A stretch of DNA of 64,000 nucleotides from Phycisphaerales bacterium (GTDB taxonomy: Bacteria; Planctomycetota; Phycisphaerae; Phycisphaerales; SM1A02). The DNA lies in contig JAQWNP010000017.1 of assembly GCA_029268515.1 (NCBI GenBank), positions 62,001 through 126,000 on the forward strand, read 5' to 3'. The position numbers and the translations under genes were made by a program. The notes beneath the pieces were generated by a model. The model did no database searches. It was not told where the DNA came from and saw only the letters and a list, made by a program, of their open reading frames with translations. Shown one piece after another: positions 1 to 64,000 of the stretch (the stretch's first letter is position 1; each line of letters opens with the position of its first letter).

Positions 1-479
1 AGATTCTTGACTACGGTTTCGTGCTCGACGTTGATCCGGTGATTTCTGCGGATCGACGTTATGTCACGATGACTGTTCGATGGCAGTACTCTGTCCTAGA
101 GAAACTTGAGTCACTCAATTACTCAGGTGCGACTGGTGCAAACGTGATCCCAGGTCAATCGAACGATTTTAACGGTGAAATTCAGTTGCCTATTACGCAG
201 TTGACAATCGTTAATACGACGGTCTCTATTCCTGACAAGGGAACCGTGCTTATTGGTGGACAACGTAAGGTGACTGAAATCGAAGTCGAGGTGGGTGTTC
301 CAGTTCTTTCTAAGGTGCCTTGGCTCAATCGATTCTTCACAAATCGTGTGACTGAAAAGGAAGAAAAGAACCTACTGATTCTTGTGCGACCTGAGATTAT
401 TGTGCAGCAAGAGAATGAAGACCTCTTGTTCCCAGGTCTTTCTGATTCAGTTTCGACCTCAAGCTCGTATATTCGCTAA
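1..479 (+). CDS. Type II/III secretin (GspD/PilQ-like), C-terminal fragment
   Basis: This is the 3' end of a gene entering from the left edge; the frame is open from base 3, so the apparent GTG at 21 is internal. The residues match the C-terminal secretin domain that forms the outer-membrane beta-barrel pore of type II secretion or type IV pilus machines. The diagnostic stretch is VSIPDKGTVLIGGQ, followed by VPVLSKVPWLNRFF and a closing ILVRPEII strand. It would export folded proteins or pass pseudopili. The two pseudopilins and the many secreted proteins elsewhere in the window are plausible clients, though nothing shows a direct link. A strong hairpin terminator follows the stop. GspD and PilQ cannot be told apart from this fragment. 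Confidence 0.88.
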   Translation, partial: ILDYGFVLDVDPVISADRRYVTMTVRWQYSVLEKLESLNYSGATGANVIPGQSNDFNGEIQLPITQLTIVNTTVSIPDKGTVLIGGQRKVTEIEVEVGVPVLSKVPWLNRFFTNRVTEKEEKNLLILVRPEIIVQQENEDLLFPGLSDSVSTSSSYIR

Positions 480-514
480 AACACACGTTCAGAAACGTGC
501 TCAAGCTTAGTATG

Positions 515-549
515 ACCGCCATCCTCATCGCTCAGATGATGATGGCGGT
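515..549 (+). terminator. Rho-independent-type terminator after the secretin
   Basis: ACCGCCATC at 515-523 pairs with GATGGCGGT at 541-549. An inner TCATC/GATGA stem extends it with one mismatch, giving about 14 pairs around a 5-base loop. A T-rich stretch (TGTTCATTT) follows. It lies 35 bases after the secretin stop. Confidence 0.75.
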
Positions 550-560
550 TGTTCATTTAA

Positions 561-947
561 CAAGAGCTTTCCATTAGAAATAACACTGCTGAAGTAGTGG
601 GACTGTTGATCAATAAAGATTCTCTGGTCAATAGCCTGACGGGTAAGAATCCTGCTACGACAACTTTGCGGTTGGCTGTGAAACGAAATCACCGCCCAGA
701 AGTCTTCAGACTTTTAGTTGAATCTGGTGTTCAGTTGAATTAGTAAGGCGAAGATGGGCAGACGCCACTGATTGCTGCGGATCAGTGGGGAACAAGCCCT
801 GAAGTGTTGCACGTGCTGATTGAAGCTGGCGCTAATCCACAAATCAAAGATGCGAAAAGTCAGACCGCTCTCGACTATGCGAAAGAGAATGTCAAATACT
901 TTCAGAGCTTGGCATTCGTTGAACTCAGAGATGCCACCGCAAGGTGA
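561..947 (+). pseudogene. Ankyrin-repeat protein remnant with two consecutive in-frame stops
   Basis: One continuous reading frame from about 561 to the TGA at 945-947 encodes recognisable ankyrin repeats. The first half reads RNNTAEVVGLLI and later RPEVFRLLVESGVQLN; the second reads GEDGQTPLIAADQWGTS and then VLHVLIEAGANPQIKD. Two adjacent stops, TAG and TAA at 741-746, fall exactly where ordinary repeat residues would sit between the repeats, and no frameshift is needed to continue. No convincing start codon or ribosome site precedes it; the frame opens after a stop at 558. The simplest reading is a short ankyrin gene recently inactivated by point mutation. A live downstream fragment starting inside the second half cannot be excluded. 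Confidence 0.7.
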
Positions 948-1030
948 TGGCTATTCTTGGACAGTCCCAATGTCAGTTAGTGGGTAGGACTGGAGAACAT
1001 ATCTCTGTCGCTCATTGCAAGCAGAAGTGC

Positions 1031-1049
1031 ATGCCTTTACGAAAGGCAT
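1031..1049 (-). terminator. Hairpin just after the anti-sigma factor gene
   Basis: A perfect 8-bp inverted repeat (ATGCCTTT/AAAGGCAT) with a 3-base loop lies 5 bases beyond the stop of the minus-strand gene at 1054. There is no T-run behind it, so it may stabilise the 3' end of the transcript rather than terminate transcription. Confidence 0.4.
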
Positions 1050-1053
1050 CTCC

Positions 1054-1479
1054 TTAGCCGGGCTCTTGGCCTGTCGGCACTACGTAGCGCATCTTGATGT
1101 GATTGCCTGGGGCAATCACTTGTAGCTCAGTCATAAATGAGCGTACCAAGATCAGGCCGCGCCCAGCGGGAATCTCTAGATTCTCTTCAACCGTTGGGTC
1201 AGGCACTGCTACTGGATCAAACCCATCGCCCTCATCGATGACATCAAAGTTGGCTGCTTGGTCATCAAAGGCCCACTTCAGCGATACTTTTTTACGGGGG
1301 TCACCTTGATTGCCATGCTGAAATGCATTGGTCAAGGTTTCCTCGAGTGCAAGCCGAATAGCAAAGCGACTCGTTTCGGAGTAGCCGGCCCCTTCAAGCG
1401 CGGGCAGAAGTTGCTCCAGTAGCAGCTGCGTAGCTTGCTCAAGGTCTGCAAGAGTTACTTGATGAGAGGCACTTTGCAT
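1054..1479 (-). CDS. Anti-sigma factor, RsbW/SpoIIAB-like serine kinase
   Basis: 141 aa, the full length of a stand-alone GHKL (HATPase_c_2) anti-sigma kinase. The ATP-binding boxes are visible: N-box EETLTNAFQHGN at about residues 46-57, G1 box DEGDGFDP, and G2 box GRGLILVRSFM. Members of this family bind and inhibit an alternative sigma factor and inactivate their antagonist by phosphorylating a serine in its STAS domain. The gene for such a STAS protein lies 58 bp upstream on the same strand, so the pair forms a partner-switching module. No sigma factor or PP2C phosphatase gene is present nearby, so the target and the input phosphatase must be encoded elsewhere. The function call is firm; the regulated process is unknown. 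Confidence 0.87.
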   Translation of the reverse strand: MQSASHQVTLADLEQATQLLLEQLLPALEGAGYSETSRFAIRLALEETLTNAFQHGNQGDPRKKVSLKWAFDDQAANFDVIDEGDGFDPVAVPDPTVEENLEIPAGRGLILVRSFMTELQVIAPGNHIKMRYVVPTGQEPG

Positions 1480-1537
1480 GACGGCTCAAACGGTGTCAAA
1501 ATCACCGGTATAAGTGGGGGCCTGCTAGGGCATTTGA

Positions 1538-1900
1538 TCAATTGAGACTGGCGAGCCCATCCTCAACAGTATCGTGAATCGAAAAGAGCTGGTCTAACTT
1601 AGTGATCTTAAAGACTTCCATAATCTGTTGGTCAATATTGGTGAGTCTCAATTGACCACCCTTGTCGGCAACTTTCTTGTTGAGTGTGATCAGTACACCC
1701 AAGGCCGCAGAGGAAAGGTGATCAACCTCCATAAAACTGATCAGTATGGCGGGGGTATCTCGCTGATCAATAATCTCTGATATCTCTGCACCAATTTGCT
1801 GAATATTGGCTTCGTCAAGAATGTTGCGATCAACGAAGAGGATACAGGTGACGCCATCTCTTTCCTCAACACGAACGCGTGATTGGGCGGGATTCATCAT
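1538..1900 (-). CDS. Anti-anti-sigma factor, STAS domain (RsbV/SpoIIAA-like)
   Basis: 120 aa forming a single STAS domain. The segment ISFMEVDHLSSAALGVL matches the conserved phosphorylation loop, and Ser64 aligns with the serine that the cognate kinase phosphorylates in SpoIIAA. Unphosphorylated protein of this kind sequesters the anti-sigma factor and frees the sigma factor. It is the first gene of a two-gene minus-strand unit with the RsbW-like kinase, with 58 bp between them. Two Met codons open the frame (residues 1 and 2) and either could be the start. Single-domain STAS proteins can also serve in lipid or transport contexts, but the neighbouring kinase makes partner switching the best reading. 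Confidence 0.87.
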   Translation of the reverse strand: MMNPAQSRVRVEERDGVTCILFVDRNILDEANIQQIGAEISEIIDQRDTPAILISFMEVDHLSSAALGVLITLNKKVADKGGQLRLTNIDQQIMEVFKITKLDQLFSIHDTVEDGLASLN

Positions 1901-2114
1901 TTAGCAGGCTCCGCAGTTTTGGCGAACGTGATCGTTGCCAGGGGTTCTATGAATCAGGCAAGAGGGAACTTTCTTCTCACCTACGGCTCATCCTACCGGA
2001 GCACTCGTTTCGGTTCCACATCGGCCCCATGATCCAATCAGACAGAGGGGTTTCAGTACGACTTCCATCGGCGATCATCTCTGGAATCAATCGCCCCTGA
2101 CTTTAGTCGCCAAT

Positions 2115-5100
2115 TCAATTCGAGATCGGCCCGCCGTTATTACCATCTCCCAAACCACCATTATCAATATCAAAGCCGATGAACTCGTATCGCATCAGTG
2201 AGTAGTCACTTGGGTGTGGGTCATCCGATGGATTTTGGCCGGGGGTCGAAAGCCCTGCGCCACCGAAGTCAACCTGATAAGTCCAGAAGCGGAGATTGAT
2301 ATCACCGTCATTGACATACCAGTTGACGTACTCGATAGGAATATCAATAGTTATGTAGTCATCTTCAGGTGGCTCTTCGGCCGTGGACTCTAGAAGCTCG
2401 TAGTAAAGGTAATCCCATCTTGAAGTATTTGGGTTGTAGATATAACTAAAGAAGGCAGTTCGAACACCAGGGGTTCCGATCACCACCGTTACGTCCGCAG
2501 CACTAAAACGATTCGCCTCGCTATCCACGACGACGCCAATGTCAGTGATAGGGCCTGATACTGGGTAGGTCACTTCGTTGAATGGGAATGGGGCGTCAGT
2601 TGAATTGGTGCCACGTGTTCGCTTGGTGCGGACGATGAACGAATTGTTGTCGCCTTCACCCTTGACGCTGAAAATGTTGCCACCAATGTGGACGCCAGTG
2701 AGGACATATATATCATCAAGCCAAGGTGAGTCATCGTAAGCCAGATCGCTTTGAGCTACTAAGGCCAAGCAAGCTTCACGCGGTCGTGGACTACCAAACC
2801 CGTAGAAGGGTCCCTCCTCGCCAGCACCGGCGGAAATCGGTGGTGTAGCGTTCCCTCGAGCTGTTGCCGTCAGTGCAGCGCGAAGCTGTTGGGGTGACGC
2901 GTCAATTCCATAATATTGATTATGAAAGCCCTGGACATCACAAGCGACTGCAGCAACCATCGCGGCGGCAGCACTGGTGCCACTAAAATCATTGGTATAA
3001 GCACGTTCCAGGATGCGCGTTCCATACGCGACGTTCGACTCCGCCTTCTGGCATGGATTCCAGTTTGGTCCTATTGGGAATGGATCAATTGGGTCATAGC
3101 AGTCCAAATTACCAATCCCCTGGGTGAAGTCTGGGTTGAAGGCCAGGTCCACAATTGGTGTTGTTCCACCAGTGGTGTATACGTTACGTCCCCACATCAA
3201 CAGACTGATTTGATTACCAGTGTCTGGCCATCCGCTGGGATCACCGGCGCCAGTTGGTCCCTCTGAGTTATAGCTGCTGAAGTAGAGTGGTATCGATCCT
3301 TGGGTTACAGAAGCATCCCATTCAGGTATCACGACATCGTCAGAACTGGAAGAGGCGCCACCTGGGGAACCAGCGGCCGTAATAATGGCGCCGTTGTCGC
3401 CAAAATCTGGTTGCCCAGTCAGATCTTGGCTGGCATTGCCTGCTGACATAACCACGGTGATTCCGAGATCTGCGGCAACTCCGGCAAGCTGCCAGACCGG
3501 CTCAATGGTATTGAGACAATCACCACCGCCATTAGGTCCATACGGCGCACAGATAACATCACCAATAGAAAGTGTGTTGAGCGCATTGGTCCATGCCTCG
3601 AGCTCTCGGGGGCCATCTTCAAGAGATTGAAGTGGGAAGAAATAGGCCTCAGCTTCTGGTGCGATGCCAACGACGCCAATCTGCTCCAGATTGTTTGGCT
3701 GATCATTGTTGGGTAGCCCTGGATTGGGGCGCGTCTGGTCCACTGCATTGATAATCCCTAGTACAGCCGTGCCGTGCGCGGGCCCGTAGGGTTCGGGCAA
3801 TAACTGCATGGTCACGTCTGGTTCAAGGGTGACATTGAGATCTTCATGCATCTCAATGTAGGAATAGTCAATCACTGCAACACGTACGCCATATCCGCGT
3901 GTTCTGTTGTAGATCACGCCGTCAGTTGAAGCGAGGTCACGACCATATTCTTGCTGATACTCGGCGCCAATGCCATAGAGGCCAGCCCACTTGTACCAGA
4001 AGGGATCGAGTTTCTTTTTTCGCCACTCCTCTAGGTAGAGTCCTTGGCCCATGTAGCCACTGACGCCAGACTCAAACCCGGTGCAAGCGGGCAGGATGCC
4101 ACGAAGGTTTGGCTGTACGAAGCTTGGGGTGGGGAATGCAAGTGTTGGGAAGTCAGAACTGACCTGTCCACCGTAGAACGTCTCTCTGAAGCCATACGCA
4201 ATTGGTGTCAAGTACCCTTGTCCATCGGTGAAGTCTGGTGTGTCGTAATCGGCACACATTGGGTCACTGCAACGTGGAATAGGAGGGAAGAGTGGATCAG
4301 AACTGTTTTCTTGTGATCGATTGCACATGATGCTCGCGATTTCAGCACAACCCGAATCCCATCCTGCAGTACAGCAGTAGCCAAACGATTCAATAGCACA
4401 CACGGTGGTGCAGCATTGTGCGTTCTCACATCCTCTGGTTCCATTGGGCTGGTCACATGGCCCCGCGAGAACAGAACCAATACAGGGGCAATAGCCGAAG
4501 GTATTGGCACTCAAAGGTCGTGGTAGTCCGAGGCCGGCATACACCACAGGGCATTCTGCAAGCGGGGGGAATGCAACTTGTTCAATAAGATCCTGGGCAT
4601 CATCACAAACGGACATGGCCAGCTGTTGGCACCATGTGTTCCAGATCTCAGCAAGCTCTTGCCCTGGTTGGCCACTGCATCCTGCATAGAGTCCGACAAT
4701 ATCGTCACAACATGCAGTTCCAGGTGTATCGGTATCACCATAATCCCAGCAATTGTAGAACGTCAACGCTTGGTGACAGGGGCCTTGATATCGTTGGCTC
4801 GGGACGTTATCTGCAGGAGGTGTCCAGCCGGGAACCGGTGCCTGGCCAGTCCATGAAAGCCACCACCAGTCATAACCACAAGGGAAAAGGCCCGAATCAA
4901 ATTGGCAAGGCAGATCAATACAGTCAGTTGAGCCGCTTGTAAAGATCACTTCCCATGGGAATCCAAGGCGATCGCAGATTGCCTTGGGGATGCCCTCTGG
5001 AATTTCGTCGTCTGGAACGTACACAGCGTATGGACGAACTCGAGCGCCGGTTATGATATTTTGAAAGGTTGGTATGTTGCTGAGGCAACTAAAAGGCGAG

Positions 5101-6878
5101 GCCGGAATGTTAGCAACATTTGACGCGGGTGCCCCCTGTGCACAGCAAGTACCAAAGAGGACTTCATCACCCGGTGCCACTTCAGGTGAAAGTGGCTCGC
5201 CGCATTCAAGAGGCGGGAAGTTTCCAGTGGTATCGCGCCAAGCGATGAACGTGCCCTCGACCGCACCTACACAGATTGCAACAGACGTCGTAAAACAGCC
5301 TTCGCCTGGAATGGCACAGATGCCGGTTTCTCTACAGCGACCTGATGGGACGCCTTGATTATCTAATTCAGTGCACAGTGAGTTCCTGACTTCCTGCTCG
5401 TCATTAATAAACTCTGGTGGCGTCCAGAATGAGGGCACGCCCAGTTCGTCTCCAATTGCCGAACATGCCTCAGTCGCACCCTCGATATCCACTCCAAACG
5501 TAATCATACAGCTCGTGCCAAGGCAACAAGAGCCGAAAAAACCGTCTCGTGCTAGCTCAAAGACGTCTGTCTGTTCATTATGTCCAAAGCCCGCAAAGCT
5601 AGGATTGGGGTTGGTAAGTGGATCATACGAATTGGCGCAATCAGCCAGTGTCGTGATGGTAATGGTCGCATTTGGGTCAATGAAATCTGAGGTGCATGCA
5701 CCTTCAAGACAGAGCGCTTCATCACAAGTAAGGCCGCCTTGAAAGATGGCGTTGATGGCACCGCATGTGGCAGCGTCTGTCTCCTCACATTCTGCTGCTT
5801 CGAGTGCTTCGCCAGCAGGAGCAGGGACACAACAAGCGCCAACGCCTGGTGCTGGAGGGCAAGGATTCAGGGCACAAGTGCCACCAATAACAAAATCTGC
5901 TTGTGGAAACTGATTGCTGACGGCGTTGTCAACACAAGTGCCATCGGCCTCACAGCCACGACCTTCGCAGCCGGTTGCACAGGCCGCCTGACCTTGTCCG
6001 ATAGTCGCTAGATTGAACGTGCCGCCTTGGACAGCGCATTCCTGGCTGGTGAGTAGCAAGCAGGCATTTTGAAATCCCTGAGGAAAGCAGCAGGCACCGG
6101 TACATGTATCTGCTGCACATAGGCCACCAACGAAGTTGCCTCCAACATTATTGCAGTCTGCTTGAGTTGCTTGAATACAGCCTGTTCCCACACAGCAAGC
6201 GCCTGCGCCTAGGACTGGGGCCATCGTACTGGCGGCGAGTGTTGCCGCTGGTGGTGACGAATTGACATAGCCATGTGGCTCAGGTTTGGTTTCATAAGCA
6301 ATCCACTCGACACAATCAAGCGCTTGTAATTCTTTTGCAAGTTGCTGCGAGAATGCATCTGCTACTTCGATATACATCATGCCAGCTAGATCAGGTTGGG
6401 CCTTGCCAGAATTGATCGCCGCTTTTGATCGGATGCGGTTGAGATCGCCTTCTTGGAGTTTTCGAAATGGTGAGCTGAATATCGCCCCGTACCTTCGAGC
6501 TAAGACATCGACTTCGAAGGTACTTTGGCGGGAACGAGACATGATCATGCCGTCAGCCTGAGGCCGGGCTTTCATGTCATCTGCGAACTTGATGATCAAT
6601 CTTGCGTCGTAACCAGTCGGTTTGATGAGCTTATTGGTTTTAGGAATTATCTGACGTGAAATGAGTGGTCGCCCATTAATTTCCTCAATGTCCGTTTCAC
6701 TCATTTCTTCAAGAGCAATGTCTTTGCTGAGTTGGTTCGTTCGAGCTGTGGGTGCTCGACTTTCACGATCTTCAACCTGACCCAGGGCAGTATTGCCTAT
6801 GGTCAGTAGAGATATTGAAAGAACTCCAAGGATGCAGCTTTTGAAGAGGCTCTTAGCAGGGGATTGCAGGCGCGTCAT
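2115..6878 (-). CDS. Giant secreted S8 subtilisin-family protease with Cys-rich GACC modules
   Basis: 1587 aa. An N-terminal signal peptide (hydrophobic run ILGVLSISLLTIG, then NTALGQ) is followed by a propeptide-like segment. From about residue 225 to 900 there is a long Cys-rich region with recurring GACC...C...C...GG.F units. The subtilase domain follows, with Asp in VAVIDYSY near residue 1000, His in HGTAVLGI near 1035, the oxyanion Asn in VVMSAGN, and the nucleophile in FSGTSAAAAM near 1297. The Asp motif is atypical (DYSY rather than DTG). The His-Ser spacing of about 260 residues is longer than usual, which implies inserted loops. The last ~200 residues look like a beta-rich extracellular domain. 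It probably acts outside the cell, with the many cysteines forming disulfides. Substrate unknown. It is transcribed alone after a ~300-bp leader. Confidence 0.85.
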   Translation of the reverse strand: MTRLQSPAKSLFKSCILGVLSISLLTIGNTALGQVEDRESRAPTARTNQLSKDIALEEMSETDIEEINGRPLISRQIIPKTNKLIKPTGYDARLIIKFADDMKARPQADGMIMSRSRQSTFEVDVLARRYGAIFSSPFRKLQEGDLNRIRSKAAINSGKAQPDLAGMMYIEVADAFSQQLAKELQALDCVEWIAYETKPEPHGYVNSSPPAATLAASTMAPVLGAGACCVGTGCIQATQADCNNVGGNFVGGLCAADTCTGACCFPQGFQNACLLLTSQECAVQGGTFNLATIGQGQAACATGCEGRGCEADGTCVDNAVSNQFPQADFVIGGTCALNPCPPAPGVGACCVPAPAGEALEAAECEETDAATCGAINAIFQGGLTCDEALCLEGACTSDFIDPNATITITTLADCANSYDPLTNPNPSFAGFGHNEQTDVFELARDGFFGSCCLGTSCMITFGVDIEGATEACSAIGDELGVPSFWTPPEFINDEQEVRNSLCTELDNQGVPSGRCRETGICAIPGEGCFTTSVAICVGAVEGTFIAWRDTTGNFPPLECGEPLSPEVAPGDEVLFGTCCAQGAPASNVANIPASPFSCLSNIPTFQNIITGARVRPYAVYVPDDEIPEGIPKAICDRLGFPWEVIFTSGSTDCIDLPCQFDSGLFPCGYDWWWLSWTGQAPVPGWTPPADNVPSQRYQGPCHQALTFYNCWDYGDTDTPGTACCDDIVGLYAGCSGQPGQELAEIWNTWCQQLAMSVCDDAQDLIEQVAFPPLAECPVVYAGLGLPRPLSANTFGYCPCIGSVLAGPCDQPNGTRGCENAQCCTTVCAIESFGYCCTAGWDSGCAEIASIMCNRSQENSSDPLFPPIPRCSDPMCADYDTPDFTDGQGYLTPIAYGFRETFYGGQVSSDFPTLAFPTPSFVQPNLRGILPACTGFESGVSGYMGQGLYLEEWRKKKLDPFWYKWAGLYGIGAEYQQEYGRDLASTDGVIYNRTRGYGVRVAVIDYSYIEMHEDLNVTLEPDVTMQLLPEPYGPAHGTAVLGIINAVDQTRPNPGLPNNDQPNNLEQIGVVGIAPEAEAYFFPLQSLEDGPRELEAWTNALNTLSIGDVICAPYGPNGGGDCLNTIEPVWQLAGVAADLGITVVMSAGNASQDLTGQPDFGDNGAIITAAGSPGGASSSSDDVVIPEWDASVTQGSIPLYFSSYNSEGPTGAGDPSGWPDTGNQISLLMWGRNVYTTGGTTPIVDLAFNPDFTQGIGNLDCYDPIDPFPIGPNWNPCQKAESNVAYGTRILERAYTNDFSGTSAAAAMVAAVACDVQGFHNQYYGIDASPQQLRAALTATARGNATPPISAGAGEEGPFYGFGSPRPREACLALVAQSDLAYDDSPWLDDIYVLTGVHIGGNIFSVKGEGDNNSFIVRTKRTRGTNSTDAPFPFNEVTYPVSGPITDIGVVVDSEANRFSAADVTVVIGTPGVRTAFFSYIYNPNTSRWDYLYYELLESTAEEPPEDDYITIDIPIEYVNWYVNDGDINLRFWTYQVDFGGAGLSTPGQNPSDDPHPSDYSLMRYEFIGFDIDNGGLGDGNNGGPISN

Positions 6879-7181
6879 GCCGAATTACTCCATTGAACTT
6901 TCAAGTCGATGCATCTCAACTGCCCCTCACTTTTTGCGCACTCACTTAGAGTTCTGCAATGGAGGAGAAGATCCTTGCATCGGCCTTTTACCCACCACTT
7001 ATTTCGGCCTTTGATCGGCCATTTAAGCGCATGGGTACTTCCATCGCAGGGAGCTCCACCTTGGAGGCCTGCGACCCGTCCCTAACAACATCAATAGTAT
7101 CACACAAACCACCGCCAAGCGTTCAAAAAGGTGGTTTCAACTTCTTGGACTCTTCAGCTTGAGGTGGTGCCCACCCTATGC
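6879..7181 (-). other. Spacer between rpoC and the subtilase gene, with hairpins
   Basis: No gene is seen here. Two inverted repeats are visible: ACCACC/GGTGGT at 7108-7135, which could end the rpoC transcript, and GCAGG..CTCC/GGAG.CCTGC at 7046-7072 in what would be the subtilase 5' leader. TCGGCC occurs three times in the leader, at 6980, 7004 and 7015. I could not match the leader to any riboswitch consensus I know. Confidence 0.4.
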
Positions 7182-10100
7182 TCAGGCCTCACTCTCGCCA
7201 GCCAAGGAGGCCGCCTCATTTGGGATCTGGTCGTCAGGAAAGCCGGAGCCTGAATCTAATGGTTCAGCGCCAAGGGCCTCAGCGGCCTCGACAGCCTCTG
7301 CAAGCATGGCCTCCTCTTCTTCCTCCATCGAAATTGGTGGTTCAACCAGTCTCTGGACCTGCATTCGCAGGTAGGGATCAAAACCCGTCCCCGCTGGAAT
7401 GAGGTGGCCGAGCAAGACGTTTTCCTTGAGCCCCACCAGATTATCCACGGCACCTCGTAGTGAGGCTTCTGTGAGGACCTTGGTGGTTTCTTGGAAACTT
7501 GCTCCAGAAAGGAACGACTCGGATTGTAAGGACGCCTTGGTGATGCCAAGGAGGAGCGTCTTGCCCATTGCGGGCCGGGCCCTCTTTGACTTAGCGGCTT
7601 GTTTGCCGTCACCTTCAGCGAGGTCATTGGCCTCTTTGAAAGCATCTTTATCAATCATTTGGCCAGCTACGAGCGAGGTCTCACCGGTATCGGTCACACG
7701 TACTTGCTTGGCAATCTTTCGATTGGCATCGCGGAACGCATATTTATCAACGACATCATTCGGCAGCAGATAGGTATCACCCGGTTGTTCTATCTGAACT
7801 TTACTGAGCATACAGGTGAGAATGGTCTCAATGTGTTTATCAGCAATGGGTACGCCTTGAGCACGATAGACATTCTGAACCTCATCAAGCATGTAGCTGT
7901 AGAGCGCTTCTTCGCCCTTAATCTTAAGAATGTCTGATGGTATTTCAGGACCTTCGGTGAGTCGGTCGCCTGCTTTGACATGATCGTTGGTATGAACCAA
8001 GAGTCGTTTGCCCTGTGCCACATGGTGATCAAGCTCCAGGCCAGCTTCGTTGATAACCCGGATGGTCATCTTGCCCTTGCGCTTGTCTGGATGTAGCTCG
8101 ACACGACCAGATATTTCACTGGTTACTGCAGGATCCTTGGGAATACGAGCCTCAAATATTTCAGTGACACGTGGAAGGCCGCCAACAATGTCAGCTGAGC
8201 CTGCAACTAAAGAGGGGAGTCTTGCAAGCATTTCACCCATATTAATGGGCTGGCCTTCTTCAACCTCAATGCGAGCCTTTGCGGGTAGGTGGTGGAAGTC
8301 CAGAACATTGCCCGATTCATCTTCGATGAGAATCTGCGGGTGTTTTTCGCCGGTATGAGCCACGACGATAAGTTCTTTGCCAGCAGGTGTTTCCTCTTCA
8401 CGGACGGTGTCTTCGGTCAGAATGTCTTTGAAGCGGACGGTGCCGGTTCGTTCGGCCAGAATCGGTGTTCGGTGGGGATCCCATTCGACGAGCACCTTGC
8501 CCTTACGAATCGTTTCGCCAGCCTTCACGCGAATGACTGATCCGTACTCCACTTTGTGTTTCTCGAGCTCACGGCCTCGATCATCAATCACAGCGACTTC
8601 ACCATTACGCTTAAGTGCAATCGTTTGTACGCCATCTGGATTCTTAACATCGACCTCGTTGCAGTCTCTGATCTCAACGGTGCCGCTATTTTCAGCGCGG
8701 TGCGAAGGATCTAGTGTTGCACGAGTCGCTACGCCACCGGTATGGAATGTTCGCATGGTCAGCTGGGTACCTGGCTCGCCGATTGACTGAGCTGCAATGG
8801 TGCCCACAGCAAGGCCTTCTTCAGCGGCTTGGCCAGTTGAAAGGTCCATGCCGTAACAAGCGACGCAGCAACCTCGAGATGTTTCACAAGTAAGTGGGCT
8901 GCGTACCTGGACAGAGTCAATTCCAAGTTCTTCGATTCGCTTTGCAATGTCCGCAGTAATGATCTGGTTTTCAGCGACAATGCGCTTGTCAGTCATTGGG
9001 TTGATGATGGTTTGGCGGCTTGTTCGGCCAAGAATCAGTTCGCGTAGCGGGACGTCAATCTCTTTGCCTTTGTAGACCGCACGCTTGGGTACCCCGAGCT
9101 TGGTCTTGCAGCTTTGTTCCGTAATAACCATTCCCTGAGCAACGTCATAAAGCTTACGTGTGAGGTAGCCGGAGTCAGCGGTCTTAAGTGCTGTATCAGC
9201 CAGTCCTTTTCGTGCGCCGTGCGTTGAAGAGAAGTACTCGAGAACATTCAAGCCTTCACGGAAATTGGACCGAATTGGTGTTTCGATAATTTCGCCTGAG
9301 GGCTTGGCCATCAGGCCACGCATGCCAGCTAATTGCTGCATCTGGCTGATGTTGCCACGGGCACCAGATGTTGACATGAGATAAACAGGGTTCAGGTACT
9401 TTGCACCCTCATCGGAGTTGATTGGAGTTTCATCGCCTGTCGTAGGATCACGACGGTCATTCTTGAGTGTTTCAACCAGTGCTTGTGTGATCTGTTCGCG
9501 GCAGTGTGCCCAGAGGTCAAGTAGCTGATTATGGCGTTCTCGTTCTGTGATTGCACCAGCGCTGTAGCTTTTCTCAACTCGGTCAACACGTTTTTGTGTT
9601 TCAGCGATCAGGTCACTTTTTGATGTCGGTATTCGCATGTCAGCAATACCGATTGAAAGTCCGGAGACTGTTGATGTCTTAAATCCGACCTCTTTCATTG
9701 CATCAAGAAGCTCAAGTGTGGCGGGGCGGCCCGAGTACCTGTAAGTATCGTCAATGACAGCACTGCAGCCTTTTTTGCCAAGCGTGCAGTTGTAGAAGGG
9801 AATCTGTGGATCTAGAACATCGTTGAAGAGTACGCGGCCTACTGTGGTGAGAACACGTTTGTTCGACTGTATTGGTGATGGTGTGCCGCCCTCATTGTCA
9901 ACAACCTCTGTTGCATTCTTGAGGCGTACGTAAATAGGCTCATGTAAATCGATGGTCTTATGGTCATAAGCAAGAATTGCTTCATGGGGTTCAGCGAAGA
10001 CGGAATAGCGCGTCTTCTCTGGCGTTGGCTCTTCTAGCATCGTGGTCAGGAAATAGACGCCCATCACAATATCCTGACTGGGCGAAACAATTGGCCGGCC

Positions 10101-11573
10101 ATCAGCTGGCGAGAAGATGTTATGTGTCGACAGCATCAAAACATGGGCTTCGACCTGAGCTTCCAATGAAAGTGGAAGGTGGACGGCCATCTGATCACCA
10201 TCGAAGTCTGCGTTGTATCCCGTACACACAAGCGGGTGTAGCGTAATCGCATTGCCTTCAACTAAGACCGGCTCAAAAGCCTGGATGCCCATGCGGTGAA
10301 GCGTAGGCGCGCGGTTAAGTAAGACGGGGTGCTGGTAAATAACCTGCTCGAGAATATCCCATACTTCAGGATCACGTCGCTCCAGCATACGTTTGGCTGA
10401 CTTGATCGTATCTGCCAGGCCATGTTCTTTAAGGCGACGGATAATGAATGGTTGATAAAGCTCTAACGCGATTTTCTTTGGTAGACCGCACTGATGTAGT
10501 TTGAGTTCTGGGCCCACGACAATGACTGAACGGGCTGAATAATCGACGCGTTTGCCGAGCAGGTTTTCGCGGAATCGCCCCTGTTTACCCTTGATCATAT
10601 CGGTCAATGATTTCAGGGGTCGATTTGAGCTACCTAAAACGGGACGGCGACAGCGACCATTATCAAACAGAGCATCAACAGCCTGCTGCAACATTCGCTT
10701 TTCATTTCGAATGATGACCTCAGGTGCATTGAGGTCCATCAATTTCTTGAGTCGATTGTTCCGGTTAATAATTCGGCGATAGAGGTCGTTGAGATCACTG
10801 GTCGCAAAGTTGCCCGATTCAAGAAGGACAAGTGGGCGGAGGTCTGGAGGAATGACCGGAACAACATCCATGACCATCCATGTGACATCGTTTTCAGAAT
10901 TTTTAATTTGCTCAACAAGCTTAAGCCGCTTGGAAAGATCGCGGATCTTCTGTTTTGATCTTGTCTTCTCAAGATCTTCTCGAATAGTAGCGGCGACTTC
11001 GTGAAGGTCGAGTTCTTCAAGAAGTTCACGCACTGCATCTGCGCCCATGCTGCAACGGAATGCAGATGAACCATACTTTTCAACCGCAGTGCGGTGTTCA
11101 TCTTCGGTGAGGATTTGGCGGGGCTCAAGATCTGTCGTGCCTGGATCGATGACGGCATAGTCTTGGAAGTAGATCACCTTCTCAAGATCAGCTGTCTTCA
11201 TACTCAACAGGGTTCCTAAGCGGCTTGGAAGCGCCTTGAAGAACCAGATGTGCACAATTGGAGCGGCGAGGTTGATATGCCCCATCCGCTTTCGACGTAC
11301 GCGGGAGTGTGTGACCTTGACACCACAACGGTCACAAATGATTCCCTTGAACTTGGTTCCCTTGTACTTACCGCAGGCGCATTCATAATCCCGTTCAGGA
11401 CCAAAAATACGTTCGCAAAACAGGCCGTCCTTTTCAGGGCGGTAGGTGCGGTAGTTGATTGTCTCGGGTTTCTTAACTTCACCAAAGCTCCAACTACGAA
11501 TGTCGTTGGGGCTTGCAAGAGTAATCTTTACAGATCCGAAGTCATTGACTCGATCAAAGACCGTATCGACCAT
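7182..11573 (-). CDS. rpoC: DNA-directed RNA polymerase subunit beta'
   Basis: 1463 aa, the largest catalytic subunit of RNA polymerase. The N-terminal zinc site is present (CACGKYKG followed by CDRCGV), as is the catalytic magnesium motif [12 protein letters not shown] at residues 454-465. The second zinc site lies around residues 900-925 ([13 protein letters not shown]). The bridge-helix and trigger-loop neighbourhood includes [29 protein letters not shown] ribosome site precedes the ATG. It follows rpoB by 62 bp and closes the rplKAJL-rpoBC operon. In many bacteria rpsL and rpsG come next; here the next gene is an unrelated secreted protease, so the transcription unit apparently ends here. 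Confidence 0.98.
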
Positions 11574-11635
11574 AACAGGCTGCTCCTCGGCAAAAAGTTC
11601 TCATGTACTAGCTGTGACGTTCGCTCGTCGCATTA

Positions 11636-14600
11636 TTACAGGAGGCTTCCGCCGTCAATTTGTTCTTTCTCAAGCGAGATGTTCATTCCAAGACCACGAA
11701 TCTCATGACAGAGCACGTCGAATACGACGGGCATGCCGGCTTCAAGAACATTCGTGCCCTTAACCATGGAATCAAAGATCTTGGTTCGCCCCTCAACATC
11801 GTCACTTTTTACAGTGAGCAATTCTTGGAGCATATAAGCCGCGCCGTAACCCTCGAGCGCCCAAACTTCCATTTCACCAAAGCGTTGGCCGCCAGTGCGA
11901 GCTTTGCCGCCCAGTGGCTGTTGCGTGATCAAGCTGTAAGGGCCTGTTGCGCGAGCATGAATTTTATCATCCACCAGGTGATGGAGTTTCAACATATACA
12001 TGTAACCAGCAGATGTCTTCTGGTGGAATGGTTCGCCAGTACGACCATCGTGAAGCTGCACCTTGCCATCAAATGGTACTTCGGCAAGTATTTCTCGAGG
12101 CGTGCCTGCATCTGCTTCACCGCTCTCGAACTTCTTGATGCGATCACGTACATGTGCATTGGCTTCTTCGATTGCTGCGAGAACTTCTGTCTCAGTGGCT
12201 CCATCAAAAACAGGTGTGCGAGCTTTGAAGTTCAGTACCTTGCAAGCCCAGCCTAAGTGGAGTTCAAGCAACTGGCCTACATTCATTCGAGACGGAACGC
12301 CCAGTGGGTTGAGGAGAATGTCAACGGGCGTGCCATCCTCAAGGAAGGGCATGTCTTCTTCTGGCACAATTCGAGCAATCACGCCCTTATTGCCGTGGCG
12401 GCCTGCCATCTTGTCGCCAACAGAAAGCTGGCGCTTGGTGGCTAAGTAGACCTTCACAGATTCGAGCACACCCGAAGGTAGTTCGTCACCACGCTTCATA
12501 TGGGCAAGGCGTCGCTGTTTCTCCGTCTCAATCGCTTCGATACGTGGCCAGAATTGACTTCTGACTTTGATCGCCGCAGCTTTGCCATCTTTGTTGCCCT
12601 TGATCCACTTGTCATCAAAGTTTTCGATCTGCTCCAAGATGACTTCTGGGATATCAGATGCACCAACCCGCTGCCTGGTCGCAGCATCAACCATCTCAGT
12701 CTCAAGAATGGTGTTCATCTTCTGAATCATCTGCTTGAAAAGAGCAATCGCCTTCTCATTCATTTCTGCTTCAAAGTCCACCATGTCAACTTTGAGTTGA
12801 GCCTTCTGTTCATCAGTAAAGTGCATTCGACGACTGAAGCGTTTGGCACCAATGACAACACCATTGGTTCCAGCGGGGACTTCGAGAGAGTCGTTCTTTA
12901 CGTCCTCGCCAGCACGTCCGAAGATCGCATGTAGCAACTTCTCTTCTGGTGTGAGCTCAGACTTGCTCTTTGGACTCACCTTGCCAACCAGGACATCGCC
13001 AGGGCCGACAGAGGCACCAATACGGATGACACCGTGCTCATCCAGATTGCGAAGCACTTTTTCAGATACGTTCGGGATGTCACGTGTGAATTCTTCGCGG
13101 CCTAGTTTGGTTTCGCGGACCTCAACATCGAATGATTCAATATGAATTGATGTAAAGGTGTCATCTTTGACAAGACGTTCGGAGATGACGATCGCATCCT
13201 CAAAGTTGTAGCCATCAAAGGTACTAAAAGCGACGAGCGCATTTTTGCCGATCGCCAGTTCGCCGAGCGATGTGGAGGATCCATCGGCAAGGATTTGACC
13301 CTCTTCGATCGTCTGTCCGAGGCGAACCAATGGGCGTTGATTTTGGCAAGTGCGTTCGTTGAGGCCTCGGAACTTTCGGAGTTCGTACTCATCAGCGTCA
13401 TCAATAATGATGCGTTCGGCATCAACATAGGTGACGGTGCCACCTCGATTCGCCTTCACAAGCATGCCGGAGAACACGCCAGCCGATGCTTCCATTCCGG
13501 TGCCGACCAGTGGTGGCTCGACTTTGACCAAGGGAACAGCTTGTCGCTGCATGTTTGATCCCATGAGCGCTCGGTTGGCATCGTCATGCTCTAAGAAGGG
13601 GATCAGTGAGGCAGATACACCAACGATCTGCTTGGGAGAGATGTCAATGTAGTTGACTTCTTCAGCAGTCACCTGTGCAAGTTCGCCGCCAACACGGGCC
13701 AAGACGAGTCCTGAGCCAATTTGGCCACTCTCATCAAGGACATCTTTGGTGGCCAGCACACTACGCATTTCTTCATCAGCACGCAGGTAATCGACTTCGC
13801 CAGTCACATTACCCTTCGTCACTCTCTGGTAGGGCGTCTTGAGGAAACCGTATTCATCGATTTCTGCATAGAGACCCAGTGAAGCAATCAGTCCGATGTT
13901 GGTGCCTTCAGGCGTCTCGATCGGGCAGATTCTTCCGTAGTGAGAAATATGAACGTCACGCACTTCGAAGCCAGCTCGCTTTCGGTTGAGTCCGCCAGGG
14001 CCCAAGGCTGAGAGGCGGCGCTCATGTACAAGCATCGATAGTGGATTTGTTTGATCAACGACTTGGGAAAGTTCGCTTCGTCCGAAGAAGAACTCAATGG
14101 CACTACTGATTGACTTGGAATTAACCAGATCAGCAATCTTGCTGAGTTCATCGGGTTCCTTGACGCTCATTCGTTCTTGAACGGTGCGACGTAACTTAAG
14201 GAAGCCTTTGCGCATCTCTTCAACCGCGAGTTCATCAAGGGTACGCAGACGACGGTTGCCTAGGTGATCGATGTCATCGGTCAACGCCTTGGTTCGTGTG
14301 GCTCGAAGTTCCATAATGTATTTGACAACACGAAGGAAATCGTCTGGCCCCACGTACATAATGTCTTCTGGTACGTCGAGTTCAAATTTACGGTTGATAC
14401 GGAAGCGTCCAACTTTTCCAAGTCGGTAGCGATTTTCGTCAAAGAACTTCTCACGGAAAAGTGCTTTGGCTTTGTCAATCTGAGGTGGGTTGCCTGGGCG
14501 AAGACGTCCATAGATACGAAGCAAAGCTGCTTCATGCTCAGAAATATCACCCAGGAAGTCGAGTCGCTCTGCGGCAAGTGTATTGAGGATCAGAGGATCA

Positions 14601-15454
14601 GCAGGATCTTCAATGATTCGAACTTTCTTGAAGCCGGAGGACTGAATTGCTTCAGCGCCATCACCAATCAACTCCCCGATACGGCATAACTCTTCACCGG
14701 TTTCCTGATCAATAATAAGGTCAGCAGAATAGTGCTCAGGGCTGACTTTCTTGGCAGGAACTTCCTTGATGTCATAGAACTGACTAAGTAAGCCGTCGGT
14801 GGTACTAAATGGCGGCGGTTTCTTGTCATCTTCGTTGGACGGGTCCCATAGCGCCCGTAGGAAAGTTGTTGCCGCAATCTTGGCGGATTGATCAATCCGA
14901 AGAGCGAGTACATCTTTCCGTGTCACCTCTACCTCAATCCAGCTTCCACGTTCTGGAATGATTCTGGCTGAGTGCAATGGCCGATCCCCAATGTCGGTAA
15001 CGACAGAGAAGTCGACACCTGGAGAACGATGAAGTTGACTGACAATGACGCGTTCAGCACCATTGACGATGAACTCTCCGCCACCCATCATGACAGGGAT
15101 TTCGCCGAGGTAGATCTCTTCCTCAACGATCTCGGAAACACCATCGCGCACCAGGCGTACGCCTATGCGGAAGGGGTACCCAAATGTCAGTCGGAGCTCT
15201 TTGCACTCGTCCCGTGTATACCGTGGTTCATCCAGCTTGTAATAGAGGTACTCAAGCCGCATTGAGCCGTCATAAGACTCAATGGGAAAGACCTCCCGAA
15301 GCAGACTTTCAAGCCCAGTGTGCTTGTCACGAGTTTCGTGCGTGTGCTTGTTCTGGATAAAACGTTCATAGGCCTGCCGCTGAACCTGGGTTAGATCAGG
15401 TACAGGTACCGCATCGCCGCGCTTTGAGAAGCAGCGCACCGTCACTTCAGTCAT
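11636..15454 (-). CDS. rpoB: DNA-directed RNA polymerase subunit beta
   Basis: 1272 aa, full length for a bacterial beta subunit. Visible landmarks are the fork and rifampicin-pocket region ([20 protein letters not shown], then [17 protein letters not shown]), the [14 protein letters not shown] segment near the active site, and the C-terminal clamp motif [17 protein letters not shown]. The rifampicin-pocket residues look like the sensitive consensus, although I could not align them formally. A GAGGTGG ribosome site lies just before the ATG. It is separated from rplL by an unusually long 325-bp spacer that contains hairpins and may allow polymerase subunits to be regulated apart from ribosomal proteins. 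Confidence 0.98.
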
Positions 15455-15779
15455 CGATCCACCTCAAAAATCGGCATGATTACACTGCCGTCGTAAGGAT
15501 GCGTACGATCAATCTATACGTATTTTTTCGTTAAAAAGACCTATTACCGCCGAGCAAGGCATGGTAACGCCCCAATAACGACTCATCAACCCATAGCCAG
15601 CACTGATTGGGTCTCGTAACGCAGTGATCCGGGCACTTACGGTAGAGCTCAATAAGGTGATTTTGGTGTCAGAGGGCTCATAATGAGCCAAAAAACGCAT
15701 AGAAGATCCCATTAGCCTGGCACCAAGCCCTTATCTTGGAAAGATAAAAAAAGAGCTTGAGCCACACATTAAAATTCAA
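15455..15779 (-). promoter_or_regulatory. rplL-rpoB spacer with hairpins (possible attenuator or processing site)
   Basis: 325 bp without a convincing gene. Just after rplL, TTATCTT/AAGATAA (15731-15747, 3-base loop) is enclosed by CAAGC/GCTTG, giving a hairpin at 15724-15759 with a U-run in its 5' arm. A second perfect hairpin, GGCTCA-TTA-TGAGCC, lies at 15675-15689. In Escherichia coli this junction holds an attenuator and an RNase III site. A similar role here is inferred from position only. Confidence 0.45.
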
Positions 15780-16190
15780 TTACTTCACATTGACCTGAGC
15801 GCCAGCCTCTTCAAGCTTGGCCTTAAGGGCATCGGCCTCGTCCTTGCTGGCCTTTTCCTTGATTGCTTTAGGGGCTTCATCCACAATGGCTTTTGCTTCC
15901 TTGAGGCCCAAACCAGTTGCCTCGCGGACAGCCTTGATCACCTGGATCTTTTTGTCGCCGATGCTCTCTAGGATGACGTCGAATTCCGTCTGTTCCTCGG
16001 CGCCACCATCGCCCTCACCACCGCCTGCAGCCATCATGACAGCACCACCAGCAGCAGGCTCGATGCCGTAGGCATCTTTCATGTAGTCCGCGAGGTCGAC
16101 AGCTTGCTTAAGCGTCAATGAGGCGATCTCATCGCCGATCTTTGTGACGTTAGCCTCAAATTCTTTTGTTGCAGTTGCTTCTTCTGACAT
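15780..16190 (-). CDS. rplL: 50S ribosomal protein L7/L12
   Basis: 136 aa from the ATG at 16190. A longer frame exists upstream, but its 17 extra residues do not fit the family, while [13 protein letters not shown] matches a normal N-terminus. The N-terminal dimerisation helices are followed by the Ala/Gly/Glu-rich hinge (residues ~50-66) and then the globular factor-binding domain, with [20 protein letters not shown] as its signature helix-turn. It forms the flexible stalk that recruits translational GTPases and is anchored by L10, encoded 111 bp upstream. It is the last ribosomal gene before the spacer to rpoB. Confidence 0.97.
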
Positions 16191-16301
16191 AACTTTTCTC
16201 TTAACTCCAAACGAATTTATCCATCCAAGAGGAGCCGTCATACGACTTTTAACCCCGAAAGGCCAGTTGGATGAGATGATGTCTTGTGATCAGGAAGGTT
16301 C

Positions 16302-16847
16302 TCAGGCAACCTTTTCGATTGTCTTTCCTTCTTCCAAACGTGTTTCGATCTCTTTGATGATTCCGAGAATCTGGCCTCCGGGGCCCTTCGCAGCACCGAT
16401 GGCATTGCCAGCTGGCGAGAGCACCAATTGAACGACCTTGGCCTGCGCCTCTTCCTTGGTTGGGAATTTGCTGAGTTGCTTAACGCCCGCTTCACCGTCA
16501 AAGACCTGTCCATCCAGAATTGCAGCTTTGAGCTCCAGATCTTTGATTTTCTTGGCCCAAGACACAAGGGATCTTGCAACGTCTACAACCGAATCGCCTC
16601 CATAAGCGAGTGCTGAAGGACCTTCTAGCGAGTTACTTAAGGGCTCAAGTTTCGTGCCTTCGAAAGCATGGCGTGCAAGCGTGTTCTTAACAACCATGAC
16701 ACGAATGTCATTCTCTAATAGGTCTAGACGCAGGTCATTGTTGTCATTCGCTTCAATGCCACGAATATCAACAACAACAGCCGACTCCAGTTCTCCAAAG
16801 CGCGACTGGTAGGTCTTCATCAACATTTCTTTGACAGGCTTGCTCAT
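16302..16847 (-). CDS. rplJ: 50S ribosomal protein L10
   Basis: 181 aa. The N-terminal rRNA-binding domain includes FGELESAVVVDIRGIEANDN and the later VVKNTLARHAFEGT. The C-terminal helix, which ends LEEGKTIEKVA, holds the L7/L12 dimers. In other bacteria L10 represses its own operon by binding a leader ahead of rplJ; here only 24 bp separate it from rplA, too little for the classical L10 leader, so any such control must act elsewhere. An AAGGAAC ribosome site precedes the ATG. Confidence 0.96.
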   Translation of the reverse strand: MSKPVKEMLMKTYQSRFGELESAVVVDIRGIEANDNNDLRLDLLENDIRVMVVKNTLARHAFEGTKLEPLSNSLEGPSALAYGGDSVVDVARSLVSWAKKIKDLELKAAILDGQVFDGEAGVKQLSKFPTKEEAQAKVVQLVLSPAGNAIGAAKGPGGQILGIIKEIETRLEEGKTIEKVA

Positions 16848-16871
16848 ATCATTTGTTCCTTGCGATCGAGA

Positions 16872-17555
16872 TTACACGGCAACCTGAACCGATGGGGTCA
16901 TCGTGCCGCTGAGCACGCAGTTTTTGATGTAATCACCCTTCGTTGTGGCGGGCCTGGACTTTTCGATGATTCCAAAGAAGTGATTGAAGTTGGCCATGAG
17001 ATCAGCTTCTTCAAAGCTCATTTTTCCAATCACACAATGGATATTTCCAGTGTCATCATTTCGATATTCGAGTTTGCCAGCGCTGTATTCAGTCACTGCA
17101 GTTGCAACGTCTGCTGTCACCGTGCCCGCCTTTGGCGAAGGCATGAGCCCTTTCGGGCCAAGGACACGTCCAAGCTTACTGACCACACGCATCATGTCAG
17201 GTGAAGAGACAGCGACATCAAATTCAAACCAGCCGCCAGCTACTTTTTCAACCAAACTTTCGCCACCAGCTTCCACAGCGCCTGCTGCTTTGGCCGCCTC
17301 AACCTTATCGTCTCCGCAGAAACAGATCACACGAGCAGTCTTGCCAACACCTTTCGGCATTGACACCGAGCCACGAATCTGCTGCTCGGCTTGACGTGGA
17401 TCGATTGCGAGGTGCATACAACATTCAATAGTCTGATCAAAAGAAGGTCCTTTGAATGACTTGAGAATCTTCATCGCATCTTCGGCAGTCTGTGGGCCTT
17501 CATGCTGTTCAGCGATGACTCTGTTTGCTTTGGCTCTTTTACTGAAGTTTGCCAT
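16872..17555 (-). CDS. rplA: 50S ribosomal protein L1
   Basis: 227 aa, full length. Signature segments are GKTARVICFCGDD, LGRVLGPKGLMPSPKAGTVT and the conserved FNHFFGIIEKSRPATTKGDYI near the C-terminus. L1 forms the mobile stalk that releases deacylated tRNA, and in many bacteria it represses the rplK-rplA transcript. The start ATG follows the rplK stop by two bases, with the AAGGA ribosome site inside rplK, so translation is coupled. Confidence 0.97.
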   Translation of the reverse strand: MANFSKRAKANRVIAEQHEGPQTAEDAMKILKSFKGPSFDQTIECCMHLAIDPRQAEQQIRGSVSMPKGVGKTARVICFCGDDKVEAAKAAGAVEAGGESLVEKVAGGWFEFDVAVSSPDMMRVVSKLGRVLGPKGLMPSPKAGTVTADVATAVTEYSAGKLEYRNDDTGNIHCVIGKMSFEEADLMANFNHFFGIIEKSRPATTKGDYIKNCVLSGTMTPSVQVAV

Positions 17556-17557
17556 AT

Positions 17558-17986
17558 TTAGAGTCCTTCTACCGCAATGCCCATGGATCGGGCGGTGCCT
17601 GCAATGGTACGCATGGCAGCTTCAACACTTCCTGCGTTGAGATCAGCCATTTTTTCTTCTGCGATCGCACGAAGTTGATCCGCATTAATAGTGCCAACCT
17701 CCTCCGTGCCTGGTGCAGTAGACCCTTTGCTTAGTCCAAGTGCATCACGCACTAGTACGGAAGCAGGGGATGACTTGATTTCAAACTCGAAGGTACGGTC
17801 TTGGAAGACCGTAATAACACAACCAACAATCTTGCCATTGAGTTCTTTCGTTCGTTCATTGAACGCTTGAATGAACTGGCCAGGGTTGACGCCATTGGCA
17901 CCAAGTGCGGGACCCAGCGGAGGCGCTGGAGTTGCCTGGCCACCGGGCGCAGTTACTTTAAATACTTTAGTGATCTGCTTGGCCAT
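17558..17986 (-). CDS. rplK: 50S ribosomal protein L11, first gene of the operon
   Basis: 142 aa from the ATG at 17986, chosen because AAGGAGGTG sits 4 bases upstream and MAKQITKVFKVTAPGG is the normal N-terminus; the frame extends 52 codons further without family similarity. Typical segments are ATPAPPLGPALGANGVNPGQF in the N-terminal domain and GTINADQLRAIAEEKMADLN in the rRNA-binding C-terminal domain. L11 forms the base of the GTPase centre. secE and nusG, which usually precede rplK, are absent: the next gene upstream is divergent, so this operon begins at rplK. Confidence 0.97.
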   Translation of the reverse strand: MAKQITKVFKVTAPGGQATPAPPLGPALGANGVNPGQFIQAFNERTKELNGKIVGCVITVFQDRTFEFEIKSSPASVLVRDALGLSKGSTAPGTEEVGTINADQLRAIAEEKMADLNAGSVEAAMRTIAGTARSMGIAVEGL

Positions 17987-18452
17987 AGACACCTCCTTCA
18001 ACCTCCCACACCCACGAGCGGAATCATCCAAAGATTCCGCCAGCCTCACCCTCTGGCCTGAGGGTGGCATTGACACGGGTGTGGTGCCTTCGGCATTGAC
18101 GTGTCGAACGGGGCAGGATACCGAGCTGGGGCGTTTCTGCAAGCGCCATCCATATTTACTGCATTTTTGCTCTCAGCCAAGAATGGCCCTAATGGCAAGG
18201 CTCAAGCCCATATCCGGAGCTGGCCTGGAAATCCAAGAGGAAGATGTCGCCCAGCTATCTGATGCCGCAAAACGAAGCAAAAAACGGGGGTTTCAAAAGA
18301 GGATTCTCAATCTTGGAGGCGAATACTGGATCTCATGCCGGACGCGTCGTATATCAGTAGTTAAGAAGAGGTTATTTTGGAGCCCGGGCTGCTGGTGGCT
18401 TGGATCCCAGTCAGTGAGCCTGCGGGGCCAGATCTGCAGGGGAGAATAAAAG
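17987..18452 (-). promoter_or_regulatory. rplK leader and divergent promoter region
   Basis: 466 bp without a gene. On the minus strand, TTGGCT (18175-18180) and AAATAT (18152-18157), 17 bp apart, form a possible promoter. The leader then holds two clean hairpins: CACCCT/AGGGTG and CGGAATC/GATTCCG, the latter just ahead of the rplK ribosome site. A leader-binding ribosomal protein (L1 or L11) is a reasonable guess but is not shown. On the plus strand GGGGAG precedes the start at 18453. Confidence 0.4.
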
Positions 18453-19763
18453 ATGTTGCATGGCAAGCGTTCGTATCTAGTGGCAGCAGCCCTGTTCGGT
18501 TTTTGTTTGGCTGTTGTCAGTCCAGCTCTCGGGCAAGATGCAAGTTGGGGCGAGGACAAGGATGACGATGCTGGTAGTGGGCCTCGTGAGGCTCAGAGGA
18601 CGAAGGGCTCCGGCAAAGTCGAGAAGGTCAGTGGCTCAACTGTTTCTGCTGCATTCAATGCCAGTGGCTCCCGGGGTAGATCGCGTCATGTTGGTAGCCA
18701 GGATTTTGAAGATCTCTACCTCATTTGGGTCGCTAATCCAGAGAAGTTTAACGCTTCGCTTAAGACGATTGATAACGGTTTTGCCAACTTTCCCAGTTCG
18801 TTATACCTGTTTGATGTTGGAGTTCGTTTTCCAGATCCGGAAATCGTTGTTGATTCGATGCAGGCGTTACTCGGTAACCGAGATGAGGCCGGCCTTGAAG
18901 GCGCGGTACTTCCACGTGAAGCAACAGATAACACTGCCGCCAAAGTGGCTGCCCGTGGTTATTACGTGCTTGCAGTGGCCAGTGCAGGATCTCGGCCTTT
19001 AGTCACCGATGTTCAAGGTAATTTATTAGAACTGTTTAGTTTCTTAACCAGTAGCGAAGTGTCGGGCCCGGATGGTGAGGGTGGCAGCATTCCTGTCACC
19101 GAGGGGAATTACGCGTGGACGTCTACGATAACGGGGGGGAACTATCAGATTGGTCTCGAAGGTATCGCCTTTGCGGTTCCGCTCGAAAATCCAACCAGTA
19201 ACTTCTTTCCACCCAGTGCGATCGTTTCAGACGGTCAATATCCTGTGACAACCACGATCTTGGAAAGGCCTGAGGTTGGTGGCGGTTGTACTGATCAAGA
19301 TGGTAACGCTATTGAATTTTTCAATAGCCTCTGGTGGAACTTTGAAGCAAAAGACACCGGGTCCTACCGGCTATCGACATGCAACGAAACAGAATTCGAT
19401 TCTATTTTGGGTGTGTATAAAGACAGTGGTTTGTGTCAAGGTGATATTAATGGTGATGGTCTTGTCGGACTTAATGATTTCAGCACATTACTGGTTCAGT
19501 GGGGGTCGACTGGTCCGGAAGCTGATCTGAACAATGATGGCTTGGTAGGCTTGGCTGACTTTGAGTTGTTTCTCGTTGGATTTGGCGAGTGTGTTCCGGT
19601 GCCCGAATTAGTGGTCTGTAATGATGATGCATCGCAGTGTGAGGATGGCAGTAGCGACTTGGAGTGGTTTGCCAATTCAGGTGACCGGTTCTTTCTGCGG
19701 CTTGGTACTTTTGACAATACAGGAATCGGCTCTGCTGTCTTGAAGGTTGGGCCAACACCTTAA
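18453..19763 (+). CDS. Secreted protein with dockerin module nested in a PPC-like domain (copy 1)
   Basis: 436 aa. The signal peptide (YLVAAALFGFCLAVVSPALGQ) is followed by an acidic stretch (SWGEDKDDDAGSGP) and a beta-rich domain beginning DLYLIWVANPEKFNAS. The C-terminal part resembles a pre-peptidase (PPC-like) beta-sandwich: WWNFEAKDTGSYRLSTCNET, then VCNDDASQCEDGSS, then FFLRLG. Two EF-hand-like repeats (DINGDGLVGLNDF and DLNNDGLVGLADF, each closed by a WG or FG turn) sit between the DSILGVYKDSG strand and the VCNDDA strand, so the dockerin-like unit is nested rather than terminal. It is probably exported and calcium binding. The function is unknown. The gene at 19990 is a tandem paralogue. 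Confidence 0.72.
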   Translation: MLHGKRSYLVAAALFGFCLAVVSPALGQDASWGEDKDDDAGSGPREAQRTKGSGKVEKVSGSTVSAAFNASGSRGRSRHVGSQDFEDLYLIWVANPEKFNASLKTIDNGFANFPSSLYLFDVGVRFPDPEIVVDSMQALLGNRDEAGLEGAVLPREATDNTAAKVAARGYYVLAVASAGSRPLVTDVQGNLLELFSFLTSSEVSGPDGEGGSIPVTEGNYAWTSTITGGNYQIGLEGIAFAVPLENPTSNFFPPSAIVSDGQYPVTTTILERPEVGGGCTDQDGNAIEFFNSLWWNFEAKDTGSYRLSTCNETEFDSILGVYKDSGLCQGDINGDGLVGLNDFSTLLVQWGSTGPEADLNNDGLVGLADFELFLVGFGECVPVPELVVCNDDASQCEDGSSDLEWFANSGDRFFLRLGTFDNTGIGSAVLKVGPTP

Positions 19764-19989
19764 TCAATCAGCACCTCGCAATTGAGCCTTAATAAATCAA
19801 TATTGCCTATCGATCAGGGCGGTGAATCACTACGTGAAATAGGCTCCTCCAGAGGCCTTTAGGCCTTTCTTTGCCCGTGTCATCCTTGGATTTCGCATTG
19901 TTGTTTGGTGCCATCACCTCTTTTGGCTCCAGCAGCATTGAGCCGTGCATGCGGCGAAATTTACGGGCAATAGATAGGAGCCTTCCCTC

Positions 19990-21276
19990 ATGGCTACTTC
20001 ACCAATCAAACTTTTTCGGGGCCATCAGATTTTGTCGACGTTGGCAGTCGGTCTTCTTTTATCTTCTGCTGCTCTGGGGCAAGAGGCGAGTTGGGGCGAA
20101 GACAAAGACGACGATGCTGGCAGTGGCCCTGAAACGGCCCAAAGAACCAGAGGCAGCGGTAAGACCGAAAAAGTAAGCGGCTTTCTGAGTAGTGTCAGTT
20201 CGTTCCGTTCAATGTCGCAAGACCAGGAAGATCTATTCATCATCTGGATTGCAAACCCCGAGTCTTTTAAAGCATCATTGCGAACCGTCGATAATGGCAG
20301 CGCCTCTTTTGACTCATCGCTTTATTTGTTTACCACAGATTCGGCTGACGTCCACGAGCTTAGCCAGTTTACAGAAGTATTCGGACTTCTCGGTGTTCAA
20401 GATGTTGATCTGCTCGGTGCTTTTCTGCCTGGAGCGGCAACAGATACCACTGGTGCCATGATTACCGAGCCTGGTTATTACATGCTTGCAGTCAGTAGTG
20501 CCACACGGTATCCCGCAGTCATGCTGACCGGACTGCCTTTGCCTGTGTTTGACTTTTTTGTTCCCAATGAAGTGTCCGGTCCAGATGGAGATGGCGGGAT
20601 GAGCGGATTTACTGAAGGAGAGGGTGTTTGGGAGGGAACGCCCGCTGCTGGCTTCTATGATATTGCAGTTGACGGTGTTGGCTTTGCATTCCCACTTCGA
20701 ACACCGGAGAACGATGTCTGGCCAACGAATGCCTATGTCGACGAAGGTGTCTGGCCCATTTATACGGTCATGGCTTCAACTGAATCGCAGGCTGATGTGA
20801 CATGCACTTCTCCGGATGGAGACGGTCGCGTTTTGTATGAAGACCTTTGGTGGTCATACCAACCTTTAGAACCCGGCATTGTGGGCGTTTCAACCTGCGA
20901 TAGCGTGGACTTTGATTCAGCTATCGCTGTTTATGAGTTGATGGGACTTTGCATCGGCGACATCAATAGTGATGGATCGGTTGATGTTGACGATTTTTCA
21001 GTGTTGCTGACTCAGTGGGGTTCAAGTGGTCCCGAGGCAGACCTTGATGGTGACGGAATGGTTGACACCACAGATTTCAGCATCTTTTTGGTCTACTTTG
21101 GACTCTGTGAGCCGGATCTTGAGCTTGTGGCCTGCCAAGATAACGCGCCCGGCTGTACGAATGGAACATCCAAAGTTTCATTTAGTACAGATGGTACAGA
21201 GACCTTTGTGATCCGCATTGGTGGCGCTGAAGCGGGCGATCGAGGGCGTGGTACCTTCCGTGTCGGCTATGAGTAG
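19990..21276 (+). CDS. Secreted protein with dockerin module nested in a PPC-like domain (copy 2)
   Basis: 428 aa, a paralogue of the preceding gene with the same plan: signal peptide ending ALGQEA, acidic stretch, the DLFIIWIANPESFKAS domain, WWSYQPLEPGIVGVSTCDS, a dockerin-like pair (DINSDGSVDVDDF and DLDGDGMVDTTDF), then ACQDNAPGCTNG. The strongest identity between the copies is in the mature N-terminus and the EF-hand pair. The central ~150 residues have diverged, so the duplication is not recent. AGGAG lies 10 bases before the ATG. A 226-bp spacer with an AGGCCT inverted repeat separates the copies, so each may be transcribed independently. Role unknown. Confidence 0.72.
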   Translation: MATSPIKLFRGHQILSTLAVGLLLSSAALGQEASWGEDKDDDAGSGPETAQRTRGSGKTEKVSGFLSSVSSFRSMSQDQEDLFIIWIANPESFKASLRTVDNGSASFDSSLYLFTTDSADVHELSQFTEVFGLLGVQDVDLLGAFLPGAATDTTGAMITEPGYYMLAVSSATRYPAVMLTGLPLPVFDFFVPNEVSGPDGDGGMSGFTEGEGVWEGTPAAGFYDIAVDGVGFAFPLRTPENDVWPTNAYVDEGVWPIYTVMASTESQADVTCTSPDGDGRVLYEDLWWSYQPLEPGIVGVSTCDSVDFDSAIAVYELMGLCIGDINSDGSVDVDDFSVLLTQWGSSGPEADLDGDGMVDTTDFSIFLVYFGLCEPDLELVACQDNAPGCTNGTSKVSFSTDGTETFVIRIGGAEAGDRGRGTFRVGYE

Positions 21277-21284
21277 CACTTGAA

Positions 21285-23951
21285 TCAATTTGTAGTGTTC
21301 AACATTCGTTGATAGTGCGCTGCTGAAGTTTCATTGCCGCGTCGTTCGTACATATCGATGATGCGTCTTAAGGCTCTGTCTATCTCTTCTTGATCCACAT
21401 CTGTCGTTGCCTTGAGTACGGTGTAGCTTCCGAGTAAGAGTGGTTCTGCTTGTTCATACTGCTCTAGTTCGAGAAGTACTTCTCCCATTCGGCTTTCAGC
21501 CCATGCCTTATACCAGTAATTGGTATCTTCAGGACTAATTGTTGCTGCGTATATATCTCGCATTTTTGTCATTTCACGAAGCGCATCTTCCCACATCTGT
21601 TGGTCTTCGTAGAACATGGCGAGTTTGCGATGGCATGTTTCGATCAACCTGTGGTTGGGTGATTCTGTTCCATAGACAGCCATGCGAATGGACAGAGCCT
21701 CTTGTTCTTGTTGCACGGCATCTTGAACAAGTTGGTTTCGCTGTTGGATCATTTCTGGTGTTTGTGATTCAAGGCTCTGAGCATGCCCCCAGAGAATCGA
21801 TGAGAGTGTGGATCGTGCGCTGCCTAATCGCGGTGCAGGTTGGCCTCCGAGGCCGGCTTTAAGATAAATGTCGATGACTTCATCGAGCTTGCCTCTGGCT
21901 GCGTCAAACTGCTTTAGATCACGTAATGCCAAAGCCCAGCTTTGAAGGATTATTGCTTTGCCAGGATAGGGACGATCTGGGAATAACGCGCCATGTTTGG
22001 CATACGCGTTTTTGTATTGGGCGATGGCCTCTTCACTCCGCCGGAGTTTGCGTAAGCTAATGGCACTCTCTACTGCCGCATTGATCGTGAACTCACGGAG
22101 ATCATCTTGCCTCGAAGGGCTCATTTGTGCAATGGGATCACCTGGCAGTGATTCAAGTGTCTCGAAGTCCATGGTGCTCTCTTGGGCGGCCTCGAGTGCA
22201 GCGTCAAAAGAGCCGAGCGTGCGATAGCAATAAGAAATCTGTTGGAGAATATCTCCCCGAGCCAACAGCGCTTCGGAGAGCAGTTTGATGTCATTTGTTT
22301 CTTCGCTCTGATTGATGAGTTCAGAGGCTCGCTTAAGAGCTCGCTCATGGATGACAAGTGCTTGGTCAGCGTGCCCCATCGCGCGTGTGGTCTCTGCCAA
22401 TCTTCGCCATGAACCAGCGATCGCGAGGCCCTCGTCTCCTATCTCTTGTTCACGAATGCGAACCGCGTCTTCATATTGTGGTTGAGCAAGGTTGTATTTG
22501 CCAAGGGCTAAATATCCATCACCGATCAAGTCGCGTAATTCAGCCAGTGTTTGTGGATCATCTCTGAAAGTATCTCCAGCGCGTACGGCCATGTCGTCAA
22601 TGAGGTTCTGGGCAGAGATTTCGGTTGTGCCTGCGCGATCAGGATCACCAGCCTTGAGTGAGTTCCCGAGAAACTGCTGAATACTATTAGAACGTTTTAA
22701 GCTTGCTTCAGCAGTCTTGCGTTGCTCTGCTTCAGAAACAGCAAAGCTGACACTAATGACGATACCGGCAATCAGCACAAGTAAGATCGCGGCTGCACTA
22801 GCCACAATCACTTTATTGCGACGGGTGAATAAACGAAATTTATAGAGCGTTGATTGAGGCCTGGCAGTAATGGGCTCTCGATCTAAGTAGCGTGTTAAGT
22901 CTTGTTCAAGTTCCAATGCAGACTGGTAGCGACGGTTTCGGTCTTTTTCCATGGCCTTGAGGACGATGGTCTCAAGATCTCTTGGAAGTGTCTCAGCGAA
23001 TTGGGTAGGTCGAATAGGCGGTTCTTCGCAAATGATCCGTGTTGCCTCAAAGATTGGTACGCCCTGAAGTTTGTAGGGGTGCTCGCCCGTGAGCAATTGG
23101 TACAACACAACTGCCAGGCCATACACATCACTCCGCACATCAATGTCATCAGGATTCGCATCACATTGTTCTGGTGACATGTACTGAACAGTGCCGACTA
23201 ATTGCCCGACATTGGTTTGCATGGTAGTGGTTGCAATATCAGCATCGGTTGAGCGTGCTACCCCGAAGTCAATGATCTTCAGGTCGCCTGCATTATCAAC
23301 CAGAATATTCCCAGGTTTCAGATCGCGGTGAATGATTCCCTTTTGATGTCCGTAGTGAATGGCATCGCAAGCCTTCATAAACAGCGTGACACGATCATTG
23401 ATTGAAAGGTCTTCTTTGTCGGCGTAGCTTGTGAGTGGCTGCGCGCCAGCCACAAATTCCATTGCGAAGTAGGGCACACTTCCAGTGCCATCATCATGTT
23501 GTCCCGCCTCATAGATTTGAGCGATGCCAGTATGTCGAAGGCGACCAAGAATCTGTGATTCCCAAAGGAATCGTCGCAGGGCATCTGGAGAGGTTACGCC
23601 AGCCTTAATAATTTTGAGTGCGACAGCGCGACGAGGGTTGTCTTGCATTGCGAGATAAACCGCGCCCATGCCGCCGGCGCCAATCACACGCAAAATGCGG
23701 TAATGGCCAATGCGACGCGGAGCTCCAGGGGGCAGCCGCTGGGCTTCCGCATCGCTGACGTGTTCGTCTTGCCAGAGATCATCTTCTTCGGGTTTCGAGT
23801 CTGGTTGTGATTGGATGTCTGGTGGTTGAGCAGGTGGCGGTGAAGCTGGACCATCAATCGTGACATCCTCGCTACCGAGCGTTGGTGCGTCATTGATATC
23901 GAGCCCATCTGGGCTGTCTGGTCTATGGTCGCTGTGTGGTGACTTGTCCAC
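21285..23951 (-). CDS. Membrane Ser/Thr protein kinase with TPR repeats
   Basis: 888 aa. A Pro/Asp-rich N-terminal tail (1-80) leads into a Hanks-type kinase domain: Gly loop IGAGGMGAVYLA (90-101), Lys113 in ALKIIK, catalytic loop HRDLKPGN (Asp210), IDFG (Asp228) and the MSPEQ activation-segment end. One transmembrane helix (about 380-408, IVASAAAILLVLIAGIVISV) separates the kinase from a long helical region with tetratricopeptide-like repeats, for example LIGDGYLALGKYNLAQPQYE. The combination fits a planctomycete-type signalling kinase with the TPR sensor on the other side of the membrane. Substrate and signal are unknown. It is convergent with the secreted protein at 19990 and 9 bp downstream of the M20 hydrolase in the same direction. 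Confidence 0.9.
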   Translation of the reverse strand: MDKSPHSDHRPDSPDGLDINDAPTLGSEDVTIDGPASPPPAQPPDIQSQPDSKPEEDDLWQDEHVSDAEAQRLPPGAPRRIGHYRILRVIGAGGMGAVYLAMQDNPRRAVALKIIKAGVTSPDALRRFLWESQILGRLRHTGIAQIYEAGQHDDGTGSVPYFAMEFVAGAQPLTSYADKEDLSINDRVTLFMKACDAIHYGHQKGIIHRDLKPGNILVDNAGDLKIIDFGVARSTDADIATTTMQTNVGQLVGTVQYMSPEQCDANPDDIDVRSDVYGLAVVLYQLLTGEHPYKLQGVPIFEATRIICEEPPIRPTQFAETLPRDLETIVLKAMEKDRNRRYQSALELEQDLTRYLDREPITARPQSTLYKFRLFTRRNKVIVASAAAILLVLIAGIVISVSFAVSEAEQRKTAEASLKRSNSIQQFLGNSLKAGDPDRAGTTEISAQNLIDDMAVRAGDTFRDDPQTLAELRDLIGDGYLALGKYNLAQPQYEDAVRIREQEIGDEGLAIAGSWRRLAETTRAMGHADQALVIHERALKRASELINQSEETNDIKLLSEALLARGDILQQISYCYRTLGSFDAALEAAQESTMDFETLESLPGDPIAQMSPSRQDDLREFTINAAVESAISLRKLRRSEEAIAQYKNAYAKHGALFPDRPYPGKAIILQSWALALRDLKQFDAARGKLDEVIDIYLKAGLGGQPAPRLGSARSTLSSILWGHAQSLESQTPEMIQQRNQLVQDAVQQEQEALSIRMAVYGTESPNHRLIETCHRKLAMFYEDQQMWEDALREMTKMRDIYAATISPEDTNYWYKAWAESRMGEVLLELEQYEQAEPLLLGSYTVLKATTDVDQEEIDRALRRIIDMYERRGNETSAAHYQRMLNTTN

Positions 23952-23960
23952 GGGTATTCT

Positions 23961-25196
23961 TCAGTCGTCTTGAGGTCTCAATGCAAGATTACAGAACATT
24001 GCAATTCCAGTTGCTATGGCATCGTCATTAAAGTCAAAGTTACATTGATGTAATGTTGGCATGGATTCCTGATCATGCTTTAGAAGGCCTAAAGCAAAGA
24101 AGCATGCGGGTACAACTTGTCCATAATAGGCAAAGTCTTCGCCTCCCATGATTGGATCACTGATTGGGCAAACATGCTGCTCACCCAGAGTGGCCCGCGC
24201 TTGCTCATGGAACAAATCGACAAGGGCGGAATCATTTATGGTCACCGGGTATTCCATTGTCCAACCGATCGCTGCCTTGCAGTTATGCGACTTGGCATGG
24301 AGCTCTGTGATTTTCTCGACCTGAGACTTGGCCTCTTTCATAAGATCGCTGTCCAGGCTTCGAATAGTCCCCTGTAGCGTGCAAACATCTGGAATGATGT
24401 TATGCGTGGTGCCAGCATGAATCTGGGTGACCGAAAGTACTAAAGGTTTGACTGGATCAACATTGCGTGAAACGACGCGCTGCAGCGCTTGCACAAGTGA
24501 AGTTCCGGTGAGTAATGGGTCAGTTCCAAGATGCGGTGAGGCCGCATGTGAGCCAGTGCCAGAGATCTCGATATCAAACACGGTCGTTGCAGCTAACATC
24601 GGCCCAGGCTTACTGCCGACGTGTCCTACTTGCAGACCAGGCCAGCCATGCAAGCCAAATATTTCTGACACAGGTGGACCGATCTGGCTTCCATCCAGAC
24701 AGCCATCCTCAACCATTTTGAGCCCGCCGCCGCCACCTTCCTCGGCGGGCTGAAAACAGAATGTGACGGGTCGTGGGAGGGGGTGTTGCTTGCTGATCGC
24801 TGCAAGCACCCGAGCGGTCCCGATGAGAATCGTCGTATGCCCGTCATGTCCACAGGCATGCATTTTTCCATTTGTTTTTGAGCAGTACGGTTTTCCTGGC
24901 GTCTCCGTTATTGGCAATGCATCCATATCAGCTCGGAAGGCGATCGCATTTTTAGCGCTGCCAGCGAGATGACCGAGAACACCAGTTCCGCCGGCAAGAC
25001 CTGATTGGAATTCAATGTTTTCTGATCGGAGCGCTTCTTGAACACATTGACTTGTGCGGTGCTCTTCAAAGCCCAGCTCAGGATGCGCATGGAGATCGTG
25101 TCGAAATTCGATGAGCTCCGGAAGCAGTCGCTCAATTTCATCGTTGATTTGGCTGGTTGTATTGGTCATTGTGGTCATGGCAGTATTGTATTGCAT
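23961..25196 (-). CDS. M20D-family amidohydrolase (hippurate/N-acyl-amino-acid hydrolase type)
   Basis: 411 aa. M20D signatures: RHDLHAHPELGFEE, AFRADMDALPITE, MHACGHDGHTT (metal ligands Cys, His), PAEEGGGGGLKMVEDG (catalytic Glu pair) and a final GGEDFAYY ligand. The enzyme is expected to hydrolyse N-acyl amino acids or related amides using two metal ions, with a lid domain in the middle third. There is no signal peptide, so it should be cytoplasmic. Several in-frame ATG codons lie within the first 12 residues; the first is given, although its ribosome site is weak. The acyl substrate cannot be read from the sequence. Confidence 0.88.
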   Translation of the reverse strand: MQYNTAMTTMTNTTSQINDEIERLLPELIEFRHDLHAHPELGFEEHRTSQCVQEALRSENIEFQSGLAGGTGVLGHLAGSAKNAIAFRADMDALPITETPGKPYCSKTNGKMHACGHDGHTTILIGTARVLAAISKQHPLPRPVTFCFQPAEEGGGGGLKMVEDGCLDGSQIGPPVSEIFGLHGWPGLQVGHVGSKPGPMLAATTVFDIEISGTGSHAASPHLGTDPLLTGTSLVQALQRVVSRNVDPVKPLVLSVTQIHAGTTHNIIPDVCTLQGTIRSLDSDLMKEAKSQVEKITELHAKSHNCKAAIGWTMEYPVTINDSALVDLFHEQARATLGEQHVCPISDPIMGGEDFAYYGQVVPACFFALGLLKHDQESMPTLHQCNFDFNDDAIATGIAMFCNLALRPQDD

Positions 25197-25212
25197 ATCC
25201 CAAAGTGAATTC

Positions 25213-25740
25213 TTATTTCAAGGCGCGTAGCCCACGCTGGGTACGACCTTCATTGACCAGCACCATGGCATGGCGATCGTTTTTTATCAATTTTGCGAGT
25301 TGTGACATGCTCACACCGAGCTGTCCAGCTGCCTGGGCGACATCGAAATGACATGCATTGATGAGATCAAGGCTCTCTGCGAGCAGCGCGGGATAATCCA
25401 CGTGCTTGGCATTGACGGGTACAGCTCGTCCGGTGCGGCGTTTTTCCCAGAGTGATGATGGGCGGTAATGATGTGGTTTCACATTTGTTCGTACTTTGCG
25501 GGCAAGCGCTTGCCGAAGTCGCCGGATTGCTTCTTTTCGATTTTCATATTGGCTCCGCCGTTCTTGAGCATTTGCAACCAGTGCCGTTGGGCGATGGGTG
25601 ATGCTTACTGCCGTTTCAACTTTGTTTCGATGTTGTCCACCAGGGCCATGTCCACGTCCTGTTTGTAGATCGCATTGCTCCAGGAATTTTTTCTCTGGCA
25701 ATGAGGCAGGATGCGGAGGATCAATCATCGCAAAATTCAT
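25213..25740 (-). CDS. Release-factor-like GGQ protein (ArfB/RF-1 domain family)
   Basis: 175 aa. The centre carries the peptidyl-tRNA hydrolysis motif in GRGHGPGGQHRNKVETAV, followed by a basic helix rich in Arg and Lys. It lacks the codon-recognition domain of RF1 and RF2, as in ribosome-rescue factors such as ArfB, but its C-terminal ~70 residues (ALLAESLDLINACHFDVAQA, then a helix-turn-helix-like QLGVSMSQLAKLI) differ from the unstructured basic tail of ArfB. A rescue or specialised hydrolysis role is inferred. Its ATG overlaps the tsaD stop (ATGA), so the two are translationally coupled. Confidence 0.8.
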   Translation of the reverse strand: MNFAMIDPPHPASLPEKKFLEQCDLQTGRGHGPGGQHRNKVETAVSITHRPTALVANAQERRSQYENRKEAIRRLRQALARKVRTNVKPHHYRPSSLWEKRRTGRAVPVNAKHVDYPALLAESLDLINACHFDVAQAAGQLGVSMSQLAKLIKNDRHAMVLVNEGRTQRGLRALK

Positions 25741-26825
25741 GATGGCTCTCGCGTTTCTTTTAAGGGTTGGGCTTGTTGGCGTTGAGCTGAGGCAGAGAGT
25801 GATAGATCATCGATTCGCCCAGCCTTAAGATAAACATCAGCTAGGCCTGCAATCATTGCTGCATTGTCGACACAGTATTCACTATTTGCCAGGCGGAGCG
25901 CAATACTGTGCTTTTGAGCGAGTGATTTGAGACCTTCTCGCAAGGTCTGATTGGCGCTGACGCCGCCGCCAACCAATAAACTACGTGGACCAGTCATGTC
26001 TGTCAGTTGATGCCATTGTGTTAATGCGCGGTCTACTTTTAAGAGGACGGCATCGACGGCCGCTTTCTGAAATGAAGCAGCTCGATCTGGGCAACAAGCT
26101 GGGTCGGGCTCTTCTCGTTTGTCTTTAGGCCAGGGTGGTTGCCCTCGAACTTCATAGAGTAGCGCTGTCTTAAGGCCACTAAAAGAAAAGTCAAGACTCG
26201 TTGGGGAAAGTCTGGCGATGGGAAATTTCACAGCCTGATCATGGCCGTTCTTTGCCGCCTTTTCTAGCGAGGGTCCGCCGGGATAAGGGAGTCCGAGCAT
26301 GGTGGCCGCTTTATCAAATGCTTCGCCAATGGCGTCGTCGCGTGTTTGTCCAAGAATGTTCGTGGTTAATGGATCAGTGAGTGACATGAGCGTGGTGTGC
26401 CCGCCACTGACGACCAAACCAAGAGCGGGAAAATCCAATGGTTGGTTCTCTAAGCATGGAGCCCAGAGGTGCGCCAGAATGTGATCGACGCCGATCAATG
26501 GGCGGTTGAGCGTCCATGCCAGTGTTTTTGCGGCGCTCACGCCAACGAGAAGTGAGCCGATGAGGCCGGGCCGATTGCCGACAGCCAGGGCATCGATCTG
26601 ATTGAGCTGGCAGTGAGCCCGATCAAGGGCTTGTTCTAACACTGGCACAATGCGTTCAAGATGAGCCCGGCTGGCCAGCTCTGGAACGACCCCTGCAAAT
26701 GGCGCGTGGACCTCATGCTGAGAAAACACGACGCTTGAAAGCACTTCGTTACCATTGCGAACGACTGCGATGGCTGTTTCATCACAGCTCGTCTCAAAAC
26801 CGAGAATGAGATTGGGGCAAGGCAT
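25737..26825 (-). CDS. tsaD: tRNA N6-adenosine threonylcarbamoyltransferase
   Basis: 362 aa. Kae1/TsaD landmarks: LGFETSCDETAIAVV at the start, the metal-binding HILAHLWAP, SGGHTTLM, and LLVGGGVSANQTLREGL. The enzyme transfers threonylcarbamoyl to A37 of ANN-decoding tRNAs together with TsaB and TsaE, neither of which is encoded here. It overlaps the GGQ protein downstream by 4 bp, placing two translation-fidelity functions in one unit, and is divergent from hflX across an 84-bp gap. Confidence 0.96.
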   Translation of the reverse strand: MPCPNLILGFETSCDETAIAVVRNGNEVLSSVVFSQHEVHAPFAGVVPELASRAHLERIVPVLEQALDRAHCQLNQIDALAVGNRPGLIGSLLVGVSAAKTLAWTLNRPLIGVDHILAHLWAPCLENQPLDFPALGLVVSGGHTTLMSLTDPLTTNILGQTRDDAIGEAFDKAATMLGLPYPGGPSLEKAAKNGHDQAVKFPIARLSPTSLDFSFSGLKTALLYEVRGQPPWPKDKREEPDPACCPDRAASFQKAAVDAVLLKVDRALTQWHQLTDMTGPRSLLVGGGVSANQTLREGLKSLAQKHSIALRLANSEYCVDNAAMIAGLADVYLKAGRIDDLSLSASAQRQQAQPLKETREPS

Positions 26826-26909
26826 ATGGTCATTCTAACGTGAGTCATTTAATGGAGACATCCCATCTCCGCTGCATCTGTGAATCTGTACAATCAGCAT
26901 GGGAGAACC

Positions 26910-28322
26910 ATGTCGCAGACCAATCGAGAGCAATTGAAGGTTGTTTCAGAACGAGCTGTACTCGCAGGGGTCAACCTTCCTGGCTGCTTCATTGATTCCG
27001 TCGATCGTTTTGCAGAGCTTCGTGCTTTGACCGAAACCGCCGGTGCATCGATCGTTGGTGAGATTTTGCAACGGATGCGACGCCCGCGTGGGGCGACGTT
27101 TTTTGGAAAAGGCAAAGTGGCGGAGCTGTCAGATCTCTGTGAAATGACCAATGCAACGCTCGTCATCTTTGATCATGATTTGACACCAGCTCAGATTCGT
27201 AACCTTGAGCAGGATACCAATTGTAAGATCATTGATCGTAGTGAATTGATTCTTGATATCTTTGCTAATCGTGCTTCGACAGCCATGGCCAAACTTCAAG
27301 TTGAGATTGCTCAGCTTGAATACACCTATCCGCGGCTTCGAGCCATGTGGGATCACCTTGGTCAAGTGACTGGCGGTTCTCCAGTCGGTATTGGAACTCG
27401 GGGGCCAGGTGAGCAACAGATTGAAATTGATCGTCGACTCGTTAAACGAAGATTGTCTCAACTGCGTGATGAGCTCGTAGAGATTCAGGGGCGTAAAAGC
27501 CGTGAAGTTTCCCAGCGAAACACAGATCACTTTACTGTTGGTCTTGTGGGCTATACCAATGCAGGTAAGTCAACACTTTTTAATAAAGCGACAACTGGCG
27601 GCGCTTTTTCGCATGACAAGCTCTTTGCGACCCTCGCCACACGCATTGAACGCTGGGATCTTGGTGGTGGGAATCACGTCATGTTATCGGATACCGTGGG
27701 GTTCATTCGGGATCTTCCGCACCGGCTCGTAGCTTCTTTTCGCTCTACATTGGAAGAAACTGTTCACAGTCAACTGCTTTTGATCATGCTTGATGCGTCA
27801 GATCGCAACGCGCCGATGCAACTGCAAACAGTGGGGAAGACACTTAATGAAATTGGAGCAGCAGATCAGCCTCGGATTCTCGTGCTCAATAAACTTGATC
27901 TGGTTCGGGATCAAACGGTTCTTGAACAATTACGGGCGATGGCCAAGGATCGGATGGTTGAGGTCTTTGAAGTGAGCGCTGTGACTGGACAGGGGATTGA
28001 CGCGCTCAAAGCCCGCGTGCTTACTGAGATGAAAGGTGAATTGCGAGAGATTGCACTAGAAGTGCCATTGGTGGACTCTCGGACAGTAAATTTTCTTGAA
28101 CGGCGTACTGAAGTGCTCGAACGGGACTATGAGACATCAACTGTGGTGATGCGCGTACGCATTGGAAAACGCCAGATGGATCAGGTGTTAGCACTCTGTC
28201 ATCAGTTAAGAATTGATGGGCAGGAGCCGCATCAGTTGGTTCGTAAACTCTGGCCGCACATCGGCGAAATAGACGATGAAAAAAACTCAGGATTTACTCA
28301 AGGCTTTAAGCCATTGCAGTGA
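26910..28322 (+). CDS. hflX: Ribosome-associated GTPase HflX
   Basis: 470 aa from the ATG at 26910, chosen because GGGAGA lies a few bases upstream; a GTG ten codons earlier is an alternative. The N-terminal HflX domain (GEILQRMRRPRGATFFGKGK, later GIGTRGPGEQQIEIDRR) is followed by the GTPase domain: P-loop GYTNAGKSTLFN, switch DTVGFIRDLPHRLVASF, specificity motif NKLD, and a C-terminal ~100-residue domain. HflX binds the large subunit and splits stalled or hibernating ribosomes. It overlaps the next gene by a GTGA junction and so is likely coupled to it. Confidence 0.95.
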   Translation: MSQTNREQLKVVSERAVLAGVNLPGCFIDSVDRFAELRALTETAGASIVGEILQRMRRPRGATFFGKGKVAELSDLCEMTNATLVIFDHDLTPAQIRNLEQDTNCKIIDRSELILDIFANRASTAMAKLQVEIAQLEYTYPRLRAMWDHLGQVTGGSPVGIGTRGPGEQQIEIDRRLVKRRLSQLRDELVEIQGRKSREVSQRNTDHFTVGLVGYTNAGKSTLFNKATTGGAFSHDKLFATLATRIERWDLGGGNHVMLSDTVGFIRDLPHRLVASFRSTLEETVHSQLLLIMLDASDRNAPMQLQTVGKTLNEIGAADQPRILVLNKLDLVRDQTVLEQLRAMAKDRMVEVFEVSAVTGQGIDALKARVLTEMKGELREIALEVPLVDSRTVNFLERRTEVLERDYETSTVVMRVRIGKRQMDQVLALCHQLRIDGQEPHQLVRKLWPHIGEIDDEKNSGFTQGFKPLQ

Positions 28323-29365
28323 TAAAATACTTCCGGTTGCTCAGTGCTTGCTCCATGCACTGGGTCGCACCAAAAGGGAGTCTCTTTACCGCACCTATGG
28401 CACCACGATCTGACCTGCCACCTCTTGAAGATCGAATTCCCCGTCCTTTACTGGAGCGGGTCAATGCCTGGTCGACACGGGTGGGACTGGCGTCGCTGCG
28501 TCAAAGACTCTGTCTCCAAAAAAATGCAAAGCATTTTGACGACACCTTAGCGGAGGTGCTTGTTGCCGATCATCTCGATCGCCAAGGTTGCGATCTTCGT
28601 TGGGAGGTGCCGACACCGGCCGGCCGTCAATGTGACTTTGAGGTGACCCGCGATGGGATGCGTTTTTATGTTCACGTCAAACGGGTTCGGCCTCATTCAG
28701 ATCAGCCCCATCGACTGACAATCTCATCAAGGTTACGGGTGTTGGAGCAAATTCGGCGCCCTTACGTGGTTCGTATTTGGTGGGATGAGGGCCTGTCTGA
28801 TCAACAGATGCAAACCTATGTGACAGAAGCGAGTCAGTTTATTGAGCGTAGTCATTTGGGAGAAGAGTCTGTCATTCGTGACAATGAAGACCGTCGACTT
28901 GGGACGGTTCATATCGTTGCTCCAGATCCCGGCCCAAATGTTTCGTTGGTCATTGGCATGCCCCATGGGCCGATTGACCGAGTCGGGCACCTCCGAAAAC
29001 TGCTTTGCAAGGCGCATCGGCAGTTCATGCCCCGTGAAACCAATGTGATTCTCATCGCATCTGGTGAGCATGGATTCTTTGATGACTTTGAACAAGCATT
29101 GCTGGGATCGCATGTCGAGCGATGGGATACCCATCCACCAAGTGGACAACGTATCGCACATGGGCGAGCACTTGATGGTTTTTGGTCGGGGCGCCGTCGT
29201 CGCGATGCTCGTAGCGCTGGTTGGTTTAAACTTAACCCAAGTGCGAACGAACTGCAGGTAAGACTGCTGCATCGCAGTGAGGCCAATCTGCCACCCAACG
29301 TTGCCGGTCTCTTGGAGGCACTTTTTGTGCATCCAGATGCTGAGTCATGCCGTACGGCTGGTTGA
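28319..29365 (+). CDS. Unknown protein with PD-(D/E)xK nuclease-like segment, coupled to hflX
   Basis: 348 aa. The GTG start overlaps the hflX stop (GTGA), which argues for translational coupling; ATG codons at 28352 and 28397 are alternatives. I do not recognise a family. Residues ~75-125 resemble the core of restriction-endonuclease-like folds: helix TLAEVLVADHLDRQG, strand CDFEVTRDGM, then FYVHVKRVRP, where Asp and the final Lys are in place but the usual Glu/Gln of ExK is His. A long middle region follows, then an Arg-rich stretch (GRRRRDARSAG). No signal peptide or membrane segment is seen. It may be an inactive or unusual nuclease-fold protein linked to ribosome rescue; this is inference only. 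Confidence 0.6.
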   Translation: MIKYFRLLSACSMHWVAPKGSLFTAPMAPRSDLPPLEDRIPRPLLERVNAWSTRVGLASLRQRLCLQKNAKHFDDTLAEVLVADHLDRQGCDLRWEVPTPAGRQCDFEVTRDGMRFYVHVKRVRPHSDQPHRLTISSRLRVLEQIRRPYVVRIWWDEGLSDQQMQTYVTEASQFIERSHLGEESVIRDNEDRRLGTVHIVAPDPGPNVSLVIGMPHGPIDRVGHLRKLLCKAHRQFMPRETNVILIASGEHGFFDDFEQALLGSHVERWDTHPPSGQRIAHGRALDGFWSGRRRRDARSAGWFKLNPSANELQVRLLHRSEANLPPNVAGLLEALFVHPDAESCRTAG

Positions 29366-29421
29366 TCGGCGATCATCGATCTTCACTAAATTTAGGCTTA
29401 ATATGAGACATCAAGATGGTC

Positions 29422-29451
29422 TTGACCTGTTAGCATGCTGGGTCGTATACC
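29422..29451 (+). promoter_or_regulatory. Possible sigma70-type promoter for the M29 peptidase
   Basis: TTGACC at 29422-29427 and TATACC at 29446-29451 are 18 bp apart, 39 bp before the start codon at 29490. The match is by eye. Confidence 0.35.
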
Positions 29452-29489
29452 ACGTACCTATCAAGTATTTCTCGCCTAGAGGGTAAACC

Positions 29490-30626
29490 ATGCGCGATTC
29501 AAGACAACGTGAGCTTGCAGAGCTCTTAATCAATCATTCAACCAGAATTCAACCAGGTGAACACGTGCTGATTGAGATGTTTGATGCGCCTTATGAGATG
29601 GCCATCGAACTCGTTGAGGCAACACGTCGTGCCGGTGGCCATCCGCACATTGAATTGCGTAGTCAGCCTGTCATGCGCGCCCTGCAATGGGATGCCGACG
29701 AGGATAATCTTAAGGTCTGGGCAGACTGTGATCTCTATCGAATGAAGAAGATGGCGGCCTACATAGGGCTTCGTGGGGCAAGTAATGTCAGTGAAGAGTG
29801 CGATGTTCCAGATGAGAGTCGCAAAGCGATGGCCGAGATCTATCGCACGCCCGTTCATCTCGAACAACGTGTAAAAAAGACAAAATGGTGCGTTCTTCGT
29901 TGGCCAACTTCGAGCATGGCTCAACTGGCAAACATGAGTACAGAAGCATTTGAGAAGTTCTATTTTGATGTGTGCTGCCTGGACTATGGCCTCATGATGG
30001 AATCGGGTCGAGTGCTCGCAGAACGCATGACGGCCGCAGATCAGGTGCATATCAAAGGGCCAGGAGATACAGATATCACCTTCTCAATAAAAGATATTCC
30101 CGCTATTGAATGCTGTGGTGAGCACAATATTCCTGACGGAGAGTGTTTTACGGCACCTGTTCGTGACAGCATCAATGGCATCATGCACTACAACACACCT
30201 ACGGTGTATTACGGCCAAACATTTGAGAACGTACGTTTTGAGTTTGCTCAAGGAAAAATTGTGAATGCATCTTGTGATGGGGATGCGGACGCGCTTAATT
30301 CCATTCTCGATTCAGATGAGGGAGCTCGTTATGTCGGTGAGTTCGCCATTGGGTTCAACCCTCACATTCTCGAGCCAATGAAAGATATTCTCTTCGATGA
30401 GAAGATTGCCGGATCACTTCACTTTACGCCAGGGGCCGCCTATGAAGAGGCAGATAACGGTAACCGCTCTCAGGTGCACTGGGACCTCGTCTTGATCCAG
30501 CGGCCCGAATATGGCGGCGGAGAGATTTACTTTGACGGGGAGCTCATTCGTCGTGATGGTCTGTTTGTGACCGAAGAATTGGCTGCACTCAATCCTGAGG
30601 AACTTCTTGCCGCGACAGCCTCTTAG
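29490..30626 (+). CDS. M29-family aminopeptidase
   Basis: 378 aa, the usual length for the AmpS/PepS/aminopeptidase T family. The N-terminal domain is typical (LAELLINHSTRIQPGEHVLI). The C-terminal domain carries the metal ligands: Glu in NIPDGECFTAP, Glu in VGEFAIGFNPH, then His in GSLHFTPGAAYEEAD and the VHWDLVL segment with His and Asp. The enzyme removes N-terminal residues from peptides in the cytoplasm using two metal ions. A GAGGG ribosome site precedes the ATG. It stands alone between the hflX unit and a convergent RND exporter. Confidence 0.9.
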   Translation: MRDSRQRELAELLINHSTRIQPGEHVLIEMFDAPYEMAIELVEATRRAGGHPHIELRSQPVMRALQWDADEDNLKVWADCDLYRMKKMAAYIGLRGASNVSEECDVPDESRKAMAEIYRTPVHLEQRVKKTKWCVLRWPTSSMAQLANMSTEAFEKFYFDVCCLDYGLMMESGRVLAERMTAADQVHIKGPGDTDITFSIKDIPAIECCGEHNIPDGECFTAPVRDSINGIMHYNTPTVYYGQTFENVRFEFAQGKIVNASCDGDADALNSILDSDEGARYVGEFAIGFNPHILEPMKDILFDEKIAGSLHFTPGAAYEEADNGNRSQVHWDLVLIQRPEYGGGEIYFDGELIRRDGLFVTEELAALNPEELLAATAS

Positions 30627-30647
30627 GAGGTCTGAGTTGTGGACTGC

Positions 30648-33314
30648 TTATTGAGCCTCGCTCATCGTTGCAGATGGCGAGGAGATGGCTTTACGGCGAC
30701 GGTTTCGTAGTTGAAGGATGGCAGGCATGACGGTGTAGCAAGCCAGAAGTGTCATGCCCAGGCCGGTGGTCATGACCGCGCCCAACGACTGAATGCCTCG
30801 GTGTTCTGCAATGAGCATTGACCCAAATCCAATCATCGTGGTGAGCAGTGTCATTGTGACGGCTCGACCAGTACCGCCACTGAGGCCAGCTGGACGTCCA
30901 TCTGGTTCAAATCGCCAACGATGAACCATATGCACACCGGCAGCCATGCCAATTCCAAGAATCAAGGGCATGACGATCAGATTGGCAAAGTTGACAGAGA
31001 ATTGGAAGAGGCCGAGCAGTCCAAAGACACCGACAAATCCGACAGACACGGGGACCATTGCGCAGAGCGCATCTGCAATAGAGCGGAAGTCGATCAGCAA
31101 GACAATCAGAATGGCAATAAATGCGTAAATGGCGGCCTTCTGATAAGCGGTGACAACAATAATGCTCGACTCATAAATTTGAACCGGTGGACCAAGCACG
31201 TCCGGTGCGACAGTGCGAATCTCTTGGATAAATGCCTTGAGCCGCGCCGGCTCTAAGATTGATTCCACATCGGCCTGTGGGTAGACCCGCAAGAGCCAGT
31301 CGCCATTGGCGCCAATCCATTGAGCGCGCAAGGCCTCGGGTAGATCGTCAGGTAAAAGCGGGGTAGGGGTGAGTGACTCATCAATAACTGTTTTCAGTGC
31401 GGCCTGAGCAGAATCAAAACGCTCATTGGTGCGTTTGGCTCGAATAGTTTTTTCGTCTTCAGCGAGTGTGTTTGTGATTGTGAGCGTCTGCTCTATTCGC
31501 TGGACAATTGCATCTAACTCATCACGTTCTGGACCAGTGACAGTTTGAATGCTCAGTTTTAGGCCCAGCAGTAGTTTTTGGATTTGGGCGCGCAGATAAG
31601 GGAATGTATCGGGTATGGTCGGTACAGCAGAAGGTTGGTTGCGAATTTCTGCGACCTGGGCGGCGCGCGTCTCGTAGTCCTTTGGATAGAGAAGGCCCAT
31701 TCCACCAACTTCATGCACAGTTGGGAGCGCTGTCAGTTGGGTGACAAGTTCTGGCGCTTCTTCTGGTCTTGTGCGAATCAGCGCATTCCAGACGGTTCGG
31801 GCATCATCTTCAACCAGTCGAGATTCCCATCGCACCGATTCAATATCTGGTGGCTGTAGATTCAGTACGTTGGGATCGTACTTGACGCGATAAGCCGGAA
31901 TAGCGGCGCATATCACCACCAACACCGAGAGAATGAGCGTCACGAGTGGATGTTGGTCGATCCAGTTCAAGCGGCCGCCAGCCAAATGCATGCCTTGTCC
32001 TTGATGGCGCTTGCGTAGGATGCGGCGCCAATTTGGCAGCAATGCTAACGCCGCAGGAAAACAGCTCAGCATGGCCAATAGGCAGATGATAATCCCGCCT
32101 CCAGCGATAATGCCCATCTCAGCCATGCCCTTGAAGTCGGTCATGGCGGTAGCGCCGAAGGCAACAGCGGTGGTGATTGTTCCTGTAATCATTCCTGGGC
32201 CAATGCCACGGAAGACTCGGGCAACAGCATCAGGCAAGTTGGCATGTTGACGATGGACTAATTCCAATCTGGAAACCAGATGCAAGGCAAAGTCAACTCC
32301 AAGTCCCAGAAGAATAACAGAGAAGACAACTGAAAGTAGTTGTAAATGACCTACTGAAAGGACAAGCCAACCGAAGCTCCACGCAATAGCGATGAGTAGG
32401 CAACCTGCTGCAAGGAGGGGGACAACAACTCCCCTAAAGGCAATCAGCATCATGACTGTGATCAAGATCAAAGCAACAATAGATGCAATGGTCGAGTCAT
32501 AAATCGACTGCGTTGTTTCGTCTGCTTCAATCGCGGGTATACCTGTAACGCCGTATTCAATCGCCTCGATTTTAGATTGAATGACAGCTTGTCGAACTTG
32601 TTCTCTGAGCCAAAGCAAGTTCTCACTCAGTGAGTTGATTGCTGATTTCTGTGGTGCGAAACGAAGTTGAATCAATCTCATTCTGCCACTCTCGGTGGCG
32701 AATGGCTGCCATTGATCAAAATCACTGCCCAGCAAATTGAAACTGGGCTCGCCGCCCTCCAAGCCGATGAGATAGGGTGTGATTACGTCATTGAGTTGTT
32801 GAATGCCATCAGGGCCTTGCCCATCTCTGCGGAGTTGTCCCATCAACACTTCAAGTCCGGTCGCAGCATTTGCGGCTTCGCTAAGTTCTTTGCCAACGCG
32901 CAGATCAAGAAGTCGTTTATCAAATTCAACTTGTGGAGCGGCCATGAAGAGCCTGGGGCTTGCTTCGTTCGCACTGAAGCCAGCATCAGCACCAAGTACT
33001 TTCGGGCTTTCCCTAAGTTGATTGGCCAGTGTCATGGCAAGTTTGGTGATACGAGCATCAGTTGCATCGCCTTCCAAACAGATCACGAGATCATCCCATC
33101 GAGGGAAATCGAGACGGTAGTTGTTGTAGCGTGCATTCCAGGCAAGATTAGGATCCATCAGATCGCCACGATCACCATGGAACTCAAGTCGCTCCAAAGT
33201 CAGGATCAGCGAGCCTGCTGCAATAGACAAGCAGATCAGCAGCGTGAGTAGGGGGCGCTTCGTTACAGTGCGGCCCCAGAACCCGAGGAAGTTGTCGCGG
33301 ATGCGTTTCGACAC
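30648..33314 (-). CDS. RND/MMPL-family exporter (HpnN-like)
   Basis: 888 aa with the duplicated RND plan: an N-terminal helix, a large periplasmic loop (about 50-250), five or six membrane helices (ASIVALILITVMMLIAFRGV onwards), a second single helix near 450, another large loop, and a final helix bundle (AIYAFIAILIVLLIDFRSIA to the C-terminus). The helices have the sterol-sensing-like arrangement of MMPL and hopanoid-transport proteins, with LGLGVDFALHL and LGIGMAAGVHMVHRW as equivalent motifs in the two halves. No adaptor or outer-membrane factor gene is adjacent. Lipid or hopanoid export is possible but not demonstrated. Confidence 0.83.
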   Translation of the reverse strand: MSKRIRDNFLGFWGRTVTKRPLLTLLICLSIAAGSLILTLERLEFHGDRGDLMDPNLAWNARYNNYRLDFPRWDDLVICLEGDATDARITKLAMTLANQLRESPKVLGADAGFSANEASPRLFMAAPQVEFDKRLLDLRVGKELSEAANAATGLEVLMGQLRRDGQGPDGIQQLNDVITPYLIGLEGGEPSFNLLGSDFDQWQPFATESGRMRLIQLRFAPQKSAINSLSENLLWLREQVRQAVIQSKIEAIEYGVTGIPAIEADETTQSIYDSTIASIVALILITVMMLIAFRGVVVPLLAAGCLLIAIAWSFGWLVLSVGHLQLLSVVFSVILLGLGVDFALHLVSRLELVHRQHANLPDAVARVFRGIGPGMITGTITTAVAFGATAMTDFKGMAEMGIIAGGGIIICLLAMLSCFPAALALLPNWRRILRKRHQGQGMHLAGGRLNWIDQHPLVTLILSVLVVICAAIPAYRVKYDPNVLNLQPPDIESVRWESRLVEDDARTVWNALIRTRPEEAPELVTQLTALPTVHEVGGMGLLYPKDYETRAAQVAEIRNQPSAVPTIPDTFPYLRAQIQKLLLGLKLSIQTVTGPERDELDAIVQRIEQTLTITNTLAEDEKTIRAKRTNERFDSAQAALKTVIDESLTPTPLLPDDLPEALRAQWIGANGDWLLRVYPQADVESILEPARLKAFIQEIRTVAPDVLGPPVQIYESSIIVVTAYQKAAIYAFIAILIVLLIDFRSIADALCAMVPVSVGFVGVFGLLGLFQFSVNFANLIVMPLILGIGMAAGVHMVHRWRFEPDGRPAGLSGGTGRAVTMTLLTTMIGFGSMLIAEHRGIQSLGAVMTTGLGMTLLACYTVMPAILQLRNRRRKAISSPSATMSEAQ

Positions 33315-33576
33315 AGCGTCACCTTATAGAGGAATGTGTGAGCTGTCGGTAGTTCTTGTTCTCGGACCCAAGCCAGAATGAACAGGGGAAGTCATTAGGC
33401 TCGATTTCGACTCAAAGAGACCGATTTTAGAGACCGCACAAACCACCTGGCTTCACAAGTCGATACGACTGGATGTTTTGCCCATTACTTTTGGCCTCTT
33501 CGCATGTGTGACGCCAAGCCGGCAAAGCCGATGGCCGATGGTTCCAGTACAACACTTGATAGAAGGGGACTCAGGG

Positions 33577-34086
33577 ATGGGAACACGAATTGGAGATTAC
33601 TTGGTCTTGGCGGGCGTACTTACAGATGACCAGGTTCAAGAGGTACTTGCAGCACAGCGAAATACACAACGACCATTTGGTTGGTTGTGTGAGGAGCTCT
33701 TTGCAATTGATCCGCAAGAAATTGAATCAGCTTGGGCTCAGCAATATGCGGGCTTAACGGCCACCATTAACCCATGTGAAGAGGGCGTTGTGCCAGAAGT
33801 CCTTCATATGATTACGCGGCGTCAAGCCTGGCAGTTTCGAATCATGCCTATTCGCTTTGATGGCGAGGAGCTCATGGTGGCGACGACATTAGGGCATATT
33901 CATCGGGCGCTTCGTTTTGCAACGAATGTCATGGGCTGCCCGGTTTATGTTGTTCTCACGGCACCGGAAGAACTTGCTCGGTCGTTGAGTATGTACTACC
34001 CATTGCCTGGAATGGGGCAGGTCGTCATTGACCATGGTCTCGATGGGGTCTTTGGTGGGACCGACTGGATCGAGCCAGCAGCTTGA
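33577..34086 (+). CDS. Single GspE N-terminal (MshEN-like) domain protein
   Basis: 169 aa from the ATG at 33577, which has GAAGGGG upstream; an in-frame start 33 codons earlier adds residues without family likeness. The sequence RIGDYLVLAGVLTDDQVQEVL, then ESAWAQQYAG and MPIRFDGEELMVATT, matches the domain found at the N-terminus of type II secretion/type IV pilus ATPases. The ATPase itself is absent. Such stand-alone domains may bind cyclic di-GMP or partner ATPases; which applies here is unknown. A strong terminator follows. Confidence 0.75.
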   Translation: MGTRIGDYLVLAGVLTDDQVQEVLAAQRNTQRPFGWLCEELFAIDPQEIESAWAQQYAGLTATINPCEEGVVPEVLHMITRRQAWQFRIMPIRFDGEELMVATTLGHIHRALRFATNVMGCPVYVVLTAPEELARSLSMYYPLPGMGQVVIDHGLDGVFGGTDWIEPAA

Positions 34087-34103
34087 TTCTGGCCTCGTGA
34101 TCT

Positions 34104-34143
34104 AAAAAAACCAAAGGGCGGCTGAGGGCCGCCTTTGGTTTTT
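34104..34143. terminator. Bidirectional terminator
   Basis: ACCAAAGG-CGGC pairs with GCCGCCTTTGGT (one bulged G, 12 pairs, hairpin 34110-34139). An A-run lies on the left and a T-run on the right, so it can serve both the plus-strand gene ending at 34086 and the minus-strand tRNA-Phe. Confidence 0.85.
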
Positions 34144-34145
34144 AA

Positions 34146-34218
34146 TGGCGAGACCCGGACTTGAACCGGGGACACCGGCATTTTCAATGCCGTGCTCTAC
34201 CAACTGAGCTACCTCGCC
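34146..34218 (-). tRNA. tRNA-Phe (GAA)
   Basis: 73 nt. The cloverleaf is clear on the minus strand: acceptor GGCGAGG/CTCGCC, a D-arm with AGCTCAGTTGGTAGAGC, an anticodon stem CGGCA/TGCCG with loop TTGAAAA giving anticodon GAA, and a T-arm with GGTTCAAGTCC. The discriminator is A and no CCA is encoded. Confidence 0.96.
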
Positions 34219-34467
34219 TGAGCGGGCTAGCCTATTGGGCCGGTTTCCTATGTCAAGCGCCCTGATCCGGTTCTCAACAAACTCAGTCAGTTGACGCTCG
34301 CTTCCCATGATGCCCTTTGCAGGGCAAATTCTCTAGATAATCAGCCTGAAGGACGCTTTTGTTAGGATCTGGGCACCTAGCGGGCCATAATCCCGTATTA
34401 GGAAGATCTGATCCGTGGATGCGTTGACTGGCTCAGAAGGGCCAGATAGGCTTCCGCGTCAGGCATT

Positions 34468-34541
34468 GGCGGGAGTAGCTCAGTCGGTAGAGCACCTGGT
34501 TGTGGTCCAGGACGTCGCGGGTTCAAGTCCCGTCTCTCGCC
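34468..34541 (+). tRNA. tRNA-His (GTG) with encoded G-1
   Basis: 74 nt. Acceptor GCGGGAG pairs with CTCTCGC; anticodon stem CCTGG/CCAGG holds the loop TTGTGGT, giving anticodon GTG. A G at 34468 faces the discriminator C at 34541, which gives the extra G-1:C73 pair required by histidyl-tRNA synthetase. No CCA is encoded. Confidence 0.97.
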
Positions 34542-34697
34542 CTTTGACGGAAGAAAGAACTTGCCGAATTGGTAGGCATAGCGCCGATGACGGGGTAGAC
34601 TCGCACTCTTGTATTAGGTGCGAGGCAAACTGATTATTTCCGCGAGGGAGCGGAAGACCACAAACCCCGTTTCACGACCCTATCCGAGAAGACTGAT

Positions 34698-36293
34698 ATG
34701 ACAACAGCGACGCCGAAAGCGCGTTTAGATTTCGATAACGTGACTTTGCATAGCAATCTTTCAACAAGTGCTTTGGTAGAGATGTCATTGCGACGCCAAG
34801 AAGGCATGCTGGCCGCAAACGGAGCGCTGGCTTGTGATACAGGCAGTCGCACCGGTCGCAGCCCGAACGATAAGTACCTCGAAGACACGCCAGGGATTCA
34901 TGATTCCATCGAGTGGGGCAAGGTAAACAAACCTATCTCATCTGAGAACTTTGCCAAGCTTGAAGATCTGGTGATGAAGTACTTGCGGGGCAAGGATGAT
35001 CTCTTTGAGTTTGAGGGCTTCGCAGGGGCTGATCCAGATTACCGACTGTCTGTGCGCGTCATTACCGAGTTTGCCTGGCACAGTCTCTTTGCCCGCACGT
35101 TGTTTATTGAACCAACGTCTCAGGAACTCAAGAAGTTTGCGGCTGATTGGACAATTCTTAATGCCGCTCGCATGCCAATTGAAAATCCAGAGAGCTATGG
35201 CTTAGATTCGGGCGTCGGCATCTTGCAGTCACTCGAACAGAAGAAAGTGATCATCTTCGGCACTGAATATGCTGGAGAGATTAAGAAGTCGATCTTCTAT
35301 GCAATGAACTATGACATGCCAGCGGCGAATGTATTCCCAATGCATTGCTCGGCCAATGTTGATGATGTAGATCCAAGCAACGTTGCTCTCTTCTTTGGCT
35401 TGTCGGGTACGGGCAAGACAACGCTTTCTGCAGATCCACATCGTCCATTGATTGGTGATGATGAACATGGCTGGTCAGATAACGGCGTCTTCAACTTTGA
35501 GGGCGGCTGTTATGCCAAGTGTATTCACTTGACGCGCGCTGGTGAACCGCAGATTTGGGATGCGATTCGTTTTGGTAGTGTTCTTGAAAACGTGGTGCTT
35601 GATCCTGAGACACGTCTACCTGATTACGATTCATCGGCGAAGACCGAGAACACACGGGTGACTTACCCGGTCAGTTTTATCCCCGATGCAAAAATACCCT
35701 CGGTCGGCGCTCATCCCAAACATATTATTTTCCTCACCGCTGATGCATTTGGCGTGTTGCCACCAGTGAGCCGCTTGACACGCGATCAGGCAATGTATTA
35801 CTTCGTAAATGGCTACACCTCAAAACTAGCAGGCACTGAGGCCGGTGTCACCGAACCAGTTCCAAACTTCAGTCCATGCTATGGCGGGCCATTCTTGCCT
35901 AGGCCGCCGATGGTTTATGCAGATTTACTTTCAGACCGAATTGAGCAACATGGGTCTGACGTTTGGCTTCTCAATACAGGATGGACTGGTGGTCCATACG
36001 GCCAGGGGCAGCGATTCGAACTCAAGTGGACCCGTCTTCTTGTCACCATGATTCTTTCGGGCGAGCTGCTTAAGGCGTCTTACCAGGAGCATGAAATCTT
36101 TGGGCTGCATATGCCAAAGGCCGCAGGCGATGTCCCAGTAGAAATGCTCAGCCCACGGGGAACGTGGCAGGATGTTGATGCCTATGACCTTCAGGCTATT
36201 GACTTGGCAAAGAGATTTCATGCCAACGATGCACTGTTCCATCTGCCTGAAGATATTCGTCAGGCTGGTCCCAAGATTGGGCGAGAAGGCTAG
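34698..36293 (+). CDS. pckA: Phosphoenolpyruvate carboxykinase (ATP)
   Basis: 531 aa, the usual length for the ATP-dependent enzyme. Visible signatures are GSRTGRSPNDKY, the nucleotide-binding GLSGTGKTTLSADP, the metal-binding IGDDEHGWSDNGVFNFEGG, and the lid-region Arg in ENTRVTYPV. The enzyme converts oxaloacetate and ATP to phosphoenolpyruvate and is the first step of gluconeogenesis. It is monocistronic, with a 156-nt stretch after tRNA-His that may be its leader, and a hairpin follows it. Confidence 0.97.
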   Translation: MTTATPKARLDFDNVTLHSNLSTSALVEMSLRRQEGMLAANGALACDTGSRTGRSPNDKYLEDTPGIHDSIEWGKVNKPISSENFAKLEDLVMKYLRGKDDLFEFEGFAGADPDYRLSVRVITEFAWHSLFARTLFIEPTSQELKKFAADWTILNAARMPIENPESYGLDSGVGILQSLEQKKVIIFGTEYAGEIKKSIFYAMNYDMPAANVFPMHCSANVDDVDPSNVALFFGLSGTGKTTLSADPHRPLIGDDEHGWSDNGVFNFEGGCYAKCIHLTRAGEPQIWDAIRFGSVLENVVLDPETRLPDYDSSAKTENTRVTYPVSFIPDAKIPSVGAHPKHIIFLTADAFGVLPPVSRLTRDQAMYYFVNGYTSKLAGTEAGVTEPVPNFSPCYGGPFLPRPPMVYADLLSDRIEQHGSDVWLLNTGWTGGPYGQGQRFELKWTRLLVTMILSGELLKASYQEHEIFGLHMPKAAGDVPVEMLSPRGTWQDVDAYDLQAIDLAKRFHANDALFHLPEDIRQAGPKIGREG

Positions 36294-36368
36294 GTCATCG
36301 TCTGGCCTGATTTTTTGCTTGTTTGGGTGGGCAGATTCCCTTTAGAAGCGACCGATAATCTAAAAAAT

Positions 36369-36400
36369 ACCCAGCTTTGATCTGGGTAGGTGCTGTTTTT
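36369..36400 (+). terminator. Terminator after pckA
   Basis: ACCCAG/CTGGGT with a 7-base loop (36369-36387), followed nine bases later by a run of five T. The rest of the 267-bp gap to 36561 holds no other recognisable feature. Confidence 0.55.
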
Positions 36401-36560
36401 GCGTCCAGAGGCTGCTTTTGGCTTCTATTTTTGATCAGAAGGTAATTTCCGTTCCACCCTGATTAACTCGCCTCCTCTTTCGGTCGATTGAACTGTTGCA
36501 GACAGAACATGTAACAGGATTAGGTCTTAGGACTGGTATGAACTGAAGGGGCGCACGGCC

Positions 36561-37145
36561 ATGAATCTTCTCGACAAGGACGTTTTGACAACAGGTGAGG
36601 TGGCCAAGCTTTGTAATGTGGCCTCTCGCACAGTCAGTAAGTGGTTTGATTCCGGGCAGCTCAATGGCTATCGGATTCCAGGCTCGAAGGACCGGCGCAT
36701 TCCAGTTGCGAGTCTTCTTAAATTTATGCGTGATCATGGCATACCCATGGATGGCCTCATGTCTGGTGCTGTTCGGGTGTTAGTCGTTGATAGCGATGAA
36801 GATGTGCGTCAAACCCTGGCTCGTATTCTTCAAGATCAAACCAATTATGAAGTTCGCTCTGCCAGCAGCTGCTTTAAGGCCGGTATCGAATGTGAACGCT
36901 TCCGTCCACATGTCATGTTGCTTGATCTCACACTTGCTGCTGAAGAAGAATCAGTCGCAATGGAGCTCGTTGATAACAATAATTCAGAGGCACATTCGAC
37001 CAAAGTGGTTGCCGTCACAGGCAAGTTGACTGACGGTCAAATTGCTCAGCTTGCCCATCAGGGGTTTGAGAGTGTGCTACGCAAGCCGTTTAGCGTTCGT
37101 CAGGTGATCGAATCGATTGAGAATGCACATGCGGTGGTTTACTGA
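36561..37145 (+). CDS. HTH (excisionase/MerR-type) plus receiver-domain regulator
   Basis: 194 aa. Residues ~7-58 form an excisionase-type winged HTH (LTTGEVAKLCNVASRTVSKW, then GYRIPGSKDRRIPVASLLKF). Residues ~72-190 form a response-regulator receiver domain: acidic pocket VVDSDEDVR, phospho-acceptor Asp in VMLLDLTL, switch Thr in VAVTGK and Lys in VLRKPF. The DNA-binding domain precedes the receiver, opposite to most response regulators. No histidine kinase is adjacent, so it is an orphan. The HTH type suggests a MerR-like or helix-bending mode of binding. Target genes unknown. Confidence 0.85.
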   Translation: MNLLDKDVLTTGEVAKLCNVASRTVSKWFDSGQLNGYRIPGSKDRRIPVASLLKFMRDHGIPMDGLMSGAVRVLVVDSDEDVRQTLARILQDQTNYEVRSASSCFKAGIECERFRPHVMLLDLTLAAEEESVAMELVDNNNSEAHSTKVVAVTGKLTDGQIAQLAHQGFESVLRKPFSVRQVIESIENAHAVVY

Positions 37146-37353
37146 ACATGCGGTCTTGAGATCGCCAAGGGGGAGAGGCAATGGTCTGATGCTCGACATC
37201 AGGCCGTTGTCTTTTTTGTTCAGAAATCGTTGGTATCAGGGGTGTCGCTGTAGCTTTCTGAATCGAGATCTTGGGCAAGAATTTAGATTGTCGTCACTTA
37301 TTGACGTGTGATTGAAGTGGAATATTGTGGCCCGTACTACAATATCCGTCGTC

Positions 37354-39051
37354 ATGAAAATTGCTCTGGGACAGCTCAATCCGATCGTTGGAGATCTTGT
37401 TGGCAACGCACAGCAGATCTCCGAAGCGATACGTGTGGCTCATCACCAAGATGCTGATTTATTGGTTACCAGTGAATTGGTCTTGATTGGTTATCCACCG
37501 CGTGATCTGTTGCTTCGCTCTGGTGTGGTGGATCGGTGTCAGGAGATGCTGGAAACACTGGCTCAGGAAGCGGGCGAAATGCCAGTATTGGTTGGTCATC
37601 CTGCGGCGGCAATTTCAGGGATGCGCCCCTTGGTGAACCGAGTTTCACTACTTCATGAAGGTCTTGTAGAGCCAGTTGCAGACAAACGTTTGTTGCCGGG
37701 ATACGACGTCTTTGATGAAGACAGGTATTTTGAACCGGGGGATCAGCCGGGGCTGCTGAACATCTGCGGCACTTCTATTGGCGTTTTAATCTGCGAGGAT
37801 CTCTGGCGGGCCAGTGATGTGACTGCTTCACCACGTTATCAATGTAATCCAACGGATGAAGTTATTAATGCTGGGGCGGAGATGCTGATCGCGCTGAATG
37901 CAAGTCCATTCTTTATGGGAAAAGGTGCCCAGCATTTGGCCCATCTCCAGGCAGTAGCGCAATCGCACCAAACTCGGATTGTGGCCGTCAATCAAGTAGG
38001 GGCCAATGACGATTTGATTTTCGATGGGCGCTCTGCGGTTATTGATGCAGATGGCTCGGTGCGTCATGCCATGGGCGGTTGGCGAGCTGCGGTCGAGACG
38101 GTCTCACTAGAAGAGCCTATTAAACCGACAGCGGCAAAGGCGTTATTGCGAGCATATGAGCCAATGCGAGAGCTCTATCACGGCCTGGTTCTTGGCATTC
38201 ATGACTATTGGGTGAAGACGGGAAACCAGGACGCATTGATCGGGCTCTCTGGTGGTATTGACTCGGCATTGACCGCAACATTGGCGGTGGCAGCACTTGG
38301 GGCCAGCCATGTGCAGGGGGTCATGATGCCATCACAATATTCCTCACCAGGTTCGCTCACTGATTCATTGTCCTTAGCGACAAACCTCGGTATGCCATCA
38401 CCATTAGAGCTTCCAATAGAGAAACCGCATCGTGCACTCCAGGGCGAATTGAATGCAGTGGTTGGAAAAATAGGATCGCTCACAGATGAGAACTTGCAAG
38501 CTCGCATACGTGGTGTTCTTCTGATGGCGCTGGCCAATGATCGCAATGCACTCGTGTTGGCGACTGGAAACAAGTCAGAATTTGCCGTGGGATACAGCAC
38601 GATTTATGGCGATATGTGTGGCGCTGTCGCTGTTTTGGGTGATGTACTCAAAACGTTGGTGTACGAACTTGCACGCTGGATCAATACACACCATGAGGAG
38701 CTTGGATTCTCGTGTCCACCGATACCCGAGGCGAGCATCACCAAGCTACCATCAGCGGAATTAAGACTTGACCAGACCGATCAAGATTCACTTCCTCCAT
38801 ACGAAGTGCTTGATGAGATCATTACAGGCCACATCGATCTTGAGTTGACGGTCGATGAAATCGCTCGCAATGGTCATATCGAACCATCTCTGGTTGAGCA
38901 ATACACACAGGCGATCGATAGAGCCCAATACAAACGGGATCAGGCGGCCATCATCCTCAAAGTGACCGGCCGAGCCTTTGGTCGGGGCCGCCCAATGCCA
39001 GTGGTCATGAAATCAACCTTTGAGACAAGGCCGTCAGCCGAATCACACTAA
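37354..39051 (+). CDS. nadE: Glutamine-dependent NAD+ synthetase
   Basis: 565 aa from the ATG at 37354, where MKIALGQLNPIVGDLVGN matches the family start; the frame runs 14 codons further to a TTG. The N-terminal nitrilase-type glutaminase domain has Glu in TSELVLIGYPPRD, Lys in ADKRLLPGYDVFDE and Cys in GVLICEDLW. The C-terminal synthetase has the pyrophosphatase loop LIGLSGGIDSALT and ATGNKSEFAVGYSTIYGDM. It converts nicotinate adenine dinucleotide to NAD using glutamine nitrogen. mutL follows 24 bp downstream. Confidence 0.96.
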   Translation: MKIALGQLNPIVGDLVGNAQQISEAIRVAHHQDADLLVTSELVLIGYPPRDLLLRSGVVDRCQEMLETLAQEAGEMPVLVGHPAAAISGMRPLVNRVSLLHEGLVEPVADKRLLPGYDVFDEDRYFEPGDQPGLLNICGTSIGVLICEDLWRASDVTASPRYQCNPTDEVINAGAEMLIALNASPFFMGKGAQHLAHLQAVAQSHQTRIVAVNQVGANDDLIFDGRSAVIDADGSVRHAMGGWRAAVETVSLEEPIKPTAAKALLRAYEPMRELYHGLVLGIHDYWVKTGNQDALIGLSGGIDSALTATLAVAALGASHVQGVMMPSQYSSPGSLTDSLSLATNLGMPSPLELPIEKPHRALQGELNAVVGKIGSLTDENLQARIRGVLLMALANDRNALVLATGNKSEFAVGYSTIYGDMCGAVAVLGDVLKTLVYELARWINTHHEELGFSCPPIPEASITKLPSAELRLDQTDQDSLPPYEVLDEIITGHIDLELTVDEIARNGHIEPSLVEQYTQAIDRAQYKRDQAAIILKVTGRAFGRGRPMPVVMKSTFETRPSAESH

Positions 39052-39075
39052 CGCTTTGCAGATTACAATCCCCTT

Positions 39076-40893
39076 ATGACCATTGTGCAGCTCTCAACAC
39101 TCTTGATCAATCAAATTGCTGCGGGCGAGGTCATTGAACGCCCTGCGAGCTGTGTCAAAGAGCTCGTTGAAAATGCTTTAGATGCTGGGGCCACGCGTAT
39201 CGAGATTGCGTTGGAGCAGGGGGGGCGAAGGCTCATCCAGATTAGCGATGATGGTAATGGCATCAAGGCAGATGAATTACCATTGGCACTGACGGCACAT
39301 GCCACCAGTAAGCTCTCATCAATCGAGGATCTCAACGCTATTGGCACACTGGGATTTCGCGGTGAAGCACTGGCATCGATTGCGGCAATTAGTCAGATGA
39401 CCGTACAGTCGCGTGCTCGTGGTGCTGCGGAGGCAAGCAAAGTAACCGTTGAAGCAGGCAAGATTGAGAAAGTCATGCCTGCCGCAGCGCCGCAAGGAAC
39501 GCAGGTGACTGTGCGTAATTTATTTTTTAATACGCCAGCGCGTGGTGCCTTTCTTAAGACCGATCAAACAGAAGCTCGCCGCTGTGTTCAGGCAGTGCGA
39601 GATGCAGCAGCGACACGGGCTGATGTAGCGTTCTCTGTATCAGTTGACGATCGTGCCGTTCTCAGTTTGTCTGGCGATGTCAAACCAGCTGATCGTGCTT
39701 GTGAAATCTTAGGGCGTGAGACCCGCGATGAGCTGCTTGAAGTTGATGAACGTATTGGTGACGTACGAGTTTGGGGACTCATTGGACGTCCTGGTTTAGC
39801 GAGAGCGACCACACAGCATCAACATCTTTATCTCAATGGGCGCCCAATTGTTGATCGTGCTGTCACGCACGCTGTACGCGAAGCCTATCGTGGGCTTATT
39901 GAACCAAATCGTCATCCAATGCTTCTGATTGAGTTGCAAGTTGATCCAGCCCAAGTTGATGTCAACGTGCATCCCACCAAGTCACAAGTGCGTTTTCGTG
40001 ATGGTGGTGCGGTCCATCGAGCAGTTCGTAAGGCACTGAGTCATTGTCTTGCCGCTGCTGATCTGACGCCGCAGCTCGACCTCAAGCGAGCAGCAGGGCG
40101 AGCACCTCAGTGGTCGTCAGGTTCAGGGGGCGCCAGCATAGGTCGCCCACCCGTTATTGATGATCGTGCAGCTGCTGGTAGTTTTGATGCGCAGCAAGTG
40201 GCTTCCCATCTTGATGCAGCCCATATCTTGGCACCAGCCTCGCATGGCACGACAGATCAAAAACAATCAGCGTCGGTAGATGCACTGCCTGGAGGGGTGC
40301 GGGCGGTCAAAGTGCTTCAGCTACACCGTACCTATCTTGTCGTTGAAGACGAAGCCGGTATGGTTGTTGTTGATCAGCATGCATTGCATGAGCGGGTCAT
40401 GTTCCAACAACTTATGGAACGAATTAATGAGGGCCCCTTGCAGTCGCAGCGGCTGCTTGTGCCTGCAGTTGTTGAAATCAAGGGAGATGCAGCTGCGCGG
40501 GTTGCATCATTGGAACAATTATTCAACCGCATCGGTATCGAAGCAGATGTCATGGGGCCTGAAACTGTGGCCGTTCATGCCTTCCCTACGCTACTCTTTG
40601 AGCGGCGTGTTGATCCAGTTGCATTCATGACCGAATTGCTTGATCGCAGCGGCGAGGACGATGCCGCTCAATCGAGTGAAGCGGCGCTGCATGAAGTGGT
40701 GGACATGATGGCATGCAAAGCAGCGATAAAAGCTGGCGATGAGCTCAGTGAGAAAGAAATGCTCGGTCTTATTGCTTCGCTGGAAGAAACAGAACGCTCA
40801 ACAAGGTGTCCTCATGGGCGTCCGACACTGTTGCGTCTGAGTTTAGACGAGCTAGAGAAGCAGTTCGGCCGAACTTCTACGTCGCATCAATAA
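39076..40893 (+). CDS. mutL: DNA mismatch repair protein MutL (endonuclease type)
   Basis: 605 aa. The GHKL ATPase motifs are intact: ELVENALDAGA, ISDDGNGI, and TLGFRGEALASI. A variable linker (about 340-410) leads to a C-terminal dimerisation domain with the three endonuclease-type elements ACKAAIKAG, CPHGRP and DQHALHER. In the last motif (DQHAxxExxxxE) the final Glu appears as Gln (HERVMFQQ). Nicking activity is therefore likely but the metal site is slightly altered. It acts with MutS in post-replicative repair. Confidence 0.95.
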   Translation: MTIVQLSTLLINQIAAGEVIERPASCVKELVENALDAGATRIEIALEQGGRRLIQISDDGNGIKADELPLALTAHATSKLSSIEDLNAIGTLGFRGEALASIAAISQMTVQSRARGAAEASKVTVEAGKIEKVMPAAAPQGTQVTVRNLFFNTPARGAFLKTDQTEARRCVQAVRDAAATRADVAFSVSVDDRAVLSLSGDVKPADRACEILGRETRDELLEVDERIGDVRVWGLIGRPGLARATTQHQHLYLNGRPIVDRAVTHAVREAYRGLIEPNRHPMLLIELQVDPAQVDVNVHPTKSQVRFRDGGAVHRAVRKALSHCLAAADLTPQLDLKRAAGRAPQWSSGSGGASIGRPPVIDDRAAAGSFDAQQVASHLDAAHILAPASHGTTDQKQSASVDALPGGVRAVKVLQLHRTYLVVEDEAGMVVVDQHALHERVMFQQLMERINEGPLQSQRLLVPAVVEIKGDAAARVASLEQLFNRIGIEADVMGPETVAVHAFPTLLFERRVDPVAFMTELLDRSGEDDAAQSSEAALHEVVDMMACKAAIKAGDELSEKEMLGLIASLEETERSTRCPHGRPTLLRLSLDELEKQFGRTSTSHQ

Positions 40894-40907
40894 GCAAAAT
40901 GTAGGCC

Positions 40908-41168
40908 TTAGCCACCACTGACAGGTGGAATGATGGCGACGGTGTCACCATCATGTAGCTCGAGCTGTGGATTGGCATACGTCTCGTTCACCGCAAAAGC
41001 GAGGTGGCTTTTCTTTTCGTTGAATAATGGGTGTATGTCAATCAGGGCATTGATCGCATCGTTGACAGTGCATCCTTGAGGTAAGGACAAAGACAGTTTG
41101 TCCTGGCCGGTTTCCTCGGCCAGTTGTGCAAAGAGAAGCACGCGTATTGAAAGCATGGTTGTTGTCAT
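40908..41168 (-). CDS. moaD: MoaD/ThiS-family sulfur carrier (molybdopterin synthase small subunit)
   Basis: 86 aa, a ubiquitin-like fold with the essential C-terminal Gly-Gly (IIPPVSGG) that is thiocarboxylated before donating sulfur to precursor Z. It overlaps the moeA stop by 4 bp, so it is coupled and belongs to molybdenum-cofactor synthesis rather than thiamine synthesis. The moaE partner is not in the window. Confidence 0.88.
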   Translation of the reverse strand: MTTTMLSIRVLLFAQLAEETGQDKLSLSLPQGCTVNDAINALIDIHPLFNEKKSHLAFAVNETYANPQLELHDGDTVAIIPPVSGG

Positions 41169-42394
41169 TGTCTTGATGGCCAGGGTACGAAGGGTACTTC
41201 ACTTCCATTGGGTAATGGCTCGCTTTGCATTGGGAGTGCCACGACGCCGTTGGTTTTTGATGTGTGACTCAGATCGCCCGAACCTGCCCATTGAGGCACA
41301 TGGGCCGTATCGCCTGTGACTTGGGCAGGGCGAAAGGCTTGTCGTTTGGCATTTGGTTGAACTGGAGCGTTGAGTCGAACCTTGCGCCAGGGTAACTGCG
41401 TGTCGAGACCCAGCATGCCACGAATCAGTGGCCATATAAATAGTGTGCTGCACACCAATGCTGAAACAGGATTTCCTGGAAGGCCAATCACAAGAGCTTG
41501 GTTACATTGGCCAATCAGCACCGGCCGTCCGGGTTGCATGGCGCAGCCTTTGATCACTGTGGTCATGCCAAGTTTTTCAAGCGCACCTGGTACATGGTCA
41601 CGATCGCCGGCACTAATGCCCCCAACCGTAACGACCATGTCGGAATTTGAGGTGGCCTCAGCAAGTCCGGCGTGGATGACATCGAAATCATCTAGATAAT
41701 GTTCATGCGCAAGTACCTGGGCACCCATTTGATGCAACAATGCAGATGTTTGGGGGCCGTTGCTATTGCGTATCTGATGAGCTGCGGGGTTTGTGCCAGT
41801 TGCAACAAGTTCATCGCCTGTGGTGATGACCGTTGCTCTGGGATGCGACATGACTTCGAGCTTATCTGATCCGACTGTTGCAGCCAGACCAATGTGGTGA
41901 GCATTCACAGTCGAATATGGTGTGATGATTGTGTCGCCGGTACGAGCATCGGCGCCTTGTTTGTGCACACCTTGTCCGGCTTCAATCGAGCTGACAGAAA
42001 AGGTTACTGGTTTGCCCTGGCGATCACCGCGATCACTACGTTCGTGTGGGATCACAGCATCGAGGCCAGCAGGAAGTGGGGCACCAGTAGCAATAGCGAC
42101 GCAGCAATTAGATTCAACAGTGGGACTCTGTTGTGAGCCAGCGGCAATCGTAGCGGCGACTGGCCAGGTTCGATCATTTGAAAACGCTGCGGCTTGGACA
42201 GCATATCCATCCAAAGCAGAGCGGTTAAATGGGGGTAAATCTCGATCGGCTTTAACTGGTGTTGCGAGCACGCGACCAAGGCAATCGCTCAGTGGAACGA
42301 GCTCGGTTCGACTCAGTCTTTTTACGCCGACTTGAGCGCGCTCAATCGCTTCGTTGTAGTTAGGTAGTGCGGCAGTTGGAGGCGCCGTTGGCAT
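41165..42394 (-). CDS. moeA: Molybdopterin molybdotransferase MoeA
   Basis: 409 aa. Landmarks: PPFNRSALDGYAV near the N-terminus, IATGAPLPAGLDAVIPHE, the MPT-binding VTVGGISAGDRDHV, and the GLPGNPVSALV loop. It inserts molybdate into adenylylated molybdopterin. It forms a two-gene unit with moaD, which shares its last four bases. Divergent or upstream sequence (42395-42458) is only 64 bp, after the pseudopilin gene on the same strand. Confidence 0.94.
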   Translation of the reverse strand: MPTAPPTAALPNYNEAIERAQVGVKRLSRTELVPLSDCLGRVLATPVKADRDLPPFNRSALDGYAVQAAAFSNDRTWPVAATIAAGSQQSPTVESNCCVAIATGAPLPAGLDAVIPHERSDRGDRQGKPVTFSVSSIEAGQGVHKQGADARTGDTIITPYSTVNAHHIGLAATVGSDKLEVMSHPRATVITTGDELVATGTNPAAHQIRNSNGPQTSALLHQMGAQVLAHEHYLDDFDVIHAGLAEATSNSDMVVTVGGISAGDRDHVPGALEKLGMTTVIKGCAMQPGRPVLIGQCNQALVIGLPGNPVSALVCSTLFIWPLIRGMLGLDTQLPWRKVRLNAPVQPNAKRQAFRPAQVTGDTAHVPQWAGSGDLSHTSKTNGVVALPMQSEPLPNGSEVPFVPWPSRQ

Positions 42395-42458
42395 ATGGTC
42401 ATCCTATCGCATCAGAATGTTGGTGACATGGGCTCGTGTTTAAGTTGAAGAGGGCCCG

Positions 42459-43325
42459 CTACGGCGTAGTCACAGTCGCAGATGACCAATTTGGGTTGTA
42501 AAGTCGGTCATCGTTTGAGAGAAAACCATCATTTGGATAATCCAGTAGCGACTGAATTGATGTTGGGGCATCTTCCCAACGCTCGCCACGAAATGGCACA
42601 TTCAAGGCGGAGGTGTGTCCATCTAAGTGGGCAATATTGGTGGCGCCTTTGTGGCGAAATGCCTGTCCACCGGTGTATATCAAATCTAGTCCTACCACAT
42701 GTTGGCCTGGGCCAAGATGTGGTTGTGCAGGACGATTGCCTGTCGGTGCTCTCATGTAGTTGTTGAGTGGTGCTTCTGGTCCACCGCGTCCAGCATCTCC
42801 GAATAATGCACAGTTTGCTGTTCGTTGGCATTGGCTTGGCCGTATACCGCGGTATGTGTAGTCGAAGTTTGGTGGCGCGAAGGCCATCTCTCCGCCAATG
42901 AAGGTGGTGTTGTAGTTGTAACCAGTCATCTGATCTGACTGCAAGGCATGATCTTCACAGGCGGGGCACTGATACAGTTTCTGTGGCTGATCAGCATAAT
43001 TCCATAATGAACCTGCTCGGACACGTTTGGGGGTCTGATTCAGGCCTGTCGTTTTTGTCACCCAATCCCAACTTGTTTGTTCGAGCTCACCGACTGCAGG
43101 GACGCGCCATGCAATAGCGGTTGGCCAATCGCTATGGTCGTTCGCATACCGCAGTGCTGCCTGAGCTAGTTGTGCCAGGTTTGCCTGGCACTGAACGCTT
43201 TTAGCCTTCGACTTTACGCTGGTTAGGGTGACAATGACCAAGCTGAGAAGCACTGTGATGATGGCAATGACCACCAACATTTCTATCAACGTCCAACCAT
43301 GATGCCTTCTGAGAGTTTCTGGCAC
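42459..43325 (-). CDS. Pseudopilin-like secreted protein, H-x9-DG type (cobalamin locus)
   Basis: 288 aa from the GTG at 43325, chosen because it starts one base after the preceding stop, has a GGGGG run 7-8 bases upstream, and puts the prepilin signal near the N-terminus; the frame runs 36 codons further without sense. The prepilin peptidase site is HHG|WTLIEMLVVIAII with Glu at +5. The C-terminal part includes HKGATNIAHLDGHTS, a His-x9-Asp-Gly motif typical of planctomycete pseudopilins. Two CxxC-like pairs are present (YQCPACEDH). It is the second gene behind a cobalamin riboswitch, so low cobalamin should raise its expression. Function beyond assembly or surface display is unknown. Confidence 0.82.
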   Translation of the reverse strand: MPETLRRHHGWTLIEMLVVIAIITVLLSLVIVTLTSVKSKAKSVQCQANLAQLAQAALRYANDHSDWPTAIAWRVPAVGELEQTSWDWVTKTTGLNQTPKRVRAGSLWNYADQPQKLYQCPACEDHALQSDQMTGYNYNTTFIGGEMAFAPPNFDYTYRGIRPSQCQRTANCALFGDAGRGGPEAPLNNYMRAPTGNRPAQPHLGPGQHVVGLDLIYTGGQAFRHKGATNIAHLDGHTSALNVPFRGERWEDAPTSIQSLLDYPNDGFLSNDDRLYNPNWSSATVTTP

Positions 43326-43326
43326 G

Positions 43327-44238
43327 CTAAGGCCCCCAGTTGATGAGCATGATGCTGAAGTCAGCGAGATCAATGTTCCCGTCGAGGTTGAAGTCGGCAG
43401 GTATGCCACCAGGAATTGATGGGCCCCAGCCAATCAAGAGTTCAGAGAAGTCAATGAGATCGACTTGACCATCATCATTGACATCGCCGGGTCGACGTGG
43501 GTGAACATCGGCCACGGCATCAACTTCAGGAACAGTGACAGCCTCGAGGGGTACTGAGATCCGAATATAAGAGATTGCTTGAAGTTCTACCCATGCCAGA
43601 TCAATACCAGCGCCACCACCGCTGCCTCGATATAAGGTGCAGGCCTCTTCGGCGCTCAGATTGAGAAAGTTGTTGAATGTGAGGCGTGGGTCAACTGGCC
43701 GTGTCATGACACTCGGGCTGAAACCAGGTTCCTCGCTATAGGCCGGTACATCGGTGTAGCCCATCGTGGGAAAAAGCCCATCAGCTTGGATGCCATCAAC
43801 GGCGTGCCAGAGAACGCCATCAGTACTGACTTCAATGAGGCCACCTTCAGGCCCAATCATTCCGGTGACCGTCCCCTCGGCGGTGCTGGAATCAACAAAG
43901 CCAGAATTTCCAAAAACGAGCAGGTCAATGCCATAGGGATTATTCGGGTCGTCTGTGACTGGCGTATCGAATTTCAGAACCAGCGAGCCACCAGCGCCAA
44001 TCGAGACAATCTCATTGGTCATAAATGCGGGAAAGAAGGGGGTCACCGCGCCGGGGAGAAAACGTTCGCCAGTAAATCGCTCAGGTGCGCCCAAGGTTGT
44101 TTCGGGCGTGGTGTAACCAAGCGTGGCCCCGATGCCCTGGTCATATACAACAACTGAATCGGCAAAGGGATCATCGGTGTGGGCGACCACCGTTGTCATA
44201 CTCAATGTGATGGTTAGCAGCGTTAATCTTAAAAACAC
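43327..44238 (-). CDS. Secreted dockerin-module surface protein under cobalamin-riboswitch control
   Basis: 303 aa from the GTG at 44238, chosen because AAGGAACGAG lies upstream and the next residues (VFLRLTLLTITLSMTTVVA) form a signal peptide; the frame extends further but overlaps the leader RNA. The body is beta-rich, with SLVLKFDTPV, GIDLLVFGNSGFVD, GLIEVSTDGVLWHAVDG and AGIDLAWVELQAISYIRISV. This arrangement reminds me of the cell-surface proteins found beside BtuB in B12-uptake loci of Bacteroidota; that likeness is from memory. Two EF-hand-like repeats end the protein (DVNDDGQVDLIDF and DFNLDGNIDLADF). It is the first gene behind the riboswitch. Cobalamin capture at the surface is inferred. 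Confidence 0.78.
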   Translation of the reverse strand: MFLRLTLLTITLSMTTVVAHTDDPFADSVVVYDQGIGATLGYTTPETTLGAPERFTGERFLPGAVTPFFPAFMTNEIVSIGAGGSLVLKFDTPVTDDPNNPYGIDLLVFGNSGFVDSSTAEGTVTGMIGPEGGLIEVSTDGVLWHAVDGIQADGLFPTMGYTDVPAYSEEPGFSPSVMTRPVDPRLTFNNFLNLSAEEACTLYRGSGGGAGIDLAWVELQAISYIRISVPLEAVTVPEVDAVADVHPRRPGDVNDDGQVDLIDFSELLIGWGPSIPGGIPADFNLDGNIDLADFSIMLINWGP

Positions 44239-44306
44239 AGACTCGTTCCTTGCGGTCGGTGCCAGAAGATCCGCTGCATCTGAGCGATGCTTAGACCAGG
44301 TGACCG

Positions 44307-44336
44307 CGCCTGGCCGTGTTAACGGACTGCCAGGCG
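44307..44336 (-). promoter_or_regulatory. Leader hairpin, possible riboswitch expression platform
   Basis: A perfect 8-bp inverted repeat, CGCCTGGC/GCCAGGCG, with a 14-base loop lies between the cobalamin aptamer and the gene it precedes. It has no T-run behind it, so translational rather than transcriptional control is more likely. Confidence 0.45.
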
Positions 44337-44409
44337 AACCAAGGTCATGAGAAGAAACACAGCAAGCTGCGCTCATGCCCAATGATCGCGCGGGCAGCGC
44401 CAAAAATCA

Positions 44410-44588
44410 GCGGCAGGTCTTCCGGCTCCGGGAGGCTCCCACTTAATGTGCCCAGCCTTCCCAGTCAGAGCGCCAGCCAACAAATGTTGGGGGCGTTGAC
44501 CAGTGGCAAAGGGCGCGTGGGCTGCAAATGCAGGCAGGTCCCGTTACGGCGGCGCGTCCGCGGCGGCTTTTCACCGCCTTCCCTCGTG
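44410..44588 (-). promoter_or_regulatory. Cobalamin (B12) riboswitch
   Basis: Read on the minus strand, the conserved blocks occur in order with normal spacing: GAGGGAAGGCGGTGAAAAGC, the GCGGACGCGCCGCCGTAACGG junction, TTTGCCACTGG, GGGAAGGCTGGGC, and the closing GGAGCCGGAAGACCTGCC. This is the class that binds adenosyl- or related cobalamins and turns expression off when the vitamin is plentiful. The next start codon lies about 170 nt downstream and begins a secreted protein, not a cobalamin synthesis gene. Confidence 0.93.
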
Positions 44589-44638
44589 ATCAGGCCCTGT
44601 GTAAGTGCAGACATGGCCCAATACCTCTGATAGGGGTC

Positions 44639-44669
44639 AGTATAGCTCAATCGAGATCGCTCCTCCCAA
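44639..44669 (-). promoter_or_regulatory. Possible promoter for the riboswitch transcript
   Basis: TTGGGA (44664-44669) and TATACT (44639-44644) on the minus strand, with a 19-bp spacer, about 50 bp before the riboswitch. The spacer is long and the match is by eye. The rest of the gap from 44589 to 44992 has no gene; GGCCTGATCAYGAGG occurs in it twice (44582-44596 and 44746-44760, one mismatch). Confidence 0.3.
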
Positions 44670-44992
44670 GCCCTTGCTGCTTCTTTGGCGTTCTGGAGTT
44701 TGGTTACTTTCGGTGGCGCCTTGGCTGGGTTTTTCTGCGACTTCGCCTCATGATCAGGCCTTAGATAGAGCTTCAAGGCCTGATACCGATGATATTGCGC
44801 CGTATTGCCCAATCGATCATGGTTCCATCGCTATCATATGGGTTCGTTGACACCCTCTGGAGGGTGGATTACCTTCCATTGCTGCTCAGCATTTTCATGT
44901 GAAAATGGTGAGTGAATCTATTGCCATGACACTGCTTGTCCATCCCAACTTCTTTCGTTGAGGCAAGCACCAGACTGTCCGGAGTTTTCGAG

Positions 44993-47143
44993 ATGCCAAG
45001 ATGTGCATGGACCATGTTGATGACCCTTGTAATAGCGATGACGATGAGCAGCGGTGCGCTGGCCCAAGCAGGCCCAGAAGAAGCTGCTCGGGTCTATCTA
45101 GATGATTTCGTCCACTATGGTCTGACGGCGAATGTTCAACTGGCAGCGGCCAATGGCAACGCACTCATGAATCTGCCACTGTCGGATGCAGACTTAGCAA
45201 AATTAGTTGACGATGGTCCGGTACCTTTAGACCGCTTCGAGAGAGCTATTGCTCGAACACAAAACGTGCCAGAGCTTTCTGATCTGTCATCGCGTCTTGC
45301 GCTGCGTATTGAGAAGGGTCGCCGTGATCTTGCCCGTGATCCTGACCGCGTAGCCCAGGCAATTGCAATGCTCAGTGGAACACGCCGTGATCAACTTCTA
45401 GGCCGTCAACGGCTCATGGCGGCAGGCGAATATGCCATGCCTGCTTTGGTTGAACAAATACGCCAGAGCAATAATGAGCAGCAAAAGCTCATGGTTCTAG
45501 AAGTCATGCGAGAGATTGGTCGTCCTGGCGTTTACCCGTTGGCAGTTGCTCTGCCACATTTAGCACCAGCCGATCAACGCCGTGTTGTTGATGTGCTCGG
45601 TGACATTGGTTATTTCCATGCCACGCCAGTGCTACTGGCGATGAGTCTCGATGATCGAATGACCCCACCAGTTCGTGACTCAGCAGTCCTCGCTTATCGA
45701 GATGCCGGCGGCCTTCCTATGGATCTTTCAAGTCTCTATGCATTGACAGCTCGACGCCACTTAGAAGGTGATAGCGTCTTGGTTGCCTATCCAAATGAAG
45801 CGACGAACAATGTTTGGGGATGGGAGTCCTTCGGTGGGTTGAGGCCAACGCCAGTGCCAACGCCAATATTCAAGCAAGTGCGCGCTATGGATCTCTCAAG
45901 CCGTTCTTTGGCGGTTGATGACACCAATGAGAATGCATTAGCGCTTTTCGTTGCCGCGAACCTCATTCGACAAAATCAAATGCCTGCAGGTGGCGTTGAT
46001 CCCATCTTCGGGCAGTTGCAGTACAGCCCAGCTTTTTATGCACGTGTCTTTGGCCCTGCCACTGGGCAGCGGGTTTTGGCGCTCGGTATTGATCTTGATG
46101 ACACGCAGCTCGTTCGTGATGCCTTGTCTGGTCTTTCCAAGACCAGTGGTGGCGGCAACCTCTTTCAAGGTGGACAGAGACAACCGCTTCTTGAGTTGGC
46201 GGATTACCCGGATCGCCGTGTGCAATATGAATCAGCGCTCCTGCTTGCAAGGGCAAACCCAGAACAGAACTTCCCAGGCGACTTCCGTGTGGTACCAACG
46301 CTCGCGTCTTCTATACGCATTAGCGGCAAAAACTATGCCATGCTTGTGGCGCCAGAAGAAGAAGACCGTCGCGCCCTGGCCAGTCAGCTAGAAGCACTTG
46401 GTTTTGATGTGTTGGCGAGCGCCTCACGAGCCGATGAGCTTGAGATACCAATCAGCCAGGCACCAGCAGTTGATTTGTTTGTCATGCGTGCTGCGACAGC
46501 CGGGGTTGCTGAGCGGAGTATTTCGAGTGTTCGCAATTATGGCAAAATTGCCTCAGCGCCAGTGCTTTGCCTGGTCCCGCTATCAGAAATTCCTACGCTG
46601 ACAAATAAGTATGTAGATGATCGGCGTATTGAAGTGGCCCCAGGCGGTCTGTCTGAAGGCGAAATGGCAATGGCCATTGATGTACTACTTGAGCGTGCCT
46701 CAGGTGGTCGGATCTCTGAGTTAGAGGCTGAAGCTTATGCCATTGAGTCACTTCAAGTGATGCGCGAGCTCGCAGCTTCTGAGCGTTCCATTTATAACGT
46801 TGGAGATGCTGATTCCACATTGATCGAAGTGCTGAACAACACCACTGACTTCATGCAGCTTATGGTTGCTGATGTGCTGTTACTACGTAACACGCCTCAG
46901 GCTCAACAGGCCGTCATTGATGCGGCCCTCCGTGCGAATGGAGATCAACAAATGGACTTGCTTGATCGTGCTGCTGAATCGGTCAAGTTGCATGGAAACC
47001 AAGCCCGACAGCAACAAGTTGTGGCTTTAGTGATGCTGAATCAGAGTGCCACTGGTGATACGGCAGATGCTGTTGCGACGCTCATTGGCGCTTTGGATCT
47101 TTCATCGCGCGATCTGATCATGGTCGTACCGACACCAAAATAA
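44993..47143 (+). CDS. Exported HEAT-like repeat protein with a degenerate receiver-like domain
   Basis: 716 aa from the ATG at 44993, which has GGAG 8 bases upstream and starts a signal peptide (MLMTLVIAMTMSSGALAQ). The first half is helical, with HEAT-like units such as AGEYAMPALVEQIRQS, MREIGRPGVYPLAVALPHL and VVDVLGDIGYFHATPVLL. Residues ~450-590 resemble a receiver fold (YAMLVAPEEEDRRALASQLE, then LGFDVLASAS and VDLFVMRAA) but lack a clear phospho-acceptor set. It is probably a periplasmic scaffold. I do not recognise a named family. tRNA-Thr begins 5 bases after its stop and may share its transcript. Confidence 0.65.
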   Translation: MPRCAWTMLMTLVIAMTMSSGALAQAGPEEAARVYLDDFVHYGLTANVQLAAANGNALMNLPLSDADLAKLVDDGPVPLDRFERAIARTQNVPELSDLSSRLALRIEKGRRDLARDPDRVAQAIAMLSGTRRDQLLGRQRLMAAGEYAMPALVEQIRQSNNEQQKLMVLEVMREIGRPGVYPLAVALPHLAPADQRRVVDVLGDIGYFHATPVLLAMSLDDRMTPPVRDSAVLAYRDAGGLPMDLSSLYALTARRHLEGDSVLVAYPNEATNNVWGWESFGGLRPTPVPTPIFKQVRAMDLSSRSLAVDDTNENALALFVAANLIRQNQMPAGGVDPIFGQLQYSPAFYARVFGPATGQRVLALGIDLDDTQLVRDALSGLSKTSGGGNLFQGGQRQPLLELADYPDRRVQYESALLLARANPEQNFPGDFRVVPTLASSIRISGKNYAMLVAPEEEDRRALASQLEALGFDVLASASRADELEIPISQAPAVDLFVMRAATAGVAERSISSVRNYGKIASAPVLCLVPLSEIPTLTNKYVDDRRIEVAPGGLSEGEMAMAIDVLLERASGGRISELEAEAYAIESLQVMRELAASERSIYNVGDADSTLIEVLNNTTDFMQLMVADVLLLRNTPQAQQAVIDAALRANGDQQMDLLDRAAESVKLHGNQARQQQVVALVMLNQSATGDTADAVATLIGALDLSSRDLIMVVPTPK

Positions 47144-47148
47144 GCAGT

Positions 47149-47221
47149 GCCACCCTAGCTCAGTTGGTAGAGCGGAGCTTTCGTAAAGCTCAGGTCACCG
47201 GTTCAAGTCCGGTGGGTGGCT
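47149..47221 (+). tRNA. tRNA-Thr (CGT)
   Basis: 73 nt. Acceptor GCCACCC/GGGTGGC, D-arm with AGCTCAGTTGGTAGAGC, anticodon stem GAGCT/AGCTC with loop TTCGTAA giving anticodon CGT, T-arm with GGTTCAAGTCC. The discriminator is T and no CCA is encoded. Its last base directly abuts the stop codon of the convergent Fur-family gene. Confidence 0.96.
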
Positions 47222-47602
47222 TCAAGCGCAAGACGCACACAACCCAGAGAGGGTGAGATCGTGGTGTTCGAGTTTGAACCCTTCTGGGAGGAGTTTGTTT
47301 AATCCGCCCGGGCACCCATGAATATCGAAAAAGCTGTCACAAGTCGTGCAGTGAAAGTGGTGGTGGTGCTTGGCAGCCACAGTGGCCAGTTCGTATCGAT
47401 CGTTGCCTCCAGGTACTGCAACACGCACGATTTCACCTGCAGCCTCAAAGCGGCGAACCGCTCGGTAGACCGTTCGCAACCCGATGGATTCGATTTCCTG
47501 TTTTGCAAGTTGATGCAATTCATTAATCGATAGGGGCCGCTCGGCGGTCTCGATTGCGGCTCGGATGGTCTGAAGTTGTTTGGTTTGGCGCTCAGCGGTC
47601 AT
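47222..47602 (-). CDS. Fur-family metalloregulator, probably Zur
   Basis: 126 aa, one full Fur-type repressor. The N-terminal winged helix includes PLSINELHQLAKQEI and RTVYRAVRRFEAAGEI. The C-terminal dimerisation/metal domain has the His-rich HHHHFHCTTCDSFFDI and the closing LSGLCASC, giving the two CxxC pairs of a structural zinc site. Which metal it senses cannot be read from the sequence alone. The adjacent divergent genes include a protein like the Zur-repressed all3515 family, which favours zinc. It is divergent from them across a 167-bp gap that holds an inverted repeat. Its stop codon touches the tRNA-Thr gene. Confidence 0.85.
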   Translation of the reverse strand: MTAERQTKQLQTIRAAIETAERPLSINELHQLAKQEIESIGLRTVYRAVRRFEAAGEIVRVAVPGGNDRYELATVAAKHHHHFHCTTCDSFFDIHGCPGGLNKLLPEGFKLEHHDLTLSGLCASCA

Positions 47603-47680
47603 GGCATATAGACATCGATATCTCGGTGGGTGACCTCATTCAAGGCTTGGATCTTAACCATAATTATGCGCTAAATACTA

Positions 47681-47709
47681 TTGACAATCAATTGTCAGTA
47701 GGTGATATT
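47681..47709 (+). promoter_or_regulatory. Candidate Zur/Fur operator overlapping a promoter
   Basis: TGACAAT-CA-ATTGTCA at 47682-47697 is a perfect 7-2-7 inverted repeat, close in plan to Fur-family boxes. It overlaps TTGACA (47681-47686), which is 17 bp from GATATT (47704-47709), a good promoter for the pseudopilin gene at 47770. A repressor bound here would block the -35 element. Confidence 0.6.
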
Positions 47710-47769
47710 CCATAACTTTGCTGCCTGAAGGGCATTTTTTGTGATCTACGAGCGAAAGAGACTTCTCCA

Positions 47770-48531
47770 ATGATGTTGACAAGTCATCAAAATCGGACAC
47801 ATCGCGGGTTCACCGTTATTGAGCTGGTTGTCGTGATGGGGATTATTTCGATATTGGCTGCGATTCTCATACCTTCGATTGCGGGGCTCAGGCATCGAGC
47901 GTTTGTTGCCACAGATGTATTGAATCTTCGTTCGCTTCAGATAGCCCACTATCAGTATGCAGTAGACGAAGATGGGAAATTTGCTGATGCAGGGCTTGCT
48001 CATGGAGGCCTTGCAAACGAAGAAATAGCTTGGCTGAATCTCGTTGGCGAGTATGTAGATCTCGATGGTGTTATTCGATCGCCACTGGATACAAGTCCAC
48101 ACTGGGAAACACCAGTTGAGGGTACGACGAATCGATTCCGTCGGACCAGTTACGGTTGGAATAACTATCTTTCCCGTACGCATTCACCTGACGCAGCAAT
48201 CGATCCAAGGCAGGCTGTGGATCGGATGAGTAAATTAAAGAATCCGGCAAAGACAGTGCATTTTTTGCATATGGCAGCCACAGGATCTTTTGCTGGAGCT
48301 GATCATGTTCATGTCGAGAATTGGTGGATTGGCGACTCTCATCCAGACGCCCCACCAGTTTTGGCATCCAATCAAGTTCAGACCAACGCTGTTTCCGGCA
48401 AGCCACATTCATCTCAGGCGAAGTCAAACTATGGATTTGTAGATGGTCATGTCGAAACCCGGCATTTCTTTGATGTTTATGTTGATCCCAATCGTAATTC
48501 CTTTAACCCTGAAAATGCTCCTTTGTTTTAA
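47770..48531 (+). CDS. Pseudopilin-like secreted protein (zinc locus)
   Basis: 253 aa. The prepilin signal is HRG|FTVIELVVVMGIISILAA with Glu at +5, followed by a long N-terminal helix. The C-terminal region contains NYGFVDGHVETRH, the DG-H segment seen in planctomycete pseudopilins, and several His residues (AGADHVHVENWW) that could bind metal. It is the first gene after the putative Zur operator, and the secreted all3515-like protein follows 24 bp downstream. It pairs with the pseudopilin of the cobalamin locus at 42459, but the two share only the general plan. Two adjacent ATG codons could serve as start. Confidence 0.83.
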   Translation: MMLTSHQNRTHRGFTVIELVVVMGIISILAAILIPSIAGLRHRAFVATDVLNLRSLQIAHYQYAVDEDGKFADAGLAHGGLANEEIAWLNLVGEYVDLDGVIRSPLDTSPHWETPVEGTTNRFRRTSYGWNNYLSRTHSPDAAIDPRQAVDRMSKLKNPAKTVHFLHMAATGSFAGADHVHVENWWIGDSHPDAPPVLASNQVQTNAVSGKPHSSQAKSNYGFVDGHVETRHFFDVYVDPNRNSFNPENAPLF

Positions 48532-48555
48532 AAACTTTAAGTACGAAAGACGAAT

Positions 48556-49479
48556 TTGTTAATGTCATTCCCATTTAATAAAAAAGTCAGTCAATTCAAA
48601 ACCGTTGGAACGCTTGTTTTATTCGCAACCGTGACCCCTCTTTTGGCATTTGTCCAAGACGCCGCAGCTCAACATGCTGGAGATATCTTCATTAATGTTC
48701 AAGCAGACAAGATCCATACTGGATTGGTCGAGGATGATGAAGTAGTCGAATCAAATGAACGTGTCTTTGAGTCGGAGTTGGGTGAATCTGGTGTGCCGGG
48801 TTTCTCCGATGAGCCTGGTTGGGAGGCATTCCCAGGCACCTTTGAGCCTGGGTCTAGCTTAGGCTGGAACGCCTTAGCGGGCGTTGGTCGATGGAACGGT
48901 TCTGGTTTTGACACTGGAATTGACGAGACCATTGAGGTGGCTTTTGCAAGTCTTTCCTTTACGATCGGTAACGCACCTATCAATGGCTTTGAACTTGTAG
49001 TTGCGGCAGATGGTAGTTTTCATCGTCACATCAGTTTCTATCTCGATAGCCCCACCAATGATCCCGCAGTAGGTATTTATCTTGTGGAGTTGGAGCTACA
49101 TGCTCTTGGAGATTATGAGACTTCTGATTCTTTCTGGATTGTGTTTAACAATTTGGCGAGTGAAGAAGATCACGAGGCCGCGGTGGAGTGGGTCGAAGAG
49201 AATATGGCCAATGAACTTCGCTGCACTGGAGATCTGACTGGTGACAATGTGGTCGACCTTGCAGATTTCTCTGAGTTTCTGATTCAGTTTGGCAACGTTG
49301 GTAATGGCTTGTCAGCAGACTTGGATGAGGATCAAGACGTTGACGTCAATGATTTCTCTGAGTTCTTAGTAAACTTCGGCAATACTTGCGAGGAACGCAG
49401 CACTGTCGTTGAGACAGCTCCTACGAAGGCTTCGCCAAAGAAAAACAGTCGCGGCGGCATACTCGGATCGGTCAAGTAA
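48556..49479 (+). CDS. Secreted dockerin-module protein, all3515-like (zinc-responsive)
   Basis: 307 aa. A signal peptide (TVGTLVLFATVTPLLAFV, then AAAQHAGDIFI) precedes a beta-rich body. The segments SDEPGWEAFPGTF, HRHISFYLDSP, VGIYLVELELHAL, SDSFWIVFNNLASEEDHEAA match, from memory, the family named in databases as all3515 family Zur-repressed PEP-CTERM protein. In place of PEP-CTERM it ends with two EF-hand-like repeats (DLTGDNVVDLADF and DLDEDQDVDVNDF) and a Lys-rich tail. It probably acts at the cell surface in zinc-limited cells; zinc binding is not shown. It follows the pseudopilin by 24 bp and ends at a strong terminator. Confidence 0.75.
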   Translation: MLMSFPFNKKVSQFKTVGTLVLFATVTPLLAFVQDAAAQHAGDIFINVQADKIHTGLVEDDEVVESNERVFESELGESGVPGFSDEPGWEAFPGTFEPGSSLGWNALAGVGRWNGSGFDTGIDETIEVAFASLSFTIGNAPINGFELVVAADGSFHRHISFYLDSPTNDPAVGIYLVELELHALGDYETSDSFWIVFNNLASEEDHEAAVEWVEENMANELRCTGDLTGDNVVDLADFSEFLIQFGNVGNGLSADLDEDQDVDVNDFSEFLVNFGNTCEERSTVVETAPTKASPKKNSRGGILGSVK

Positions 49480-49500
49480 AGTTCGTTTTCTTGAAATTAT

Positions 49501-49533
49501 AAAAGGGCGCCGTTTTTAGAACGGCGCCCTTTT
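49501..49533. terminator. Strong bidirectional terminator
   Basis: AAAAGGGCGCCGTT pairs perfectly with AACGGCGCCCTTTT around a 5-base loop, 21 bases after the stop at 49479. A- and T-runs on both sides let it act in either direction. Confidence 0.92.
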
Positions 49534-49714
49534 CTATTAAGGAATTTACGATCTTAGGAAGGCAATCGTCAAGCCAGAGCCCAATTCGTGATTGATGTGT
49601 GCCTCGAGATGACAGTTGATTGTTAGGATTTGATTATCGGTGGACTGGTGATAAGAAGTCGCTCAGCTTCTTCGATGGCCACAAAAGTCCAGCGGGGATA
49701 TTCATGAAATAAAA

Positions 49715-49809
49715 GAGCCCCGGTCCGACGACGCTCCAAGTGAGAGAGAGCGCCGCAGACCAGGGAGAGAGAGAGTGCTGCTTTGGTCCTCAGAAGTAGG
49801 ACAGGGGCT
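49715..49809. ncRNA. Possible structured RNA element
   Basis: Within the 443-bp gap 49534-49976, which has no convincing gene, AGCCCCGGTCC (49716-49726) can pair with GGACAGGGGCT (49799-49809) with one mismatch. An alternative inner hairpin (49718-49765) uses part of the same arm: CCC/GGG, GGTC/GACC and CGCTC/GAGCG. On the minus strand the right arm is followed by CTTTTATTT, so it could act as a terminator with a competing structure. Two GA-repeat tracts lie inside. No known RNA family was recognised, and a 75-codon frame over it looks spurious. Confidence 0.35.
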
Positions 49810-49976
49810 AGATTACAGTCATTAATGATGATGTCGGCAGATATCGCCATGAATTTATGGGGATGTGAAAGCGCTGGTTCGAGGCGTTTTTACCTTGATC
49901 TCAACGGGGCAGACGCCGAGAACGCCAAGGATGAGGTTCTTCCAGAAACTGTCCAAGCCTGACAACAATAAGCCAG

Positions 49977-50897
49977 TCATGAGCGTGGAAAATCACTTCT
50001 CACAGGCACAACGGGTTGGATGCTGGCGTCGTTTGTCAGCGTGTAGAGATCAAGGTCGCCGTACTCTTCTTCCAACTCAGTTGATCCGCCGGTGGTCATC
50101 GCAATGGCCACCGCCAAGAGGGTCAATAGTGCAACGGCGGCAATGCGGGCAACCGTCGCTTGAAATGGTTTCGTCGCTGGGCGCAAGTTGTCGGCGAGCA
50201 AACCAAGCGGCGCGATCGCAATGATGATCCATGACCACCGAGAGAAGGAGTCATAGTCATAGCCATATCCCACAAGTGTCATCATGGCGATGATGGCAAC
50301 CATCAGAGATATGCCAGCATAACCCAGCATATAGCGGCGTTTGATCAGTCCAAAAACAGTAAACCCACCAAGCATCGCTGCAATGGCGCCCATGATCAGA
50401 GCGGCCATTGCAAACCCACTCACAATCAGTAAGAAAGAAAGCCCAGTGGCTGGAAACCAAAGCGCGAAGGGCACTGAAAAACCCGTATGCCTAGCAGGCT
50501 TGGTAAGTACCAAGCTAGTGACAACGATGAAGGCAAAGAGCACAATCCGCCATGGAAGAGTGTTGGCATCCGGTATATTCAAGAGCAGCGATGGAGTAAT
50601 GGCGACGCCAATGGCCAGCAAGGCAAAGAGGCCAAGTGAGTTTGGTTTGATGACACACGGCAACAGTACCGCGACCTGAATCGCCATTGCCAAGGCGACA
50701 TACTTCCATGCCTCCACCGGTGATTGTGGGAAGCCCGAAATGAAATACATGCTCAAGACAAACCCAACCAAGAGACTCAGAGCACTGATCCAGGAACGTC
50801 CCTGTCGCGTCAGTGGCATGAGCCAAACGGTTGCCGTCAGAAGAGTGCCGATCAAAGCAGGCAGTGCGACGACCACTAGGACTTCTTGGGGATTCAA
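49977..50897 (-). CDS. Multi-spanning membrane protein of unknown function
   Basis: 306 aa with about nine hydrophobic segments, for example VLVVVALPALIGTLL, FALLAIGVAITPSLLL, IVLFAFIVVTSLVL and WIIIAIAPLGLLA, ending in an acidic tail (STELEEEYGDLDLY). I do not recognise a family and see no transport motif. The start codon at 50897 would be TTG, and the true start is uncertain. The YceI gene lies 30 bp upstream on the same strand, so the two may be co-transcribed. Confidence 0.6.
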   Translation of the reverse strand: MNPQEVLVVVALPALIGTLLTATVWLMPLTRQGRSWISALSLLVGFVLSMYFISGFPQSPVEAWKYVALAMAIQVAVLLPCVIKPNSLGLFALLAIGVAITPSLLLNIPDANTLPWRIVLFAFIVVTSLVLTKPARHTGFSVPFALWFPATGLSFLLIVSGFAMAALIMGAIAAMLGGFTVFGLIKRRYMLGYAGISLMVAIIAMMTLVGYGYDYDSFSRWSWIIIAIAPLGLLADNLRPATKPFQATVARIAAVALLTLLAVAIAMTTGGSTELEEEYGDLDLYTLTNDASIQPVVPVRSDFPRS

Positions 50898-50927
50898 GGG
50901 CGCTTCTCTTTGCGGGCAGTGTGTACG

Positions 50928-51542
50928 TTAAGGCTGCACATTGGCTTCCATGGCCACAGTCACATCGACTTCGTTGCCCAAAGCGCCTTTTTCTACGCCG
51001 TAGTTCATGCCGAACTCGCTACGGTTGATTTTGAAATTTGCTTCGAATCCGACCTTCTTACCCTTGCTGGTCTCATTGGAACCAAGCCACTGCACCATCG
51101 CCGTAATCGGCTTGGTGACACCATGCATCGTCAGGTCACCCTTAACTTCATAGGTATCATCGTCAACTTTCTTGGCCGATTGACTCTTGAACGTCATATT
51201 GGGAAATTCTTTGGCATTAAAAAAGTCTGGGCTTTTGAGATGCCGGTCGAGTTGATCAACGCCACTATCAACACTTTCGACATCTATTGAGATATCGAAA
51301 TCTAGATCATCGGTGCTGCCTGGAGTCCATGAGACCGTACCGTCAACATCATTGAAGCGTCCCCAAAAGCGACCCGCACCGAGGTGCTGTACACGGAAGT
51401 GTGCATTTGAATGGGTGGTATCGATTGCCATGCTCTCGCGAGCCGTCGTAGATTCCTGAGCAGCAGGGGCTTGGCGTTGATTGATGATTCCAAGACTGAC
51501 GAAAGATATAGTGACGATGGCGACGATGGGCAACGGCCTCAT
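50928..51542 (-). CDS. YceI-family periplasmic protein
   Basis: 204 aa. A signal peptide (IVAIVTISFVSLGI) is followed by the YceI lipocalin-like barrel: IDTTHSNAHFRVQHLG at its start, GRFNDVDGTVSW, FPNMTFKSQSAKK and YEVKGDLTMHGVTKP. Members bind isoprenoid or amphiphilic ligands; the physiological role here is unknown. TGGAGT precedes the ATG. It lies 30 bp ahead of the membrane-protein gene on the same strand. Confidence 0.9.
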   Translation of the reverse strand: MRPLPIVAIVTISFVSLGIINQRQAPAAQESTTARESMAIDTTHSNAHFRVQHLGAGRFWGRFNDVDGTVSWTPGSTDDLDFDISIDVESVDSGVDQLDRHLKSPDFFNAKEFPNMTFKSQSAKKVDDDTYEVKGDLTMHGVTKPITAMVQWLGSNETSKGKKVGFEANFKINRSEFGMNYGVEKGALGNEVDVTVAMEANVQP

Positions 51543-52022
51543 GTGTATTACTCCAGTTCTAGATCGTTGGTTAGAAGTACTGTGCCTTAGCCTCTCTGTC
51601 TGGGAGAGGTTCTGTGTTGGCGATAGCTTTCACGATGGATTGAGTCAGTTGGATGCCATGAGCACGGATTTGTTCCAATAAACAGAAGATCGTTTTACAT
51701 GCTGGCCGCAGATGTGATCTTAGAGGGCTTGGGCGATGAAGTGGAATCCAGGCTGTCCAAAGTAGGGGCTTAGGGGTGGTATTGGCCAAGAAGGAGAATG
51801 GCCTGAGATCCCCAATGAGTCGATCTGAAAGTCCATTTAGGGGCTTTAGTTGGCCATTGCAAGGTGTTTTGAACACTTCCCCCTGGAGTCGACGTATACG
51901 CCTGGTCAACTGTTTACTTGTCATTGTGGCAAGTGAAGCCTGCCTCAAGGAAGTGGCAGTATCAAGGGACGAGAGTCTGTATAGGAATCCTTGCCAAGTG
52001 CAAGTTGAAAGGAATACCACTG
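51543..52022. other. Divergent spacer, no gene recognised
   Basis: 480 bp between the YceI gene and the chitinase. A 149-codon minus-strand frame crosses it but has no domain likeness or ribosome site. A short inverted repeat (ACTTG/CAAGT, 51915-51933 region) precedes the chitinase. I see nothing else. Confidence 0.4.
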
Positions 52023-53927
52023 ATGGAACGGATCACGGACGTGATAAGCGGTGGGGGACGATGGATGGAAGACAAAGACAACAATTCTATTGGAAAGGCA
52101 CAGCGTTCTTGTCGTTTTAGGCCATTGGCCTCGATGCTCGTTGGCGGCGGCCTGATGTTGGCCACCGCGCCAATAGCGGTAGCCAATCCGATGTGCGCTA
52201 GTGATATTGATGGAAGTGGCCGGGTTGAACTTGGAGATTTCTCAAAGCTACTTGTTGCCTTTGGGTCAGATGATCCAGAAGCTGATATCAATCAAGACGG
52301 TATTGTGGATCTTGACGATTTCTCACAGATGCTAGTGAGCTGGGGCCCGTGCTCTAAGGTCGTTGGTTATTACATTGAGTGGGGCATTTACGGCCGTGAC
52401 TATCAACCAATGGATATTCCTGGTGACAAGCTCACGCATATCAATTATGCCTTTGCTGACATTGGTGATGATCTGACCATCAAAGTTGGTGATTCATACG
52501 CGGCTCTGGAAAAACTCTATCCCGGTGATACCTGGGACCAGCCGCTTGCAGGCACCTACAACCAAATAAACAACGTGCTTAAGGCCGAGCACCCACATCT
52601 GAAGACTTTTATCTCGGTTGGTGGTTGGACTTGGTCAGGGAAGTTCTCTGATGTGGCTCTGACAGAGGCATCGCGCAGTAACTTTGCAGCCTCATGTGTT
52701 GACTTTATTCGTGCCTATGGTTTTGATGGTGTCGACATTGATTGGGAATATCCCGTTTGCTGCGGTTTGTCCAACAACACTTACCGACCTGAAGATGCAG
52801 ATAACTATGTGCTCTTGCTTGAAGAACTACGCGCCCAGTTGGATGTAGCCGCAGCACAAGATGGTACGCAATATCTATTGACGATCGCATCACCTGCAGG
52901 ATATGACAAGCTTGCCTATCTTGATCTGGCGGCGATTGTAGCGCCCCTGGACTGGGTCAATGTCATGACCTATGACCTCCACGGCGCCTGGGATTTGAGC
53001 AATACCAATCACCATTCGGCTCTGTACCCCAACCCCAATGATGATGACGCTAATGAACTGATTCGTGAGCGCTACAACGTTGATTGGGCATTGCAAGAAT
53101 TTCTTGCCAAGGGTGTCCCTGCGGAGAAAATCGTCATGGGTGTGCCGATGTATGGCCGTGCCTGGGGCGGTGTGCAACCTGAAGGTGGTAACGGTGGTGG
53201 CAATGGCGGCGACAACGGTGGTGGTACTGGCACACTGACCGCGAGCATTGAGCCAGCAGGACTTTGGGAGACGAGTTTTAACGCCAACCTGGTCTTGCGC
53301 AATGATTCTGCATCACCCGTCAATGGTTGGACCATTTCATTTGGTTATGAGCCCGTCATTACGTCGCTCTGGAATGGTGATATGACATTCATAGACAATC
53401 TGTACACGGTGACCGATTTGGGTTGGAACGCAAGCATTGCACCAGGTGCTGAAATTACCATCGGCTTCCAAGGCGACGGTGCCTTTACAGATCAGTTCAC
53501 CTCATGTGAGCTCAATGGTGGTGCCTGTGATGGCAGTACTGACACCGAAGAGTCGGAGGGCAATGATGAGCAAGAAGGCAGCGATGAAGAGCCATCGATT
53601 CTCTTTGTGGCTGCTTCAAGTGTGCCTGCAGGTACCTGGGATGATGGCACAAGTGGCGCGACTGGTGTAACTGATTTTACTGAAATCGAATCTTTCATTG
53701 CCAGTGGTCAGTACACGCGCTACTGGGATGACTATGCAAAAGTGCCATATCTCTATAGCCCGAGCGCCTTTGGTGGTCACTTCATCAGTTACGATGATCT
53801 TGAGTCAATTGGTATCAAGATTGATTATGTGAATTCATATGGTCTCGGTGGCATGATGTATTGGGAAGTCACTGCTGATCGAAATCAAACACTGATTGAT
53901 GCGATTGCTGATGGTCTTGCCAGATAA
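52023..53927 (+). CDS. Secreted GH18 chitinase with dockerin module and inserted CBM2-like domain
   Basis: 634 aa from the ATG at 52023 (AAAGGAA upstream); the ATG at 52065 is an alternative and would give a shorter n-region. The signal sequence (LASMLVGGGLMLATAPIAVA) leads to two EF-hand-like repeats near the N-terminus (DIDGSGRVELGDF and DINQDGIVDLDDF), then the GH18 barrel (KVVGYYIEWGIYGRDY, FISVGGWTWSGKF, catalytic DGVDIDWEYP with Glu about residue 241, MTYDLHGAW, MGVPMYGRAWGG). A Gly/Asn linker at 53180-53230 opens a CBM2-like domain (ASIEPAGLWETSFNANLVL, WTISFGYEP, GWNASIAPGAEITIGFQ). The barrel then resumes (TRYWDDYAKVPYLYS, GLGGMMYWEVTAD). It should hydrolyse chitin outside the cell. 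A terminator follows. Confidence 0.9.
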   Translation: MERITDVISGGGRWMEDKDNNSIGKAQRSCRFRPLASMLVGGGLMLATAPIAVANPMCASDIDGSGRVELGDFSKLLVAFGSDDPEADINQDGIVDLDDFSQMLVSWGPCSKVVGYYIEWGIYGRDYQPMDIPGDKLTHINYAFADIGDDLTIKVGDSYAALEKLYPGDTWDQPLAGTYNQINNVLKAEHPHLKTFISVGGWTWSGKFSDVALTEASRSNFAASCVDFIRAYGFDGVDIDWEYPVCCGLSNNTYRPEDADNYVLLLEELRAQLDVAAAQDGTQYLLTIASPAGYDKLAYLDLAAIVAPLDWVNVMTYDLHGAWDLSNTNHHSALYPNPNDDDANELIRERYNVDWALQEFLAKGVPAEKIVMGVPMYGRAWGGVQPEGGNGGGNGGDNGGGTGTLTASIEPAGLWETSFNANLVLRNDSASPVNGWTISFGYEPVITSLWNGDMTFIDNLYTVTDLGWNASIAPGAEITIGFQGDGAFTDQFTSCELNGGACDGSTDTEESEGNDEQEGSDEEPSILFVAASSVPAGTWDDGTSGATGVTDFTEIESFIASGQYTRYWDDYAKVPYLYSPSAFGGHFISYDDLESIGIKIDYVNSYGLGGMMYWEVTADRNQTLIDAIADGLAR

Positions 53928-53968
53928 GGCCAAAGTGATGTGAAATCACATCTCAAGTGAGTTAAACG

Positions 53969-54000
53969 CATGGGTAGGGTTCCTTGGAATCCTACCCATG
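53969..54000. terminator. Terminator between the chitinase and the deacetylase
   Basis: CATGGGTAGG pairs with CCTACCCATG, with inner TTCC/GGAA, in a nearly perfect hairpin followed by TCTCTTT. It lies between two convergent genes. Confidence 0.8.
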
Positions 54001-54029
54001 TCTCTTTAAGTTAAGGCATTGGCATACCG

Positions 54030-54836
54030 TTATTTCGACGCCGGATCTTTGGATTGGGGTGACTCGAAGTTCATGAGTTCAGAAACTGTCACACACTGAA
54101 GGCCGCGGCGGTCAAGTTCTTTGAGTATGCACTCGACGGCGTCGACGGTTGTCTGGCGATCAACACCAGGTTTGTCACAGCCATCATGAAAGAGCACGAT
54201 ATCGCCTGGCTTCAAGCGTTTGCATACGGTAGCGGATAGCGTCTTTGCATTCTGCCTCCAGGCCTCTCGGCTATGCACTGACCAAAGGACAACCTTCAGG
54301 TGATCTGCCGTTGCAATATGCGATAGAGCAGGGTTTTTGAGTCCCACCGGAGGTCGATAGAGCGGGTTGGCTGGGCCGCCCACGCGTGCGATGGCGGCAG
54401 CACCGTTGGCAATTTCCTTTCGCATTGGGCCAGCCGTTCTAAAATTGAGTAATCGACTGTGTGAATAGCTGTGGTTGCCCAGTTCATGTCCTTCAGCAAC
54501 AAGTTGCTGAGCGACTTGAGGGTGCGCATCGATATATCGGCCGATACAAAAGAACGTGGCATGGGCACCATGTTTTTTCAGAAGTTCGGCAATCGCAGGG
54601 GTATAGGTCGGATCAGGACCATCATCGAAGGTCAGGGCGACCTTCTTAGAATCTTGAGGGCCTTTGGTCATGCTTCGTAAGAGAAATTGGGAGTTTGGCC
54701 TGAACACCCCATCGATGACATAGGCATGAAACACCACAAATGGAATCACGATCGCCCACCAAATAAAGCCAGCAATAATCACCAGGATAATGGTGGCAAG
54801 GGCGTAAAGCAGGAGCATGATAGACCAGCGTGACAC
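54030..54836 (-). CDS. Membrane-anchored polysaccharide deacetylase (NodB/CE4)
   Basis: 268 aa. Two N-terminal hydrophobic segments (LLLYALATIILVIIAGFIWW and a following one) anchor the protein. The NodB domain then shows LTFDDGPDPTYT (catalytic Asp pair), HSYSHSRLL (metal His pair), YRPPVG, and the closing VLFHDGCD. Such enzymes remove acetyl groups from chitin oligomers, peptidoglycan or other N-acetylated glycans. The convergent chitinase makes chitin a natural guess, but peptidoglycan cannot be excluded. Confidence 0.9.
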   Translation of the reverse strand: MSRWSIMLLLYALATIILVIIAGFIWWAIVIPFVVFHAYVIDGVFRPNSQFLLRSMTKGPQDSKKVALTFDDGPDPTYTPAIAELLKKHGAHATFFCIGRYIDAHPQVAQQLVAEGHELGNHSYSHSRLLNFRTAGPMRKEIANGAAAIARVGGPANPLYRPPVGLKNPALSHIATADHLKVVLWSVHSREAWRQNAKTLSATVCKRLKPGDIVLFHDGCDKPGVDRQTTVDAVECILKELDRRGLQCVTVSELMNFESPQSKDPASK

Positions 54837-54939
54837 GTTCTATCCTAACAGGCCCTGGGCAACAGAGTTGTTACAAATTAGGATCGTATCCCCGACTCGA
54901 TTGGTTTATGCTATCGGGAAAGTTTTTGAGACCCTGACT

Positions 54940-55866
54940 ATGTATGACGTTATTGGTGATGTGCATGGAAGCCACGATGCCCTCAAGCGACTGCTGATGC
55001 GCATGGGGTATGTTAAGGGTGCGGCTGGGTATACCCATCGTGAACGTCAGGCCATCTTTGTTGGTGATCTTCTAAACCGTGGTAAGGCAGTTGGAAAAGT
55101 CATCAAATTGGTGCGGCGGATGCAAGACAGTGGGGCGGCTCAGGTGGTCATGGGCAACCACGAGTTTAATACCTTGGCCTACCATATACCTCATCCAAAT
55201 CGCAAAGGCGTTTATCTTCGCCCGAGAAGCAAAAAAAACCAAAAGCAGATTTCAGCGACATTGAACCAGCTTTCCAAGAGCGAGATTAAAAGTACGCTCG
55301 ATTGGATTCGAGATCTTCCAATGTATATGGACTTACCTGAAATTCGAGTTGTTCATGCTTGTTGGGATCCGTGGGCTATCAAAAGAATTTCGAAAGCACA
55401 TGCCGAATTCGGCCAATGGACTGACGAATTTATGCATAAGGCCTTAACCCCTGGGAAAAAATTAGCAAGAGCTATCGAATGGACGCTCAAGGGTAAAGAG
55501 CAAAGTTTGCCTTTGGGCAAGGGGTTGACGGATCTTGATGGTTTTTATCGTTCACGCCTGCGGGTTCGCTGGTATCTGCCGCCCAATGAAAAAACGTACG
55601 CTGAATATGCGTTGGTACGAGATAACGATCTTCCTCAGATCCCACTGCCGGCGGTACTGGACGACAAACCATGTCCTTACGAAGAAAGCGACAAGCCGGT
55701 GTTCATCGGTCACTACGGGCTGCATCCAAATCCTGAGCCAGTGCTACTTGCCAAGAATGTTGCTTGTATTGATTATGGGGTGGCTCGCGGAGATGTGCTC
55801 TGCGCTTACCGATGGGATGGCGAGAAAGTGCTTGAGCCAGATCATCTCGTTTGGGTCAACGTGTGA
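54940..55866 (+). CDS. PPP-type metallophosphatase (diadenosine-tetraphosphatase/PrpE-like)
   Basis: 308 aa from the ATG at 54940, where MYDVIGDVHGSHD begins the family; the frame runs 41 codons upstream, overlapping the divergent deacetylase. Metal-binding motifs are GDVHG, VGDLLNRGKAVG and MGNHE, with later His residues in VVHACWDPW and FIGHYGLHPN. Members hydrolyse dinucleoside polyphosphates or phosphoproteins; the substrate is undetermined. The ribosome site is weak. Confidence 0.85.
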   Translation: MYDVIGDVHGSHDALKRLLMRMGYVKGAAGYTHRERQAIFVGDLLNRGKAVGKVIKLVRRMQDSGAAQVVMGNHEFNTLAYHIPHPNRKGVYLRPRSKKNQKQISATLNQLSKSEIKSTLDWIRDLPMYMDLPEIRVVHACWDPWAIKRISKAHAEFGQWTDEFMHKALTPGKKLARAIEWTLKGKEQSLPLGKGLTDLDGFYRSRLRVRWYLPPNEKTYAEYALVRDNDLPQIPLPAVLDDKPCPYEESDKPVFIGHYGLHPNPEPVLLAKNVACIDYGVARGDVLCAYRWDGEKVLEPDHLVWVNV

Positions 55867-55899
55867 TCAAGTACGCGCTGCTTTTCTAGCTGGATCAAT

Positions 55900-56199
55900 T
55901 TATTTCTTGGTTCGCCCGTGTTTTTCGCTCGGGTCTGCAATGCGGCGAACGTTCGTGGCTGTTGGGCGATGTTGGTGGTTTGAATGCACTTCAAATTCAA
56001 CGCAATCTCCTTGATGGAAAAGGGTCGTCTGCAGTGCGGTTTCTCCAGCCGATTCTGTCTGATCTAAGAGGATGTCATGTGTTCCATCCTCTGGGGCAAT
56101 ATAACCGTAGGCTTTAGCAGTATTGAACCACTTGACCCGTCCCCTCAATCGGGTTGGGTGTTTGTCGGGTGTTTTCATATGGCCGTGCGTAACTGGCAT
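55900..56199 (-). CDS. Cold-shock-domain protein
   Basis: 99 aa from the ATG at 56199, which has GGGGGC upstream; a later ATG at 56178 is an alternative. The domain has the RNP1-like start GRVKWFNTAKAYGYIAPEDG and a second motif with ILLDQTE, but the usual DVFVH of RNP2 is altered to DILLD. The C-terminal tail is basic (KHGRTKK). It likely binds single-stranded RNA or DNA, although the changed RNP2 could weaken binding. Confidence 0.85.
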   Translation of the reverse strand: MPVTHGHMKTPDKHPTRLRGRVKWFNTAKAYGYIAPEDGTHDILLDQTESAGETALQTTLFHQGDCVEFEVHSNHQHRPTATNVRRIADPSEKHGRTKK

Positions 56200-56351
56200 T
56201 AGCTGCCCCCAATTAGATACCCCTCGCCTCCTATTATACAGCATCATAAAAAAGGCTTTACGAGCGAAAATAGCCTTTATGGGTTGTTTAGCAGCCGCAA
56301 AACATCTGTATGCCCCTTTACATAACGGCGACTCTGTTGTGACATGGGTGG

Positions 56352-57095
56352 ATGATCAAACGAATTGCTATGTGGTCGGGGCCGCGAAACATCTCTACAG
56401 CAATGATGCGCTCATGGCAGGCTCGTGGCGATACACATGTTGTTGATGAGCCGTTCTATGCCTACTACTTGAGTGAAACTGGTTTGGATCATCCTGGTGC
56501 GGCTGAAGTCATTGAAGTACATGAATCCAGTTGGCAGAGGGTGGTAGATTCACTGCAAAGTAATCCACCTCCACCCCTTTCAATTTATTACCAAAAGCAC
56601 ATGGCCCATCATCTGCTCGCAGACATTGATCGTGCTTGGATCTGCCAGATGACGAACTGTTTTCTGATAAGGGATCCACGTGAGATGGTTCCAAGTCTAG
56701 CGCATCATCTTGAGCATCCACAAATCTCTGATACGGGTTTGCCCCAGCAAATAGAATTGTTTGAGAGTCTTGTTTCACAGGGTTCTAATCCGCCAGTACT
56801 TGATGCTCGGGATGTTCTGATGAACCCAGAAGGTATGCTGAACGCACTCTGTAAACATGTTGGTGTACCATTTTCTCTCAAGATGTTGGTCTGGCCTGCG
56901 GGAGGTCGCGCTACAGATGGTATTTGGGCGAAACACTGGTACGATCAGGTTGAGCGTTCCACAGGATTTCGTGAGTGGAATCCAGCGCCCCAGCCAATTC
57001 CCGATACTGCTCAGGATCTGTACGATGCATGTCTTGAGCCTTATGCACGGCTCTATGCCCATCGTCTTTCACCGGAGGCGCCATCGGCGATCTGA
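56352..57095 (+). CDS. Sulfotransferase-like P-loop protein
   Basis: 247 aa. The start IAMWSGPRNISTAMMRSW resembles the PAPS-binding loop of sulfotransferase-like proteins, followed by VVDEPFYAYYL and the later FLIRDPREMVPSL, which matches the 3'-phosphate loop. It is followed after only 2 bases by a class IV aminotransferase-fold gene. From memory, plants and some bacteria carry fusions of just these two domains annotated as branched-chain-aminotransferase-like proteins, so the two products probably act together. The acceptor substrate is unknown. Confidence 0.75.
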   Translation: MIKRIAMWSGPRNISTAMMRSWQARGDTHVVDEPFYAYYLSETGLDHPGAAEVIEVHESSWQRVVDSLQSNPPPPLSIYYQKHMAHHLLADIDRAWICQMTNCFLIRDPREMVPSLAHHLEHPQISDTGLPQQIELFESLVSQGSNPPVLDARDVLMNPEGMLNALCKHVGVPFSLKMLVWPAGGRATDGIWAKHWYDQVERSTGFREWNPAPQPIPDTAQDLYDACLEPYARLYAHRLSPEAPSAI

Positions 57096-57097
57096 CT

Positions 57098-58006
57098 ATG
57101 CTCCAAAAATTCAACGAGGCAAACCGTGACATTCTCATTAACATCAATGGTGCACTGCTCGCCCGGGATGAAGCCGGTATTAGTCCATTCGACTCAGCGG
57201 TGCAGGGTGGCGATGCTGTATGGGAAGGATTGCGGGTCTATCAGGGTCGCATCTTCAAGCTGACAGAACACTTGGATCGACTCCATGCATCTGCTCAAGC
57301 ACTTTCTTTCGATGAAATTCCCTCCCATGAAGAGATGACGACGCAGATTAGGCGGACTCTTGCTGCCAACGCAATGACCGATGCTGTACATATCCGATTA
57401 ACCCTGACGCGGGGGGTCAAGATAACTTCTGGCATGGACCCTCGATTGAATCAGTCAGGCCCGACATTAATTGTTCTCGCTGAACACAAAAATCCGGTTT
57501 ATGAAAAGACTGGCTTACGTTTAGTTACGAGTTCATTTCGACGTTGCCGAGCAGATATGCTTGACCCACGCATTCACCATGCAAACTTGCTGAATTCAAT
57601 TTTAGCCAAGATCGAAGCCAACCTTGCGGGCGTTGATGATGCAGTCATGCTTGATGATTGTGGTTTTGTAGCGGAAACCAATGCGACTCATTTGTTTCTT
57701 GTGCATGATGATACGGTTCGCACATCACATGTGCGGGCATGTCCCGATGGAATTACGCGTGCAACAGTCCTTGGCATTTGTGAGGCGCATCAGATCAGCA
57801 GCGAAGTGCGAGATTTAGAATTGGATGATTTTTATCAAGCTGACGAAGTTTTTTGTACTGGCACGATGGGTGAGCTAGCAGCCGTTGTTGAGATTGATGG
57901 GCGGAGTATTGGATCAGGTGCATGCCCTGGGGCAGGTAGTATGGTTGCTAGAATTAGCCATGCCTACAGTGAACTTACGTCTCGTGAGGGATGTTCCGTG
58001 GCATAG
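57098..58006 (+). CDS. Class IV aminotransferase-fold protein lacking the PLP lysine
   Basis: 302 aa. The fold is that of branched-chain/D-amino acid aminotransferases: ISPFDSAVQGGDAVWEGLRV, the ILAKIEANLAGVDDAVMLDD helix and strand, GFVAETNATHLFLV, and ACPDGITRATVLGI for the phosphate loop. At the position of the Schiff-base lysine (the K in DIKSLNLL of D-amino acid transaminase), the sequence reads RIHHANLL, so residue 160 is His. Without it, normal transamination is doubtful. It is coupled to the sulfotransferase-like gene by 2 bp. A different PLP chemistry, or a non-enzymatic role, is possible. Confidence 0.8.
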   Translation: MLQKFNEANRDILININGALLARDEAGISPFDSAVQGGDAVWEGLRVYQGRIFKLTEHLDRLHASAQALSFDEIPSHEEMTTQIRRTLAANAMTDAVHIRLTLTRGVKITSGMDPRLNQSGPTLIVLAEHKNPVYEKTGLRLVTSSFRRCRADMLDPRIHHANLLNSILAKIEANLAGVDDAVMLDDCGFVAETNATHLFLVHDDTVRTSHVRACPDGITRATVLGICEAHQISSEVRDLELDDFYQADEVFCTGTMGELAAVVEIDGRSIGSGACPGAGSMVARISHAYSELTSREGCSVA

Positions 58007-58039
58007 ACATCGAGAAGTCTAAGAAGCGAGTGGACAATT

Positions 58040-59794
58040 ATGAATGCAGATGAACAGACGAACCGTGTCGATCCGCAGCTCATTGCGGTTGCCAGAGGTG
58101 ATGAGCCAGCAGATTTGTTGCTGACTGGTGGGCGGGTTGTCAATGTCTTTACTCGTACCATTGAAGAAGTACAGATCGCTATTTATGGACAGCGAATAGC
58201 AGGCGTAGGCCCTGACTATCGTGTTGCGCGGGAAGTCGTTGATCTTGGAGGCGCTTATGTGTCACCAGGATTGATTGATGCCCATATGCACGTTGAATCA
58301 ACTCAGATGCGCCCTTCGGATTTCTGCCGAGTCGTCGTACCACGTGGTATGGCTGGTGCTGTTTTTGATCCCCATGAGATTGCAAATGTACTGGGTATTG
58401 AGGGCATCAAGTTTCTTATGGAAGATGCTTTAGGCATTCCTATGAATTGTTTCTTTGCAGCATCATCTTGTGTGCCTGCATCGCCATTAGAGTCTTCTGG
58501 AACGACTTTGCTCGCCGAAGATCTTGCGCCACTGTTTGATGAATCACAAATCATTGCCCTTGCCGAGATGATGAACTTCCCAGGCGTAGTGAATGCTGAT
58601 CCGAGCGTTCTTGCAAAGGTCGCACTAGGAATCAGTCATGGGATTGTGGATGGGCATTGTCCTCAATTGCGTGGCATGGGACTTCAGGCGTATCTGAGTG
58701 CGGGTATCTCTTCTGATCATGAGTGTACGACTGCGGAGGAGGCCCAAGAGAAGCTGGCCGCTGGCATGCGTATTTATATTCGTGAAGGAAGTGCAGCAAA
58801 GAATCTTGAAGCGCTGTTGCCAGTTGTGACTCCAGCAAATGCTTCAAGATTTAGCTTCTGCACAGATGATCGTGATCCGGTGGACCTTCAAGAAGAGGGG
58901 CACCTCGATCATGTCGTTCGCAAATCAGTGCGTCTTGGACTTGACCCCGCAACTGCATTGGCGATGGGTTCTTTGCATACGGCAGAACATTATGGCTTGA
59001 GGGATTATGGCGCCATTGCCCCAGGTCGATATGCCGATCTCTTTATCTGCGATGATCTCAAGACGCTTCGAGCCACCATGGTGTTGCATCATGGTCGTGT
59101 CGTTGCGCAGGACGGTTGTTTGACCGCAGACCTTCCGGCGCCAAGCGATGTTCCAAAACACATGTTAAATACAGTTGTTCTGCCAGAAGATCTTTCCGAA
59201 AAATCACTTATGGTAAGTGCGCCCGATGACCTTGGCCTCATCAAAGTGATTCACATGCTGCCTGGCCAAATTGTGACCGGGTCATTGGACATGACACCGG
59301 CGGTGGTTAACGGGGAGATTGTTTCTGATATAGAACAGGATGTTGTTAAAGCTGCTGTCATTGAGCGACATCACGGCACAGGAAACATAGGCTTGGCCTT
59401 TGTGCATGGATTCGGTATCACCAATGGGGCATTGGCCAGTACTGTTGGGCATGACGCTCATAATCTTGCAGTCGTTGGTACCAACGATGCGGATATGATT
59501 TGCGCTGCGAATGCTCTGGCTGCAACACAGGGCGGCCAGTGCGTTGTCCAGAACGGCCAGGTATTAGCTGTGGTGCCGCTGGCACTGGCGGGTCTCATCT
59601 CTGTCGAATCGACTGTTGCTTTGGTGGAAAGCAGGCGTTTGTTGGCCCAAGCCTGCGATCAGATTGGTTGCACCTTGCCCGACCCCACGATGGCGCTCAG
59701 TTTCATGCCGTTGTCAGTGATCCCGCATCTCAAAGTGAGCGATCAGGGACTCATTGATGTAGATCAGTTTCAGATTGTTGGCATTGCTCGTTGA
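58040..59794 (+). CDS. ade: Adenine deaminase
   Basis: 584 aa, the usual length for the Ade family. Metal and active-site motifs: GLIDAHMHVESTQMRP, DPHEIANVLG, VDGHCPQLRG, SDHECTTAEEA and FCTDDRDP. It converts adenine to hypoxanthine in purine salvage. The gene starts 33 bp after the aminotransferase-like gene in the same direction. Its last 25 bases overlap the 3' end of the convergent PAP2 gene. Confidence 0.95.
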   Translation: MNADEQTNRVDPQLIAVARGDEPADLLLTGGRVVNVFTRTIEEVQIAIYGQRIAGVGPDYRVAREVVDLGGAYVSPGLIDAHMHVESTQMRPSDFCRVVVPRGMAGAVFDPHEIANVLGIEGIKFLMEDALGIPMNCFFAASSCVPASPLESSGTTLLAEDLAPLFDESQIIALAEMMNFPGVVNADPSVLAKVALGISHGIVDGHCPQLRGMGLQAYLSAGISSDHECTTAEEAQEKLAAGMRIYIREGSAAKNLEALLPVVTPANASRFSFCTDDRDPVDLQEEGHLDHVVRKSVRLGLDPATALAMGSLHTAEHYGLRDYGAIAPGRYADLFICDDLKTLRATMVLHHGRVVAQDGCLTADLPAPSDVPKHMLNTVVLPEDLSEKSLMVSAPDDLGLIKVIHMLPGQIVTGSLDMTPAVVNGEIVSDIEQDVVKAAVIERHHGTGNIGLAFVHGFGITNGALASTVGHDAHNLAVVGTNDADMICAANALAATQGGQCVVQNGQVLAVVPLALAGLISVESTVALVESRRLLAQACDQIGCTLPDPTMALSFMPLSVIPHLKVSDQGLIDVDQFQIVGIAR

Positions 59795-60501
59795 CGTAAT
59801 TTCAAAGAAGCCTCGTATGGCATCAGAAACTTACGTTGATTGTCAGATATCCACCACATCTGAATTAAGAGTGTGACCGTGACTCCGGTCAGAAAGCCCA
59901 TGAAGACGTCGCTCATAAAGTGTGCTTCAAGTATGACTCGTGTGGCACCAACTGCAGCAGCGATCAGTACCCAGAGTGGTCCCAAGCGTCGATTCATTAA
60001 CCAAAAGACTGTACATGCAGTTGCAATGGTGGTGGCATGGCCTGAAGGGCAACTGTTGAAGTGATAGCCGATCTCAAAGAACTGAAATCCGTAGATGCCT
60101 TCCTCAAGAAACAAGCCGGGCCTGACACGCCCGATGGTGATCTTAATGAGTGGTACGAGCAAACCAGAGAGAATGATAGATAGAAGTCCAAACCATGCCC
60201 ATGCAGCGACTGCTTGAAAGCGACCAATTCGAGCCGCAATCAAAATCGCCAGAAAACTTGCAATCCACGGTTCAGTGCGACCAAAGGTGGTCAAAAATTC
60301 TGCCGGTAGCACTGTTGCTTTCGATCTGAAATCATAGTTTGCCTGAGCCATTTGTTGATCTGCAAAAAACCAACAAAGAAGACCAGCGACGATGAGCGTC
60401 GCCGCAAGGCAGAAGAACCAACGGCGATTGGTGGGGTCGTCTAGATAGGCTGGCTGGAGCCAGCGTGGTAATGAACCAGGCTGTTTATTGGATTCGATCA
60501 T
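59770..60501 (-). CDS. PAP2-family membrane phosphatase
   Basis: 243 aa with about six membrane helices. The three-part active site is complete: KITIGRVRP (KxxxxxxRP), CPSGHATT (PSGH) and TRVILEAHFMSD (R-x5-H-x3-D). Members dephosphorylate undecaprenyl diphosphate, phosphatidic acid or similar lipids. The gene overlaps the 3' end of ade by 25 bp and follows the lipoprotein gene by 18 bp on the same strand. Confidence 0.9.
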   Translation of the reverse strand: MIESNKQPGSLPRWLQPAYLDDPTNRRWFFCLAATLIVAGLLCWFFADQQMAQANYDFRSKATVLPAEFLTTFGRTEPWIASFLAILIAARIGRFQAVAAWAWFGLLSIILSGLLVPLIKITIGRVRPGLFLEEGIYGFQFFEIGYHFNSCPSGHATTIATACTVFWLMNRRLGPLWVLIAAAVGATRVILEAHFMSDVFMGFLTGVTVTLLIQMWWISDNQRKFLMPYEASLKLRQRAMPTI

Positions 60502-60519
60502 GGTTTTGATGTTGTACGT

Positions 60520-61182
60520 TTAGGGATTCTCTACCTCAATCGTAACGACTGCATCAGGAGCCCCCTCGACTGGGCCATCTGTCGCGCCGATTGAGCAAAC
60601 CACAAAGTGAAGCGGATTCCGAGAACCATGACGCGCTGGTAATGCTCGAACGACGGCATTTTCAAAAGCCGTTTGAATATCAAGTGTAGCGGCCTGTCCT
60701 GTAAACCGTTTCGCGGCCTTGTCGGTAGGGCAGAGGTCTAAAAGTTGAATCTCAATAACTTGATTTGTGACTGCATGGGCAGCCACCTGGTCAGCGAGTT
60801 GTTGTTGTAGCGTTCCATTTGTCGACTGAGGATCTGTGTTTTTTTGAGGAATCAAGAGCATTGTCAGCCGCATTGTTCCTGATGCGGGATCCCAAACACC
60901 AAAGATACGCTGGATCGAATCTGCGACAATTTGGTGGGCTGGAACGCGCCTTTCAAGAGCATCATCTCGAGCAGCGGTGTAAGCATGTTCAAGTTGCCCA
61001 GATGGGGCATACCCAATAAATGATGGTTGCTTATTTTTCGGTACGAACGTATCGGTTGATGTTTGAGTCGTCGAGTTTGCGGTGCCGGTCCCGTTTTCCA
61101 TAGATGAGCATCCGGCAGCGACTGCGATCAGCAACAGCAAGATGCTCAAGGACTCTTGTGTTTCTAAAATTTTCCAAGACAT
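60520..61182 (-). CDS. Putative lipoprotein of unknown function
   Basis: 220 aa. A hydrophobic signal (LSILLLLIAVAAGC) ends with a lipobox, so Cys25 would be lipidated. A low-complexity Thr/Ser stretch (GTGTANSTTQTSTDTF) follows, then a soluble domain I cannot assign. No catalytic motif is seen. It precedes the PAP2 phosphatase by 18 bp on the same strand, which suggests an envelope role. Confidence 0.6.
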   Translation of the reverse strand: MSWKILETQESLSILLLLIAVAAGCSSMENGTGTANSTTQTSTDTFVPKNKQPSFIGYAPSGQLEHAYTAARDDALERRVPAHQIVADSIQRIFGVWDPASGTMRLTMLLIPQKNTDPQSTNGTLQQQLADQVAAHAVTNQVIEIQLLDLCPTDKAAKRFTGQAATLDIQTAFENAVVRALPARHGSRNPLHFVVCSIGATDGPVEGAPDAVVTIEVENP

Positions 61183-61410
61183 AAATGAGAACCAGTGGAC
61201 TATTGAAAAGTGATAGCCATGGGAATGGACGAAATTACCAGCATGGGCACTGTATCAGCCTGACGGTGTCATGGCTGGTAGCCCCTTGAAGCCCAGAATT
61301 CTCGGATGATCAAAATTTACTCATGAAGGGCCTAGGATTGGGCTGATCGATATGGGACAATTCTGCAAGTCAGGTTCCGCGTCTTCGTGATGCCAAAAGG
61401 GTGACAGACA

Positions 61411-61788
61411 ATGGCCTATCTAGAGATTGTCAGATCAGGATCAATGCGTATCCAGCCCAGTAGCCCTGCCGGGTTTAGTGGCCAGGGTGATCACCACAGT
61501 CAAATGGAAAAGGCACAACTTGATGGTGGCCCGATCTCGGTTGGCCGACATGTTCACAATTTGATTGTGCTCAATGATCAAGATGTCAGTAGGCATCATT
61601 GCATCATTGATCAAGCGGGCAGCACTTTTACCGTTCGTGACTTAGCATCGCATAATGGAACGCGCATAAACGGGCGTCTATTAGAGGAGCCTGTGCATTT
61701 ACAAGATGGTGATGTTATTGCAATTGGGCAAACGATGATAAAGTTCATCAATCGCTCTTTATGGACAAAGCTTGCCAACAATTCCTAA
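61411..61788 (+). CDS. FHA-domain protein
   Basis: 125 aa consisting of one FHA domain: VGRHVHNLIVLNDQDVSRHH, then FTVRDLASHNGTRINGRLL. The Arg, Ser and His of the phosphothreonine pocket are present. It should bind phosphothreonine in a partner, and Ser/Thr kinases of the kind encoded at 21285 are natural writers, although no link is shown. YjbQ follows by 26 bp. Confidence 0.85.
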   Translation: MAYLEIVRSGSMRIQPSSPAGFSGQGDHHSQMEKAQLDGGPISVGRHVHNLIVLNDQDVSRHHCIIDQAGSTFTVRDLASHNGTRINGRLLEEPVHLQDGDVIAIGQTMIKFINRSLWTKLANNS

Positions 61789-61814
61789 TGTGAGGTAGTG
61801 GTCTACTCTCGGGA

Positions 61815-62249
61815 ATGCCCCCTAAATATTGTGTGTCAATGATAGATCACATTACGCTGACAACTTCTGGCCAAGGCCTCTATGAAATCACACAAGAACT
61901 GCGAGCGATGGTTGTTACTTCGGGCATTAAAGATGGCCTCATGACGGTCATGATTCAGCACACGTCAGCAAGTCTTACCGTTCAAGAAAATGCTGATCCG
62001 ACTGCTCGGCGCGATCTTGAGCACTGGTTGGCTCGCCTTGTTCCCGAGAATGATCCCCTCTACAAACACACCTGCGAGGGCCCCGATGACATGCCTGCTC
62101 ATATTAAGTCAGCGTTGACGGATGTTTCATTATCAATTCCGATTGTCAATGGTGCGCCAGCTTTAGGGACCTGGCAGGGTGTCTTTGTATGGGAACATCG
62201 TAAGAGCCCACATCGCCGAAAAATGGTGATTCATCTCTATGGAGATTGA
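61815..62249 (+). CDS. YjbQ/UPF0047-family protein
   Basis: 144 aa. The family pattern is clear: ITLTTSGQGLYEITQELRAM, LMTVMIQHTSASLTVQENAD, then DMPAHIKSALTDVSLSIPI and GTWQGVFVWEHR, with conserved His residues forming a metal-like site. Some members show thiamin-phosphate synthase activity in vitro; the physiological role is open. An ATG eight codons later is an alternative start. Confidence 0.88.
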   Translation: MPPKYCVSMIDHITLTTSGQGLYEITQELRAMVVTSGIKDGLMTVMIQHTSASLTVQENADPTARRDLEHWLARLVPENDPLYKHTCEGPDDMPAHIKSALTDVSLSIPIVNGAPALGTWQGVFVWEHRKSPHRRKMVIHLYGD

Positions 62250-62280
62250 CGTAATGGGGTAGTTACTTCAGGATGCACCC

Positions 62281-62937
62281 ATGGTTATTGAATGTGACAA
62301 TTGTAGTCAGAATTTTGAACCCACAGGGCTCGCGCCAGGTGCTGATCGCACGGCTTGCCCACATTGTGGTGATATCAATAGACTGCCTGTCCAGGAGCAG
62401 GCTAGCTCGGGAGCGACAAAGACTGAATCTTTAGGATCTGATGAACGCCAGCTACTGCACCTTCGACGGGCCATGTTTCGAGCCAGACCGTTGGCATTTT
62501 CGCTCATGATTGTCCTGCTGGTGATTTCAGTTGCTGCTGGTATTTATGGGATCGCTGCAGATGATGAAGCGTCTTGGATGCGCGATGTGGTTGCGTATCT
62601 TGGCGTGCTGGGACTGCTCGCTGGTTTGATTTGGTGGGGGGTCTGGTACATCGGGCATCTTTCTGAGTCGATTCGAGTCACGAGCCACCGAACGATGCAT
62701 CGCAAGGGGCTTCTCGCTCGGCATACCAATGAGGTACTCCACTCACATGTTCGTAATTTGCGCATCGAGCAGAGCTTCTTCCAGCGGTTGACTGGGGTTG
62801 GCCGGATCGTTCTGGATTCATCAGCTGGTGGTAGCGATCCAACAGCTGAAATTAGTGTCTCTGACGTTCCTGGGCCATTCGAAGTCAAGAAGATCATCGA
62901 TCAGCATCGTGGGTTAAGAGATCCAAACCCATCCTGA
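62281..62937 (+). CDS. Zinc-ribbon, transmembrane, PH-like (bPH2/YdbS) protein
   Basis: 218 aa. An N-terminal zinc ribbon (CDNCSQNF and CPHCGD) is followed by two hydrophobic segments (LMIVLLVISVAAGIYGIA and LGVLGLLAGLIWWGVWYI) and a bacterial PH-like domain (RVTSHRTMHRKGLLARHTNEV, then VRNLRIEQSFFQRLTGVGRI). The topology puts both soluble ends in the cytoplasm. The function of this family is unknown; membrane-lipid or stress sensing has been suggested for relatives. Confidence 0.78.
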   Translation: MVIECDNCSQNFEPTGLAPGADRTACPHCGDINRLPVQEQASSGATKTESLGSDERQLLHLRRAMFRARPLAFSLMIVLLVISVAAGIYGIAADDEASWMRDVVAYLGVLGLLAGLIWWGVWYIGHLSESIRVTSHRTMHRKGLLARHTNEVLHSHVRNLRIEQSFFQRLTGVGRIVLDSSAGGSDPTAEISVSDVPGPFEVKKIIDQHRGLRDPNPS

Positions 62938-62988
62938 GTCCCTCTGCTAGACTGGCAGGTTAATGCTTAATTCCAGGAGACCACTCAG

Positions 62989-64000
62989 ATGAAAATCTAT
63001 GAGTATCAGGCCCGTCAATTACTAGCTGACGCGGGTGTTCCCGTACCAGATGCCTCAGTTGCGAAGTCAGTTGAAGAGGTAAAAGCACATGCTGCTCGGA
63101 TCCTAAAGAGTGGGGCCGAACAAGTTGTTGTTAAGGCGCAGGTTCATGCCGGTGGCCGTGGCAAAGCCGGTTTTGTAAAATTAGTAAAGAGTGTTGATGA
63201 AGCCGTCGAAGCAGGCACGTTCATGCTCAATAATCGTATGGTCTCAAATCAAACTGGTCCTGAGGGCTTAGCTGTCACGACGCTATTGGTCGCAGAGGCT
63301 GTGGATATTGAGCATGAGTACTACGTGGCCATTACCACAGACCGAGGCAACAGCTGCAATGCACTGATTGCCTCGTCAGAGGGTGGCGTTGAAATTGAGA
63401 CCGTTGCAGAAAGTAATCCGCAGGCCATTCACCATGTGCTGATTGATCCGCTTGGAGGGCTTGAGCCTTATCAGGCCAGAGCGCTGGCATTCGAGCTGGG
63501 TATGAAGGGCAAGCAGATTAATCAGGCGGCCAGTATCTTCATGAAGCTGGTCAAACTTTATGAATCGAAAGATGCTTCACTCGTTGAAATCAATCCACTG
63601 ATCTTGACGCCGGCAACAGCGGATGCGCCTGATGGTCGTCTCCTGGCGATTGATGCCAAGTTTAATTTTGACGACAACGCGCTGTTCCGCCACAAAGACA
63701 TCGAAAGCTTGCATGACAAGGCCACCGAGAATCCATCTGAACAAAGAGCGAAAGAGGCTGGCCTCAACTTCGTGGCCTTAGATGGCAATATTGGCTGTCT
63801 TGTGAACGGTGCTGGTTTAGCCATGAGCACCATGGACATCATCAAACTGGCGGGCGGCGAACCAGCGAATTTCCTTGATGTTGGTGGTGGGGCAGATGAA
63901 GAAGCAGTCACAGAGGCATTTCGCATTATCCTTGGCGATGAAAAGGTGCAGGGTGTTCTGGTCAATATCTTTGGCGGCATCATGCAGTGTGATCGGATTG
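62989..64000 (+). CDS. sucC: Succinyl-CoA ligase beta subunit, 5' part
   Basis: Partial: 337 codons to the right edge, with no stop reached. AGGAGA lies 9 bases before the ATG. The start MKIYEYQARQLLADAGVPVP and the ATP-grasp segment KAQVHAGGRGKAGFV are diagnostic, followed by SLVEINPLILTP and the NGAGLAMSTMDIIKLAGGEP turn. With SucD it makes succinate and ATP or GTP from succinyl-CoA in the citric acid cycle. sucD is expected just beyond the window. Confidence 0.96.
   Translation, partial: MKIYEYQARQLLADAGVPVPDASVAKSVEEVKAHAARILKSGAEQVVVKAQVHAGGRGKAGFVKLVKSVDEAVEAGTFMLNNRMVSNQTGPEGLAVTTLLVAEAVDIEHEYYVAITTDRGNSCNALIASSEGGVEIETVAESNPQAIHHVLIDPLGGLEPYQARALAFELGMKGKQINQAASIFMKLVKLYESKDASLVEINPLILTPATADAPDGRLLAIDAKFNFDDNALFRHKDIESLHDKATENPSEQRAKEAGLNFVALDGNIGCLVNGAGLAMSTMDIIKLAGGEPANFLDVGGGADEEAVTEAFRIILGDEKVQGVLVNIFGGIMQCDRI

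Follow-up and report, generated by a model that had tools for sequence, protein, structure and literature searches.

A cobalamin riboswitch heads a two-gene unit for a distantly BtuH-like secreted protein and a pseudopilin in a planctomycete

The window analyzed here, a stretch of 64,000 nucleotides from a Phycisphaerales bacterium, carries on its minus strand a cobalamin riboswitch followed by a unit of 2 genes, the first encoding a secreted domain protein (P0001) and the second a pseudopilin (P0002). The aptamer (44395..44643, minus strand) scored 69.3 bits over the full length (1–189) of the RF00174 model (gathering score, 31.5; E 5.2e-15) and was the single cobalamin riboswitch detected by Rfam cmscan in the window. 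A covariance search of the whole 3.2 Mb genome (99.5% complete) identified it as the only cobalamin aptamer above the cut-off, a weaker match of 24.9 bits being located on a different contig. The search against the riboswitch family thus bore out the minus-strand aptamer described in the earlier note, where the interval 43327–44588 took in the aptamer but cut off about 55 nt at its 5′ end. A second, degenerate aptamer copy upstream was considered and rejected, as no direct repeat was found. The sequence between the aptamer and the GTG start of the first gene (44239..44394, minus strand) is the leader and presumed expression platform; it contains no terminator-like site, and its predicted fold is not clearly better than those of shuffled sequences (z −1.5). 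Because no terminator was found in the leader, we propose that the riboswitch probably controls the two-gene unit at the level of translation.

The first gene (43327..44238, minus strand) encodes P0001, a protein of 303 aa when translated from the GTG at 44238. The first listed start of its open reading frame, a TTG at 44403, falls inside the aptamer, and GTG 44238 is the likelier start because it is preceded by AAGGA and followed by a signal peptide. This peptide (MFLRLTLLTITLSMTTVVAH; 44179..44238, minus strand), recognized by eye as a hydrophobic N-terminus, reads without a lipobox cysteine. The secreted protein consists of a beta-rich domain of about 210 residues, with the region conserved throughout the family at 43510..44184 (minus strand; profile A1, E 2.4e-95), and a dockerin-like C-terminus at 43348..43491 (minus strand; Pfam Dockerin_1, E 1.7e-4). 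The dockerin module named in the earlier note is therefore present as a C-terminal likeness but is weak, scoring 22.2 bits, just under the cut-off of 22.9. C-termini of P0001 relatives, as read from their sequences, are dockerin-like or PEP-CTERM-like, and the tail of P0001 would serve as a surface attachment signal that places the protein at the cell surface. The main domain matched no Pfam or NCBIfam family, direct searches of the PDB with P0001 or its profile returned nothing significant, and no relatives were found in a search of viral contigs. Assignment of P0001 to DUF4465/BtuJ (PF14717) was rejected, with no match to this family in P0001 or anywhere in the genome. An AlphaFold2 model from an input of 2 sequences only, P0001 and its L003 homologue, had a pLDDT of 32.6. 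As previously stated, the first gene is not one for B12 synthesis or for a TonB receptor; overlooked at that stage were that the adjacent gene encodes a dedicated pseudopilin and that the genome has no TonB receptors.

P0002 (42459..43325, minus strand) has a prepilin-type N-terminus (N_methyl, 26.7 bits; cut-off, 21.2), and its GTG start lies 1 nt past the P0001 stop. Farther downstream, a moeA-like gene on the same strand starts 64 nt past the pilin stop, and the aptamer could accordingly be read as mainly regulating the moeA/moaD-like genes at 40908–42394, with the surface protein incidental. We regard this as very improbable, since many genomes keep both the domain protein and the pilin downstream of the riboswitch, and no molybdopterin gene is found among the conserved neighbor clusters.

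Of 198 genomes sampled in the class, 94 contain relatives of the P0001 domain, and a profile search recovered relatives, more sparsely, across the phylum. An upstream cobalamin aptamer on the same strand accompanied 45 of the 48 homologue loci checked overall (26/28 close and 19/20 distant homologues), and at the single distant locus lacking it, L078, the contig ends at the gene. The planctomycete MAG locus L003 displays the same order as the window, with the aptamer followed by the domain protein and the pilin. Throughout the phylum, this domain keeps its association with cobalamin riboswitches. In the class-wide search that started from the riboswitch, aptamers were present in 180 of the 198 genomes, mostly one in each. 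Among the 150 matches listed, 60 aptamers preceded the domain on its own strand at a distance of up to 3.5 kb, a further 11 preceded only a second secreted family (see below), and 1 was near the domain but wrongly oriented. When 20 of the other 79 listed aptamers were sampled with broader profiles, 14 preceded a BtuH-like domain and 1 the second secreted family, many of the class-wide domain matches resting on profiles built in this analysis. The remaining 5 stood ahead of different secreted proteins, a PQQ-type propeller, or a pilin directly, and the prepilin motif followed in all 5. At loci L130, L131, and L142, the cobalamin riboswitch is followed by a different, unrelated-looking secreted protein and then by a gene in which the prepilin motif recurs.

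The relationship of P0001 to proteins of known structure was traced through bridging sequences. A bait fragment, modeled on a motif of Bacteroidota surface proteins, was searched against the PDB and retrieved 7BIZ (BtuH2) and 8BLW (BtuG1). A divergent P0001 relative, the L093 protein, matches the same structures (8BLW, E 4.5e-19; 7BIZ, E 5.7e-18), and hhalign comparison of the P0001 family with 5 bridging proteins yielded a probability of 99.3 (E 1e-20), versus at most 1.2 for 4 unrelated neighbor families used as controls. These comparisons support a distant relationship between the P0001 domain and the B12-binding domain at the C-terminus of BtuH2 and BtuG1, and the bridging sequences and profile–profile comparison bear out the likeness to Bacteroidota surface proteins encoded beside BtuB that had been suspected from the layout of the protein. 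The homology is distant and transitive, because the P0001 profile alone misses these structures in a database search.

To compare contact residues, we used a BtuH2 numbering equal to the 7BIZ chain index plus 100, derived from the alignments and in agreement for Gln333, Asn399, Phe401, His476, Trp577, and Leu578. Asn399 of BtuH2 contacts the phosphate of B12 (PMC8941943). Its equivalent in P0001 is encoded at 43906..43908 (minus strand). This asparagine forms an invariant column in profile A1 and, when 7BIZ and 8BLW are aligned together with the family, is present in 27 of 27 sequences. At position 401 most sequences have an aromatic residue, but the window protein has a Gly followed by a Phe. 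Several BtuH2 contact residues are missing from the family, and P0001 is therefore a putative B12 binder: the relation of its scaffold to BtuH is supported, and the B12 pocket appears partly retained at best.

The same alignment bears on a different reading, in which P0001 would keep the BtuH-like scaffold but bind some other target that is wanted when B12 is short, for example cobalt, a precursor of cobamides, a polysaccharide, or a partner cell that supplies B12. Among the BtuH2 contacts within the aligned fragments, which do not extend to Tyr510 and Trp511, only Asn399 is invariant in the P0001 family, Gln333, His476, and Trp577 being unconserved, and the authors of the BtuH2 study noted that the domain scaffold resembles the alginate lyase AlyQ, a resemblance they judged unrelated to B12 binding (PMC8941943). 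The invariant asparagine, however, corresponds to a contact with the B12 phosphate, a cobamide-specific feature, and the domain shows a BtuG1-like fusion to a propeller as well as a link to the second family found with these riboswitches. We consider a different ligand fairly unlikely and retain cobamide as the probable target. As far as can be told, the P0001 module works like BtuH, from which it is nevertheless set apart because the contact residues, the domain layout, and the partner receptor differ.

The propeller fusion was observed at locus L091 (1625–6061), where a 108.7-bit cobalamin aptamer precedes a gene for a 1,479-residue protein with an N-terminal YVTN-type propeller (1L0Q, E 1.5e-12) joined to a BtuH-like domain, an arrangement that recalls the layout of BtuG1. 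A cluster of separate propeller genes occurs in 10 neighborhoods, usually with the domain protein on one side and the pilin on the other, and both members scanned match PQQ_2. The first genes of L085 and L086 are propeller-like by eye; neither has a Pfam match, and L086 lacks a solved-structure match as well.

In 29 of 52 cases, the second secreted family has a BtuH-like domain within 4 kb on its own strand, and in several genomes the 2 are fused. A copy in the genome studied here (C10:227988–228380; L097 5902–6516) encodes a small protein with a weak AdoCbl-type aptamer ahead of it; in other genomes, members of this family stand behind strong cobalamin riboswitches. Cobalamin-type aptamers were detected at 11 of the 14 second-family loci scanned at E values up to 0.05, 3 of the 11 being below the Rfam cut-off. 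Loci L111, L118, and L122 yielded no aptamer match, and L112, L121, and L123 only sub-threshold AdoCbl-type matches; these loci may carry a lineage-specific aptamer variant. A possible resemblance of the family to DUF4430, the transcobalamin C-terminal domain, received no support from Pfam and PDB searches.

The pseudopilin is the second recurrent component of these loci. At 44 of 60 riboswitch loci, the prepilin motif occurs on the sense strand no more than 6.5 kb downstream, a biased fraction in that most loci were picked for having a BtuH-like domain. On the antisense strand of the same 60 loci it was found at none, and in upstream stretches at 1 of 36. A profile was built from the riboswitch-linked pilins of other genomes, excluding P0002 and omitting the N-terminal pilin segment; P0002 scored 124.6 bits against it, and the highest score among the remaining pilins of the genome was 26.6. 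In a BLAST search of P0002 against riboswitch-linked and own-genome pilins, 30 of 30 among the matches listed were riboswitch-linked. By these sequence comparisons, made with riboswitch-linked pilins and the pilins of its own genome, P0002 is a member of a distinct pilin subfamily specific to cobalamin riboswitch operons. We know of no filament role for this subfamily.

Pilin-like genes are common in planctomycetes, and P0002 might be a generic neighbor with no B12-specific role if pilin-like and secreted dockerin proteins are often paired. The window itself holds a second such pair at 47770–49479, consisting of a pilin gene (47770–48531) and a gene for a secreted dockerin-domain protein (48556–49479). 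Yet the genome's pilin loci that were inspected (the prepilin motif has 25 matches in all) contained only one clear pair of this type besides P0001/P0002; at one further locus, dockerin-like open reading frames lie nearby but do not clearly form an operon with the pilin. The score difference between P0002 and the other own-genome pilins also speaks against a generic neighbor, as does locus L134, where the riboswitch leads directly to a pilin and then to lipid-synthesis-like genes, with no secreted binder between. A generic role is, in our estimation, unlikely, and we favor a pilin dedicated to the cobalamin regulon. As to the second pair in the window, a Fur-family regulator gene (47222–47602, minus strand) is divergent from its pilin gene, and that pair is perhaps metal-regulated.

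The genome encodes no TonB plug domain (PF07715) detectable by a search that was positive in E. coli, Caulobacter, and Bacteroides. The plug domain was equally missing from 23 of the 30 genomes with the strongest P0001 homologues, and in the class sample at least 104 of 198 genomes have a cobalamin riboswitch and no detectable TonB plug, a number derived from 180 riboswitch genomes and 76 plug genomes. A candidate for the inner-membrane step is a BtuFCD-like cluster on contig C3 (L096 5480–8188) comprising a periplasmic-binding protein, a FecCD permease, and an ABC ATPase, at which the genome-wide search detected no cobalamin riboswitch. This transporter could serve cobamide import; it could instead carry iron chelates, the best PDB matches of its binding protein being siderophore binders (FhuD). 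The genome has 4 B12-binding domains. Pili-like fibers of planctomycetes bind dextran, and the authors of that work speculate that crateriform structures mediate uptake (PMC5394234); by analogy, the idea might extend to B12.

Taken together, we consider it probable that P0001 and P0002 form a surface module for cobamide capture induced by B12 starvation, a divergent variant of the BtuH type with a pseudopilin as partner. At low cytoplasmic cobalamin, the empty aptamer would allow expression of the two-gene unit, and at high cobalamin the bound aptamer would turn the unit off, probably at translation. P0001 would then be exported and held at the surface by its dockerin-like tail, where its divergent BtuH-type domain would catch cobamide, and the pseudopilin would presumably display, assemble, or move the binder. 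Because the genome lacks a TonB plug protein, capture would not be followed by import through BtuB; cobamide would reach the periplasm by a non-BtuB route and then be taken up by the BtuFCD-like ABC transporter encoded on a different contig. Possibly, the pseudopilus is used in place of BtuB. Still more tentative, and rather less than probable in our judgment, is a class-wide B12 uptake system free of BtuB and independent of TonB, in which BtuH-like binders and a regulon-specific pseudopilin would constitute a riboswitch-controlled pseudopilus.

What is understood of B12 uptake in gram-negative bacteria centers on BtuB and the surface proteins that assist it, for which Bacteroides provides the best-known examples. 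Across the planctomycete class, cobalamin riboswitches head operons that combine BtuH-like or other secreted proteins with a dedicated pseudopilin, and the titles, abstracts, and term counts searched, with few subscription journals among the sources, contained no description of such operons in planctomycetes. The combination of a riboswitch, a BtuH relative, and a pilin-like partner in a genome without TonB-type receptors suggests a mode of vitamin B12 capture that has not been studied. A previously unnamed protein domain thereby gains a likely function, and B12 uptake by planctomycetes becomes a directly testable question.

Among known systems, the closest counterpart is the C-terminal domain of BtuH2 (BT1956; 7BIZ) of Bacteroides thetaiotaomicron, to which P0001 shows distant homology over the whole domain. 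The 2 proteins have in common export, a place under a cobalamin riboswitch, and the asparagine equivalent to Asn399, whereas P0001 lacks the PKD/Ig-like domains and the lipoprotein cysteine, comes from a genome without BtuB or a TonB receptor, belongs to a type with dockerin or PEP-CTERM tails, and has a pseudopilin as its partner. BtuG1, or BtuGH (BT1490; 8BLW), matches the bridging homologues through its BtuH-like part; in contrast to BtuG1, P0001 has neither a propeller (no propeller family matched) nor a BtuB partner. DUF4465/BtuJ proteins are, like P0001, secreted and beta-rich; they capture B12 and extend to planctomycetes, Mucisphaera calidilacus having a DUF4465 B12 binder (PMC13398666). 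The pseudopilins of type II secretion systems and type IV pili, finally, share the prepilin N-terminus with P0002, which differs from them in belonging to a subfamily tied to cobalamin riboswitch operons.

Follow-up and report, generated by a model that had tools for sequence, protein, structure and literature searches.

A pseudopilin and a secreted protein of an unnamed family under a probable Zur regulator in Phycisphaerales

The window, a stretch of 64,000 nucleotides from a 3.2-Mb Phycisphaerales genome, carries a gene for a FUR-family regulator that diverges from the genes for a pseudopilin and a secreted protein, which we refer to as the exoprotein (Table 1). This three-gene layout had been proposed in a first-pass annotation and is borne out by the matches of the regulator to PF01475 and of the pseudopilin to PF07963. 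The 167-bp gap between these two genes holds the operator. Translation of the exoprotein more likely begins at the ATG at 48562 than at the TTG that is listed. Between the operator and the start codon, the pilin leader contains a short hairpin that resembles a terminator and runs into six T residues (47722-47734), although chance also yields such sites.

Table 1. Positions of the features of the regulator-pseudopilin-exoprotein locus in the window
Feature	Position	Strand	Remarks
tRNA	47149-47221	+	End abuts the end of the FUR-family gene at 47222
FUR-family regulator, most likely Zur, 126 aa	47222-47602	-	PF01475, E 4e-19
Promoter-like site towards the regulator, TTGATT-17-CATAAT	47663-47691	-	9/12 matches; operator overlaps
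Promoter-like site towards the pseudopilin, TTGACA-17-GATATT	47681-47709	+	10/12 matches; operator overlaps
Operator TGACAATCAATTGTCA, perfect 7-2-7 palindrome, 16 bp	47682-47697		Conserved in relatives, ahead of the pilin
Pseudopilin, 253 aa, prepilin motif GFTVIEL	47770-48531	+	N_methyl PF07963, E 6e-07
Exoprotein, unnamed family	48556-49479	+	Signal-peptide-like start (by eye), beta-sandwich core, dockerin-like tail
Conserved exoprotein core, window residues 39-222	48670-49221	+	Alignment of 81 sequences
C-terminal GC-type dockerin-like pair, residues 223-278	49222-49389	+	NF041540, 27.1 bits (cut-off 29)

The TTGACA at 47681-47686 is the -35 element of the best promoter-like site in the region, and the first-pass annotation was correct in placing the palindrome across the -35 of a good promoter. 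Since the palindrome also overlaps the promoter-like site of the regulator gene, the regulator may well control its own expression. The operator exceeds what chance would give: shuffling predicts 0.00 operator-type sites per 900 bp upstream of the pilin in the window, and relatives have a palindrome of this type at the orthologous position, among them many of the 40 family loci that were fetched by the exoprotein. A matrix built from eight sites picked by eye was used to scan 80 loci of named genomes at a threshold of 17 bits or more. At most 400 bp upstream of the pilin, 24 sites were found in 32,718 positions; the rest of the same loci, 798,664 positions, held 3. Such a site precedes the pilin in 18 of the 80 loci, 12 of which lie outside the training set of the matrix, with some of these being close kin of training loci. 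The operator goes together with a divergent regulator, as it is present in 15 of 19 loci that have one versus 3 of 61 that do not (p 4e-10); in other words, 58 of the 61 pilin-exoprotein loci lacking a divergent regulator lack the operator as well. In 11 of the 18 loci a second site is located exactly 24 bp away, and no other spacing is seen more than once, an arrangement that would suit two dimers binding side by side. A single site is retained in the window and in its sister L191, an uncultured Phycisphaerae bacterium that is the nearest named relative. Past the exoprotein gene, the window itself also holds a second, weaker operator-like site, TGACAGTTGATTGTTA, at 49610-49625 (18.9 bits), accompanied by a promoter-like match, and no convincing gene was found behind it.

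The first-pass annotation had further proposed to look for the same element upstream of zinc transporter genes elsewhere in the genome, a check that came out negative. The exact 16-bp element occurs only once in the 3.2 Mb. Allowing up to two mismatches yields 12 places (1 exact and 11 with two mismatches), versus 4 for a reversed-pattern control. One of the 11 is the site at 49610, and the ten outside the window score at most 17.6 bits and, by eye, are mostly inside genes or next to genes without an evident zinc role, on which grounds we reject a wide Zur regulon in this genome. Apart from the operator itself, the exact and two-mismatch places yielded no strong operator, and the sole ZnuA-type operon of the genome, which adjoins a DtxR-family gene, has no strong site. 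Hence, the regulon in this genome looks like a single locus.

The pseudopilin scores 29.2 bits against PF07963 (cut-off 21.2) and has a Glu at +5, with E18 invariant in 74 of 74 sequences. Its model (pLDDT 94.3) shows a long N-terminal helix comprising residues 16 to 66, and a fold search against solved structures gave no match at E 0.001. The model for H-X9-DG-CTERM prepilins, TIGR04294, gives 13.2 bits, below its cut-off of 19. Pilin alignments (73 of 79 pilins plus the window; in an earlier set 40 of 41, the cut L072 being left out) revealed H78, D107, W112, D178, H179, H181, W185, and D225 as invariant residues. The three His are His in all 74 zinc-cassette sequences, while for 25 pilins of the vitamin B12 cassette discussed below the counts show no His at these columns, with Y prevailing at 78 and gaps at the other two; 1 of these 25 has the DHxH motif.

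The pseudopilin is the constant partner of the exoprotein, a pairing that the first-pass annotation did not see. Loci fetched by the exoprotein have the pilin upstream in 40 of 40 cases, and loci fetched by the pilin (the best 80 of 161 confirmed places, L191-L270) have the exoprotein downstream in 75 of 80, counts that are not independent given that many of the 80 loci are from the same genomes as the 40 (L039-L078). Four of the five pilin loci without an exoprotein end less than about 500 bp past the pilin at a contig end; the fifth, L217, has room and no match. The pair also occurs in 12 of 13 deeper loci, some of which are from other families of the phylum. In addition, 35 of 78 loci have a His-rich CxxC gene, weakly DUF2946-like, ahead of the pilin.

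The exoprotein of the window has no match in Pfam. Its family was studied with a set of 57 of 62 ORFs, from which the long, fused, or extended ORFs of L044, L051, L069, L071, and L073 were left out; the L049 ORF, with unknown residues, had been dropped earlier, and one subset analysis took 42 of the 57 members. The core alignment (80 of 101 domains plus the window) has P49, G50, and H120 as invariant residues (core numbering), the latter in 81 of 81. The core is modeled with high confidence (pLDDT 95.9) as a beta-sandwich. No solved relative was found by sequence at E 1, a fold search revealed no clear relative (best Z 7.5), and Foldseek gave a TM of at most 0.46 among the matches listed. The tails of the family vary between a dockerin-like pair, as in the window, and the PEP-CTERM-like tails of some paralogues. 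The model for GC-type dockerins, NF041540, scores the window protein somewhat below its cut-off (27.1 versus 29 bits) and matches 28 of the 57 members at E 0.01. Two paralogues are arranged in tandem in 38 of 80 loci, and one locus (L044:6009-8060) encodes a 683-aa protein in which three exoprotein cores are fused by His/Asp-rich linkers and followed by one terminal dockerin-like pair.

The identity of the regulator as Zur cannot be told from its sequence alone. The protein has a FUR domain with two CxxC pairs (C85/C88 and C122/C125) and an HHHH stretch (79-82). A regulator alignment took in 15 of 16 regulators, the weak L078 being left out. The closest solved structure by score is 9ire, annotated as Fur (E 2.5e-15), followed by 3mwm (E 5.7e-15), which is named only a putative metal uptake regulator and which we take to be Streptomyces Zur. 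The M-site Cys, a signature of actinobacterial Zur with a role at the regulatory site, has no counterpart in the alignment. Gene context is more informative. In a quick tree, the window regulator belongs to a clade of 40 (support 0.86) together with orthologues encoded beside ZnuA, COG0523, and ZepA; the three other FUR paralogues of the genome fall outside this clade, and one of these three adjoins a peroxidase gene. G019 encodes its orthologue next to ZnuA (E 3e-70, with a His-rich loop visible by eye) and an ABC ATPase, G030 and G025 next to a COG0523 GTPase, and G452 and G524 next to true ZepA. In G030, an operator site of 23.3 bits lies between the regulator and COG0523 genes. The exoprotein, in turn, is found in 30 of 34 regulator-positive genomes versus 26 of 67 others (p 2e-6); of the four regulator-positive genomes without an exoprotein match, one, G085, is truncated by a contig end. 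Given the conserved operator, the orthologues next to ZnuA-ABC, COG0523, and true ZepA genes, and the position of the paralogues outside the clade, the regulator is most likely Zur, and the Zur regulation with a visible operator suggested at first pass has gained comparative support.

In G019 (L159), an element of the same 7-2-7 layout with other bases, TGGGAATGGATTCCCA, was noted by eye between the regulator and ZnuA, upstream of the regulator, and suggests that the operator may have drifted in GC-rich relatives. A search in seven genomes for an operator common to regulator and exoprotein loci gave nothing clear.

Taken together, we consider it probable (about 0.7) that the cassette is a Zur-repressed zinc-acquisition system that combines a zinc-scavenging exoprotein with a dedicated pseudopilin. 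The regulatory half is well supported, with the gene layout, the conserved operator, the constant pilin-exoprotein pairing, and the zinc gene contexts of the regulator orthologues all computed directly. The uptake half, comprising zinc binding by the exoprotein and the pilin, the role in uptake, and the exact part of the pilin, is what we infer. The reading is weakened by the single-locus regulon in this genome, by the absence of the operator from most of the 80 loci, by the Fur annotation of the closest solved structure together with the missing M-site Cys, and by the four regulator-positive genomes that gave no exoprotein match. With zinc present, Zur bound to the 7-2-7 palindrome would block the -35 that serves the pilin and exoprotein genes and, acting at this one site, would also limit its own transcription. 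Upon zinc scarcity, Zur would be released, allowing both the pseudopilin and the exoprotein to be made. The signal peptide would then direct export of the exoprotein, and the dockerin-like pair (or, in some paralogues, a PEP-CTERM-like tail) would anchor it to the cell surface, where it would scavenge zinc. The pseudopilin might join a machine that resembles a type II/IV pilus and export or display the exoprotein, or else help to retrieve the loaded protein.

Conceivably, the regulator responds to manganese or iron rather than to zinc and the cassette imports whichever metal is sensed, although we deem this unlikely. DtxR-family and ZnuA-type proteins also serve manganese. In G060 (L053), genes for a DtxR-family regulator and a ZnuA-type binding protein come after the exoprotein pair, so this particular cassette could serve manganese, and the DtxR-family neighbor of the ZnuA-type operon in the window's own genome would fit the same scheme. 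Moreover, the metal choice of FUR-family proteins is unreadable from sequence according to a passage of the ZepA paper (PMC10957091). On the other hand, the regulator orthologues lie beside a ZnuA with a His-rich loop, twice beside COG0523, and twice beside ZepA, which by the account given in that paper co-eluted with zinc and with no other metal. We take zinc to be the probable metal in this species.

Alternatively, the pilin and exoprotein could form a surface structure for adhesion or matrix formation that is under Zur control and is not an uptake device. The solved folds nearest to the core model are fimbrial beta-sandwiches, albeit at a Z of at most 7.5, and tails of the dockerin and PEP-CTERM types serve in general to anchor proteins at the surface. 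The co-clustering with ZnuA, COG0523, ZepA, and His-rich small proteins and the family-specific His residues of the pilin speak against such a role, and we give it little credence.

The nature of the exoprotein deserves separate consideration, as the first-pass annotation had called it all3515-like. We used NF040463, the NCBIfam model all3515_fam. The window exoprotein does not match this model at E 1, and none of the 57 members (the window protein and 56 relatives) does so at E 0.01, versus 272.9 and 255.9 bits for true members in relatives from the order. The ZepA motif given in PMC10957091, H-X2-9-H-[FY]-H, is likewise found in 0 of the 57, and an alignment of the exoprotein profile to two real ZepA proteins with hhalign yields a probability of 0.6%. 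On these three counts the assignment to all3515/ZepA was rejected. A dockerin-like pair, as the first-pass annotation also noted, is indeed present, but it does not stand in for a lost PEP-CTERM of ZepA because the exoprotein belongs to another family. True all3515/ZepA occurs in 2 of 201 sampled genomes of the order, G452 and G524, and in both it shares one cluster with the regulator, the pilin, and the exoprotein family; for this reason, the original guess at function was close, even though the family name was wrong. That the exoprotein is a divergent ZepA/all3515 protein is consistent with the same type of regulator, secretion, a His near the mature N terminus, and PEP-CTERM-like tails in paralogues, but is very improbable in view of the missing model match, motif, and profile similarity and of the coexistence of both proteins as separate genes in G452 and G524. 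Next to ZepA and the regulator, G452 (L176:11817-12467) also has a second pilin with a further PEP-CTERM-like exoprotein behind it, which may represent a third kind of pair.

Three kilobases from the zinc cassette, the window holds on the minus strand (42459-44643) a cobalamin riboswitch followed by genes for a dockerin exoprotein and a pseudopilin. Present in 72 of 81 family genomes, the exoprotein of this B12 cassette is found in all 57 with a completeness of 90% or more and a contamination of 5% or less. It has a pilin next to it in 25 of 25 loci, and the riboswitch was found in 19 of the 20 of these loci that were scanned. It would thus appear that two micronutrient sensors control two exoprotein-pilin pairs. 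The TonB plug domain has no match in the window's genome and is found in 21 of 61 family genomes. The genome encodes four secretins (PF00263), and the match of one of them overlaps the left edge of the window (1-401; G000:C17:61844-62401). It is tempting, if rather speculative, to propose that dedicated pseudopilins serve Phycisphaerales as components of nutrient-specific uptake, with each micronutrient having its own exoprotein, pilin, and matching sensor (Zur for zinc, the cobalamin riboswitch for vitamin B12) in place of TonB-dependent receptors, which are apparently absent from the window's genome.

Within the literature that we searched, ZepA was the one family of such secreted proteins described as capturing zinc under Zur control, and no zinc-regulated pilin in planctomycetes emerged from the titles and abstract starts covered, which included few subscription papers. 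Hence, Zur-regulated extracellular zinc capture is already known, and what is new here is an undescribed exoprotein family with a dedicated pseudopilin, which may be a new bacterial way to collect scarce zinc. It places a second, unrelated exoprotein family in the regulatory setting of ZepA, paired about one to one with a pseudopilin, and does so in a genome in which no TonB plug domain was found. Combined with its B12-riboswitch twin, the zinc cassette offers a testable proposal for the passage of micronutrients across the outer membrane of planctomycetes.

Compared with known systems, the window regulator resembles Zur (3mwm and M. tuberculosis FurB, 2o03) in its FUR family, CxxC pairs, and HHHH motif and in having an inverted-repeat operator over a promoter. 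It differs in having no counterpart of the actinobacterial M-site Cys, and the system as a whole differs in its 7-2-7 operator, which in relatives often comes in two copies 24 bp apart. The pseudopilin shares the prepilin motif with Glu at +5 and the long N-terminal helix with type II/IV pseudopilins (PF07963, TIGR02532); in contrast to these, it has a head domain without a good solved match, family-specific invariant His residues, and a fixed exoprotein partner. ZepA/All3515 of Anabaena, as presented in PMC10957091, is similarly a secreted protein encoded beside a FUR-family gene, with a palindrome at its promoter. The exoprotein, however, has no sequence or motif similarity to it, carries a dockerin-like pair instead of PEP-CTERM, and has a fixed pseudopilin partner, whereas the words pilin and prepilin are absent from the main text of that paper. 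Finally, pili-like fibers of the crateriform structures of Planctomycetes bind dextran and have been proposed to act in the uptake of macromolecules across the outer membrane (PMC5394234). No pilin gene is named and the word pilin is absent there, and the cassettes of the window are candidates only. If true, the pseudopilin uptake reading would supply genes for this uncharacterized fiber-based uptake in Planctomycetes, taking up the question of outer-membrane passage that the description of fiber-bound dextran uptake had raised.
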